Virus record (IMG/VR): IMGVR_UViG_3300042451_000603
Location: 1 to 35,624 of that record
Strand: one strand, 5' to 3'
Length of the DNA: 35,624 nt
Source of the DNA: a virus
Positions 1 to 35,624 of the stretch are shown here, one piece after another (position 1 is the stretch's first letter; every line of letters starts with the position of its first letter). Both the position numbers and the translations under genes were made by a program. The notes under the pieces were generated by a model. It did no database searches. It was not told the DNA's origin and worked only from the letters and a program-made list of their open reading frames with translations.

Positions 1-1
1 A

Positions 2-844
2 AAAACCAAATTAATTTTCTACGGAATTATTGCAATGTTCCTATTCCTTTTACTATCCAATTCGTGTGAGCGTATTGACGCAGGTCATGTTGGTGTAAAA
101 GTAAACCTTTATGGGTCAGGTAAAGGTGTCGGTGATGTTACAGAATGCACAGGGATGGTATTCTACAATCCGGTGACAACTCGTATCTACGAATTCCCAA
201 CATTTATTCAACACAAAGAGTATATTAAAACTGAAGATGCGGACAACTCATTTGTGGTTAACTCAAAAGATGGTAGTGAATTCCATGTTGCACCAATCGT
301 GAATTACTCAGTTAAACGAGAAAAAGTTCCATTTATCTTTTCAAAGTATAGACGAGAACTCCCATCAATTGAAGAAGGATTTCTAAAGACGACTATCTAT
401 GACGCATTCCGTATGACCGCAAATGCCTATACTGCGGAAGAACTAATTTCAAATCGTCAAATATTTGAAAATAAAGTTAGAGCAAAGTTGGACGCGGATT
501 TACTTAAAGAAGGGTTCATTATCAACCAATTAACCTCAAATTTAGGTTATCCTGAAACATTTAAGAAAGCGATTGAGGCTAAGAACAACGCGGTTCAAAC
601 AGCCCTTACGGCAGAAAATCAAGTTAAGACCGCTGAAGCACAGGCAAAAATCAAAGTCGCAACCGCTGAAGGTAACGCTCAAGCAATGTTGGCGACCGCA
701 AAGGCTGAAGCGGAATCAAATAAAATGAAACAATCAACCTTAACACCAATGTTGTTACAACAAATGTGGATTGAGAAATGGGATGGAGCATTACCAACAA
801 CTCAACTTGGTTCAGGAACCAATATGATGTATAATGTAAAATAA
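2..844 (+). CDS. SPFH/band-7 (prohibitin-like) lipoprotein, 5' end cut by window
   Basis: The frame is open to the left edge, so the true start lies upstream; the first in-window ATG is at 35. The visible N-terminus is a hydrophobic segment ending in a lipobox-like LSNSC followed by ERIDAG, so the protein is probably lipid-anchored at the cell envelope. A band-7 style beta-rich domain follows (GVKVNLYGSGKGVGDV, then YNPVTTRIYEFPTF). The last third is an Ala/Glu/Lys-rich coiled coil (AENQVKTAEAQAKIKVATAE), as in prohibitin and stomatin proteins that form ring oligomers. Such proteins are common in large phages; their phage role is unproven. A strong terminator follows the stop codon. Confidence 0.85.
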   Translation, partial: KTKLIFYGIIAMFLFLLLSNSCERIDAGHVGVKVNLYGSGKGVGDVTECTGMVFYNPVTTRIYEFPTFIQHKEYIKTEDADNSFVVNSKDGSEFHVAPIVNYSVKREKVPFIFSKYRRELPSIEEGFLKTTIYDAFRMTANAYTAEELISNRQIFENKVRAKLDADLLKEGFIINQLTSNLGYPETFKKAIEAKNNAVQTALTAENQVKTAEAQAKIKVATAEGNAQAMLATAKAEAESNKMKQSTLTPMLLQQMWIEKWDGALPTTQLGSGTNMMYNVK

Positions 845-870
845 TTCAACATAAAACACTAATAAAAATA

Positions 871-900
871 AAATCCTCATCCTTTGATGAGGATTTTTTT
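871..900 (+). terminator. Intrinsic terminator after the SPFH gene
   Basis: A perfect 11-bp stem (871-881 with 886-896) has a CTTT loop and continues into a T run to 900. It separates the SPFH gene from the RNA ligase gene. Confidence 0.9.
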
Positions 901-921
901 ATGTATTTAAAAAAATTTCAT

Positions 922-931
922 TATATTTGCA
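922..931 (+). promoter_or_regulatory. Host-like promoter box TATATTTGCA
   Basis: This matches the Bacteroidota -7 element TAnnTTTG. It ends only two bases before the ATG at 934, so a transcript starting at the usual distance would be leaderless or nearly so. It lies just after the terminator at 871-900. Confidence 0.65.
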
Positions 932-933
932 CT

Positions 934-2001
934 ATGAAAAATTTAATAGAAACTTTGGAAAAATATTATGAAGATGGTTTGTTATACAAACAAACACATC
1001 CAACATTACCATTAACCATATGGAACTACACACCAAAAGTTCAATACGAAAACATTTGGGATAAGATAACTTTGCAATGCCGCGGACTGGTAACAGATGA
1101 CAACGGAAATGTTGTGGCAAGACCATTCGAAAAATTCTTTAATATCGAGGAGGATATGCACATTCCAACATCAGAATTTGAGGTTTATGAGAAAATGGAT
1201 GGTTCCTTGGGAATACTATTCAACTACGAAGGAGAATGGGTATTTGCAACACGAGGTTCATTCACATCAGAACAATCAATTAAAGGATTCGAGATGTTGA
1301 AAAGATACAATTACACTAAACTTCATGAAGGATATACCTATTTGTTTGAAATCATTTACAATGAGAATCGTATAGTGGTAAAATACCCATTTGAGGACCT
1401 GATATTACTCGGAATGATAAATACTGAAACTGGATATGAAGTTGATTTATATGGCGAAGGCGTTGATGTTAGATTGACAAACTTAATCCATAATATTGGT
1501 TTCAAAGTTGTTAAGAAATATGACGGAATTGAGGATTATACAAAATTAAAATCTTTGATTGATAATAATGCCGAAGGGTTTGTTGTTCGTTTCTCAAATG
1601 GAGATAGAATGAAAATCAAAGGTGAAGAATACATACGTCTCCACAAAATAATGACCAATGTTTCAACTACAGGAATATGGGAAATGTTATCCAATGGTGA
1701 TGATGTTAATGAATTATTGAAAGACGTTCCGGATGAGTTCTATACCAAAATCAAAGATTATGTTGGAAATTTAAGACATAATCATCACCAAATTTCGGAG
1801 TATTGTGGAAAAATTCACGACCAATTCCGTTATGGAAAATATAATGATGTTGAAGTTGAACCAACCAAAAAAGAATATGCTCAATATATATTTCGTAGTT
1901 ATGATTCAAAATATCATCCAATATTATTTGCAATGTGGGATAAAAAAAATTATGACAAAATAATTTGGAACGCATTAAAACCGGAATTTTCAAAACTTTA
2001 A
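934..2001 (+). CDS. RNA ligase, T4 Rnl1-like nucleotidyltransferase
   Basis: The 355-residue protein carries the nucleotidyltransferase motifs in order. Motif I is EKMDGS with the predicted adenylated Lys87, motif III is LFEIIYNENRIVV near 137-149, motif IV is EGFVVRF at 214-220 and motif V is MKIKGEEY with Lys227/229. An upstream Arg (QCRGLV) fits the family. T4 RNA ligase 1, of similar length (about 374 residues), joins RNA ends and repairs tRNA cut by host anticodon nucleases; the same role is inferred here. A longer start at 901 is unlikely because it would translate the promoter box at 922-931; ATG 934 aligns with the conserved N-terminus. It heads a run of small orphan genes. Confidence 0.88.
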   Translation: MKNLIETLEKYYEDGLLYKQTHPTLPLTIWNYTPKVQYENIWDKITLQCRGLVTDDNGNVVARPFEKFFNIEEDMHIPTSEFEVYEKMDGSLGILFNYEGEWVFATRGSFTSEQSIKGFEMLKRYNYTKLHEGYTYLFEIIYNENRIVVKYPFEDLILLGMINTETGYEVDLYGEGVDVRLTNLIHNIGFKVVKKYDGIEDYTKLKSLIDNNAEGFVVRFSNGDRMKIKGEEYIRLHKIMTNVSTTGIWEMLSNGDDVNELLKDVPDEFYTKIKDYVGNLRHNHHQISEYCGKIHDQFRYGKYNDVEVEPTKKEYAQYIFRSYDSKYHPILFAMWDKKNYDKIIWNALKPEFSKL

Positions 2002-2005
2002 TATT

Positions 2006-2212
2006 ATGAATAAGAAATTAAATGAAATTTGTAAAAAAAATATAAGTGAAACTTATGTTATCGATAAGGAAGGGGTTGTCAAATCGATGGAAGATGCTTA
2101 TAATTTAGGTATCACTGATGTTTTTAAATGGTTATCAAACATGGATTATCTAACGGACAATATACAATACATAATTGATGAATGGAATAGTCAAAATAAC
2201 ACCAAAATATGA
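2006..2212 (+). CDS. Small protein of unknown function
   Basis: The 68-residue protein is acidic and probably helical. The segment EDAYNLGITDVFKWL resembles FEAHKLGVKDSLFDL in the next gene, suggesting an old tandem duplication. It starts 4 bases after the RNA ligase stop and its own stop overlaps the next start (ATGA). Translational coupling and co-transcription with the ligase are likely. No function recognised. Confidence 0.7.
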   Translation: MNKKLNEICKKNISETYVIDKEGVVKSMEDAYNLGITDVFKWLSNMDYLTDNIQYIIDEWNSQNNTKI

Positions 2213-2391
2213 CAAACGAGGAAAGAATTGAAGAAATAATTTTTGAGGCACATAAATTAGGTGTTAAAGATTCCCTATTTGATTTAGTTAAAATATTATC
2301 CAAAGATATCAAAACTAAAGAACGGGTTGAGGTATATGAGACCGCATTAAGGGCTATAAAAAATAACAAAAAAATAGATAAAAATGGATAA
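2209..2391 (+). CDS. Small protein of unknown function, similar to its upstream neighbour
   Basis: The 60-residue protein is helical and rich in Glu and Lys. It starts inside the previous stop codon (ATGA) and overlaps the next gene by 8 bases. It shares an E-A-x-x-L-G-x-x-D-x-x-F pattern with the preceding protein. No function recognised. Confidence 0.7.
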   Translation: MTNEERIEEIIFEAHKLGVKDSLFDLVKILSKDIKTKERVEVYETALRAIKNNKKIDKNG

Positions 2392-2686
2392 AATTATTAT
2401 TGAAAAAATGGAAACTTGTTCTTTAGTTAGACAAGGTTCAGACGGTGCCCTTGGGGAATATGAACCTTATAACTACAACTACGTTATAGTTAATGGTTAT
2501 CAAGAAAAAGTATATAAAGGAATGTTTATTATTCACGATGGTGAAAATGTCCATGATATAGGACATATTTCCAATCTGAAGGACAATTTAAGGCCATTGT
2601 TAGATGACCAATATGAGGAAAAATTAAAAGAAGAAAGAAAACAAAATTACATAAAATTAAAAAAAGAATTTGAACATGAAAAATAG
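2384..2686 (+). CDS. Hypothetical protein
   Basis: The 100-residue protein has a Tyr/Asn-rich, beta-prone first half (EYEPYNYNYVIVNGYQ) and a charged helical C-terminus (EEKLKEERKQNYIKLKKE). It overlaps both neighbours, as expected in a compact phage operon. No family recognised. Confidence 0.7.
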   Translation: MDKIIIEKMETCSLVRQGSDGALGEYEPYNYNYVIVNGYQEKVYKGMFIIHDGENVHDIGHISNLKDNLRPLLDDQYEEKLKEERKQNYIKLKKEFEHEK

Positions 2687-2849
2687 AAAAGAAATTAGAC
2701 GTTATTGTCAATTAATTGCGGAAATTAACTCAACACATTGGTCGATTGATAATAGTTATTATGAAGCTGACACTACCGATTTGGAGGGAAAACTAACCGA
2801 ATTGGAAAATGAATTGGTTGAAATATTAAAAACCTTAACTAAAGACTAG
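2676..2849 (+). CDS. Small helical protein of unknown function
   Basis: This 57-residue reading frame starts at ATG 2676, overlaps the preceding gene by 11 bases and stops at TAG 2847-2849. The C-terminal half (LEGKLTELENELVEILKTL) has a leucine heptad pattern, so a short coiled coil is likely. It fills an otherwise empty stretch between two genes on the same strand. Confidence 0.65.
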   Translation: MKNRKEIRRYCQLIAEINSTHWSIDNSYYEADTTDLEGKLTELENELVEILKTLTKD

Positions 2850-2850
2850 T

Positions 2851-3165
2851 GTGATTAATTTCATTAGAGAAAGATTTGGTGAGATAATCATAGTATTATT
2901 AGTACTGGGGGTTATTATTTCATTCGTGGTAACAGGTTATAACAGAGAAAGTAGAATTGTTGAAGGTGTTGTTCTTGAACACGGAATTGTTTCGGACAGA
3001 AATGGTGATAGAACCTATGTAACCATAATCAGAACTGAGGATGGGTTTATTGAAGAGAAAGAGGGATTAAATCTGTATGTTATCCCAATAAACCAACGAG
3101 TAAATGTTAAAGTTTATCGATGGAAAAAAGTAAACTTAAAAGATTACTATGAAAAGATTTTTTAA
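2851..3165 (+). CDS. Single-pass membrane protein, GTG start
   Basis: The 104-residue protein begins with GTG one base after the preceding TAG; no ATG lies close by in frame. Residues 11-28 (EIIIVLLVLGVIISFVVT) form one membrane segment. A beta-rich soluble domain follows (VEGVVLEHGIVSDRNGDRTY). No function recognised. The next gene overlaps its end by 17 bases. Confidence 0.65.
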   Translation: MINFIRERFGEIIIVLLVLGVIISFVVTGYNRESRIVEGVVLEHGIVSDRNGDRTYVTIIRTEDGFIEEKEGLNLYVIPINQRVNVKVYRWKKVNLKDYYEKIF

Positions 3166-3340
3166 AGTTCTATATGTGGGACTTATAGATTTACTTACAT
3201 ATGATAGGATTAAACCTCAGATGATTTCTATAAGAGCCATTGAAATAGCCAATAAAATAGGGTGGGACAAAATAATGGAAAAGGCTAAGGAAGCTCAAAA
3301 AAATGGAACATCAACAATAAATTTAAAAGAATATGAGTAA
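3149..3340 (+). CDS. Small hypothetical protein
   Basis: The 63-residue protein has a basic, hydrophobic N-terminus (MKRFFKVLYVGLIDLL) and a helical remainder. It overlaps the preceding membrane protein gene and, by 8 bases, the thymidylate synthase gene, so it lies in the same operon. No function recognised. Confidence 0.65.
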   Translation: MKRFFKVLYVGLIDLLTYDRIKPQMISIRAIEIANKIGWDKIMEKAKEAQKNGTSTINLKEYE

Positions 3341-4403
3341 TTGGATAGAAACACAATATCTTCATTTATTAGAAGATATTTTAGAACAAGGTGTAAAGAA
3401 AACAGATAGAACAGGAACTGGGACTATAAATGTGTTTGGTAGACAAATTAGACATAACATGAAAGATGGGTTTCCATTATTAACTACCAAGAAAATGGCG
3501 TTTAAGACAATGGTAACTGAATTGTTATGGTTCTTACGTGGTGATACTAATATCAAGTATCTTGTTGACAATAATTGTCATATTTGGGACGGAGATGCTT
3601 ATAAGAACTATTTGAAATTAACGACTGACACAGAACCATTAAGCCAAGAAGAATTTATTAATAAGATTAAACAAAATGAATGGGGTTTTGCTAAGACATG
3701 GGGTGACTTAGGTCCTGTGTATGGTAAGCAATGGAGAAAATGGACTAACATATACCCAACCCCATTCCCAAGACCTGAACCATATCAAATAAATCAGATA
3801 GACCAAATTCAAAACTCAATCAATCTACTTAAAACAGACCCAGATTCAAGACGTAATAGAGTTAATGTTTGGAACGTTGGTGAATTAGACCAAATGGTTC
3901 TTCCTCCTTGTCATACTGATTTTCAATTTTTTACAAGAGAGTTGAGTTTTGATGAAAAAGTTGATTATGCTCGCTCATTATATGGTAAAGAGGATTGGTG
4001 GAATATCAATGATAGTAGAGTTATTGAGATATTACAATCAGATAAACGAGCAATCTCTTTAATGTGGAACCAACGTTCAGTAGATACATTCTTAGGTTTA
4101 CCATTCAATATTGCTTCTTATGGATTACTACTTGAAATCATAGCTAAAGAAGTTAATATGGTACCTGATGAATTAATTGGTAATTTAGGTGATGTTCATT
4201 TATATTCAAATCATATAGAACAAGCTAAAGAACAATTGACCAGAAAACCTTATAAATTACCTACGCTAAGACATCTAAAGACTGATGAATTCTATAAATC
4301 ACTAGGAGGCGATTTAAGTCTAATAACACATTTGGATAATACAGATTTTGTTATTGAAAACTATCAATTCCACCCAGCAATAAAAGCACCATTATCAAAT
4401 TAA
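3333..4403 (+). CDS. thyA: Thymidylate synthase (ThyA type) with insertions
   Basis: It converts dUMP to dTMP using methylenetetrahydrofolate, supplying dTTP for phage DNA synthesis. Visible motifs are the phosphate-binding Arg in DRTGTG (about residue 26), GFPLLTTKK, the paired Arg in DSRRNRVNVW, the catalytic Cys193 in LPPCHTDFQF, and QRSVDTFLGLPFNIASY, which binds dUMP and folate. At 356 residues it is about 90 longer than the usual 264. The extra length lies before the catalytic Cys and in a roughly 40-residue insert between FQFF and MWNQRS. It closes an operon of small genes. Confidence 0.95.
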   Translation: MSNWIETQYLHLLEDILEQGVKKTDRTGTGTINVFGRQIRHNMKDGFPLLTTKKMAFKTMVTELLWFLRGDTNIKYLVDNNCHIWDGDAYKNYLKLTTDTEPLSQEEFINKIKQNEWGFAKTWGDLGPVYGKQWRKWTNIYPTPFPRPEPYQINQIDQIQNSINLLKTDPDSRRNRVNVWNVGELDQMVLPPCHTDFQFFTRELSFDEKVDYARSLYGKEDWWNINDSRVIEILQSDKRAISLMWNQRSVDTFLGLPFNIASYGLLLEIIAKEVNMVPDELIGNLGDVHLYSNHIEQAKEQLTRKPYKLPTLRHLKTDEFYKSLGGDLSLITHLDNTDFVIENYQFHPAIKAPLSN

Positions 4404-4411
4404 ATCATTAT

Positions 4412-4600
4412 ATGGAAAACACAAAATTTAAAGTTGGCGATAAAGCCGTTAAAGTCAAAGGATACAAATTTCCTTGCACAATCGTATCAGTTTTTAAAAC
4501 AATCGAAGGAAAAATAAGAGTGGTTGGTGAAATGGATGAATTTGGATTACTCCACATCTTCAATGAAGACCAATTAGAACATCCCGAAAATGTTAAATAA
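4412..4600 (+). CDS. Small SH3-like barrel protein, unknown function
   Basis: The 62-residue protein (FKVGDKAVKVKGYKFPCTI, then GKIRVVGEMDE and HIFNEDQLEH) reads like a small KOW/SH3-type barrel common among phage orphans. It starts 8 bases after thyA and overlaps the next gene by 11 bases. Function unknown. Confidence 0.65.
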   Translation: MENTKFKVGDKAVKVKGYKFPCTIVSVFKTIEGKIRVVGEMDEFGLLHIFNEDQLEHPENVK

Positions 4601-4793
4601 AATACTGATTTTATTGATTTTATTTGTTATGGGTTCGTGTTCAAAAGACGAACTCATTCCAAATAAGGTAACAAGTAAAATTAATTCGACAAAACCCGAT
4701 TCAACAATTAAATCGAGACCAAAAAAGAAAAAATTTAGATTATTTAAGAAAAAGAAATGTAAGTTTATTCAAACTAAACTTCATCCGCTTTAA
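4590..4793 (+). CDS. Small basic lipoprotein
   Basis: The 67-residue protein has a short hydrophobic signal and lipobox (LFVMGSC, Cys about residue 17), then a very Lys/Arg-rich tail (RPKKKKFRLFKKKKC). Lipid anchoring with an exposed cationic tail is predicted; an envelope or lysis role is only a guess. Its end overlaps the convergent gene at 4774-5007 by 20 bases. Confidence 0.65.
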   Translation: MLNKILILLILFVMGSCSKDELIPNKVTSKINSTKPDSTIKSRPKKKKFRLFKKKKCKFIQTKLHPL

Positions 4794-5007
4794 TCCAACT
4801 ATCAGTCACACTAACTAAGGCTAAAGTAGAACCATTCTCCCATTTAACTTCAATTAACTCACCATCATCTTCAAATGGGTCTTTTCCCACTCTAGTAACA
4901 ATTCCTTTGGTTCCAATTGGAACTGAAGTTTCTCCATCCATATGGAGACACATAATTTTATCACCTTTTTCAACTTTAGGATTTAACTCTCTTTTTCTTT
5001 TTGACAT
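4774..5007 (-). CDS. Small SH3-like barrel protein, unknown function
   Basis: The 77-residue protein has a basic N-terminus (MSKRKRE), then KGDKIMCLHMDGE, PIGTKGIVTRVGKDPF and EVKWENGSTLALVS. This is the layout of small phage beta-barrel proteins that begin with a KGDK strand. It converges on the basic lipoprotein gene. No function is assigned. Confidence 0.65.
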   Translation of the reverse strand: MSKRKRELNPKVEKGDKIMCLHMDGETSVPIGTKGIVTRVGKDPFEDDGELIEVKWENGSTLALVSVTDSWIKADEV

Positions 5008-5026
5008 AAAAACGAATATTTGGATA

Positions 5027-5034
5027 TATTTATA
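5027..5034 (+). promoter_or_regulatory. Late-type promoter motif TATTTATA
   Basis: The motif ends five bases before ATG 5040 inside ATATTTATAAATATATGG. It belongs to the class found upstream of nearly all tagged genes in the window. A leaderless or very short-leader transcript is implied. Confidence 0.6.
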
Positions 5035-5039
5035 AATAT

Positions 5040-5660
5040 ATGGAATTTTTAATTAATGAATCTCAATTGAGACTTATCTTACAAGAACAGGAACAGTCAA
5101 AAATGACTGATAATATGAAAGAATTACATTCTTTTACTGACAATCTTGTTAATGATGCTAAAAAACAACACAATTTAAACTTAAAGTTTCTTTTAACTTA
5201 TGGAGCATCTGTTGGTGGATTAATAACACCATTAGATAATTTTATAAAGTCGGGTGATTTTAATTTAACTAACGAACAAGAACTTTTAATTTTAATTGGT
5301 GTTGCAAGTACATTTTTTTTACATAATCAAAAGGTTTTGGAATCTATTTTAACTAAAATTAAAGAAGAAGGACTTGGAGACGTATTTAAAGAAGTTTTAA
5401 TTAAAGGAATAAGTATAAAAAATTCATTTTTTAATTTTTTGAAGTCCGCAAACGTAATTTTGGATTCATCACTTAATCCATTATCGTATGCCTTTTTAGT
5501 CCCAATTATGACTGATATTTTATCCTATTCTAATAAGGGTGGTGATTTACAGACAATCGCAATGACTATCGCTAAAAGATTGGTAGCTTCAGGGGTGGTA
5601 ATTGTTGGTCAAATCACACTAACAGAGGTTATTAAAAAAATAATCAAGAAATTTTCTTAA
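5040..5660 (+). CDS. Tagged membrane protein (putative internal head protein)
   Basis: The 206-residue protein begins with the recurring tag MEFLINESQLRLILQEQ; [I/L]-x-E-Q falls at Leu14-Gln15-Glu16-Gln17, where a T4-type prohead protease would be expected to cut. The rest is helical with several hydrophobic stretches (FLLTYGASVGGLITPL, ELLILIGVASTFFLH, NPLSYAFLVPIMTDIL, RLVASGVVIVGQITLTEV) and a basic end. It could insert into a membrane. Delivery with the DNA is an inference from the tag alone. It has a late-type promoter and overlaps the convergent gene by 4 bases. Confidence 0.75.
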   Translation: MEFLINESQLRLILQEQEQSKMTDNMKELHSFTDNLVNDAKKQHNLNLKFLLTYGASVGGLITPLDNFIKSGDFNLTNEQELLILIGVASTFFLHNQKVLESILTKIKEEGLGDVFKEVLIKGISIKNSFFNFLKSANVILDSSLNPLSYAFLVPIMTDILSYSNKGGDLQTIAMTIAKRLVASGVVIVGQITLTEVIKKIIKKFS

Positions 5661-6040
5661 AAATTTTTTATTACTTTAGTACAAACAACATAATTTTCAA
5701 GATTAAAATGATATAACATACCTCTCAAAGTACTACTAACAAGAATTATTAACTGAAAAAATCTTGTATCATTATTACTACTATCGATTGATACTTCATT
5801 TCCACCCCAACCTTCAAAATAGTTTTCCAAAATCTTACTACTAACTTTGTCCGCCTTTTCAAGGTATAATGTAAATTCAATAACGTCTGACCATTCACCA
5901 ATGGTTTTCATTTCACGAGTTCCGGTTAATTTGACCTTAACTTCAATATTTTCCTCATTGTAATAAGGAGATGATAAGGTAAATGTATGATTATTAAAAA
6001 ATTTATTTAATCGTTCAATAAGATTATCAATAGGCTTCAT
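5657..6040 (-). CDS. Hypothetical protein
   Basis: The 127-residue protein has a helical start (IDNLIERLNKFFNNHTFTL) and a mixed beta core with EVKVKLTGTRE and EFTLYLEKADKV. A late-type TATTTATA lies at 6045-6052, only four bases before its start codon. No family recognised; there is no [I/L]-x-E-Q tag. Confidence 0.65.
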   Translation of the reverse strand: MKPIDNLIERLNKFFNNHTFTLSSPYYNEENIEVKVKLTGTREMKTIGEWSDVIEFTLYLEKADKVSSKILENYFEGWGGNEVSIDSSNNDTRFFQLIILVSSTLRGMLYHFNLENYVVCTKVIKNF

Positions 6041-6044
6041 ATGT

Positions 6045-6052
6045 TATAAATA
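6045..6052 (-). promoter_or_regulatory. Late-type promoter motif TATTTATA
   Basis: On the minus strand the sequence reads GGTATATTTATAACATATG; the motif ends four bases before the start of the gene at 5657-6040. Confidence 0.55.
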
Positions 6053-6056
6053 TACC

Positions 6057-6479
6057 TTAAAATGGTATTGACAATCCCACACCATATCTAAAACCATTGG
6101 AATAATTTAAACCCAAAGAAAAATCCATACTTCTACTATCTCTGGTTATTAATCTAATTGGATATACTTTAACCCAAACATCCGGAATTAACTCCATATT
6201 GATTATTCTATTTTCAATAAATGTTCCGGCCATAATACTAAATGAATTACTTTTATCAATATATGACAGACCTAATCTATTCATAATTGATAATGGTGTG
6301 GTGTATGTATATGGTTGTGGGAATGATGTGGTATAATAACCCCCAACATATAAACCCACTTGTCTATAATGGTAAGACGTAACCAATGAATTTTGGTCCG
6401 GAATATATAAAATCTCTGTTTGTTGCGATTTTACAGATAATGTTGTCACCAAGAAAACTAATGTTATTATTTTTTTCAT
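6057..6479 (-). CDS. Secreted, probably outer-membrane protein
   Basis: The 140-residue protein has a clear signal peptide (MKKIITLVFLVTTLSVKSQ with cleavage near SQ-Q). Alternating strands follow, and the end YGVGLSIPF looks like an outer-membrane beta-barrel terminal strand with a final Phe. A small porin-like or superinfection-related surface protein is possible but unproven. A host-like TATATTTGCA box lies upstream at 6497-6506. Confidence 0.7.
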   Translation of the reverse strand: MKKIITLVFLVTTLSVKSQQTEILYIPDQNSLVTSYHYRQVGLYVGGYYTTSFPQPYTYTTPLSIMNRLGLSYIDKSNSFSIMAGTFIENRIINMELIPDVWVKVYPIRLITRDSRSMDFSLGLNYSNGFRYGVGLSIPF

Positions 6480-6496
6480 ATCTAACTATTTTATGT

Positions 6497-6506
6497 TGCA
6501 AATATA
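6497..6506 (-). promoter_or_regulatory. Host-like promoter box TATATTTGCA
   Basis: The minus strand reads TTTGTATATTTGCAAC, 17 bases before the start of the secreted protein at 6057-6479. It matches the Bacteroidota -7 box. Confidence 0.6.
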
Positions 6507-6567
6507 CAAAAAAAATTTGATTTCACGAGAATTTTATTTTATACTTTTAAAACAAAATTTATAATCA

Positions 6568-7575
6568 ATGTCAAGAATCCATGAATTAAAACTAAATAAC
6601 CCAAGTTTCACGATAGATATTATTGGGATTATCAATGAGTTATTCTCTAAAAGCAAATATACTGAATTATCGGTAAATCTAATTAAAACTCGTAAAAATT
6701 CATTTCAACATGGAGAAGGTCAGAAAGAAGATTTAATTACTGAGTTATCCACGGAATTTGAGTTAGATGAAAAAATGTTATCAACAAAATCTGTTGATGA
6801 ATTAGAAACCATACGAAAAATTATTACAGAACAATTTGGATTTAATAATTTTTTAATTATGAAAAAATTTGAAAAATTAAACGAAAGAAACTTGATAATC
6901 AACAATGATTTAACGAGGTTCAAAATATTTGAGGATATTGAACTTGAATTATCGTTGGCGGAGTTTAAGTTATTGGGTAAAGAATTGGAAAAACAGACCA
7001 TTAAATTATTAGAAAATGAAGAATGGTTGGTAATTAAACCAATGTCGTTCTTGGCGTCAAAGAAATATGGTGCAAACACCAAATGGTGTACAACTCAAGA
7101 ACATAATCCTGAGTATTATTTAAGATATTCTAAAAGGGGTATTTTAATTTATTGTATTAATAAGAAAACCGGAGATAAAGTTGCGGCGTTTAAGAATACC
7201 GATAAATATGCCGATAAAGAAACTTCATTTTGGGATATAACCGATAATAGAGTGGATTCTATGGAATGTAATTTACCTCAAGAAGTTATGGATATTATCA
7301 AAGACGAATTTAAGAATACAACAAAATCTAATTGGGAGTTGTTGTCCGATGAGGAAAGAAATTCACAATTGTTTTATATTGAGACACATTATTATAATAA
7401 AAAGAAAACTTCATTAGTAAGGAATTCCGTTGGAGATGAGACTGAAATATATGAAGAAGCTGATGTTTATCAAGAAGAGGTGGGTTATGTATCGGAAGAA
7501 CCGGTAAGGCCTAGAATTATTTCATTTAGACCGCACGAAACAACTTTAAATATGGAAACCCCACCAATAGACTAG
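6568..7575 (+). CDS. Phage protein with KYG-x-x-TKWCTT motif, unknown function
   Basis: The 335-residue protein has a helical first half, then a conserved core SKKYGANTKWCTTQ near residue 170. This is followed by YSKRGILIYCINKKTGDKVA and a DxxxSFWDITDN segment. This WCTT plus G-x-L-x-Y-x-I-x-K-K-T-G-x-K-V-A arrangement recurs in many phage orphans, but I know of no established activity. The C-terminal 60 residues are acidic and low in complexity. No clear promoter class is visible upstream. It overlaps the convergent gene by 4 bases. Confidence 0.7.
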   Translation: MSRIHELKLNNPSFTIDIIGIINELFSKSKYTELSVNLIKTRKNSFQHGEGQKEDLITELSTEFELDEKMLSTKSVDELETIRKIITEQFGFNNFLIMKKFEKLNERNLIINNDLTRFKIFEDIELELSLAEFKLLGKELEKQTIKLLENEEWLVIKPMSFLASKKYGANTKWCTTQEHNPEYYLRYSKRGILIYCINKKTGDKVAAFKNTDKYADKETSFWDITDNRVDSMECNLPQEVMDIIKDEFKNTTKSNWELLSDEERNSQLFYIETHYYNKKKTSLVRNSVGDETEIYEEADVYQEEVGYVSEEPVRPRIISFRPHETTLNMETPPID

Positions 7576-7841
7576 TCAAATTCTTCAATCTCAACGACTA
7601 AATTACCAACACCTTTTAATACACGATGCCAAGCAAGTTTTGGAATAAAGATTTGTTTGGTATCGTTTAATTTAATGGGTAATTCATTTTCCATTTGAAA
7701 TTGCCATCCACCGGATTCAAGGATTGTTACTTTTCTATCTTTAAGGTCTTGGTGCCATTTTAATTCATAATCATCAACATCAGGACTAAATGTCCTGATT
7801 TTTTTATTATCAATCTCGACTTGTTCAAATGGGAATTCCAT
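7572..7841 (-). CDS. Small cupin-like protein
   Basis: The 89-residue protein has ESGGWQFQMENELPIKL, then IFIPKLAWHRVLKGVGNLVVEI. The last part resembles the second cupin motif (P-x-x-x-x-H-R), but the His-rich first motif is missing, so metal binding is uncertain. Similar short proteins occur in phages. It overlaps the convergent WCTT-motif gene by 4 bases at its 3' end. Confidence 0.6.
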   Translation of the reverse strand: MEFPFEQVEIDNKKIRTFSPDVDDYELKWHQDLKDRKVTILESGGWQFQMENELPIKLNDTKQIFIPKLAWHRVLKGVGNLVVEIEEFD

Positions 7842-7865
7842 ACTAAAATTTAAGTTAAATGTGAT

Positions 7866-8489
7866 TTACCAAGAATTTGATGAAGATAACCCAAGTTGTT
7901 TCGCATAACGACCAACCGAACAACTCCAATATCCTGCCGTTGTTCTATCTTTCTTTTGGTCACATTTATGACGAGCTCTAAAAGATTTCGCCGCTTTTTT
8001 ATTTGAATTTTTAATTTTAAGTCCCGGGTCACCAAAGGTAACTTTCTTAATTCCACCTGATGGTGTTTTAACATAAACCGCAAACTTTTTTGGACCACCT
8101 GGTGTTCTAAATGGTTTGTTTAATTTAACATTCTTTCCACGATGTTTGGCTTCAATTATAATATCTTCTTCAGTTTCAATCTCACTAATGAATGGTGCGT
8201 CCAAATAAATGTATTCTTTACCTATTTTAACTTTCTTTCCTAAATCCGATTCAACCATTAAGGTATCTTCTTCATTTAATTTTATCTTTCCCGCTTCATA
8301 TAGTTTTCTAACTTCATTCACCAAATCAAAATAACCTTCAGAATACACTCTAAAAACATTATCAGTTAATGTTAAACCATTATCTATATGATATTGTAAG
8401 GCATCCGAGATTTTAACACTTTCGGTTAAAACCAAAGTTTTATCTAACTGCTCTTCCAAGGCTTCTTTAATTATTCTGCGTAAGTTCAT
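7866..8489 (-). CDS. Tagged protein with a KKFAVYVK / ARHKC-YWSC domain (DUF5872-like)
   Basis: The 207-residue protein starts with MNLRRIIKEALEEQ, so a candidate [L]-E-E-Q cleavage site lies at residues 11-14. A middle region of about 100 residues follows. The C-terminal domain has GGPKKFAVYVKTPSGG, VTFGDPGLKIK, SFRARHKCDQKKDR and TAGYWSCSVGRYAK. From memory this matches a phage-associated family annotated DUF5872 with invariant ARH-x-C and YWSC/W; no activity is established. The tag and late-type promoter at 8506-8513 suggest a virion protein. Confidence 0.75.
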   Translation of the reverse strand: MNLRRIIKEALEEQLDKTLVLTESVKISDALQYHIDNGLTLTDNVFRVYSEGYFDLVNEVRKLYEAGKIKLNEEDTLMVESDLGKKVKIGKEYIYLDAPFISEIETEEDIIIEAKHRGKNVKLNKPFRTPGGPKKFAVYVKTPSGGIKKVTFGDPGLKIKNSNKKAAKSFRARHKCDQKKDRTTAGYWSCSVGRYAKQLGLSSSNSW

Positions 8490-8505
8490 TATGTTTCAAT
8501 TTAAT

Positions 8506-8513
8506 TATAAATA
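8506..8513 (-). promoter_or_regulatory. Late-type promoter motif TATTTATA
   Basis: The minus strand reads GATATATTTATAATTAAATTG, ending 16 bases before the start of the tagged gene at 7866-8489. Confidence 0.55.
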
Positions 8514-8518
8514 TATCT

Positions 8519-9622
8519 TTATTGTGAAGATGATGAAAAGTCGGTGTCACCCAACACAATATATCTCAAATTTAACACAATTGGTGATGTTGTAAAATTA
8601 ATGTTAAAAAAAGGTGATGAATTTATGGTGTTGAAATTATTCAAGGTAATTGTTGAATAGGTTGCGGAAGTAAACCACAACACTTCGGTAAGAGGTCTCA
8701 TTCCAGTTAAACTACTTGCAAGTAGGTATCCATCATCAATATAAACTTTCCCATCTTTATTGATATCACCAGCTTTCATTTTAACCCCCGAATTTAACAC
8801 CAACCCCGGACTTAACACCGGAGGAACGCTAACATTTTTGGCCTCATTCAATAATAAGGTTAAATCATTGTTGGTTAATGATGAAGAGAACGATGGAACC
8901 ACACGATAGGTTGCATTATATTCATTTGGTTTTAAGGAATAATTCCCATTAACATCAACAACGCTACTATCAATTAAGGTTGATGTTGTACCATTAATTT
9001 TGAATAACCTTAACCTTGGTCTATTCACCAATCCGGATGGAATGGAAACATTTCCACTTATGGTTTCGGTTGGGGATAAATTTGGGTTTGGTTGGGCTCC
9101 GGCGATGGTTGTTCTGAAGTCAAAAGTATTACCATATGGGTAAGTCCCACATATTACAGGAGAACCGGAATATTGCATAATAAATCGCATAAAAACGGGT
9201 CCGTTAAAGACTGTCGTTGGTACCACAAATGTTGAGGTTATTGTTCTTGTTCCCATCCAAGAAACATTGGTGCTATGGACTAATTCCCCAGTATCCGTTA
9301 AAACTCCATTCCCGTTAAAATCAATCCATAATTTGAAAAATTCCATGTAATTACCATTTGTAACTGCGGTATATGAGATGGATATGGTTTGACCTGCGGT
9401 AATGGTTGGAACCGCCGTTCCATTCGTGTAATTAAAATAACCTGCCGGATTACCTCCGGACGCCGCAGTAAATCCATTACTACCCGCATAAGTTTGTCCG
9501 TTAATTGTTATACTTGAAACATATTCACAACAAAATGTTGTTGGATGACTTGGACATAATGAAGTTTGAGAATGAAGAATTTCTCCAATAAATAAGAAAA
9601 TAAATAAAAAATATCTCATCAT
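8519..9622 (-). CDS. Secreted GEVED-domain protein with dockerin-like module
   Basis: The 367-residue protein has a signal peptide (MMRYFLFIFLFIGEILHSQ). Residues about 30-175 form a GEVED-type beta domain: CCEYVSSITINGQ, then LWIDFNGNGVLTDTGE, FMRFIMQYS and YPYGNTFDFRTTI in place of YGEVEDY. Residues about 185-365 are a carboxypeptidase-regulatory-like strand domain followed by a dockerin-like calcium loop (GDINKDGKVYIDDGYLLAS) and RYIVLGDTD. The same module order occurs in the protein at 12658-14559, but this one stops where that one continues into cohesin-like and T9SS sorting domains. It is the last gene of the seven-gene surface operon. Confidence 0.8.
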   Translation of the reverse strand: MMRYFLFIFLFIGEILHSQTSLCPSHPTTFCCEYVSSITINGQTYAGSNGFTAASGGNPAGYFNYTNGTAVPTITAGQTISISYTAVTNGNYMEFFKLWIDFNGNGVLTDTGELVHSTNVSWMGTRTITSTFVVPTTVFNGPVFMRFIMQYSGSPVICGTYPYGNTFDFRTTIAGAQPNPNLSPTETISGNVSIPSGLVNRPRLRLFKINGTTSTLIDSSVVDVNGNYSLKPNEYNATYRVVPSFSSSLTNNDLTLLLNEAKNVSVPPVLSPGLVLNSGVKMKAGDINKDGKVYIDDGYLLASSLTGMRPLTEVLWFTSATYSTITLNNFNTINSSPFFNINFTTSPIVLNLRYIVLGDTDFSSSSQ

Positions 9623-11058
9623 AAATTAATTTTTGACCCAATTAAGAAAAATGACAGAACCGGAAAGTTGGGGTTGGTACTGGTGTTTAACTTATAGTTC
9701 ATATTTACCTTAAATCTTTTTGAAAATTGATAATCCACACTGGACCCAATAAACATACTGAATGTTCGGTCCGAAACACTAACTTTATCTACAGATGAAT
9801 AAATAAGTGGAGTTGATATCACATATAATTCAGGGGAAATAATCATTTTTTTATTTATCTTGATTGGTTTGGTGTAAAACGCGGTAACCGCCGGGCTTAA
9901 ATATAAATTCATATCTTCAGGACTTTTTGTTATTGAACCACTAATATTGGCCCCTGTAATACCAAATTTCCCCGCGTTTAGGATTGCACTATAACCCAAA
10001 AAACTCATAAGATTTCCATATGAATAAACCCCCGTTAAATTCACATTATGAATTAACTTTAACTTTCTATTTTTACTGAATTGTATTTTGGTATATCTAC
10101 CAGTTACCGCAAATTGTTTGAAGTTAAACCAAATCATTGAATTTAACCCCCAACTTGAAGTTCCAATCATTGAAGATTTGAACATTCCCACATTTATAAT
10201 CGGAGTAAAACTTCTATCCATATTTTGAGCACTTGTTAAATCGGAAGAGATAATTACAGGGTTTGATTTTGAATTTCCCTTTCCTTTTGAGGAACCTTTA
10301 TCATTGTTGGCGTCAGTTGTCATCGTTATTGTCGTTCCAACCTCATTTCCGGAATTGGTTTCCGTTGCGGTTTCCGTTGCGGTTTCCGTTGAATTTTCAC
10401 CACTTTGATTTGAACTTTTTGATGAATTTTCACCACTTTGATTTGAACTTTTTGATGAATTTTCACCATTTTGATTTGAACTTTTTGATGAATTTTCACC
10501 ATTTTGATTTGAACTTGTTGATGATGTGGTGGTAGGTTGGGGTGAAATACTTGCATTAAAAGTTGATGGAAATGGAACACCTGATGATGAAATTATTGGT
10601 GTTTTTGAACCACTTTTTGAAGTATTTTTACTTTCATTTTTAGTATTCTTATCTTCAGTATTTGAATTTAAGTCCATATTCGCTAACATACCGGATTCCG
10701 CATTAACTTGTCCCATAATACTCCCTACAACACTTTGAATGGTGTTTCCAATTATTTGGGAAGTTATTTGATTTCTAATTAGTGTTGTAGATTGAATTGA
10801 ACAAGGTGTTAATTTTCGGTATTCCGTATATCTTTGGTTAATCCAGTTGGCAAAATCACCGCGGATAACATCATCTGCGGTGAAATATTTTTGTTGTCCC
10901 AAAAAAGAAATTAATGTTCCGTTTCCACTTTGAATTGGAAGATTAAATTGTGTTATTTCTTTGGTACAAGGGTCTATAAATGTATAGATAAATGTTTGAC
11001 CAATCGCCGTTAAATTAGTAAAAAAAACTATCAGTAAGATTGGTATTATTCTTAACAT
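9619..11058 (-). CDS. Secreted outer-membrane barrel-like protein with 11-residue repeats
   Basis: The 479-residue protein has a signal peptide (LLIVFFTNLTAIGQ) and an N-terminal domain of about 100 residues. A low-complexity Ser/Asn/Thr linker follows with four copies of SSNQ[N/S]GENSSK and a Thr/Glu run. The C-terminal half, about 200 residues, has alternating strands typical of an outer-membrane barrel (WGLNSMIWFNFKQFAVTGRY, VSVSDRTFSMFIGSSVDY, ending SFFLIGSKINL). It lies 2 bases downstream of the CsgG-like gene and overlaps the GEVED gene by 4. A partner or outer component of the CsgG-like pore is a plausible inference. Confidence 0.75.
   Translation of the reverse strand: MLRIIPILLIVFFTNLTAIGQTFIYTFIDPCTKEITQFNLPIQSGNGTLISFLGQQKYFTADDVIRGDFANWINQRYTEYRKLTPCSIQSTTLIRNQITSQIIGNTIQSVVGSIMGQVNAESGMLANMDLNSNTEDKNTKNESKNTSKSGSKTPIISSSGVPFPSTFNASISPQPTTTSSTSSNQNGENSSKSSNQNGENSSKSSNQSGENSSKSSNQSGENSTETATETATETNSGNEVGTTITMTTDANNDKGSSKGKGNSKSNPVIISSDLTSAQNMDRSFTPIINVGMFKSSMIGTSSWGLNSMIWFNFKQFAVTGRYTKIQFSKNRKLKLIHNVNLTGVYSYGNLMSFLGYSAILNAGKFGITGANISGSITKSPEDMNLYLSPAVTAFYTKPIKINKKMIISPELYVISTPLIYSSVDKVSVSDRTFSMFIGSSVDYQFSKRFKVNMNYKLNTSTNPNFPVLSFFLIGSKINL
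10387..10518 (-). repeat. Four tandem 33-bp coding repeats
   Basis: Four near-identical 33-bp units encode SSNQ[N/S]GENSSK in the linker of the barrel-like protein. The first two units translated carry Asn and the last two carry Ser, consistent with unit duplication. Confidence 0.85.
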
Positions 11059-11060
11059 TT

Positions 11061-11774
11061 TTAATGGGTGAAGATTTGTTTTTTAATCATTCTTGTAACA
11101 ATTTTCGAACTAGCACTCTCCAATGCCTTTTTAGTTGTAATACCGATTGTGGATTGATTAAATTTCACATCGTTTAAGTTTTCATCATTTAACAATGTCA
11201 TTTGTCTGATTGTTGATGCTTCGCCTAATCCTGATGCGGTAAAATACGCACCGGTTTCAGCATCAACAAATTTAACTTGAAGACCCAAACGAGTTGTTAA
11301 AGTATTCTTAACACCATCTTTAAGTTTAATTGTTTCATCCTCACTAACACTGAAGTCGTAAACTTCTATCGTTACAAAGTAGTGAGCCAATCTAATTTTA
11401 CCTCTACCATTTAATGTGTCTTGTGAAATTCCTGCTTGAGATGCTTGAAATTGTTTTACCATACGATTCTTAATTTCTGTGGAAGATTCCGTGAAAATAA
11501 ATCTATCTGTATATTCCAAGTATTCAACAACAATGTTCGTCAAACCCAATCCAACTCTTTTATCTTTTAATTCCGGGTATGACTCCAATAATTCAGGTGT
11601 CACCCCAATGTTTAACAATTGAATTGGTATCGGTTTTCCGGTGTATTCGGGTAACGTATCCATTGACGCTTTCTTTTCGAAAGACGCTCGGTATTGTTCT
11701 GTCTTAATGGTTCCAACTTGAGCGTAAGTCGTAAAACTTAACATACTCATTAAAATCAATATTATTTTTTTCAT
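11061..11774 (-). CDS. CsgG/HfaB-like outer-membrane secretion pore protein
   Basis: The 237-residue protein (ATG at 11774; an upstream TTG is less likely) has a signal peptide MKKIILILMSMLSFTTYAQ. CsgG-type features follow: RVGLGLTNIVVEYLEYTDRF, ENRMVKQ-like helix, IRLAHYFVTIEVYDFSVSEDE, LGLQVKFVDAETGAYFTASG and LESASSKIVTRMIKK. CsgG forms a nonameric outer-membrane channel that exports curli subunits. CsgG homologues are known in marine T4-like phages, where their role is unclear. No lipobox is obvious, unlike E. coli CsgG. It is separated by 1-2 bases from both neighbours. Confidence 0.8.
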   Translation of the reverse strand: MKKIILILMSMLSFTTYAQVGTIKTEQYRASFEKKASMDTLPEYTGKPIPIQLLNIGVTPELLESYPELKDKRVGLGLTNIVVEYLEYTDRFIFTESSTEIKNRMVKQFQASQAGISQDTLNGRGKIRLAHYFVTIEVYDFSVSEDETIKLKDGVKNTLTTRLGLQVKFVDAETGAYFTASGLGEASTIRQMTLLNDENLNDVKFNQSTIGITTKKALESASSKIVTRMIKKQIFTH

Positions 11775-11775
11775 A

Positions 11776-12330
11776 TTATTCTTCAATTGGTTTAATTAAC
11801 CCACAAATCAAACATTCTTCATCACCATCACCATCCGAGTCACCCCAAACATGTTCGCAATTTCTATGTGGGAAATATTCATCAATAATACCATCATTGT
11901 CGAAGTCCAATCCGTCCATAACACCATCTCCATCTTCATCGACTTCAACACCAATTTTTGTAACTTCTTCACTTGTCGGTAAAACTAATGGTTCTACTGA
12001 CATTGGAACGATTGGATTACTTGGCATATCTGCCGTGTTTGAAAGAGATGTGCCGTCCTCCTCATCCATTTTCTGGACTAGCATTTTATCTTTATCTGTA
12101 TCACTGAACCAATAGTCCATAATCTTACTATACGAACCAATAAATGCCCCCAATAATAAAAGTAATAGTTCTTTCCATTCCGTAGACATCGGGGTTTTCC
12201 CCATAATAGCACCGAAGATTCCCCCAATAATGAGGATAAATCCACCCAATACCATAGCGGTAATATACCACCTTCTACTCATCATTGAGTTTAGTAAATC
12301 TTTAAATCCTGTTGGTTGATTAGTTACCAT
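11776..12330 (-). CDS. Two-TM membrane protein with acidic calcium-loop tail (holin-like topology)
   Basis: The 184-residue protein has two membrane segments, ITAMVLGGFILIIGGIFGAI and ELLLLLLGAFIGSYSKI, followed by MDYWFSDTDKDK. That transition resembles holins of phages and gene transfer agents. The tail has thrombospondin-3-like calcium repeats (DEDGDGVMDGLDFDNDGIID) and a small metal-binding-like end (HRNCEHVWGDSDGDGDEECL). The combination is unusual. It overlaps the upstream gene by 7 bases. It may be a holin or an inner-membrane part of the surface-operon machinery; the sequence does not decide. Confidence 0.65.
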   Translation of the reverse strand: MVTNQPTGFKDLLNSMMSRRWYITAMVLGGFILIIGGIFGAIMGKTPMSTEWKELLLLLLGAFIGSYSKIMDYWFSDTDKDKMLVQKMDEEDGTSLSNTADMPSNPIVPMSVEPLVLPTSEEVTKIGVEVDEDGDGVMDGLDFDNDGIIDEYFPHRNCEHVWGDSDGDGDEECLICGLIKPIEE

Positions 12331-12653
12331 TGTGGTTCTTTTGTTTTTAATTCGTCTTGTTTAGGTTCAGCTTTTTTTGTTTCTTGTGGTGCTGACTTCT
12401 CAACAACTTTTTCTTTGATGATAGTTGTTGTTCCACCTGCGGTTGCAGTTTGTTGTTGTGTGTTGTTGATGTTAATTACTGGTGCAGCTTGTTGAACCGG
12501 GTGTGGTTCTGACGTTTCTTCTTTTCCACCGAAAAGTTGAGTACTTAACCATACTCCTCCTGCAGTTACAAGAGTGGTTAAAGCACCAATAATTGTTTTT
12601 TTAAGACCTGACCAAGTTCCGTCATTTGTCTCTACATTTTGTTCTTCTGACAT
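12324..12653 (-). CDS. Small single-pass membrane protein with charged tail
   Basis: The 109-residue protein has an acidic N-terminus, one hydrophobic segment (TIIGALTTLVTAGGVWLSTQ), a Gln/Thr/Ala-rich linker and a Lys/Glu-rich C-terminus (KEKVVEKSAPQETKKAEPKQ). Its topology suits a tether across the periplasm. It lies inside the surface operon, 4 bases after the T9SS cargo gene. Function unknown. Confidence 0.65.
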   Translation of the reverse strand: MSEEQNVETNDGTWSGLKKTIIGALTTLVTAGGVWLSTQLFGGKEETSEPHPVQQAAPVININNTQQQTATAGGTTTIIKEKVVEKSAPQETKKAEPKQDELKTKEPQW

Positions 12654-12657
12654 TTGT

Positions 12658-14559
12658 TTAAGTTTTAATAAAAGGTTTAGTTATTTGTTTATTGTTACCA
12701 GATAATACTACTAGATAATTTCCTTGAGGTAAGTCAGGTTGTGATACTTCTTTTGAAATTTTTGTAATATCTCCCTCTGATTTTATCTCACCTAAATTGA
12801 CTAATAATTTACCTTGGTAATCATAAATAGCCGCATTCATAATTGAGTTTGAAATTAATTCAAACTCAATAGTAAAAATCCCATTATTTGGGTTTGGATA
12901 AATGGTGATTGCGGGTTCCGTCACATTATTTTGTTGTCCCATTTTATAAACTATCACAACTCTTTGTGAAGATAAGACAATATTAAGATGGTCTCCCTCC
13001 TTATCGGAAGCATCCATCAAATTTCTAACCGCAACATCCGTTGAAATATCTTCTGTTGGGTTTTTGGCTGAAAATTTTAATATAAAAGGGGTCGCCATCC
13101 CTTGTAGCGACCCATTTTTATAGTTATTCATGGCACCGAATCTAACGATACCATTTACATCATCATTTGTAACATATTGTAACCAAGGCCCTCTTAATTG
13201 AGAGACGATTTGGTCAAAATTAACTTTTGTTACATCATATTTAAGTTCAAATTGTAATCCGTTATTTTCAAGACCATTTGTTGAAATATTAAACGGAACA
13301 TACATTGATTCTCCAACGGAATATACATCAGGAATATTCACTTCATATAATCCTTTATAAACCGCCGCAAAAATTTCTGTTGAACCAACAAAAACCGGAG
13401 AAGAATGTGTTCTATCAACATCACCCAAGATGAAATATTTGATATCCACACTTAAATTTGTTAATCCAACACTATCATAAATGAAAGTTCCTCTGTTTGA
13501 ATAATTAACCCAGTCATTCCATTGATTAGCTCCCAATACCAAAGAATCGTATTCATCTTTTGCGAAAACATTTATCAGTTTTGAAATATCAATTGGTTTT
13601 AACCCTGAAACTGAAGCATAAATACCATAAGGGTCTCCTCCATCAAACTTGCCGTTCATATTGATATCTCCAATCAACAATCCCAACCCATGTTTCAAAT
13701 AATTTTTTTGATAAATTTGATTTACATCCGTATTAACATACTCATTATATGATTTTATCGCGTCCGAGATGGTAACCGCATTATCCCTCATATTTATTAA
13801 ACTATCCGTCGGGAATCTAACCTCAATTTTATATTTGGTGTTCTCATCAATGTTCTTTAACACATAGGTTCCGTTAATGTTTGGTTTTGTTTGAGATACC
13901 AAATTTCCGGTATTATTTTCATAACAATAGATGGTTGGAAGAAGTCCGGTAGTCATCGTTGTCGGGAACCAAACTTTACCTGAAATAGTTAAATTACCCA
14001 ATAATTTAATTCTTTGTTTTTGAAGATTAAGTGAGGCCACATTATCACCGATTGATGTTCCATCAAACTTAAACATTCTCACCCAGTTCACAATAACAGA
14101 ATCCGACTCATAATTGGATTCAACATTATTTATGATGAATTTATTGTGGATAATATATCCGTTGGACGAGAAGTTAGTTGAGTTACCCGATGCGAATATC
14201 AAGTAATTACGACCTACCTTCCAATTGGTGTCCGTTGTGTAATTGTAATTCCCTGTAGTTGGATTGTAGGAACTATACTTGTAATTGTTCCACTCTTGAT
14301 AATCCAAGGTTGGGGTGTTGGTTGAATACATTACATCAACCGATGTTGAGATGTGCGTAAATAGGGTTTTCTTAAATTGAAAATCGATTTGGAAAGTTCT
14401 GATATCAACACCTGATGCTGGTTTATAATACCAAGCAACATCTATTGTATCACCTCTCCTTATCGTTTTTAATTGCTCAAAATGACCTATTTCCGGGGTT
14501 TGTGAGTATCCAATTAGGTAAAAAACCATAATGAATACTACCGAAAAAAGTTTTTTCAT
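12658..14559 (-). CDS. Large secreted protein with cohesin-like, dockerin-like and T9SS sorting domains
   Basis: The 633-residue protein has a signal peptide (MKKLFSVVFIMVFYLIGYSQ) and an N-terminal beta domain. Residues about 195-390 match the module of the GEVED protein: ISGKVWFP, NGTYVLKNI, GDINMNGKFDGGDPYGIYAS and YFILGDVD. A cohesin-like domain follows (GESMYVPFNISTNGLENNGL, FELKYDVTKVNFDQIV). The last 80 residues are a type A T9SS sorting domain (ITIYPNPNNGIFTIEF, then DYQGKLLVNLGE and LPQGNYLVVLSG). That domain is normally cleaved as cargo crosses the Bacteroidota outer membrane. Phage-encoded cargo for the host T9SS is the natural inference. Confidence 0.85.
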   Translation of the reverse strand: MKKLFSVVFIMVFYLIGYSQTPEIGHFEQLKTIRRGDTIDVAWYYKPASGVDIRTFQIDFQFKKTLFTHISTSVDVMYSTNTPTLDYQEWNNYKYSSYNPTTGNYNYTTDTNWKVGRNYLIFASGNSTNFSSNGYIIHNKFIINNVESNYESDSVIVNWVRMFKFDGTSIGDNVASLNLQKQRIKLLGNLTISGKVWFPTTMTTGLLPTIYCYENNTGNLVSQTKPNINGTYVLKNIDENTKYKIEVRFPTDSLINMRDNAVTISDAIKSYNEYVNTDVNQIYQKNYLKHGLGLLIGDINMNGKFDGGDPYGIYASVSGLKPIDISKLINVFAKDEYDSLVLGANQWNDWVNYSNRGTFIYDSVGLTNLSVDIKYFILGDVDRTHSSPVFVGSTEIFAAVYKGLYEVNIPDVYSVGESMYVPFNISTNGLENNGLQFELKYDVTKVNFDQIVSQLRGPWLQYVTNDDVNGIVRFGAMNNYKNGSLQGMATPFILKFSAKNPTEDISTDVAVRNLMDASDKEGDHLNIVLSSQRVVIVYKMGQQNNVTEPAITIYPNPNNGIFTIEFELISNSIMNAAIYDYQGKLLVNLGEIKSEGDITKISKEVSQPDLPQGNYLVVLSGNNKQITKPFIKT

Positions 14560-15056
14560 TTTTTAAATAAATTAATGATTAATGTCTCTGAGGACTTTTT
14601 TATAACATTCGAAACTGAAGTTTGATTTATTCCTCCATTTTCTGATATTATCAATGTTGATATGGAAATCTCTGAAGATTTACCACTTGAGATGGATTCT
14701 CTAATCTTTTTACCATTTTTATCGTAGAGATATCCTTTAATCCTTAAGATTGTTTCACTTTCGTCTTTATGAAATACTGAAATACCGGCATCAGTATTTA
14801 TTACGTCAAAATACAATAATTCAATCTTGATAATGTAATCCGCATCTTTGATAGAATCGGTCACATCAAAATCCATTTCTTGTAAATTTTCGGTAATAAT
14901 ATTTTTAACACCAAAAGTTAAATTCCGGTTATTTGTTAGTTGTCCAATCTCAATTTTATTCTCAACTGATTGGATTAAAACCTTTTTTTGGTCATCTTGG
15001 GGGTTAAAAGATGTTAACAAAGCAATAGCTAGCATCGAAATAAATAATTTCATCAT
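14556..15056 (-). CDS. Periplasmic/outer-membrane protein, weakly CsgG-like
   Basis: The 166-residue protein starts MMKLFISMLAIALLTSF, a signal-like segment. Residues 25-165 have alternating strands and helices: LTFGVKNIITENLQEMDFDV, ADYIIKIELLYFDV and ETILRIKGYLYDKNGKKIRE. This resembles periplasmic domains of CsgG/LptE-type proteins, but the match is weak. It is the first gene of the surface operon and overlaps the T9SS cargo gene by 4 bases. The longer start at 15089 would run through the promoter. Confidence 0.6.
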   Translation of the reverse strand: MMKLFISMLAIALLTSFNPQDDQKKVLIQSVENKIEIGQLTNNRNLTFGVKNIITENLQEMDFDVTDSIKDADYIIKIELLYFDVINTDAGISVFHKDESETILRIKGYLYDKNGKKIRESISSGKSSEISISTLIISENGGINQTSVSNVIKKSSETLIINLFKK

Positions 15057-15129
15057 TTTAATAGTATCTTGGTATCTATAAATATTCAAAAGATACTATT
15101 AGGAAGTATTTATAATAAAATAAAATGAT
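15057..15129. promoter_or_regulatory. Divergent late-type promoters with a 9-bp inverted repeat
   Basis: The minus-strand TATTTATA at 15077-15084 serves the surface operon and the plus-strand TATTTATAATAAAA at 15107-15120 serves the endolysin gene. An inverted repeat, ATAGTATCT at 15061-15069 and AGATACTAT at 15091-15099, flanks the minus-strand box like an operator. The extended half-site ACCAAGATACTAT (minus strand of 15061-15073) recurs exactly in the leader of the holin-like gene at 19036-19290. Confidence 0.6.
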
Positions 15130-15978
15130 ATGTTATTAAAAATTGGTTCTAAAGGAGAAGAGGTAAAACAACTCCAAACAAAATTAGGTCTTGTATCTGA
15201 TGGGCATTATGGTGCATTAACTGCGACTGCGGTAAAAAAATGGCAAGCGGCCAATGGATTGACAGCCGATGGTATCGTTGGTCCGGGAACTTGGAATAAA
15301 ATGTTTGGGACGACTTCCCAACCATCTAATATAATTCAAGAGGATAAAATCATTCCTCAACCTGTGACTTCAGTTAAAGGTTTGAATGTAGAGAAATTAA
15401 GAGGTCATATTCCTGAATCAGTTATTAGTCAAATTCCTGACACTGCGGCAAAATTCAATATTACAACACCATTAAGATTGGCTCACTTCTTAGCTCAATG
15501 TGGTCACGAATCCGCAGGTTTCAAGGCAGTTCAGGAAAACTTAAATTATTCTGCAGATGGTTTAAAGAAAATATTTCCAAAATATTTTCCTGGTAATCTT
15601 GCGGAATCATACGCAAGAAATCCTGAAAAAATCGCATCAAAAGTGTATGGTGGTAGAATGGGTAATGGAAATGAAATAACAAAAGAAGGGTTTAAGTTTC
15701 GTGGAAGGGGCTATATTCAATTGACAGGTAAACATAATTATACACAATTTTCCAAATTTATCGGTGAAGATTGTGTTGCAAATCCTGATTTAGTGGCAAC
15801 CAAATATCCTTTGGCTTCTGCGGCATTCTTCTTTGACTCAAATAAACTTTGGTCAATTTGTGATAAAGGTGCTGATAATGCGACTGTAACCGCAGTAACA
15901 AGACGAGTTAATGGTGGTACCATTGGTTTAACCGACCGTATTAAACATTTCCAAGAATATTATAAATTATTATCCTAA
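15130..15978 (+). CDS. Endolysin: peptidoglycan-binding domain plus GH19 muramidase/chitinase-type catalytic domain
   Basis: The 282-residue protein has an N-terminal PG_binding_1 domain at 1-60 (GEEVKQLQTKLG, DGHYGALTATAVKKWQ, DGIVGPGTWNKMF), a linker, and a GH19 domain at about 88-282. Catalytic candidates are Glu127 in AQCGHESAGF and Glu182/186 before the conserved KFRGRGYIQLTG. NPDLVATKYPLASAAFFF is also typical of the family. No signal peptide is seen, so a holin would be needed for export. It has a late-type promoter, and its stop overlaps the start of the next gene (TAATG). Confidence 0.93.
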   Translation: MLLKIGSKGEEVKQLQTKLGLVSDGHYGALTATAVKKWQAANGLTADGIVGPGTWNKMFGTTSQPSNIIQEDKIIPQPVTSVKGLNVEKLRGHIPESVISQIPDTAAKFNITTPLRLAHFLAQCGHESAGFKAVQENLNYSADGLKKIFPKYFPGNLAESYARNPEKIASKVYGGRMGNGNEITKEGFKFRGRGYIQLTGKHNYTQFSKFIGEDCVANPDLVATKYPLASAAFFFDSNKLWSICDKGADNATVTAVTRRVNGGTIGLTDRIKHFQEYYKLLS

Positions 15979-16394
15979 TGCAAGATGAACCAGTTATATA
16001 TGAAAGTGAATTTTTACCAAAAGTAGGAATTGCTGTTATATTTGAAGAAGACAAACAATACGAAACAATGAAACCTTTATTTGATGAATTCGGATATGGG
16101 TTTATGATTCCAACCAGCAATTTGGTTGTTATCGATGGAGAACAATTAATGGATTCAAGAGGTAATAACCTATTAAAATTCATTGAAGCACACGAAGTTT
16201 CTCATATTGTTATGGGTCACAATGGCCCAAGAAACGAACAAGATGAAATAGATGCTGATTTGGGTGCTTATATCTTATTGGAAAAATATGGATACATTGA
16301 TGATATTAAAGTCTTGTTAAGAGAGTTCAAAAATCGTCACGGAATCAAATTTGAACCTTCTTTATTGGAAAGAGTGAAAAAATATTTCACTTAA
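15978..16394 (+). CDS. HExxH metalloprotease-like protein
   Basis: The 138-residue protein has a zinc-protease helix EAHEVSHIVMGH (His72, Glu73, His76) followed by acidic residues in NEQDEIDADLGAYILLEKYG that could supply the third ligand. This resembles the ImmA/IrrE-type minimal peptidase fold. It starts within the endolysin stop codon, so it is translationally coupled to it. A lysis-linked protease or anti-host factor is possible; the substrate is unknown. Confidence 0.75.
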   Translation: MQDEPVIYESEFLPKVGIAVIFEEDKQYETMKPLFDEFGYGFMIPTSNLVVIDGEQLMDSRGNNLLKFIEAHEVSHIVMGHNGPRNEQDEIDADLGAYILLEKYGYIDDIKVLLREFKNRHGIKFEPSLLERVKKYFT

Positions 16395-16419
16395 TTCAAT
16401 TCATTTAATTTTTTTTGTT

Positions 16420-16429
16420 TATATTTGCA
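16420..16429 (+). promoter_or_regulatory. Host-like promoter box TATATTTGCA
   Basis: The box sits in TTTGTTTATATTTGCATC, 17 bases before ATG 16447. It restarts transcription after the late endolysin-protease pair. Confidence 0.65.
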
Positions 16430-16446
16430 TCATAAAACTTAAAAAT

Positions 16447-16713
16447 ATGGCGGCAGTAAGTAAACATTATGGAGATGTGAATGTATGGATTGAAAAAATC
16501 ATAGATTCGTGTGATTCAACTAAACAACAACAGACAATCTATAAGTTAATTCAACAATTTAATAAAATGTTGAATAAGGATAATACATTAGATTATAGTT
16601 TTCAAAGATATATTATTTGGCAACTTGAAAGAAAACTTGATATTAAAATTTGGGAGTTGTATAACAAAAAAATTAAAGAACAAGAAGAAACTTATAATTA
16701 TGTTATACTATAG
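16447..16713 (+). CDS. Hypothetical helical protein
   Basis: The 88-residue, all-helical protein has amphipathic segments STKQQQTIYKLIQQFNKML and YIIWQLERKLDIKIWELY. It follows a host-like promoter box and overlaps the next gene by 14 bases. No family recognised. Confidence 0.65.
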   Translation: MAAVSKHYGDVNVWIEKIIDSCDSTKQQQTIYKLIQQFNKMLNKDNTLDYSFQRYIIWQLERKLDIKIWELYNKKIKEQEETYNYVIL

Positions 16714-17263
16714 AATAAAGTCCAAGATTAAGGACACATTGAATTTTTTTAAGAATGTATGGAGATTTAGGAAACCTCTTACTCATCACACTTGGTGGGA
16801 TAATCAGACAAGTTTAGAGTTTTTACAGGTATCCTTAACTCATATGGCGGATAATATTGAGAAATATGGGATTGAAATTGATGAATCTCGTCTTAAGAAA
16901 GTCAATAAAATGAGAAGAGCCACCGAGTTAATCCAAAATTATATTGAGAGTTCATATATTGAAATAGCGGAATCCGAGTTAGGTGAATTGATGTTACACG
17001 ATTGGGATTTTGAAGAAACTGGTGAAACAATTGATAACCCAATGGGTGAAAAAAATGAAAAACTTTACAAGTTGGTTGATAAAGATACTCCTGAAGAAAG
17101 AAAACACAACAAAAAAGTTTTCGAAAGAGCTCGAGAGATTGAAGAACAAGAATGGAATGAGTTATTCTCAATTTTGAAAGGTCAAGATATTAAAAAATTT
17201 GACAAAGATTACGATTGGAATAAACAATTTGATGGTTCGGGATTAAAATATTGGTGGGATTAA
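16700..17263 (+). CDS. Hypothetical protein
   Basis: ATG 16700 gives a 187-residue protein beginning MLYYRIKSKIKDTLNFFKNV; the reading frame is open further upstream to 16625, but that would overlap the previous gene by about 90 bases. It has a basic N-terminus, then an acidic helical body. The recognisable segment PLTHHTWWDNQTSLEF lies near residue 30, and LKYWWD forms the C-terminus. Phage orphans with a THHTWWD-like start exist, without known function. Confidence 0.65.
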   Translation: MLYYRIKSKIKDTLNFFKNVWRFRKPLTHHTWWDNQTSLEFLQVSLTHMADNIEKYGIEIDESRLKKVNKMRRATELIQNYIESSYIEIAESELGELMLHDWDFEETGETIDNPMGEKNEKLYKLVDKDTPEERKHNKKVFERAREIEEQEWNELFSILKGQDIKKFDKDYDWNKQFDGSGLKYWWD

Positions 17264-17278
17264 AAAAAAAATAAAAAT

Positions 17279-17434
17279 ATGATAGTTGCAATACCAGTTA
17301 TTTTAATTGTTCTTATACCCATAGTCATCTTATGGGTGAGGGGTATTGATTTTATGTCAAATAATCACCCCGACTATAAAGGAAACGATTTATTTGGAGA
17401 ATTTGATGAAGATGATAAAAATTGTATATTATGA
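17279..17434 (+). CDS. Small single-pass membrane protein
   Basis: The 51-residue protein has residues 2-20 (IVAIPVILIVLIPIVILWV) as one membrane helix, then a short acidic soluble tail (FGEFDEDDKNCIL). Its TGA overlaps the start of the phosphoesterase gene (ATGA), supporting translation. Function unknown. Confidence 0.65.
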   Translation: MIVAIPVILIVLIPIVILWVRGIDFMSNNHPDYKGNDLFGEFDEDDKNCIL

Positions 17435-18129
17435 AAAAGAAAATTACATTTATTAGCGATACACACGGCAAACACAAGCAAATAACCTCTCATTTACCGG
17501 GAGGAGATATTTTAATTCACTCGGGTGACATCAGTTCAATGGGTTATCCAAGAGAAATTAAAGATTTTTGTAAGTGGTTTAACGGGATTGAGGGTTACAC
17601 AAATAAGATATTCATTGCCGGGAACCACGATTGGGGTTTCCAAAATCATATTGATAAGGTTACAGAAACTTTGGAGAAATACGATGGTATTACATACCTT
17701 CAGGATACCTCAATCTTGGTTGGAGAACCGGATGAAACGATTAAGGTATATGGAAGTCCTTGGCAACCTGAATTTCACAATTGGGCGTTTAACCTTCCAA
17801 GAATGGGAGATAAATTAAAGGGAAAATGGGATAACATTCCAACCGATACCGACATTTTAATAACCCACGGACCAGCATATGGTTTTGTGGATAAAGTTAT
17901 TGGTCGTCCGGAAAATCTTGGTTGTGAATTATTGGCGGAAAGAATTAAAACCATTAAACCAAAAATCCATGTTTGCGGTCATATCCATTCCGGAAGAGGG
18001 ATTATCTTTAATGATGGAACCCTTTATATCAATGCGTCCGTATTAAACGAACAATACATTTACGCCCAAAAACCATTCACAATTGATTTTGATTTTGAAA
18101 CCAATGAATGGGAAGTTATAGAATATTAA
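17431..18129 (+). CDS. Calcineurin-like metallophosphoesterase, MPPED-type
   Basis: The 232-residue protein (ATG 17431; the upstream TTG is unlikely) has all metal-binding motifs in order. They are SDTHG (Asp10, His12), HSGDIS (Asp33), AGNHDW (Asn65, His66, Asp67), ITHGPAYG and CGHIHSG. The order and the KIHVCGHIHSGRG segment match class III phosphodiesterases of the MPPED group, which act on cyclic nucleotides or related phosphodiesters. A role against cyclic-nucleotide defence signalling is conceivable but is only inference. It is coupled to the small membrane protein gene. Confidence 0.85.
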   Translation: MKKKITFISDTHGKHKQITSHLPGGDILIHSGDISSMGYPREIKDFCKWFNGIEGYTNKIFIAGNHDWGFQNHIDKVTETLEKYDGITYLQDTSILVGEPDETIKVYGSPWQPEFHNWAFNLPRMGDKLKGKWDNIPTDTDILITHGPAYGFVDKVIGRPENLGCELLAERIKTIKPKIHVCGHIHSGRGIIFNDGTLYINASVLNEQYIYAQKPFTIDFDFETNEWEVIEY

Positions 18130-18133
18130 GAAT

Positions 18134-18442
18134 ATGAGAAAAGAATTATGTGATTGCGGCCGTACTGCCGTGTGGTCTTATGGCCCGGGATTTATAAATG
18201 GATTTAATTCCGATTTTTGTGATGATTGCGTTCCTCGCGGATGTTCTTGTAATCATCGTTATATCGATGTGAACGCATATCATCCACCTTTGGGTGAACC
18301 AGATTTACCTGAAGGTGAAGAGGGAAAGGATTGGAAATGGGTGGATGAAGAAAAGACCCATTGGTGTAGAATCGATGAACAAGGAAGAGAATATCCTTGT
18401 ACTGAATTTTGGTATGAGGAAGATGGTTGGGAAACAGAATAA
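18134..18442 (+). CDS. Cysteine-rich, probably zinc-binding protein
   Basis: The 102-residue protein has CDCGRTAVW, then FCDDCVPRGCSCNHRYID, a likely treble-clef or zinc-ribbon arrangement with two or more CxxC or CxC pairs. The rest is acidic and Trp-rich (GKDWKWVDEEKTHWCRIDEQ). Similar sequences are common phage orphans. Function unknown. Confidence 0.7.
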   Translation: MRKELCDCGRTAVWSYGPGFINGFNSDFCDDCVPRGCSCNHRYIDVNAYHPPLGEPDLPEGEEGKDWKWVDEEKTHWCRIDEQGREYPCTEFWYEEDGWETE

Positions 18443-18452
18443 ATTAAAATAT

Positions 18453-18722
18453 ATGAAAAATAAAAAAGACATACTTATTTGTGATTGTCATTCACCGGAA
18501 CATCAACTAATCATTCAATATGATAATGATTTTAAACACCCTATGTGTTATTTTCACATCCATCTAAACAGAAGACCATTTTGGGAAAGAATGAAGTATG
18601 GAATTAAATACATTTTGGGAAGACGATGTAATTATGGTGCATTTGATGAATTTATATTTAATCCGGAAGACGCAGATAAATTACAAAATTTAGTTAATCA
18701 TTTAAGGGGTGAGGATATATAA
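18453..18722 (+). CDS. Hypothetical protein
   Basis: ATG 18453 gives 89 residues; the longer upstream frame would overlap the Cys-rich gene by about 150 bases. Visible are ILICDCHSPEHQLII, CYFHIHLNRRPFWERMKYG and KYILGRRCNYGAFDEF, followed by FNPEDADKLQNLVNHL. This pattern occurs in phage orphans of unknown role. Confidence 0.65.
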   Translation: MKNKKDILICDCHSPEHQLIIQYDNDFKHPMCYFHIHLNRRPFWERMKYGIKYILGRRCNYGAFDEFIFNPEDADKLQNLVNHLRGEDI

Positions 18723-18729
18723 TAATATG

Positions 18730-18957
18730 TTAAGACTTAGGCTTCTTTGATTTTGAAGCCTTTTTTGACTCACCAACTAAATCACCTAAGGTTTTTTTCT
18801 TTGTCGGACCTAATTCAAATCCTTTTTTCCATTTGTGTTCAACCGAAACCGGACCATTTCTGAAAATGGAGTAATCATATTTCCAAGTAGAAATTGAGTC
18901 TTCCGTTTCGTAAATTCTTGTAAATTTTAATTCTGTATTTTTCTTATTTTCTAACAT
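18730..18957 (-). CDS. Small hypothetical protein
   Basis: ATG 18957 gives 75 residues. The first half is beta-prone (ELKFTRIYETEDSISTWKYD) and the C-terminus is Lys/Ser-rich (SKKASKSKKPKS). A host-like TATATTTGCA lies two bases upstream at 18960-18969, implying a leaderless transcript. No family recognised. Confidence 0.6.
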   Translation of the reverse strand: MLENKKNTELKFTRIYETEDSISTWKYDYSIFRNGPVSVEHKWKKGFELGPTKKKTLGDLVGESKKASKSKKPKS

Positions 18958-18959
18958 AA

Positions 18960-18969
18960 TGCAAATATA
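18960..18969 (-). promoter_or_regulatory. Host-like promoter box TATATTTGCA
   Basis: The minus strand reads TTTTGTATATTTGCATTATG; the box ends two bases before the start codon at 18957. Confidence 0.6.
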
Positions 18970-19001
18970 CAAAATTTTTTTTAATAAAAATAGTTTTTAT
19001 A

Positions 19002-19034
19002 AAAAATCCCCCACTCAAAGGTGGGGATTTTTAA
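19002..19034 (-). terminator. Intrinsic terminator after the holin-like gene
   Basis: The minus strand reads AAAAATCCCCACC, a short loop, then TGGGGGATTTTTT. It sits directly after the stop codon at 19036. The A-rich flank could also make it bidirectional. Confidence 0.8.
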
Positions 19035-19035
19035 C

Positions 19036-19290
19036 TTATTCTTCCGTTTCTTGGGTCTTTTTGTTCAATGTGATAAACTTATCAATTGACGCGATTCCGA
19101 AACATGCAATGGTTAGAATTTTGAATGAGTCAAAAATGAACTCATTAACTAACAATGGTTTACCCATTGCTCCTGTTATAATGTCCACAATTGCAAATGA
19201 GCACATCATAACAAATGACATGAATCCGATGACCGCTTTTTCGTTGATTGAGTTGTGGTCGTTAAACAACTCTTTAAAAAATTTTTTCAT
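19036..19290 (-). CDS. Two-TM holin-like protein
   Basis: The 84-residue protein has two membrane segments, AVIGFMSFVMMCSFAIVDI and ILTIACFGIASIDKFI, flanked by charged ends. This size and topology fit class II holins and similar small phage proteins. Its late-type promoter (19312-19319) and the leader element ACCAAGATACTAT, shared with the surface operon and near the endolysin promoter, support a late lysis role. No biochemical motif proves it. Confidence 0.65.
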   Translation of the reverse strand: MKKFFKELFNDHNSINEKAVIGFMSFVMMCSFAIVDIITGAMGKPLLVNEFIFDSFKILTIACFGIASIDKFITLNKKTQETEE

Positions 19291-19311
19291 AGTATCTTGG
19301 TTTTACTTATT

Positions 19312-19319
19312 TATAAATA
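19312..19319 (-). promoter_or_regulatory. Late-type promoter TATTTATA with shared leader element
   Basis: The minus strand reads AATATTTATAAATAAG. ACCAAGATACTAT (19289-19301) follows immediately before the start codon and is an exact 13-base match to 15061-15073. Confidence 0.6.
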
Positions 19320-19357
19320 TTCTAAATAAGTCAAAAAAGATTACTATGTCTTTGGGA

Positions 19358-20155
19358 TTATTCAATCATTTTCAAATATCTCTCCAACGAATTGATGGAG
19401 GTATTGAGTAAATTATACTTAGTTTTATCATCTCCCTCAATTATACCATAACTAGACAATTTACGATATTTTTCATTCAGTTCCGAGATATTTTCGATGA
19501 ATTGGGTAATAATTCCGATTAACTCTTCATTTTCATCCTTATCAATACCTAAAGTATTTTTCAATACTCGGACCCCACTAGTCTTTAAGTTATCTAACTC
19601 AAGTTGAGTTACTTTAATTAATGATTCATATTCTAATAACTTTTTGGCATAATCATCTAAATTTTCCAATGTCCCACCATTTACATCATATCCATTATTC
19701 GAACAAAATTGTAACATAGCCGATTCACTGATTAAAGGTAAAGTGAGACTAATGTTTTGATTAGGATTACCTTCTTCGTTAGAATTAACATTAAATGAAT
19801 TTGGGTAGGACTGACCTAAAATTTCGACATATGTGGTTAATAATTTACTTTTTTCGATTTCCATGATTGGAACCATTTGAGTTTTCTCCAATCTATTATT
19901 GAATATTACTAAATCCAAGTTAACTATAATTGTCTCAAAAGTGTTTGCAAGGTAACTTGGGACATTAATATTTTCTAATTCTTTTGAAATTAAAGTATCG
20001 GTTAATTTACCTCTATATTTTTTAGAATAAATCATACGACGATTACTATCGTTTAATATTAATGTAAATTCAACTACCGGATTGTTTGCTAACAAATTAT
20101 CCCCTAATGTGTCGCTACCAACTATATTAACTGATATTTTTTGTGATGGTCCCAT
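19358..20155 (-). CDS. Hypothetical protein with C-terminal coiled coil
   Basis: The 265-residue protein has a beta-rich first half (QKISVNIVGSDTLG, VVEFTLILNDSNRRMIYSKK) that could be a small jelly-roll-like domain. The helical second half (YESLIKVTQLELDNLKTSG, ENISELNEKYRKLSSYG) fits a coiled coil. A late-type box lies at 20167-20174. It could be a virion or head-packaged protein, but there is no tag and no family match. Confidence 0.6.
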   Translation of the reverse strand: MGPSQKISVNIVGSDTLGDNLLANNPVVEFTLILNDSNRRMIYSKKYRGKLTDTLISKELENINVPSYLANTFETIIVNLDLVIFNNRLEKTQMVPIMEIEKSKLLTTYVEILGQSYPNSFNVNSNEEGNPNQNISLTLPLISESAMLQFCSNNGYDVNGGTLENLDDYAKKLLEYESLIKVTQLELDNLKTSGVRVLKNTLGIDKDENEELIGIITQFIENISELNEKYRKLSSYGIIEGDDKTKYNLLNTSINSLERYLKMIE

Positions 20156-20166
20156 ATTTTTTTATT

Positions 20167-20174
20167 TATAAATA
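20167..20174 (-). promoter_or_regulatory. Late-type promoter motif TATTTATA
   Basis: The minus strand reads AAGATATTTATAAATAAAA, 11 bases before the start of the gene at 19358-20155. Confidence 0.55.
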
Positions 20175-20197
20175 TCTTTTAAAAAGTAAATAGTAAA

Positions 20198-20542
20198 TTA
20201 GGGTAACACAAAAACTTTAAAAACCCAATCGGTTAAAACACCTCTTGAGTATTCATAACAATCGGTTGTTCCATCAGGATATAATACATTATAATAATAT
20301 ATTTGTGGGGTTCTTTGTACTGTTACCACATGTTTGTCATATGTGTACATTGTCATCTCATATATAGAGTCATATTCCATATAATTCATTCCTCTTACTT
20401 TATGACCTTCCCCGTCAATCATTACTTGACCACAATCTTTAAATTTCCAAATACAATGTTTCAATTTAAGTTTTCCTACATGTTGGGAAAAACTATCATT
20501 GAATAGAAGAAACAATGATAATAGAATTAATATTTTTTTCAT
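20198..20542 (-). CDS. Small secreted protein
   Basis: The 114-residue protein has a signal peptide (MKKILILLSLFLLFNDSFSQ). The mature part is beta-rich, with three Cys (HCIWKFKDCG and TTDCYEY) that could form disulphides, and aromatic strands (PQIYYYNVLYPDG). It lies downstream of a 34-residue membrane peptide gene with a 3-base gap. Function unknown. Confidence 0.65.
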   Translation of the reverse strand: MKKILILLSLFLLFNDSFSQHVGKLKLKHCIWKFKDCGQVMIDGEGHKVRGMNYMEYDSIYEMTMYTYDKHVVTVQRTPQIYYYNVLYPDGTTDCYEYSRGVLTDWVFKVFVLP

Positions 20543-20545
20543 ATT

Positions 20546-20650
20546 CTAAATTATTATTTTACCAACTATAACTGAAAATAATGTCGCTATGAGAAACCAT
20601 GATATTAACCAAAAATAAGGGTTAGAAAATATTTGTTTTAATCTTATCAT
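20546..20650 (-). CDS. 34-residue membrane peptide
   Basis: The reading frame from ATG 20648-20650 to TAG 20546-20548 gives a peptide with one membrane helix (FWLISWFLIATLFSVIVG). A host-like TATATTTGCA (20669-20678) lies 18 bases upstream, and the next gene begins 3 bases after its stop. These features support a real gene despite the size. Confidence 0.6.
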   Translation of the reverse strand: MIRLKQIFSNPYFWLISWFLIATLFSVIVGKIII

Positions 20651-20668
20651 ATAATTTTATTTTAATGA

Positions 20669-20678
20669 TGCAAATATA
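20669..20678 (-). promoter_or_regulatory. Host-like promoter box TATATTTGCA
   Basis: The minus strand reads TTATTATATTTGCATC. It would drive the membrane peptide and the downstream secreted protein. Confidence 0.6.
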
Positions 20679-20692
20679 ATAAAAATTATTTT

Positions 20693-20801
20693 AATATTTA
20701 TAGAAAAAAAAATAGCCGACCCATAAAATGGGACTTTAGGACCGTTATCTTTATGGTAACACCGGAAAGGGAAGGTTCGCTACCATTCCCTTTCTTTTTT
20801 T
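20693..20801 (+). ncRNA. Candidate small structured RNA with own promoter and terminator
   Basis: A plus-strand ATATTTATAG box (20694-20703) is followed by no reading frame but by three hairpins. The first is CCCAT/ATGGG (20720-20732). The second is CCG-TTATC/GGTAA-CGG with a CAC bulge (20742-20765). The third is AAAGGGAA/TTCCCTTT (20766-20793), ending in a T run at 20795-20801. No plus-strand gene lies upstream to need this terminator, and no similar RNA family is recognised. Antisense action on the 3' end of the gene at 20800-21093 is unlikely because the overlap is minimal. Confidence 0.5.
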
Positions 20802-21093
20802 ATAGCAAATTTCCGTCTATAAATTTTTTAATGGTTCTTCTCATAACATCATAATCCAAATGAACCCAATCATCTTGAATATAACTTAATATCTTATTAA
20901 CCAGATATTTTTTATTACCCTCAATATTATATAACTTATCATCAACTAAAATTCGTTTAATTGGTCCATCGAGAAAAGGATGTGTATATTCTGATGTTGG
21001 AAAATTCCTTTTAAGATAAGTTAATAACTTATCAGAAGTATTTCCAATATATTTTGATAAAATTTCTTTTTTTTCAGATTCCGTAATTCTCAT
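20800..21093 (-). CDS. Small protein with tag-like N-terminus
   Basis: The start at 21093 gives 97 residues: MRITESEKKEILSKYIG, which resembles the ITE-x-[E/Q]-K-x-E-I version of the recurring tag (compare the gene at 22737-23237). It has no [I/L]-x-E-Q end. The remainder is basic and helical (LLTYLKRNFPTSEY, MRRTIKKFIDGN). The late-type box at 21097-21104 ends three bases before the ATG. The longer start at 21189 would read through the promoter region. Confidence 0.65.
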   Translation of the reverse strand: MRITESEKKEILSKYIGNTSDKLLTYLKRNFPTSEYTHPFLDGPIKRILVDDKLYNIEGNKKYLVNKILSYIQDDWVHLDYDVMRRTIKKFIDGNLL

Positions 21094-21096
21094 AAT

Positions 21097-21117
21097 TATA
21101 AATATTATGTATTTATA
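21097..21117. promoter_or_regulatory. Divergent pair of late-type promoter motifs
   Basis: TATTTATA on the minus strand (21097-21104) serves the tagged gene at 20800-21093, and on the plus strand (21110-21117) serves the small basic protein at 21131. Only five bases separate the two boxes, so the two transcripts would diverge from one compact site. Confidence 0.6.
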
Positions 21118-21130
21118 ATAAAAAAATATA

Positions 21131-21277
21131 ATGGCAAAAACAAAAAATTCAAGTTCGTCTTCAAGTTTAAGGATTGAAAAGAAAATCACAAGACCGGGTG
21201 TTCACTCTAAAAAGAAAAATTCTAGAACTAAAAGTTCAAAGAATTACGTGAAGGCTTATCGCGGCCAAGGTAGGTAA
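21131..21277 (+). CDS. Small highly basic protein
   Basis: The 48-residue protein starts MAKTKNSSSSSSLRIEKKIT, continues PGVHSKKKNSRTKSSKNYVK and ends AYRGQGR. The Ser run and many Lys/Arg suggest nucleic-acid binding. The ITRPGVH-x-K-x-K core and the YKGQGR-like end are, in my recollection, conserved in Bacteroidota phage orphans. It has a late-type promoter and could be a DNA-condensing virion protein; that is inference. Confidence 0.7.
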   Translation: MAKTKNSSSSSSLRIEKKITRPGVHSKKKNSRTKSSKNYVKAYRGQGR

Positions 21278-21316
21278 TTTATGGTCTTTTTTTAATTTTT
21301 TACTAATATTATCACT

Positions 21317-21601
21317 ATGGATAATAAAACTAAACTAATTAAATTAATCGAAGTATATCTTAACGATATTAAAGGTGATTTGGTGTTTGAATTCTATGGT
21401 AAAGGTTCGTCCATAAAAATTAATAATATTGATTTTGGTGTAACCAAAAATTATGTATCAATCGATGCAAAAATATTATTGGGTGAAATTATAACTGAAG
21501 ATATTCTTGATGAATCTTTTGCAAGAGTTCTCATCGAAGATTCAATGGTATATTTTTTTCCGGATAGTCAAATAATAACTTTAATTAATTTTGATGTCTA
21601 A
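21317..21601 (+). CDS. Hypothetical protein
   Basis: The 94-residue protein has a short helix (TKLIKLIEVYLNDIKGD) and then alternating strands (LVFEFYGKGSSIKINNIDFG, SMVYFFPDSQIITLINFD). No family recognised. It converges with the gene at 21606-21908, only 4 bases apart. Confidence 0.6.
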   Translation: MDNKTKLIKLIEVYLNDIKGDLVFEFYGKGSSIKINNIDFGVTKNYVSIDAKILLGEIITEDILDESFARVLIEDSMVYFFPDSQIITLINFDV

Positions 21602-21605
21602 ATCT

Positions 21606-21908
21606 TTACTTTTTCGACATAGTTTTCATCAATTCATTATTCTCTTTTTGTAGAAATTCAACTTTTACGGTTAATTGAGCAACTTTTTCAGTTAATTCCA
21701 ATATTGTTCCTCTCATATTATCCTTTTCTTGACTACTGGCAATTAATAATGCTTCCAACTTACCAATTCTGTCTCTACAATCATTACGAATAAAATCGTC
21801 ATCTCTTTCTTTTCTCTCAGCTCTTTTTTCATAAAACCTCCAAGCGCTTGCTGAACCTAAAACTGTGATTGCGGTGATTAAAACCGTCCAAAGTGACTCT
21901 TGACCCAT
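21606..21908 (-). CDS. Membrane-anchored coiled-coil protein (spanin-like topology)
   Basis: The 100-residue protein has an N-terminal membrane segment (LWTVLITAITVLGSASAW) followed by a long charged coiled coil (EKDNMRGTILELTEKVAQLT, VKVEFLQKENNELM). This is the topology of inner-membrane spanins such as lambda Rz, which disrupt the outer membrane in lysis; similar small phage proteins are unassigned. No outer-membrane partner is visible adjacent. The late-type box is at 21924-21931. Confidence 0.6.
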   Translation of the reverse strand: MGQESLWTVLITAITVLGSASAWRFYEKRAERKERDDDFIRNDCRDRIGKLEALLIASSQEKDNMRGTILELTEKVAQLTVKVEFLQKENNELMKTMSKK

Positions 21909-21923
21909 ATGTATTTTTTTATT

Positions 21924-21931
21924 TATAAATA
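21924..21931 (-). promoter_or_regulatory. Late-type promoter motif TATTTATA
   Basis: The minus strand reads GATATATTTATAAATAAAA, 15 bases before the start of the gene at 21606-21908. Confidence 0.55.
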
Positions 21932-21979
21932 TATCGTAAAAATAAAAAGAAAAATTGTCTTTTGGTCGAGATGGAAATA

Positions 21980-22004
21980 ATTATTATTCTTATAGAATAA
22001 TAAT
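21980..22004. repeat. Perfect 11-bp inverted repeat
   Basis: ATTATTATTCT (21980-21990) and AGAATAATAAT (21994-22004) are separated by TAT. There is no T run, so it does not look like an intrinsic terminator. It may be an operator or simply AT-rich palindromic DNA in the 21932-22066 gap. Confidence 0.55.
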
Positions 22005-22039
22005 ATAATATTAAAAAAATAGTAAAATAAATAAAAATA

Positions 22040-22060
22040 CTAGTCTAGTACTAGTTCTAG
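22040..22060. repeat. Cluster of four CTAG tetramers
   Basis: CTAG occurs at 22040, 22045, 22051 and 22057 within 21 bases of otherwise AT-only intergenic DNA, just after the stop of the minus-strand gene at 22067-22312. It may be a protein-binding site; no known match. Confidence 0.5.
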
Positions 22061-22066
22061 GGAATT

Positions 22067-22312
22067 TTACACAAAATCCACACAACATTCAAACCCAAGT
22101 AGAGATTCCACAAAAAATTCAATATCTCGAGGATATTCTAACCTTAAAGGTTGTTTTACTCCCAAGAATAACGAATAAGAGTCCGGAACCCATTTTGTTA
22201 CATTTTCATCCCATTTATTTGTCGGTATTACATTAAAATCCACTATAATTAAACTATCAAATGATATATCTAACGCCGATTGAATGATTTTTTTTAATTT
22301 ATTTTCGTCCAT
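22067..22312 (-). CDS. Hypothetical protein
   Basis: The 81-residue protein begins MDENKLKKIIQSALDI, a short amphipathic helix faintly like the tags but without the ITE core. Strands follow (SLIIVDFNVIPTNKWDEN, WVPDSYSLFLGVKQPL). It overlaps the upstream gene by 19 bases. No family recognised. Confidence 0.6.
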   Translation of the reverse strand: MDENKLKKIIQSALDISFDSLIIVDFNVIPTNKWDENVTKWVPDSYSLFLGVKQPLRLEYPRDIEFFVESLLGFECCVDFV

Positions 22313-22674
22313 GTCATATCAGAATTAAGAATCACCGAATAGAGATGTTTTTTATTCCACTGACTTGGGTCAATTAAGGATAGTAATTTCTTACCATCAG
22401 AATCCTCGTAAAGGTGGTAAATTTCCCCTATAACCGGTTCAAATTTATAATTCGACTCATAAACCTCTTGAGTGATTAAAAACGATTTTTGGAGGGTTTC
22501 TGCTTGTTCCACAAGTTCTTTATATCTTTTATCAAAAATCTTCTCCGCTTTGGATACTCCGGTTTTCTTAAACGATGTTAAATCGGTGGGTCTAAATGAC
22601 GGAGCACTTAAATTACTACCATAAGGAAGTATTCCGGGATTATCAACAAAATTATCAGGTCTTTTGGTCTCCAT
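22294..22674 (-). CDS. Hypothetical protein
   Basis: ATG 22674 (METKRPDNFVDNPGILPYGS) gives 126 residues. An upstream start at 22704 would lie inside the terminator hairpin of the preceding gene and is rejected. The ATG directly follows the U tract, so there is no ribosome binding site. The C-terminal half has IGEIYHLYEDSDGKKLLSLI and WNKKHLYSVILNSDMTW, a small beta domain. The N-terminal PYGSNLSAPSF segment resembles those of other phage orphans. Confidence 0.65.
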   Translation of the reverse strand: METKRPDNFVDNPGILPYGSNLSAPSFRPTDLTSFKKTGVSKAEKIFDKRYKELVEQAETLQKSFLITQEVYESNYKFEPVIGEIYHLYEDSDGKKLLSLIDPSQWNKKHLYSVILNSDMTWTKIN

Positions 22675-22675
22675 A

Positions 22676-22705
22676 AAAAAAAATGTCCCACAAGTGTGAG
22701 ACATT
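22676..22705 (-). terminator. Intrinsic terminator after the tagged gene at 22737-23237
   Basis: The minus strand reads AATGTCTCAC, loop ACTT, GTGGGACATT, then a run of T that abuts the next start codon. Confidence 0.8.
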
Positions 22706-22736
22706 AATTATAGTTATTTCAAAATAAAAGTCAAAA

Positions 22737-23237
22737 TTACTGACCTTTAATCATCCCAAGACCATGTTTGAGAAATTCTTTTGCTCTTGGTGTGATATGT
22801 TGCATCGCATAGACTTTTTCAATATCTTTAACAAGTTCTTCACCATAGTGGTTTTCCTTATAAAGTTCAATAATTTTATCCATCGCAGAATTACATTCAT
22901 TCTTTGTTTCATCAAAATAATTGTAAGGTTTAAATGCTTTCAGGTGGTTCATAATTTCACTCGCCAAGTGTTCACCACCATCGGTAACTTTCGGGTGAAT
23001 TCTAAGCGTCTTTAATAGTTCAATTTTATCTACCAATCCATTAACACCATTAGGTCTAATTTGAACTCCCTCGATATAATCTTCCATTTCATCACCACCA
23101 ACTATTTCCTCAAGGGATTTAGTGTTTCCGCCATGGCAGAATTTTCGGTCATCTTTTTTATTTTCCGATTGTTCTATAAGATAGAGTTTTTTAATCTCTT
23201 CTTTTTCTTGTTCTGTAATTATAAATTTTGTTCCCAT
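22737..23237 (-). CDS. Tagged protein of unknown function
   Basis: The 166-residue protein opens MGTKFIITEQEKEEIKKLYL and then I-E-Q, giving L-I-E-Q at residues 20-23. The mature part would be mostly helical (LVDKIELLKTLRIHPKV, EHLASEIMNHLKAFKPYN, DKIIELYKENHYGEELV). There is no enzymatic motif. It has a late-type box (23241-23248) and its own terminator, so it is a monocistronic late gene. Head packaging is inferred from the tag only. Confidence 0.75.
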   Translation of the reverse strand: MGTKFIITEQEKEEIKKLYLIEQSENKKDDRKFCHGGNTKSLEEIVGGDEMEDYIEGVQIRPNGVNGLVDKIELLKTLRIHPKVTDGGEHLASEIMNHLKAFKPYNYFDETKNECNSAMDKIIELYKENHYGEELVKDIEKVYAMQHITPRAKEFLKHGLGMIKGQ

Positions 23238-23240
23238 ATG

Positions 23241-23282
23241 TATAAATATAACAATAAATATTACGATTATAACATATTTATC
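23241..23282. promoter_or_regulatory. Divergent late-type promoter motifs
   Basis: TATTTATA on the minus strand (23241-23248) precedes the tagged gene at 22737-23237. TATTTATC on the plus strand (23275-23282) ends three bases before the nuclease ATG at 23286. Confidence 0.6.
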
Positions 23283-23285
23283 AAT

Positions 23286-23918
23286 ATGAAAAAATTTTTT
23301 ACATTTATTTTGATATTACTATTCAGTATATCAACCTATTCTCAAGACACTATTCGTCTTAAACACACAAATTACACTTCACTTTTTAGTAAGTCCAAAC
23401 ATTATCCGGTGATGGTTGAGTGGTGGATTACCAAATCAATGGTAACATGTCCATCTCCATTAAAAAGAAAGGATAACTTTAAACCCGACCCATTATTAGT
23501 TAAGGAAACCGATTTATCTGAAGATTATAAGGGAAGTGGATATAACCGAGGACATATGATGCCTGCCGCGGAGAATTTATGTCAGACACCTCAAGTTCAA
23601 GATGAGTGTTTTTACTTTTCTAACATGGCACCTCAACCTCATACACTAAATGCGGGTTCATGGAAAACTCTCGAGACCATGGAACGAAAATTCGCATCCG
23701 AACAAGATAGTGTTCGTGTTTGGTGTGGTAATGTAGGTGAAATTAAAAAAATTGGTAAGATTTCGGTTCCGTCACATTGTTGGAAAGTAATTTACATTGT
23801 GAAGACAAAAGAATATTTTGCCTATATATTTCAAAATACCTCAAACAAAGTTGAATTGGAGAAGTTAAAAGTAACGAAAGAGGCTGTTGAGAAACTAACC
23901 GGATTTAAATTCAAATAA
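23286..23918 (+). CDS. Secreted DNA/RNA non-specific endonuclease (NucA/EndoG family)
   Basis: The 210-residue protein has a signal peptide (MKKFFTFILILLFSISTYSQ), so it should act in the periplasm or outside the cell. The beta-beta-alpha metal nuclease core is GSGYNRGHMMPAAEN with the general-base His90 and ECFYFSNMAPQ, then Asn122 for Mg2+ and Glu130. The usual Asp of DRGH is Asn87 here, a variant also seen in some family members. It may scavenge host or competitor DNA, or protect against incoming DNA. A late-type promoter precedes it and a terminator follows. Confidence 0.88.
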   Translation: MKKFFTFILILLFSISTYSQDTIRLKHTNYTSLFSKSKHYPVMVEWWITKSMVTCPSPLKRKDNFKPDPLLVKETDLSEDYKGSGYNRGHMMPAAENLCQTPQVQDECFYFSNMAPQPHTLNAGSWKTLETMERKFASEQDSVRVWCGNVGEIKKIGKISVPSHCWKVIYIVKTKEYFAYIFQNTSNKVELEKLKVTKEAVEKLTGFKFK

Positions 23919-23950
23919 AAAACCCCCTAAATTTGGGGGTTATTTTTTTT
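23915..23950. terminator. Bidirectional intrinsic terminator
   Basis: The stem AACCCCC/GGGGGTT (23921-23927 with 23935-23941) has A-rich and T-rich flanks on both sides. It serves the nuclease gene (+) and the coiled-coil gene at 23949 (-). Confidence 0.85.
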
Positions 23951-24146
23951 AGAACAATTTTTGAGTATCGTTATACAATCTTTTCATTGTCGCTTCGATA
24001 GTATTAATTTGTCTTTGGTCTTCATCCGAAACTTCAAAACTTTTTGATTTAATTTGTCTAACTTGTTCTTGTAGTTGTTGATATCTTCTTAACATATCAT
24101 CGTACAATTTACCCTTTTCTTGTTGTGTTAAATGTTGTGCTCCCAT
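23949..24146 (-). CDS. Small coiled-coil protein
   Basis: The 65-residue protein is entirely helical (EKGKLYDDMLRRYQQLQEQV, then DQRQINTIEATMKRLYNDTQ). A variant late-type box (TATTTTTAAATA) lies upstream. It might be a scaffold or head core component, but only size and helix content suggest that. Confidence 0.6.
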   Translation of the reverse strand: MGAQHLTQQEKGKLYDDMLRRYQQLQEQVRQIKSKSFEVSDEDQRQINTIEATMKRLYNDTQKLF

Positions 24147-24197
24147 ATTATTTTTTTATTTAAAAATATGTTATTTTTATTTTATATAAATAGATTA

Positions 24198-24389
24198 TTA
24201 TTTATTTCGTTCTTTCCATTCCAACCAAAACCCAATACCCACAATAATATTCATCCCTAAAGACGCGAAAATCTCGTGAATATCTCTATACACATTCAAG
24301 TTTAAATGAACGTGCCCAACGACCCAAAATGGGACGGACAAATTAGACGCAACCCACTTAATTGTATATTTTACGAATTCCATGACCAT
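24198..24389 (-). CDS. Small membrane protein
   Basis: The protein has up to 63 residues. Two moderately hydrophobic segments (WVASNLSVPFWVVGHVHLNL and IFASLGMNIIVGIGFWLEW) suggest two membrane passes and a basic end (KERNK). ATGs at 24389 and 24383 are both possible. It overlaps the upstream gene by 13-19 bases. Confidence 0.55.
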   Translation of the reverse strand: MVMEFVKYTIKWVASNLSVPFWVVGHVHLNLNVYRDIHEIFASLGMNIIVGIGFWLEWKERNK

Positions 24390-24640
24390 TCAAATCCTAT
24401 CCAATAATCCCTACCAACCTTTAAATTAGTATATTTTTCAATACCTTCGGTTAAATCATCTTTTTGATATCTAACATTTTCAGGTATTTCGCAATTATAT
24501 TCAATAATAAACACCGGATAGTCACCATCATAAGTCGATACTATCTCACTTTTTACACTTTTAACTGGTGTGTTATGAACGCATTCAATATTGAGATATG
24601 TTTCTATCAATTTTTTAATTTGGTTTCCGGTTTGTTTCAT
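24371..24640 (-). CDS. Hypothetical protein
   Basis: The 89-residue protein has an N-terminal amphipathic helix (TGNQIKKLIETYLNIEC) and a beta-rich body (EIVSTYDGDYPVFIIEYNCE, VGRDYWIGFEWSW). It starts 3 bases after the stop of the tagged gene upstream. No family recognised. Confidence 0.6.
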   Translation of the reverse strand: MKQTGNQIKKLIETYLNIECVHNTPVKSVKSEIVSTYDGDYPVFIIEYNCEIPENVRYQKDDLTEGIEKYTNLKVGRDYWIGFEWSWNS

Positions 24641-24643
24641 AAA

Positions 24644-25006
24644 TTATTCAACATATTTTGCAACTACATCAAAATTTTCGTTAAACCATTTTTTGAACGC
24701 TTCTTTCCACCTGTCGTTAAATAATAAGTTTAATTGTCTTTCATATTCGAGTTCAAGAGTAACAAAAGGGCAAACAGATTGAGCGTTTGAACCAAAATAT
24801 TCACAACCATACCATCTAAAACAAACACCATCATCTATATAGTCTCCAATATAATACTCAATTAAGTTTGGGTCATCATAAACTGTTTCTTCCTCGGGGT
24901 CATACATCCTAGGATTAAGCCAATTGATTTCATCTATTGGGAATAAATCTTCAATATGTTTAGTTATAAAATTTTCTAATTTTGACTCGGTTATAATATA
25001 CTTCAT
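24644..25006 (-). CDS. Protein with tag-like N-terminus, paralogue of the 28136-28801 C-terminal domain
   Basis: The 120-residue protein starts MKYIITESKLENFITKHIED, a clear ITE-type tag without [I/L]-x-E-Q. It then has an acidic linker and ends NLLFNDRWKEAFKKWFNENF. The same start (ISEGKLHNIIYNYI) and end (NNLFNNHWKDVMKKWFEDKF) occur in the second half of the protein at 28136-28801. It overlaps smpB by 4 bases, so both would be co-transcribed from the smpB promoter. Confidence 0.65.
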   Translation of the reverse strand: MKYIITESKLENFITKHIEDLFPIDEINWLNPRMYDPEEETVYDDPNLIEYYIGDYIDDGVCFRWYGCEYFGSNAQSVCPFVTLELEYERQLNLLFNDRWKEAFKKWFNENFDVVAKYVE

Positions 25007-25452
25007 ATCTTTAAATATGCTGAATTTCTACTAATTTCCCGTTCAACATCCCTTGTTTTTATACTTTCCCTCTTATCGTGTAACTTTTTACCTCGGGCCA
25101 AAGCGATTTCTACCTTAATTAACCCTTTTTCGTTCAAAAAAACTCTATATGGGACGATAGAGAACCCTTTAATCAACTCTTTTTGTAATTTAGTTAATTC
25201 TCTTCGTTTTAATAATATTTTTCGGTCTTGAGTTGCTTTATGAGTATAATTTGTTGGTGTTTCGGTTATGTTGGCATTTCTCAAATACAATTCATCATTG
25301 ATAAAGGTGCAAAAAGATTCGGCAAGTGATATCTTTCCATCTCGGATTGATTTAACTTCGGAACCCATCAACACAATACCACCAATTTCAGTTCGAATGA
25401 ACTCATATTCAAACTTTGCTTTTTTATTTACAATATTAACTTGATTTTTCAT
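25003..25452 (-). CDS. smpB: SsrA-binding protein SmpB
   Basis: The 149-residue protein has the full-length SmpB pattern: NKKAKFEYEFIRTEIGGIVL, MGSEVKSIRDGKISLAESFC, ELYLRNANI, DRKILLKRREL, VPYRVFLNEKGLIKVEIALA, RGKKLHDKRESIK and the RDVEREI tail. SmpB brings tmRNA to stalled ribosomes for trans-translation. No tmRNA-like sequence is visible in the window. It has a host-like promoter box (25455-25464) three bases from the start, suggesting early expression and a leaderless message. It would be unusual cargo for a phage. Confidence 0.93.
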   Translation of the reverse strand: MKNQVNIVNKKAKFEYEFIRTEIGGIVLMGSEVKSIRDGKISLAESFCTFINDELYLRNANITETPTNYTHKATQDRKILLKRRELTKLQKELIKGFSIVPYRVFLNEKGLIKVEIALARGKKLHDKRESIKTRDVEREISRNSAYLKI

Positions 25453-25454
25453 AC

Positions 25455-25464
25455 AGCAAATATA
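25455..25464 (-). promoter_or_regulatory. Host-like promoter box TATATTTGCT
   Basis: The minus strand reads TTATTATATTTGCTGTATG; the box ends two bases before the smpB start codon. Confidence 0.6.
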
Positions 25465-25465
25465 A

Positions 25466-25497
25466 TAAAAAAACCCTCAATAGTGAGGGTTTTTTTT
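25466..25497 (-). terminator. Intrinsic terminator after the tagged transglycosylase gene
   Basis: The stem AAACCCTCA/TGAGGGTTT (25471-25479 with 25484-25492) has T and A runs on both sides and overlaps the stop codon at 25496. The smpB promoter follows directly. Confidence 0.85.
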
Positions 25498-26167
25498 AAG
25501 TCATATTTCTTTTTTCGTAAAATCTATTTAAATCCCCAACGGTTAAAGGAGTACCAGCCGGTTTTCCTAATACTTTATTAAAAATTGGATTTGCTTTGGC
25601 AATTGTTTGTGCTGACATCGAATTTGTTTTTAATACAAAATCTTCAGATTTTCCTACGGCAATTGGGAATAAATTATATGTGTATAAATCTTTATTACTT
25701 TTAATTTTACCTTGTTTTTTACCTTCCAACCAAAATGCCTTTATTGCGTCCATTTGAAGTGGTAGATTATTTTGTAAATCATTTAAATTATACTGAACAC
25801 CTGAAATAGTTTTTACATTTCCTCGTGATTTATCGGGACAAAATTGAATTAGTCCCACACATCCAATATTATTTCGTATTGATGGATTCAAACCTGATTC
25901 GTGATTCATTAATTTAATGATTGAATTTTTATCAATACCTATTTCTTTTGAGATTTCATCTAATTTTTTCTTGAATATCTCATTATTTAATAATTGTTGT
26001 CCCTTATCACTAATTTTTAAGTCAGAAATATTAGTTTCTTTCTCAATAGATTGATTACTATCCGATTTTTGGTCATCTCCAGTACTTAATGTTAATTTTT
26101 GTGAAATCAAATCATTGATAACACTATTAAATTGTCCTTCAGTAATTATAATAAATCTATTTCTCAC
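25496..26167 (-). CDS. Tagged lytic transglycosylase-like protein, GTG start
   Basis: The 223-residue protein starts at GTG with the tag RNRFIIITEGQFNSVINDLI, then a Ser/Asp/Asn/Lys-rich linker to about residue 48. The SLT-type domain follows: catalytic Glu90 in KLMNHESGLNPSIRNN and GCVGLIQF at 102-109, matching the ES-x-x-[N/P]-x-A and G-x-x-Q-F motifs. It cleaves glycan strands of peptidoglycan. Tag plus transglycosylase is reminiscent of phage internal virion proteins that open the wall during DNA entry. No [I/L]-x-E-Q site is visible. The late-type box is at 26182-26189. Confidence 0.8.
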   Translation of the reverse strand: MRNRFIIITEGQFNSVINDLISQKLTLSTGDDQKSDSNQSIEKETNISDLKISDKGQQLLNNEIFKKKLDEISKEIGIDKNSIIKLMNHESGLNPSIRNNIGCVGLIQFCPDKSRGNVKTISGVQYNLNDLQNNLPLQMDAIKAFWLEGKKQGKIKSNKDLYTYNLFPIAVGKSEDFVLKTNSMSAQTIAKANPIFNKVLGKPAGTPLTVGDLNRFYEKRNMT

Positions 26168-26181
26168 GATACTACTTTAAT

Positions 26182-26189
26182 AATAAATA
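26182..26189 (-). promoter_or_regulatory. Late-type promoter motif TATTTATT
   Basis: The minus strand reads GAATATTTATTATTAAAG, 14 bases before the GTG start at 26167. Confidence 0.55.
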
Positions 26190-26203
26190 TTCAAACAATT
26201 TGT

Positions 26204-26557
26204 TTAATTTTTATGAATTATATATTGACCGCAAACAACAACTTCTTTATTGTTATTCGTTTTTTTAAAAAAGACACATCCATCTTTAATCTCATACTGA
26301 TTTGTTTGATAAACAACATCATTTGAAATTATTATTTGATATCTACCTTTTGGTTGTGTTGTCACCACATAACTAACAATTTGATAGGTTATAAATAATG
26401 TAATTATAAGATACATTAATTTTGGATTTCTTGAGAAGAAATCCACAATACGACTAAAAAAATTTATCGTTTTTGACATAAATGTCATATATGATTGTGA
26501 AAATTTTTCCAAATTTTTGATTTGGTCTTCATTAAAATTAAAATTGTTTCTATTCAT
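26204..26557 (-). CDS. Single-pass membrane protein
   Basis: The 117-residue protein has a helical N-terminus (EDQIKNLEKFSQSYMTFMSK), a membrane segment (LMYLIITLFITYQIVSYVV) and a C-terminal beta domain of about 45 residues (RYQIIISNDVVYQTNQYEIK, CVFFKKTNNNKEVVVCGQY). Two Cys could pair. No function recognised. Confidence 0.65.
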   Translation of the reverse strand: MNRNNFNFNEDQIKNLEKFSQSYMTFMSKTINFFSRIVDFFSRNPKLMYLIITLFITYQIVSYVVTTQPKGRYQIIISNDVVYQTNQYEIKDGCVFFKKTNNNKEVVVCGQYIIHKN

Positions 26558-26571
26558 AACTTAAAATGTTA

Positions 26572-26600
26572 AAAAACCCACCTTTTTGGGGTGGGTTTTA
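26572..26600 (-). terminator. Intrinsic terminator after the cyclophilin gene
   Basis: The stem CCCACC/GGTGGG is bordered by A and T runs and lies between the cyclophilin stop (26604) and the next start (26557). Confidence 0.8.
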
Positions 26601-26603
26601 AGA

Positions 26604-27035
26604 TTATATAACTTCGATTGAGTTAATTTGGTCTCCTTGTTGGATTTGGTCGATGATATCAAGACCTTCAACAACTTTCCCAAAACAAGTGTGGTTTCCA
26701 TCCAAATGTTGGGTTCCTTGTCTGTTATGACAGATAAAGAATTGGGAACCTCCGGTGTTTCTTCCCGCATGTGCCATAGATAACACACCTTTATCGTGAA
26801 ATTGTTTTGGTGCGGTCACTTCACATTCGATTGTGTAACCCGGGCCACCATTTCCAACTCCATTTGGACATCCACCTTGAGCAACAAACCCAGGGATAAC
26901 TCTATGGAAATTTAATCCGTCATAGAATTTCTTCTCAATTAAACTTTTGAAGTTATTTGTTGTGATTGGTGTTTCTTCATCATACAATTCGGCAATCATA
27001 TCGCCTTTGCTTGTAGAAATTTTTACTTTAGTCAT
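26604..27035 (-). CDS. Cyclophilin-type peptidyl-prolyl cis-trans isomerase
   Basis: The 143-residue, single-domain protein catalyses proline isomerisation during folding. Motifs are FHRVIPGFVAQGG (catalytic Arg), GPGYTIECEV, GVLSMAHAGRNTGGSQFFI and HLDGNHTCFGKVVEGLD. No signal peptide is present, so it acts in the cytoplasm. It is an unusual phage gene and may assist folding of virion proteins; horizontal transfer from a bacterium is likely. No clear TATTTAT box, only an AT-rich leader. Confidence 0.93.
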   Translation of the reverse strand: MTKVKISTSKGDMIAELYDEETPITTNNFKSLIEKKFYDGLNFHRVIPGFVAQGGCPNGVGNGGPGYTIECEVTAPKQFHDKGVLSMAHAGRNTGGSQFFICHNRQGTQHLDGNHTCFGKVVEGLDIIDQIQQGDQINSIEVI

Positions 27036-27086
27036 AAATCTTATATTTTTTCTTAAAATATAATGGAAAATATTTAAGAATCAAAT

Positions 27087-27530
27087 TTAATTCAAATTCA
27101 AATTTTCAATAATAACATACCCAATTAATCCCTCAATATATTCAATAACTTGTTCTTCTGGAACATCCTCAATTAACTTAACCGTTATTGTTCCATGTTC
27201 GTCAATAACCGGAATCACTTTCAAATCTTCCAAAGCTTTAAGGTTTTTGAGTTCAATTGCGTATTTATCCACATTTTCATCAAGGACAACATTGTAGATG
27301 TTATTTAAAACCTTTCTGTGGTTATCGTAATAATCAGGATGGAGTAATCCTTCAATTTGTGGGTGTAATGTGATTGTATCTGCTCCACCTCTCATCGAAT
27401 TTCTGTTAATTTGTGATGAAATTTGAGTAAATTTCTCAATTAATGTTTTGTTCCATTTTAATTGCAATCCAACTTCAGGTTCATTATTTTCTTTCCAACC
27501 CATGAAGTCCCATGTAACGATATTTTCCAT
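27087..27530 (-). CDS. Hypothetical protein
   Basis: The 147-residue protein has a recognisable central segment NRNSMRGGADTITLHPQIEG, then strands and helices (KYAIELKNLKALEDLKVIPV, QVIEYIEGLIGYVIIENL). The central segment is reminiscent of a loop in T4-type capsid proteins, but too weakly to assign. It is the first of three close small genes when read from 28072 leftwards. Confidence 0.6.
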   Translation of the reverse strand: MENIVTWDFMGWKENNEPEVGLQLKWNKTLIEKFTQISSQINRNSMRGGADTITLHPQIEGLLHPDYYDNHRKVLNNIYNVVLDENVDKYAIELKNLKALEDLKVIPVIDEHGTITVKLIEDVPEEQVIEYIEGLIGYVIIENLNLN

Positions 27531-27551
27531 AATAATATTTATTTTTTAAGT

Positions 27552-27806
27552 TTAAATTACCTCTTTTACCGGATATTTGTGTGAAATTTTGAACCAATCG
27601 GTGATAATTTCAAAAAATATTTTTTCAATAAAAGGTTTTCCAAATCGTTTCCACAATTCAGATTTTACATCATCAGACACGAATATGGTTTCGGTTTTTA
27701 TATCATATAAAAAAAACTCATTATACCAAGTCTGTTCCGCTTTATCATAATATAAGTAAGGGAAACTAAATCTATCTTCAATAAATTTGATTATTTCTTT
27801 TTTCAT
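27552..27806 (-). CDS. Hypothetical protein
   Basis: The 84-residue protein is aromatic-rich and amphipathic (FIEDRFSFPYLYYDKAEQTW, FGKPFIEKIFFEIITDWF). The motif layout resembles the C-terminal WxxxFxKWFxxxF end of the tag-associated paralogues, but no homology can be claimed. It overlaps the upstream gene by one base (TAATG). Confidence 0.6.
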   Translation of the reverse strand: MKKEIIKFIEDRFSFPYLYYDKAEQTWYNEFFLYDIKTETIFVSDDVKSELWKRFGKPFIEKIFFEIITDWFKISHKYPVKEVI

Positions 27807-28072
27807 TACCCAATTCTTTTTGCGTCATCAAATGATTGCGTCGAGATAAAATCTTCATTAAGTTGTTTTATAACTCTTTCCATTATTTCGTAATCTTTAA
27901 TATCTTCGTTCTCATTCCCGGCCAACTTAACGATTAAGGAAATTCCTCCAGTTAACATTTGGGACATCTCCAATAAAGATAATTTTCGTTGTTCCTTGGG
28001 ATAGGTAATTAAAACTGAAACCTGTTCATCGTTTGGTTTAAGCGTTACAGTTAAAGATAGTTGGTTTTCCAT
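27806..28072 (-). CDS. Hypothetical protein
   Basis: The 88-residue protein has two strands (QLSLTVTLKPNDEQVSVLIT), then helices (SLLEMSQMLTGGISLIVKLA, YEIMERVIKQLNEDFI). It is coupled to the next gene by a shared TAATG. No family recognised. Confidence 0.6.
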   Translation of the reverse strand: MENQLSLTVTLKPNDEQVSVLITYPKEQRKLSLLEMSQMLTGGISLIVKLAGNENEDIKDYEIMERVIKQLNEDFISTQSFDDAKRIG

Positions 28073-28135
28073 ATTCGTTAATTATTAACCTAATAATAAG
28101 TAAATCTCGGGGTAAATCAAATACGTGGTTGTGAA

Positions 28136-28801
28136 TTAGTGAGTGATATAATTAACAGGTAATTTGAATTTATCTTCAAACCATTTTTTCATAACATCTT
28201 TCCAATGATTATTAAATAAATTATTAAATGTAAAATAATCATCCACATCAACTTCAAGCATTGGTGAATCTATTATATCGGATTCATCGGTAAAGTATTC
28301 AGGTTTAAAATAGGTAAAAAGTCTTTTACCGGTTTCATCATCAAAATCTATTAACCCTTCATAATCTTCGTCACCTTCATATGTTTTCATAGTAACACCC
28401 TCCAAATCATAATGAGAATCAATATAATTGTAGATAATATTATGTAATTTCCCTTCAGAAATTACATATTGGTTTTTTGATTCGGTAAGTTTTCCTTTAA
28501 GACACATTTTACCATATCGTTCATATATATTATCACCAAAAGTATCAACAAAATAGTAATATAGGGTATCTTTATCTTTTGGGGTTAACCCAAAATTATG
28601 TTCATCGTCCAACCAACTCATAATGTTTTGAACTAACATATCACAAACTTCGGCAACAAATTCAGATGCTGGAGATATATTACACGGATTACCAATTTCA
28701 TAGTCAATAATGTTGTCTATCTCTTGACTAAGCGACAAGTTTGACAACCTTCTACGAATTTGAGGTGATAAGGTTTCTAATATTTGTTTTTTACTTCCCA
28801 T
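28136..28801 (-). CDS. Fused protein with internal tag-like segment
   Basis: ATG 28801 (MGSKKQILETLSPQIRRRLS) directly follows the late-type box at 28806-28813, so the longer start at 28825 is rejected. The 221-residue protein has an N-terminal helical domain to about residue 110. An internal tag-like stretch follows (ESKNQYVISEGKLHNIIYNY) and then an acidic domain ending NNLFNNHWKDVMKKWFEDKF. The second half is a paralogue of the whole protein at 24644-25006, so this looks like a fusion of an extra domain onto a tag-bearing protein. Confidence 0.7.
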   Translation of the reverse strand: MGSKKQILETLSPQIRRRLSNLSLSQEIDNIIDYEIGNPCNISPASEFVAEVCDMLVQNIMSWLDDEHNFGLTPKDKDTLYYYFVDTFGDNIYERYGKMCLKGKLTESKNQYVISEGKLHNIIYNYIDSHYDLEGVTMKTYEGDEDYEGLIDFDDETGKRLFTYFKPEYFTDESDIIDSPMLEVDVDDYFTFNNLFNNHWKDVMKKWFEDKFKLPVNYITH

Positions 28802-28805
28802 ATTA

Positions 28806-28813
28806 GATAAATA
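28806..28813 (-). promoter_or_regulatory. Late-type promoter motif TATTTATC
   Basis: The minus strand reads CCTATATTTATCTAATATG, ending four bases before the start codon at 28801. Confidence 0.55.
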
Positions 28814-28830
28814 TAGGAAGTTCATAAAAA

Positions 28831-29052
28831 CTACAAAGAAGTTATGTGTGAGATTGACTCAACTGCAGGATAAGAATATTCTCCATATCCGGGAAAAGAA
28901 ACATCAAATGAACGTTTTTCGGAGTTAAATGAAGTTATAATACCTTGAATTTTATTCTCGGTTAAATGTTTCATCACTTCCGTCAAACTAGTCTCTTCAA
29001 AATTAAATGCCACCATTTGTTCTCCAATGTAATCGTTAAAATAGAAATCCAT
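28831..29052 (-). CDS. Hypothetical protein
   Basis: The 73-residue protein has an acidic N-terminus and strands (NKIQGIITSFNSEKRSFDVS, FPGYGEYSYPAVES). A host-like TATATTTGCT box at 29067-29076 lies 14 bases upstream. No family recognised. Confidence 0.6.
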   Translation of the reverse strand: MDFYFNDYIGEQMVAFNFEETSLTEVMKHLTENKIQGIITSFNSEKRSFDVSFPGYGEYSYPAVESISHITSL

Positions 29053-29066
29053 AATTATTAATTTTA

Positions 29067-29076
29067 AGCAAATATA
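29067..29076 (-). promoter_or_regulatory. Host-like promoter box TATATTTGCT
   Basis: The minus strand reads TTATTATATTTGCTTAAAA upstream of the gene at 28831-29052. Confidence 0.55.
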
Positions 29077-29088
29077 ATAATTTATTTT

Positions 29089-29433
29089 TTAATACCTCAA
29101 TTTATTTACTTTTTTATATTCATCCAAGGATTTTTTCAAGTTTACGATACATTCTCGGTAATCAATTTCCTCATTAAATGAAAATCGTTCATTTTCCTCT
29201 TCTTCTTTGAAGAAAACTTTTAATGATTCATCAATTGTAACCAACATATCCAAATAAACATTCTCTTTATCTTGAGACTTTTTTAATTGGTATTTTAATT
29301 CAATATTTTCATCTTTTATTGGTTCGTTAACTTCATTAAAAAATTCTATGATGTTTTTTGCAAACACCTTTGGGGAAAGTCCGTCATAAATGGCTCTCGT
29401 ATAGATATCTTCAAGTTCTTCGTTAATCTTCAT
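29089..29433 (-). CDS. Hypothetical helical protein
   Basis: ATG 29433 (MKINEELEDIYTRAIYDGLS) gives 114 residues, one base after the stop of the upstream gene; the longer start at 29526 would overlap it heavily. It is rich in Glu/Lys and predicted helical with coiled-coil character (DENIELKYQLKKSQDKENVY). No family recognised. Confidence 0.65.
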   Translation of the reverse strand: MKINEELEDIYTRAIYDGLSPKVFAKNIIEFFNEVNEPIKDENIELKYQLKKSQDKENVYLDMLVTIDESLKVFFKEEEENERFSFNEEIDYRECIVNLKKSLDEYKKVNKLRY

Positions 29434-29434
29434 A

Positions 29435-29788
29435 TTATTTTGAATTTTCAAAAAATAACATTCGAAATTTCTCTTCATTTGTTGGTTCCGATTCAAACGA
29501 AATTGATTGTACATTAAAAGTAACAAATCTATAATCAGGGTAAGTTGCGTGAAATAAATTTGTGATTTCGTTTGAACACTTTTCTTTAGTCATCACTTCA
29601 CCTTTATTAGTAAACCGAACCTCAATATAAATACCGATATTTGATTGAGGTAGAAAATGTTGGTCTAACATTGCGACAGATACAATCTCTTTTGGTGAGA
29701 TATTCTTAATATTCGGCATCATTTTATTCAAAATAGTGATAAAATTTTCAGGGATTTTGAAATTTTCAGGGATTGAACGAGATTGCAT
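29435..29788 (-). CDS. Hypothetical protein
   Basis: The 117-residue protein has a helical N-terminal third with a short repeat (PENFKIPENF), then a beta-rich domain (IGIYIEVRFTNKGEVM, YRFVTFNVQSISFES). The upstream sequence has TATATTTAAT, close to both promoter classes. No family recognised. Confidence 0.6.
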   Translation of the reverse strand: MQSRSIPENFKIPENFITILNKMMPNIKNISPKEIVSVAMLDQHFLPQSNIGIYIEVRFTNKGEVMTKEKCSNEITNLFHATYPDYRFVTFNVQSISFESEPTNEEKFRMLFFENSK

Positions 29789-29828
29789 ATATTTTTTAAT
29801 TAAATATACGAAAATTTTGGCGTAAAAT

Positions 29829-29862
29829 CAAAAAAAATCCCCTCACATTGGAGGGGTACTTA
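29829..29862 (-). terminator. Intrinsic terminator
   Basis: The stem CCCCTC/GAGGGG is followed on the minus strand by ATTTTTTT. It closes the tagged gene at 29885-30244. Confidence 0.8.
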
Positions 29863-29884
29863 TTTCTTTTTGTTATAAAAAATT

Positions 29885-30244
29885 TTAATAACTCTCATTA
29901 CTAAATTTACTTAAAATCTCATCTTCTATTTCTTCCCAATTGTTTTCCCAATATTCTTCTGTTTCATCATCCATGAAATATGTTGGTTCAAAAGTGTGTT
30001 CTTCACTTCTTCCGGTATGGTAAGGTAATAATAAACCTTCTATCTCCATTAATTCACCATTAACGATAATTTGATAATTAACATGAAATTTATTCACTGG
30101 TTTTCTATTTGAACGTTCATCATGTTCAATTTTTGTTATTTCAATCTCAACATTATTTTCTTGAACATTTTCATTCATTAGTCGTTTTTCCAATTTCAAA
30201 TTGGATTCCTGTATGTGTCTAATTTTACTATAACTTTTGTTCAT
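29885..30244 (-). CDS. Tagged acidic protein (second tag type)
   Basis: The 119-residue protein starts MNKSYSKIRHIQESNLKLEK, a variant tag with the core I-R-x-I-Q-E-S-N, ending near LMNEN at residues 22-26. The remainder is a strand-rich, very acidic domain (KFHVNYQIIVNGELMEIEGL, YFMDDETEEYWENNWEEIED). It lies downstream of a terminator-promoter cassette (30258-30331) and is monocistronic. Function unknown; virion packaging inferred. Confidence 0.65.
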   Translation of the reverse strand: MNKSYSKIRHIQESNLKLEKRLMNENVQENNVEIEITKIEHDERSNRKPVNKFHVNYQIIVNGELMEIEGLLLPYHTGRSEEHTFEPTYFMDDETEEYWENNWEEIEDEILSKFSNESY

Positions 30245-30257
30245 ATTTTTGTTTTAT

Positions 30258-30331
30258 TATAAATACTACGGATTTTAAAAAAAGGGATTGGGTTCCGAAC
30301 ATAAAAAAACCCCTCACATTGAAGGGGAATT
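30258..30331 (-). promoter_or_regulatory. Terminator-promoter cassette
   Basis: In minus-strand order this holds the terminator of the upstream gene (30303-30331, CCCCTTC/GAGGGG plus T7), a conserved GTTCGGAACCCAATCCC (30284-30301), and AAATCCGTAG leading into TATTTATA (30258-30265). The central element recurs at 33853-33870 and the AAATCCGTAGTATTTAT block recurs at 33129-33145. Confidence 0.65.
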
Positions 30332-30334
30332 TTA

Positions 30335-30757
30335 TTATTTAAATTCAAATTTATTTTGATTCCAAAACTCTTTATCGGCTTCTCCAATTATATTATTAAT
30401 TTGAGAATATGTATTACTACCTAATATACCATCTTCCTGTAAGAAAGGGTATTTTTTTCCTGGTCCTAACATACCACTTTTATTAAGATATTTCTGAATA
30501 GTTAAAACATCATTATCTTTTTTTGTATTTTTAGATAAACCTTGGAGACCCATAGGCTTATATTTTAAAACAACCTTTTTCATCAATGTTAAATAATTTT
30601 GTGGAATTATTTGTTCATTAACCAATGGTTTTGCATCACCAAGTTTAGAATTCAATAATTTTGAGAAATTTTCGGTCATAACCTTCATTCCTCCGGTATG
30701 TTGCTCACGGATTGAATTTTTTTCTTCTTCCGTCAAATTGTTTAAAATGTGTTTCAT
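30335..30757 (-). CDS. Tagged protein with PG-binding-like C-terminus
   Basis: The 140-residue protein starts MKHILNNLTEEEKNSIREQH, with I-R-E-Q at residues 16-19. A second candidate V-N-E-Q lies near residue 48. The C-terminal half has DVLTIQKYLNKSGML and FLQEDGILGSNTYSQI, the pattern of a PG_binding_1 domain (the endolysin has DGIVGPGTW). It could bind the cell wall after delivery. The late-type box is at 30772-30779. Confidence 0.75.
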   Translation of the reverse strand: MKHILNNLTEEEKNSIREQHTGGMKVMTENFSKLLNSKLGDAKPLVNEQIIPQNYLTLMKKVVLKYKPMGLQGLSKNTKKDNDVLTIQKYLNKSGMLGPGKKYPFLQEDGILGSNTYSQINNIIGEADKEFWNQNKFEFK

Positions 30758-30771
30758 AATAATATTTTAAT

Positions 30772-30779
30772 AATAAATA
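30772..30779 (-). promoter_or_regulatory. Late-type promoter motif TATTTATT
   Basis: The minus strand reads GAGATATTTATTATTAAAAT, 14 bases before the start of the tagged gene at 30335-30757. Confidence 0.55.
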
Positions 30780-30797
30780 TCTCAATAATGATAAAAA

Positions 30798-31115
30798 CTA
30801 CCTACTGGTTAATTCACCCATAATTGCGGGAACCATATCTTTAAACAAAGAGATTTTCTTTTTGTGAAGTTCAATCATCTCACGAATATTCTCAACAAGT
30901 CTATTGACCTTATCATACTCGTCAGGAGTTAATAAAAATACTTCACGAGGTCTATTATCATAATCTCTTCCGGTTAATGGTGTGGTAAATTTAATCAAAC
31001 CAAAGTTTTTTCCCTCCTCTCGGTTGAAATAATATGGTGTAAGTCCTTCAGATTTGAATCTCACCAAATCCATACTTTTTATATTACTATCAATTAGTCG
31101 TCTTTCTTTTTTCAT
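30798..31115 (-). CDS. Hypothetical protein
   Basis: The 105-residue protein is basic at the N-terminus (MKKERRLIDSNIKSMDLVRF) with no ITE tag. A small beta domain follows (FGLIKFTTPLTGRDYDNRPR) and then a long helix (DEYDKVNRLVENIREMIELH). Its late-type box at 31131-31138 overlaps the final codons of the LRR gene upstream. Confidence 0.6.
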   Translation of the reverse strand: MKKERRLIDSNIKSMDLVRFKSEGLTPYYFNREEGKNFGLIKFTTPLTGRDYDNRPREVFLLTPDEYDKVNRLVENIREMIELHKKKISLFKDMVPAIMGELTSR

Positions 31116-31129
31116 ATTTTTTAATTTTA

Positions 31130-31630
31130 TTATAAATACACCTTACCTTTAACATCCACCATTTTTCTAATTTCCTCTTCAACATATATTTTTGATAATG
31201 GTGTAAATCTTAAATCCAAATGACCACCAACATATTTTAATTTACCAAGGTCTTCAAGTTTACTTGGAGATAAATACAAATTACCACCAACCGAAGTTAG
31301 ATTTCCAAGGTCTTCAAGTTTACTTCTAGTTAAATTCAAATCACCTCCAACCGAAGTTAGATTTCCAAGAGATTTTATATTACAATACGCCCAATTAAAT
31401 GAACCTCCAACCGAAGTTAGATTTCCAAGAGATTTAATACCACTTTCCTCCAAATCAACCCAACCTTCAACCGAAGTTAGATTCCCAAGGGATTGGTTGG
31501 TCTCAACTAAAAATAAACTTAAATTATCGGTAATAATATAAGGAGGATTACCCATCTTTTCCAAGAAATTTTGTAAATCATTCCATTTATTACTAAAAAA
31601 CGCAAAAGGAAGTTTCAATATCTTACTCAT
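31130..31630 (-). CDS. Untagged LRR protein
   Basis: The 166-residue protein starts MSKILKLPFAFFSNKWNDLQ. Its body aligns from ILKLPFAFF with the two tagged LRR proteins (ILRVPFAAFGNDWDVLQRFL), so it lacks precisely the tag. Five 20-residue repeats of the type S-L-G-N-L-T-S-V-G-G-x-L-x-L follow, forming a predicted beta-solenoid, and then the common C-cap (TPLSK, then VDVKGKVYL). The fifth repeat is degenerate (LGKLKYVGGHLDL). It overlaps the upstream gene by 8 bases and could be a decoy, cytosolic paralogue or regulator; the role is unknown. Confidence 0.75.
   Translation of the reverse strand: MSKILKLPFAFFSNKWNDLQNFLEKMGNPPYIITDNLSLFLVETNQSLGNLTSVEGWVDLEESGIKSLGNLTSVGGSFNWAYCNIKSLGNLTSVGGDLNLTRSKLEDLGNLTSVGGNLYLSPSKLEDLGKLKYVGGHLDLRFTPLSKIYVEEEIRKMVDVKGKVYL
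31131..31138 (-). promoter_or_regulatory. Late-type promoter embedded in LRR 3' end
   Basis: TATTTATA here is formed by the codons TAT TTA TAA of the terminal Y-L-stop of the LRR gene, and it precedes the gene at 30798-31115. Confidence 0.6.
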
Positions 31631-31934
31631 AATTAAACTTTAAGAAATCATCATATTGAACAATATTGTAAATACTTTTGAACCATTTTCCAACATAATG
31701 TTTTGAAGTGACATCCCCAATCGAAAAAAGACTGGATATTGTATTAATGGTTGAAGGATTAACATCCACTCTTGATACCCTACCTTCATAAGTGTAAACT
31801 CTAAATAGATAACCACTTAAATCAGTTTGATTTGAAGGTAGGATATAACACCTACCGCTATTATTTTTGGTATTCCTGAATTTAAATTCACGACCAATCT
31901 GACTATCAAGAAATTTATATACCAACTTTTCCAT
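31623..31934 (-). CDS. Hypothetical protein
   Basis: The 103-residue mixed alpha/beta protein has a basic centre (REFKFRNTKNNSGRCY) and the C-terminal segment HYVGKWFKSIYNIVQYDDFL. It overlaps the untagged LRR gene by 8 bases. No family recognised. Confidence 0.6.
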   Translation of the reverse strand: MEKLVYKFLDSQIGREFKFRNTKNNSGRCYILPSNQTDLSGYLFRVYTYEGRVSRVDVNPSTINTISSLFSIGDVTSKHYVGKWFKSIYNIVQYDDFLKFNYE

Positions 31935-31981
31935 ACCGGCAAAGATAATAAAAATAAAATTAAATGATAATAAAAAAAAAA

Positions 31982-33124
31982 TTATAGTTGTTGTAAATTT
32001 TCAGGAGGGTTTTTGAATATTACATAACTAAAACCACTTGTTCCAATTTTTTTAAGAATGTAATTTTCATTTTTAAAAATATAAATATTTTCATCATTAA
32101 CCTTTATGTCTCCGTTAAAAATAATGTAATCTACCGGTTTATCCTTATAATCTTTCATATTCCATACCTTTACAATATATTCTCCTGCATTTCTGATGAA
32201 TTCATCTGTTAATGGTTTAATTTGAGCAGATACTTTTTCGCCTTGTTTGTTTGTTATTTCAATATCTTGTCCGTCAGTCCTATCACTTTTCATACCAGAA
32301 CAGAATTGTTTAATATTTTCACGGGAATAGTTATAGGGTGATTTTGTTAGTTTTTCAATTACTTGGTTTTCCGTTTCAAAACCACGATTCAAAGATTTGA
32401 AATTAAGTTCTACCAATTTATTCAAATATTCACCTTTCATAAATAATTTTTCTGAATTATTAGTAATCCATTCTTTGAAGGTATCTAGTGTAATATTTTC
32501 AGGTTTATCAACATTGAGTTCTCCGGATGTATACCAATCGATAAGTTGTTTAATAACATTAGTATTCGCATTAAAATAATTTAAAATTGACCAAGTTTGT
32601 CCAGAAATATTTGTTCCTTCTATATTGATTAAACCTATCTCACTATCACATTCACCATTTTCATTGGTAAAACTATTTTTACCAAGGTTATCTTTATATA
32701 ATTTTTTTAATGTTTTTGTCATAAATGACGGAAACCCTGATTGATAAGTTTTTAACCATGTCCCATCTAATTTGGAACCACCATACTTAGTGGTAATAAC
32801 ACTTTTTAAATTATTAATTACATCTTTATCAATAATAGGTTTTCCATTTCTATTGAAATTTATTTTATCCAATGAAACTTTGAAAATATTTTTATTTGAA
32901 TCAATAAGATTAACAATCACATCTAATTCATTAACCTTAAGTTCATTAATATATTTAATATTCTTTGTAGAGATACCATTTATATAGAATATTTTGAATT
33001 GGTTATAATTGTCGCCCGGAAAAAAATCAGTGAATTCAACATCAATTTCAGTTGGAGGTTTAATTTCCAATTGGGTTTCATCCTTTAATGTGTCGAATTG
33101 TTCTTCAGTTATAGTAATTTTCAT
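31982..33124 (-). CDS. Tagged nuclease-like protein (PD-(D/E)xK-type, inferred)
   Basis: ATG 33124 gives 380 residues starting MKITITEEQFDTLKDETQ, an ITE-type tag. The C-terminal third contains GFETENQVIEKL (Glu250/252), KSDRTDGQDIEI (Asp284, Asp287) and VSAQIKP (Gln301-x-Lys303). This is the order E, D, Q-x-K seen in Mrr-like PD-(D/E)xK nucleases, which cut DNA using Mg2+. The middle region has a KTYQSGFPSFMTKTLKKLY segment of unknown role. If packaged with the genome it could attack host DNA on entry. Its late-type box is at 33129-33136. Confidence 0.6.
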   Translation of the reverse strand: MKITITEEQFDTLKDETQLEIKPPTEIDVEFTDFFPGDNYNQFKIFYINGISTKNIKYINELKVNELDVIVNLIDSNKNIFKVSLDKINFNRNGKPIIDKDVINNLKSVITTKYGGSKLDGTWLKTYQSGFPSFMTKTLKKLYKDNLGKNSFTNENGECDSEIGLINIEGTNISGQTWSILNYFNANTNVIKQLIDWYTSGELNVDKPENITLDTFKEWITNNSEKLFMKGEYLNKLVELNFKSLNRGFETENQVIEKLTKSPYNYSRENIKQFCSGMKSDRTDGQDIEITNKQGEKVSAQIKPLTDEFIRNAGEYIVKVWNMKDYKDKPVDYIIFNGDIKVNDENIYIFKNENYILKKIGTSGFSYVIFKNPPENLQQL

Positions 33125-33128
33125 ATTC

Positions 33129-33178
33129 AATAAATACTACGGATTTCAAAAAAACCCCTCGATAATGGAGGGGTTTTA
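33129..33178 (-). promoter_or_regulatory. Terminator-promoter cassette
   Basis: In minus-strand order this holds a terminator (33148-33178, CCCCTC/GAGGGG plus T7), then AAATCCGTAG and TATTTATT (33129-33136), which ends four bases before ATG 33124. The AAATCCGTAGTATTTAT block is identical to that upstream of 30244. Confidence 0.65.
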
Positions 33179-33266
33179 ACTTTTCAATTGGTTATAGGGA
33201 ACACCATCCCAAACAAACTTTCCCGAAGGTAATTTTTTTAACCAATAAACATAAATTCTTTTTCAT
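33176..33266 (-). pseudogene. Frameshifted mini-gene
   Basis: ATG 33264-33266 sits 13 bases after a late-type box (33280-33287) but gives only 24 residues. In another frame, starting two codons in, the sequence reads RIYVYWLKKLPSGKFVWDGV followed by PYNQLKS and a stop right before the terminator. Removing one A from the five-A run after ATG would join them into a 29-residue protein. It may be a broken gene, a sequencing error or programmed frameshifting. Confidence 0.55.
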
Positions 33267-33278
33267 AATATGATTTTA

Positions 33279-33824
33279 CTATAAATATACATCACCTCCA
33301 ACTTCTACCATTGAATGAATTTCTTTTCTGGTGTATTTTTTTGATAATGGTGTGTTTCTTAACATCAAATCACCTTCAACCGAAGTTAGGTTCCCGAGAG
33401 ATTGAATTTTACTACCTCCCAAATCCAAATAACCTTCAACCGAAGTTAAATTTCCAAGGTCTTTAATTTTACTATAATTCAAATTCAAATAACTTCCAAC
33501 CGAAGTTAGGTTCCCGAGAGATTGAATTCCACTACCTCTCAAATACAAATAACCTCCAACCGAAGTTAGATTTCCGAGAGATTGAATTTTACTACCTCCC
33601 AAATTCAAATAACCTCCAACCGAAATTAGATTTCCGAGAGATTGAATTTTACTACCACTTAAATCCAAATCATCCATAATCTCATAAGGAGGATTCCCTC
33701 TTCGTTCCAAAAATCTTTGTAATACATCCCAATCATTACCAAATGCGGCAAAAGGAACCCTTAATATCTGTTCCTCTTGTTCGGTTAATAATCTGTATTG
33801 ACGCTCGTTAATTATATATTTCAT
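33279..33824 (-). CDS. Tagged LRR protein, five repeats
   Basis: The 181-residue protein has the tag MKYIINERQYRLLTEQ, with L-T-E-Q at residues 13-16. The shared cap RVPFAAFGNDWDVLQRFLER and RGNPPYEIMDDLDL follows. Then come five 20-residue repeats (S-L-G-N-L-T-S-V-G-G-Y-L-x-L with S-K-I-Q) and the C-cap TPLSKKYTRKEIHSMVEVGG. A curved beta-solenoid for protein or glycan binding is predicted. The last codons contain a late-type promoter for the mini-gene downstream. A close paralogue with ten repeats lies at 34657-35502. Confidence 0.85.
   Translation of the reverse strand: MKYIINERQYRLLTEQEEQILRVPFAAFGNDWDVLQRFLERRGNPPYEIMDDLDLSGSKIQSLGNLISVGGYLNLGGSKIQSLGNLTSVGGYLYLRGSGIQSLGNLTSVGSYLNLNYSKIKDLGNLTSVEGYLDLGGSKIQSLGNLTSVEGDLMLRNTPLSKKYTRKEIHSMVEVGGDVYL
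33361..33660 (-). repeat. Tandem 60-bp coding repeats (five units)
   Basis: The 60-bp period with the conserved core AACCGAAGTTAG encodes the LRR units of the protein at 33279-33824. It is coding, not CRISPR. Confidence 0.9.
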
Positions 33825-33828
33825 AATT

Positions 33829-33902
33829 TATAAATATAATGGTTTTCAAAAAGGGGTTGGGTTCCGGACATAAAAAAACCCCTCAATAATGGAGGGGTTA
33901 TA
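33829..33902 (-). promoter_or_regulatory. Terminator-promoter cassette
   Basis: In minus-strand order this holds a terminator (33869-33902, CCCCTC/GAGGGG plus T7), GTCCGGAACCCAACCCC (33853-33870) and TATTTATA (33829-33836), which ends four bases before ATG 33824. It is the same architecture as at 30258-30331. Confidence 0.65.
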
Positions 33903-33919
33903 ATTAATATATTATGAAA

Positions 33920-34273
33920 TTATTTTCTTGGGTTTTTTTTCCAAACGGCCAATGGTCCGTATTCTTTTACCCATTGTGAATATGCTTCTTTACCACCTCT
34001 TCCCCACCATTGGTCAATTCCAGGGTACTTACTAGTAAGGTCTTCCCATTCTCCATCATTATCAAGGAAAAAATCAACATCAGTTTCATGATAATCATCA
34101 TCACTCCGTAAATAATCCGCCAATCGTTTACCAGTCGGTCGACCTTTAGAGTCTAAAGTCCTGTTTGGTTGTTTAACACCCGAACCATAAAACTCATTTT
34201 CATCTTGTTCTTTAATAACACGTCTAACAATTCTTGATAAATCGTTTTCCGTTAATCTAACTATTTTTTTCAT
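33920..34273 (-). CDS. Tagged protein of unknown function
   Basis: The 117-residue protein has a 23-residue tag with MKKIVRLTENDLSRIV and the end VIKEQ (I-K-E-Q at 20-23), identical in protein to the next gene upstream. The body is unrelated: acidic, with GRPTGKRLADYLRSDDDYHE and GIDQWWGRGGKEAYSQW. No enzyme motif. It lacks a clean TATTTAT box; the corresponding position is altered by the 3' end of the gene upstream. Confidence 0.75.
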   Translation of the reverse strand: MKKIVRLTENDLSRIVRRVIKEQDENEFYGSGVKQPNRTLDSKGRPTGKRLADYLRSDDDYHETDVDFFLDNDGEWEDLTSKYPGIDQWWGRGGKEAYSQWVKEYGPLAVWKKNPRK

Positions 34274-34293
34274 ATTAATTTGTTTTAATTTTA

Positions 34294-34593
34294 TTATCTT
34301 CTTACTTTGAATCCTCCAGTTGTTTCGGCGTACTTGTCATACATTTTCTTTGTTGCAACACACGATTTAGTATTACATTTGTTCATAAATTTCATAAATG
34401 ATTTATATTCATCAGGTCCAAAAGTTATTTCTTCTGAGTAGTCAGTTGGTTCATCAATTTCCATATCATCAGAATCAAACCATCTACCATCACCTCCTGA
34501 AGTAAATACGTTTCCGTCTTCATTTTGTTCTTTAATAACACGTCTAACGATTCTTGATAAATCATTTTCAGTTAATCTAACTATTTTTTTCAT
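34294..34593 (-). CDS. Tagged protein of unknown function
   Basis: The 99-residue protein has the same 23-residue tag as its downstream neighbour, then an unrelated acidic body (GRWFDSDDMEIDEPTDYSEE) and a small Cys-containing helical end (MKFMNKCNTKSCVATKKMYD). The late-type box is at 34625-34632, followed by a leader with tandem AATTAAAAC-like repeats. Packaging into the head is inferred. Confidence 0.75.
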   Translation of the reverse strand: MKKIVRLTENDLSRIVRRVIKEQNEDGNVFTSGGDGRWFDSDDMEIDEPTDYSEEITFGPDEYKSFMKFMNKCNTKSCVATKKMYDKYAETTGGFKVRR

Positions 34594-34624
34594 ATTAATT
34601 TGTTTTAATTTGTTTTAATTTTAT

Positions 34625-34632
34625 TATAAATA
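34625..34632 (-). promoter_or_regulatory. Late-type promoter TATTTATAATAAAA
   Basis: The minus strand reads CAATATATTTATAATAAAAT. The adjoining leader AATTAAAACAAATT occurs twice before the start at 34593 and is shared with the gene at 33920-34273. Confidence 0.65.
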
Positions 34633-34656
34633 TATTGAATTTCAAAAAAAAATGGA

Positions 34657-35502
34657 TTATAAAATTACCTTACCTCCAACTTCTACCATTGAACGGATTT
34701 CTTCTTCGGAATATTTTTTTGATAATGGTGTGTTTCTCAAATTCAAATCACCTTCAACCGAAGTTAGATTTCCAAGGTCTTCAATTTTACTTTCATATAA
34801 ACTCAAATAACCTCCAACCGAAGTTAGATTTCCGAGGGATTCAATTTTAGTAAATGCTAAACTCAAATAACCTCCAACCGAAGTTAGATTACCAAGGTCT
34901 TTAATTTTACTATTAAATAAATTCAAAAAACCTTCAACCGAAGTTAGGTTTCCAAGGTCTTCAATATTACTTTTATATAAATTCAAAAAACCTCCAACTG
35001 AAATCAAACTCCCAAGGGATTCGATTTTATTATTTTTCAAACTCAAATAACCTCCAACCGAAGTTAGATTACCAAGGTCTTCAACTTCACTATTCTCCAA
35101 ATACAAATCACCTTCAACCGAAGTTAGATTTCCGAGGGATTGAATTTTAGTATATTCTAAATTCAAATAACCTTCAACCGAAGTTAGATTTCCGAGGGAT
35201 TGAATTTTAGTAAATCTCAAATTCAAATAACCTCCAACCGAAGTTAAATCTCCAAGAGATTGAAGTTCACTATTCTCCAAATCCAAATAACCTTCAACCG
35301 AAGTTAAACTTCCAAGGGATTCAATTTTAGCGCTAAATAAATCCAAATTATCCATAATTTCATAAGGTGGATTTCCTCTTCGTTCCAAAAATCTTTGCAA
35401 TACATCCCAGTCATTACCAAAAGCCACAAAAGGAACCTTCAAGATGTCATTATCTTGTTCCAATAATAATTTATATTGATGTTCGTTAATTATATATCTC
35501 AT
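34657..35502 (-). CDS. Tagged LRR protein, ten repeats
   Basis: The 281-residue protein has the tag MRYIINEHQYKLLLEQ, with L-L-E-Q at 13-16, then the shared cap KVPFVAFGNDWDVLQRFLER. Ten 20-residue repeats follow (consensus L-G-N-L-T-S-V-[G/E]-G-Y-L-x-L-x-x-[T/S]-K-I-[Q/E/K]-[S/D]) and a C-cap TPLSKKYSEEEIRSMVEVGG. It is about twice the length of its paralogue at 33279-33824, due to repeat number alone. The late-type box at 35507-35514 overlaps the end of the next LRR gene upstream. Confidence 0.85.
   Translation of the reverse strand: MRYIINEHQYKLLLEQDNDILKVPFVAFGNDWDVLQRFLERRGNPPYEIMDNLDLFSAKIESLGSLTSVEGYLDLENSELQSLGDLTSVGGYLNLRFTKIQSLGNLTSVEGYLNLEYTKIQSLGNLTSVEGDLYLENSEVEDLGNLTSVGGYLSLKNNKIESLGSLISVGGFLNLYKSNIEDLGNLTSVEGFLNLFNSKIKDLGNLTSVGGYLSLAFTKIESLGNLTSVGGYLSLYESKIEDLGNLTSVEGDLNLRNTPLSKKYSEEEIRSMVEVGGKVIL
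34741..35340 (-). repeat. Tandem 60-bp coding repeats (ten units)
   Basis: Ten in-phase 60-bp units share the core AACCGAAGTTAGATT and encode the LRRs of the 281-residue protein. High DNA identity between units makes slippage or recombination likely. Confidence 0.9.
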
Positions 35503-35505
35503 AAC

Positions 35506-35624
35506 TTATAAATATACATTACCTCCAACTTCTACCATTGAACGGATTTCATCTTTGAAATATTTTCTTGATAATGGGGTGTATATTAAATCCAAACTAC
35601 CTCCAACCGAAGTTAGGTTCCCAA
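35506..35624 (-). CDS. LRR protein, C-terminal fragment (continues beyond window)
   Basis: Only the last 38 residues are inside the window: GNLTSVGGSLDLIYTPLSRK and then the C-cap EIRSMVEVGGNVYL. It is the fourth LRR paralogue in 4.5 kb. Its Y-L-stop codons (TAT TTA TAA) form the late-type promoter of the next gene. Confidence 0.85.
   Translation of the reverse strand, partial: GNLTSVGGSLDLIYTPLSRKYFKDEIRSMVEVGGNVYL
35507..35514 (-). promoter_or_regulatory. Late-type promoter embedded in LRR 3' end
   Basis: TATTTATA is formed by the terminal codons of the LRR fragment, and its end is four bases from the start of the ten-repeat LRR gene at 35502. Confidence 0.6.

Follow-up and report, generated by a model that had tools for sequence, protein, structure and literature searches.

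Phage T4 internal proteins IPI, IPII and IPIII as well as Alt, all substrates of the prohead protease gp21, carry a short N-terminal leader ending in L/I-X-E (PMC9026906, PMC3012670), and the cleavage rule of gp21 is L/I-X-E↓ (PMC9026906; the arrow marks the cut throughout). Identical or similar leaders precede divergent bodies, the IPII and IPIII leaders being identical. In the IPIII leader, targeting needs residues 4 and 7, and processing needs residues 8 and 10, i.e., P3 and P1. The capsid protein gp23 loses 65 residues (PMC9026906). Once injected, the internal proteins counter restriction (PMC3012670), and in the T-even phages they form hypervariable sets of diverse small proteins in which only the targeting leader is conserved (PMC3012670). 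The inner-head propeptides of phiKZ and SPN3US are likewise cleaved after the Glu of a three-residue motif, and SPN3US gp53 and gp54 have identical N-termini on diverged bodies (PMC5694885). In these phages, however, the motif is S/A-X-E, several propeptides exceed 100 residues and the proteases are distant from gp21.

Here we describe probable leaders of this kind in the window, i.e., the whole 35,624-nt stretch of the viral record IMGVR_UViG_3300042451_000603, and in related viruses. As in T4, the leaders end in L/I-X-E and stand on unrelated proteins, a T4-type protease and capsid protein (gp21 and gp23) occur in the same phages, gp23 of the large relatives has the motif itself, and the bodies vary greatly between phages. 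With the motif [ILV]-X-E and a length of 15–49 residues, the leaders fall outside the phiKZ/SPN3US type. They also differ from the T4 leaders, which have 7–19 residues and to which they show no evident sequence relation. Furthermore, there are several leader classes per genome, at least 114 body groups in the sample and about eight class-1 genes in each of two large genomes, where many are grouped at one contig end.

A near-identical block in two adjacent genes

Gene 1 (33920–34273) and gene 2 (34294–34593), both on the minus strand, open with MKKIVRLTENDLSRIVRRVIKEQ and have the same first 23 residues, referred to as the tag or class-1 leader (Table 1). A repeat search and a local alignment agreed on a 93-nt block that is 96% identical between the genes (4 mismatches). 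It is composed of 18 nt of leader DNA, the 69 nt of the tag and two codons, beyond which the similarity ends. Three mismatches are synonymous and lie within the tag, and the fourth is at codon 24; the 18 nt before the ATG do not differ at all. Upstream of gene 2, a 10-nt leader sequence is present twice in tandem, and upstream of gene 1 once. The same tag and near-identical tag DNA on both genes, as stated in the original prediction, were thereby confirmed.

In related viruses, 10,681 pairs of tag genes whose bodies are unrelated were compared; genes 1 and 2 had the most similar tag DNA (3 differences in 69 positions), and just six pairs had six or fewer differences. This rank rules out chance as the cause of their likeness and, together with the common untranslated leader, makes recent copying or conversion the better account. 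Judged from these sequences, the two genes appear to have arisen by recent copying or homogenisation of approximately 93 nt comprising leader DNA and tag.

Table 1. Positions of leaders, bodies and associated elements in the window
Feature	Position	Strand	Remarks
Class-1 leader (tag) of gene 1, MKKIVRLTENDLSRIVRRVIKE↓Q	34205..34273	-	Prohead-protease cut predicted after Glu22, between 34208 and 34207, from the L/I-X-E motif
Body 1, 94 aa, acidic with basic C-terminus	33923..34204	-	Sole relative found is L003 (82% identity), likewise behind a class-1 leader
Class-1 leader (tag) of gene 2	34525..34593	-	Same 23 residues; 3 synonymous nt differences
Body 2, 76 aa	34297..34524	-	Relatives: L013 (two), L018, L029, L046 (class-1 leaders); L020/L147, L155 (class-3 leader)
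Copied block, gene 1	34199..34291	-	18 nt leader DNA + tag + 2 codons; 96% identical to 34519–34611
Copied block, gene 2	34519..34611	-	Counterpart of 34199–34291
Promoter-like box TATTTATA	34625..34632	-	Before gene 2 only, outside the copied block; box type enriched before tag genes and gp21/gp22 in related phages
Class-3 leader MKHILNNLTEEEKNSIREQHTGGMKVMTENFSKLLNSKLGDAKPLVNE↓Q	30611..30757	-	Syntenic site; body varies between phages
Body with weak PG_binding_1 similarity	30338..30610	-	Nothing there in L145; body-2 family in L147/L020
Class-2 leader MRYIINEHQYKLLLE↓Q of LRR-like gene 34657–35502	35458..35502	-	
Class-2 leader MKYIINERQYRLLTE↓Q of LRR-like gene 33279–33824	33780..33824	-	
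Untagged LRR-like paralogue	31130..31630	-	Starts MSK-ILKLPFAFF vs. tagged QEEQ-ILRVPFAAF / QDND-ILKVPFVAF; begins at the body
Probable class-2 leader MEFLINESQLRLILQE↓Q of gene 5040–5660	5040..5087	+	
Probable leader MGTKFIITEQEKEEIKKLYLIE↓Q of gene 22737–23237	23172..23237	-	Resembles class 3b

The bodies behind the two tags had been thought to share nothing. This held in direct comparison (best BLASTP E = 1.1 over 6 residues), whereas profile comparison qualified it. When L029 and L046 were added to the body-2 family (hhalign E values of 4e-6 and 3e-5, respectively), body 1 matched the resulting profile collinearly along 53 columns with an hhalign E value of 0.002, compared to 0.018 for the best of 137 controls. 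An HMM search with the body-2 family was not significant for body 1 (E = 2.7) or L003 (E = 0.42). We take this as a weak hint that body 1 may be remotely related to the family around body 2, to which L155 probably belongs. Used alone as a pattern query, body 2 retrieved no relatives, though some sat among the loci already collected, and an alignment of all related bodies contained no stretch conserved enough to serve as a search query. The AlphaFold model of body 1 (pLDDT 53) was too poor for structural comparison of the bodies; that of body 2 (pLDDT 73) had no match in the PDB.

In L003, body 1 occurs with other neighbours and without body 2. The DNA similarity between gene 1 and L003 starts at the start codon and stops 28 nt past the stop codon. 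Tag codons 4–6 and 13 of gene 1 match gene 2 and not L003, and codons 8, 10, and 15 match L003; over these few sites, the mosaic would fit a partial conversion by the neighbouring tag.

Ordinary tandem duplication would explain the pair differently: genes 1 and 2 would be ancient paralogues whose bodies are too diverged to be recognised as related, the tag having been preserved by selection, whether or not aided by gene conversion. Their adjacency, the weak collinear profile match and the strong protein-level selection on the tag described below all speak for such a history. The bodies, however, lack any match in direct comparison, the family HMM does not detect body 1, and body 1 stands alone in another context in L003. 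Moreover, the near-identity of synonymous sites and of the 18-nt untranslated leader indicates that the tag DNA itself was recently shared. We consider tandem duplication rather unlikely; as an account of how the pair arose, it would not conflict with a leader function of the tag.

The class-1 tag family and other leader classes

A search of IMG/VR yielded 171 places encoding the tag, compared to a single match, on a short contig, in bacterial and archaeal genomes; by this distribution, the tag is viral and not cellular. A tblastn search of phage records with the 23-residue tag alone gave no match at E 10, the query probably being too short, and no description of the tag was found within the literature searched. 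The best 80 of the 171 loci were fetched and contained at least 147 distinct genes with a canonical tag, the bodies of which fell into 114 groups (BLASTP, E 0.01). Aligned representatives of the body groups, from genes chosen to have Glu22, gave the consensus MKKIVRLTESDLxRIVKRVIxE, followed by no consensus. Glu22 was present in 152 of 155 tagged ORFs and I, V, or L at residue 20 in all 155, in a collection that constrains only residues 1–12 and was gathered via similarity to one tag, which sharpens the apparent conservation. Residues 21 and 23 were free, and the entropy leapt past residue 22. The tag is basic (charge +2.9), and AlphaFold predicted a helix over residues 9–23 (pLDDT ~65) followed by a break.

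Tags of unrelated genes from different phages were on average 73% identical at the nucleotide level. Their synonymous codons agreed with a frequency of 0.62 between genomes and 0.66 within genomes (maximum of 300 label permutations, 0.648). Protein-level selection explains most of the tag similarity in view of these values, so that the conservation is mostly due to purifying selection. General homogenisation of tags within genomes was rejected, as the within-genome excess is only weak; recent copying is not the general rule. The untranslated leader within the copied block of the gene pair might suggest that what is conserved is a leader function of the block in translation or expression, at the DNA or RNA level, its protein product being incidental. 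Across the family, however, the protein is conserved while the codons vary, and the 15 nt upstream of the tag genes are only ~50% alike, which makes this explanation highly improbable.

The aliphatic-x-Glu end of the class-1 tag is the motif of the T4 gp21 prohead protease and lies at the position expected for the terminus of a capsid targeting sequence; those tags that have V at P3 extend the T4 consensus. This terminal motif was missed in the earlier reading of the gene pair.

The same motif also terminates at least two further leader classes that are unrelated in sequence. Class 3, with a length of 48 residues (...KPLVNE↓Q), occurred at 27 places and had the aliphatic-x-Glu end in 23 of 23 distinct examples; L144, L146, L148, and L152 have lost one residue but kept this end. 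Class 3b (..SEEEKxRILxMH...YLxE↓) ended in the motif in all 16 genuine examples of a list read by eye. Class 2 (MKIIITExQYxxLxE↓) is looser, though many of its leaders end in the motif. That otherwise different leaders share their terminal motif points to a protease site and not to a common fold.

A permanent, uncleaved adaptor would be another explanation for the tag: a short amphipathic helix recruiting proteins to a host or phage complex such as a membrane, a polymerase or a replication compartment. The predicted N-terminal amphipathic helix and the basic tag on acidic bodies fit this idea, and the conserved Glu could be a helix cap rather than a cut mark. On the other hand, the conservation stops exactly at aliphatic-x-Glu, with the residue in between and the residue after it free, the sequence-unrelated leader classes share the terminal motif alone, and gp23 of the same phages has the motif at the expected end of its propeptide. 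We therefore regard a permanent adaptor as improbable, and a leader that is removed at the motif as the preferred reading.

Several leader-like sequences were observed in addition. A conserved gene with the motif RYMFFSNLEQM beside tail genes (L122 2774–3244, L105 7188–7643, L129) carries a full or shortened class-1-like leader ending in VLQE↓Q, VLKE↓Q, or VLKE↓E, and a 642-kb phage (LR756502) matched its body. Around position 7860 of L032/L033, MKIIITEDQYEQLTNIVKRVISEN joins a class-2 start to a class-1 end and is a possible hybrid leader. Genes starting with MKYLITESQL(D/E)KVIFRYLD... occur at many loci; their leader-like start is akin to class 2 but lacks a clear aliphatic-x-Glu end and may be a different kind of N-terminus. 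Bodiless ORFs of 49–58 residues consisting of a free class-3 leader were found in L135, L139, L140, L143, L144, L145, L148, L152, and L153, and may be either small scaffold or core proteins in their own right or emptied cassettes. Two of the class-2 leaders of the window (33780–33824 and 35458–35502) belong to a family of LRR-like genes with 60-nt (20-aa) repeats, whose copies (31130–31630, 33279–33824, 34657–35502, and 35506–35624, the last cut by the contig end) are 60–80% identical.

Head genes, promoter-like boxes and exchange of bodies

The gp21 family PF03420 was detected in 13 of 44 tag-bearing contigs and in 11 of 13 contigs of at least 120 kb; contigs without it are mostly shorter fragments, so its absence says little. 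Twelve of those 13 contigs, and a 642-kb phage, had gp23 (PF07068) above the cut-off, so that its distribution is nearly that of gp21. A gp21-type protease is encoded at L083 1345–2064. The gp21 proteins of tag-bearing contigs matched annotated T4-type prohead proteases, and their genes are followed by those of a gp22-like acidic scaffold protein and gp23. A PDB search related gp23 of these phages to T4 gp23, and its N-terminus had [LI][IL]NE↓[AS], a predicted cleavage site, near residue 60 in 10 of 10 genomes read. No head genes were recognised in the 35.6-kb window, which has many genes in common with tag-bearing relatives such as L020; from L003, L020 and the large contigs we infer that the window phage is T4-like.

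A TATTTAT box lies 8–60 nt before 96 of 164 class-1 genes (59%), 15 of 18 class-3 genes (83%) and 13 of 15 gp21/gp22 genes, compared to 125 of 550 other large ORFs (23%; Fisher p = 4e-17 for class 1). The genes of the major capsid protein mostly lack it. Sharing of this box, which we take to be a promoter, by tag genes and gp21/gp22 is as expected if the tag genes are expressed with head genes. The promoter had originally been placed within the copied cassette, but the box precedes gene 2 only; for this reason, the two genes probably share one transcript, and the copied block does not include the promoter. Two other repeats were noted: a 43-nt intergenic repeat (30274–30316 and 33843–33885, 91% identical), at whose end a terminator-like palindrome (CCCCTC...GAGGGG) starts, and 33-nt tandem repeats at 10350–10547 within gene 9619–11058.

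Window region 30335–30757 and its counterparts in L145 and L147 have a common flank and class-3 leader DNA (94% and 88% identical to the window, respectively); from the leader end onwards, they are no more similar than expected by chance. Behind it, the window encodes a weakly peptidoglycan-binding-like body and L147 a member of the body-2 family, whereas L145 has no body, i.e., a free 54-aa leader. The body-2 family in turn follows a class-1 leader in the window and a class-3 leader in L147. Thus, one leader occurs with different bodies and one body with different leaders. Related syntenic loci with the same leader before other bodies, which the original prediction had proposed to look for, therefore exist, and they break at the leader/body junction.

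Similarly, one whole tagged gene, a unit of 395 bp, distinguishes L005 from L007, which share ~97% identity around the site. A 78-bp repeat comprising leader and tag flanks the unit, and the crossover lies between the ATG and approximately codon 15. Most other indels between related phages had junctions away from class-1 tags. These comparisons support the view that recombination has joined a leader-tag cassette to different bodies. For the gene pair itself, the original preference for recent copying or recombination over divergence of a duplicate gains from the swaps at syntenic loci; the likeness of the tags alone is no proof of it, and diverged tandem paralogues with a homogenised tag could also produce it.

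Proposed function and implications

The repeat, the tag family, its motif, the co-occurrence with gp21 and gp23, the syntenic leader/body swaps and the tag-to-tag gene indel, all of them observed, are the evidence for reading the tag as a leader. Probably, the 23-residue tag directs virion-internal proteins of a T4-like phage to the capsid as an N-terminal leader (propeptide) that is subsequently removed; both its cleavage and the virion location are predictions. During prohead assembly, the amphipathic helix of the leader would dock the protein into the scaffold core, and the gp21-type protease would then cleave behind the Glu in the terminal motif (VIKE↓Q). Once released, the body would stay in the head with the DNA and probably be injected along with it. 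Such injected proteins typically act on host defences or physiology. The leader would be a self-contained address ending at the cut site, so that any body joined behind it would be packaged; recombination at leader DNA would consequently make new cargo genes.

The bodies are a counterpoint to this reading, as they are on average acidic (mean -3 per 100 aa), whereas the T4 internal proteins are described as basic, a usual trait that is not part of the leader definition; packaging in the phages studied here is likewise a prediction. Nearly all tagged bodies lack a match in Pfam or PHROGs. Among those with matches, two have peptidoglycan-binding domains, one matches endolysin families and one weakly resembles the antirestriction protein ArdA. 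The ArdA identity was not accepted, the match being below the curated cut-off. In having diverse small proteins with nothing but the leader conserved, the tagged genes resemble the restriction-countering sets of the T-even phages, and the ArdA-like body is a further, weak point of likeness. By analogy, anti-defence roles of tagged bodies are plausible.

A more speculative extension is that the leader classes form an address code, with classes 1, 2, and 3/3b each sending its own cargoes to a different site or stage of the virion (core, portal-proximal or tail) within one phage, and that the free class-3 leaders are scaffold components which repeatedly give birth to cargo fusions by recombination at the cut site. 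We hold this to be possible but unlikely.

The leaders of the window are best explained as relatives of the capsid-targeting leader of T4 that have expanded greatly and comprise several classes, with new cargo genes being created when leader DNA recombines. T4 is a known example of the principle; the literature searched contains no description of such a scale, of several leader classes or of direct swaps. If this explanation is true, hundreds of unannotated small genes of uncultured T4-like phages would be predicted to encode proteins that are packaged into the virion and probably injected; in T4, anti-defence functions are enriched among proteins of this class. The explanation would also provide a simple sequence rule for finding packaged cargo and a set of natural leaders for loading protein into phage heads. 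Finally, it would be a clear case of recombination at a protease site giving rise to new gene fusions.
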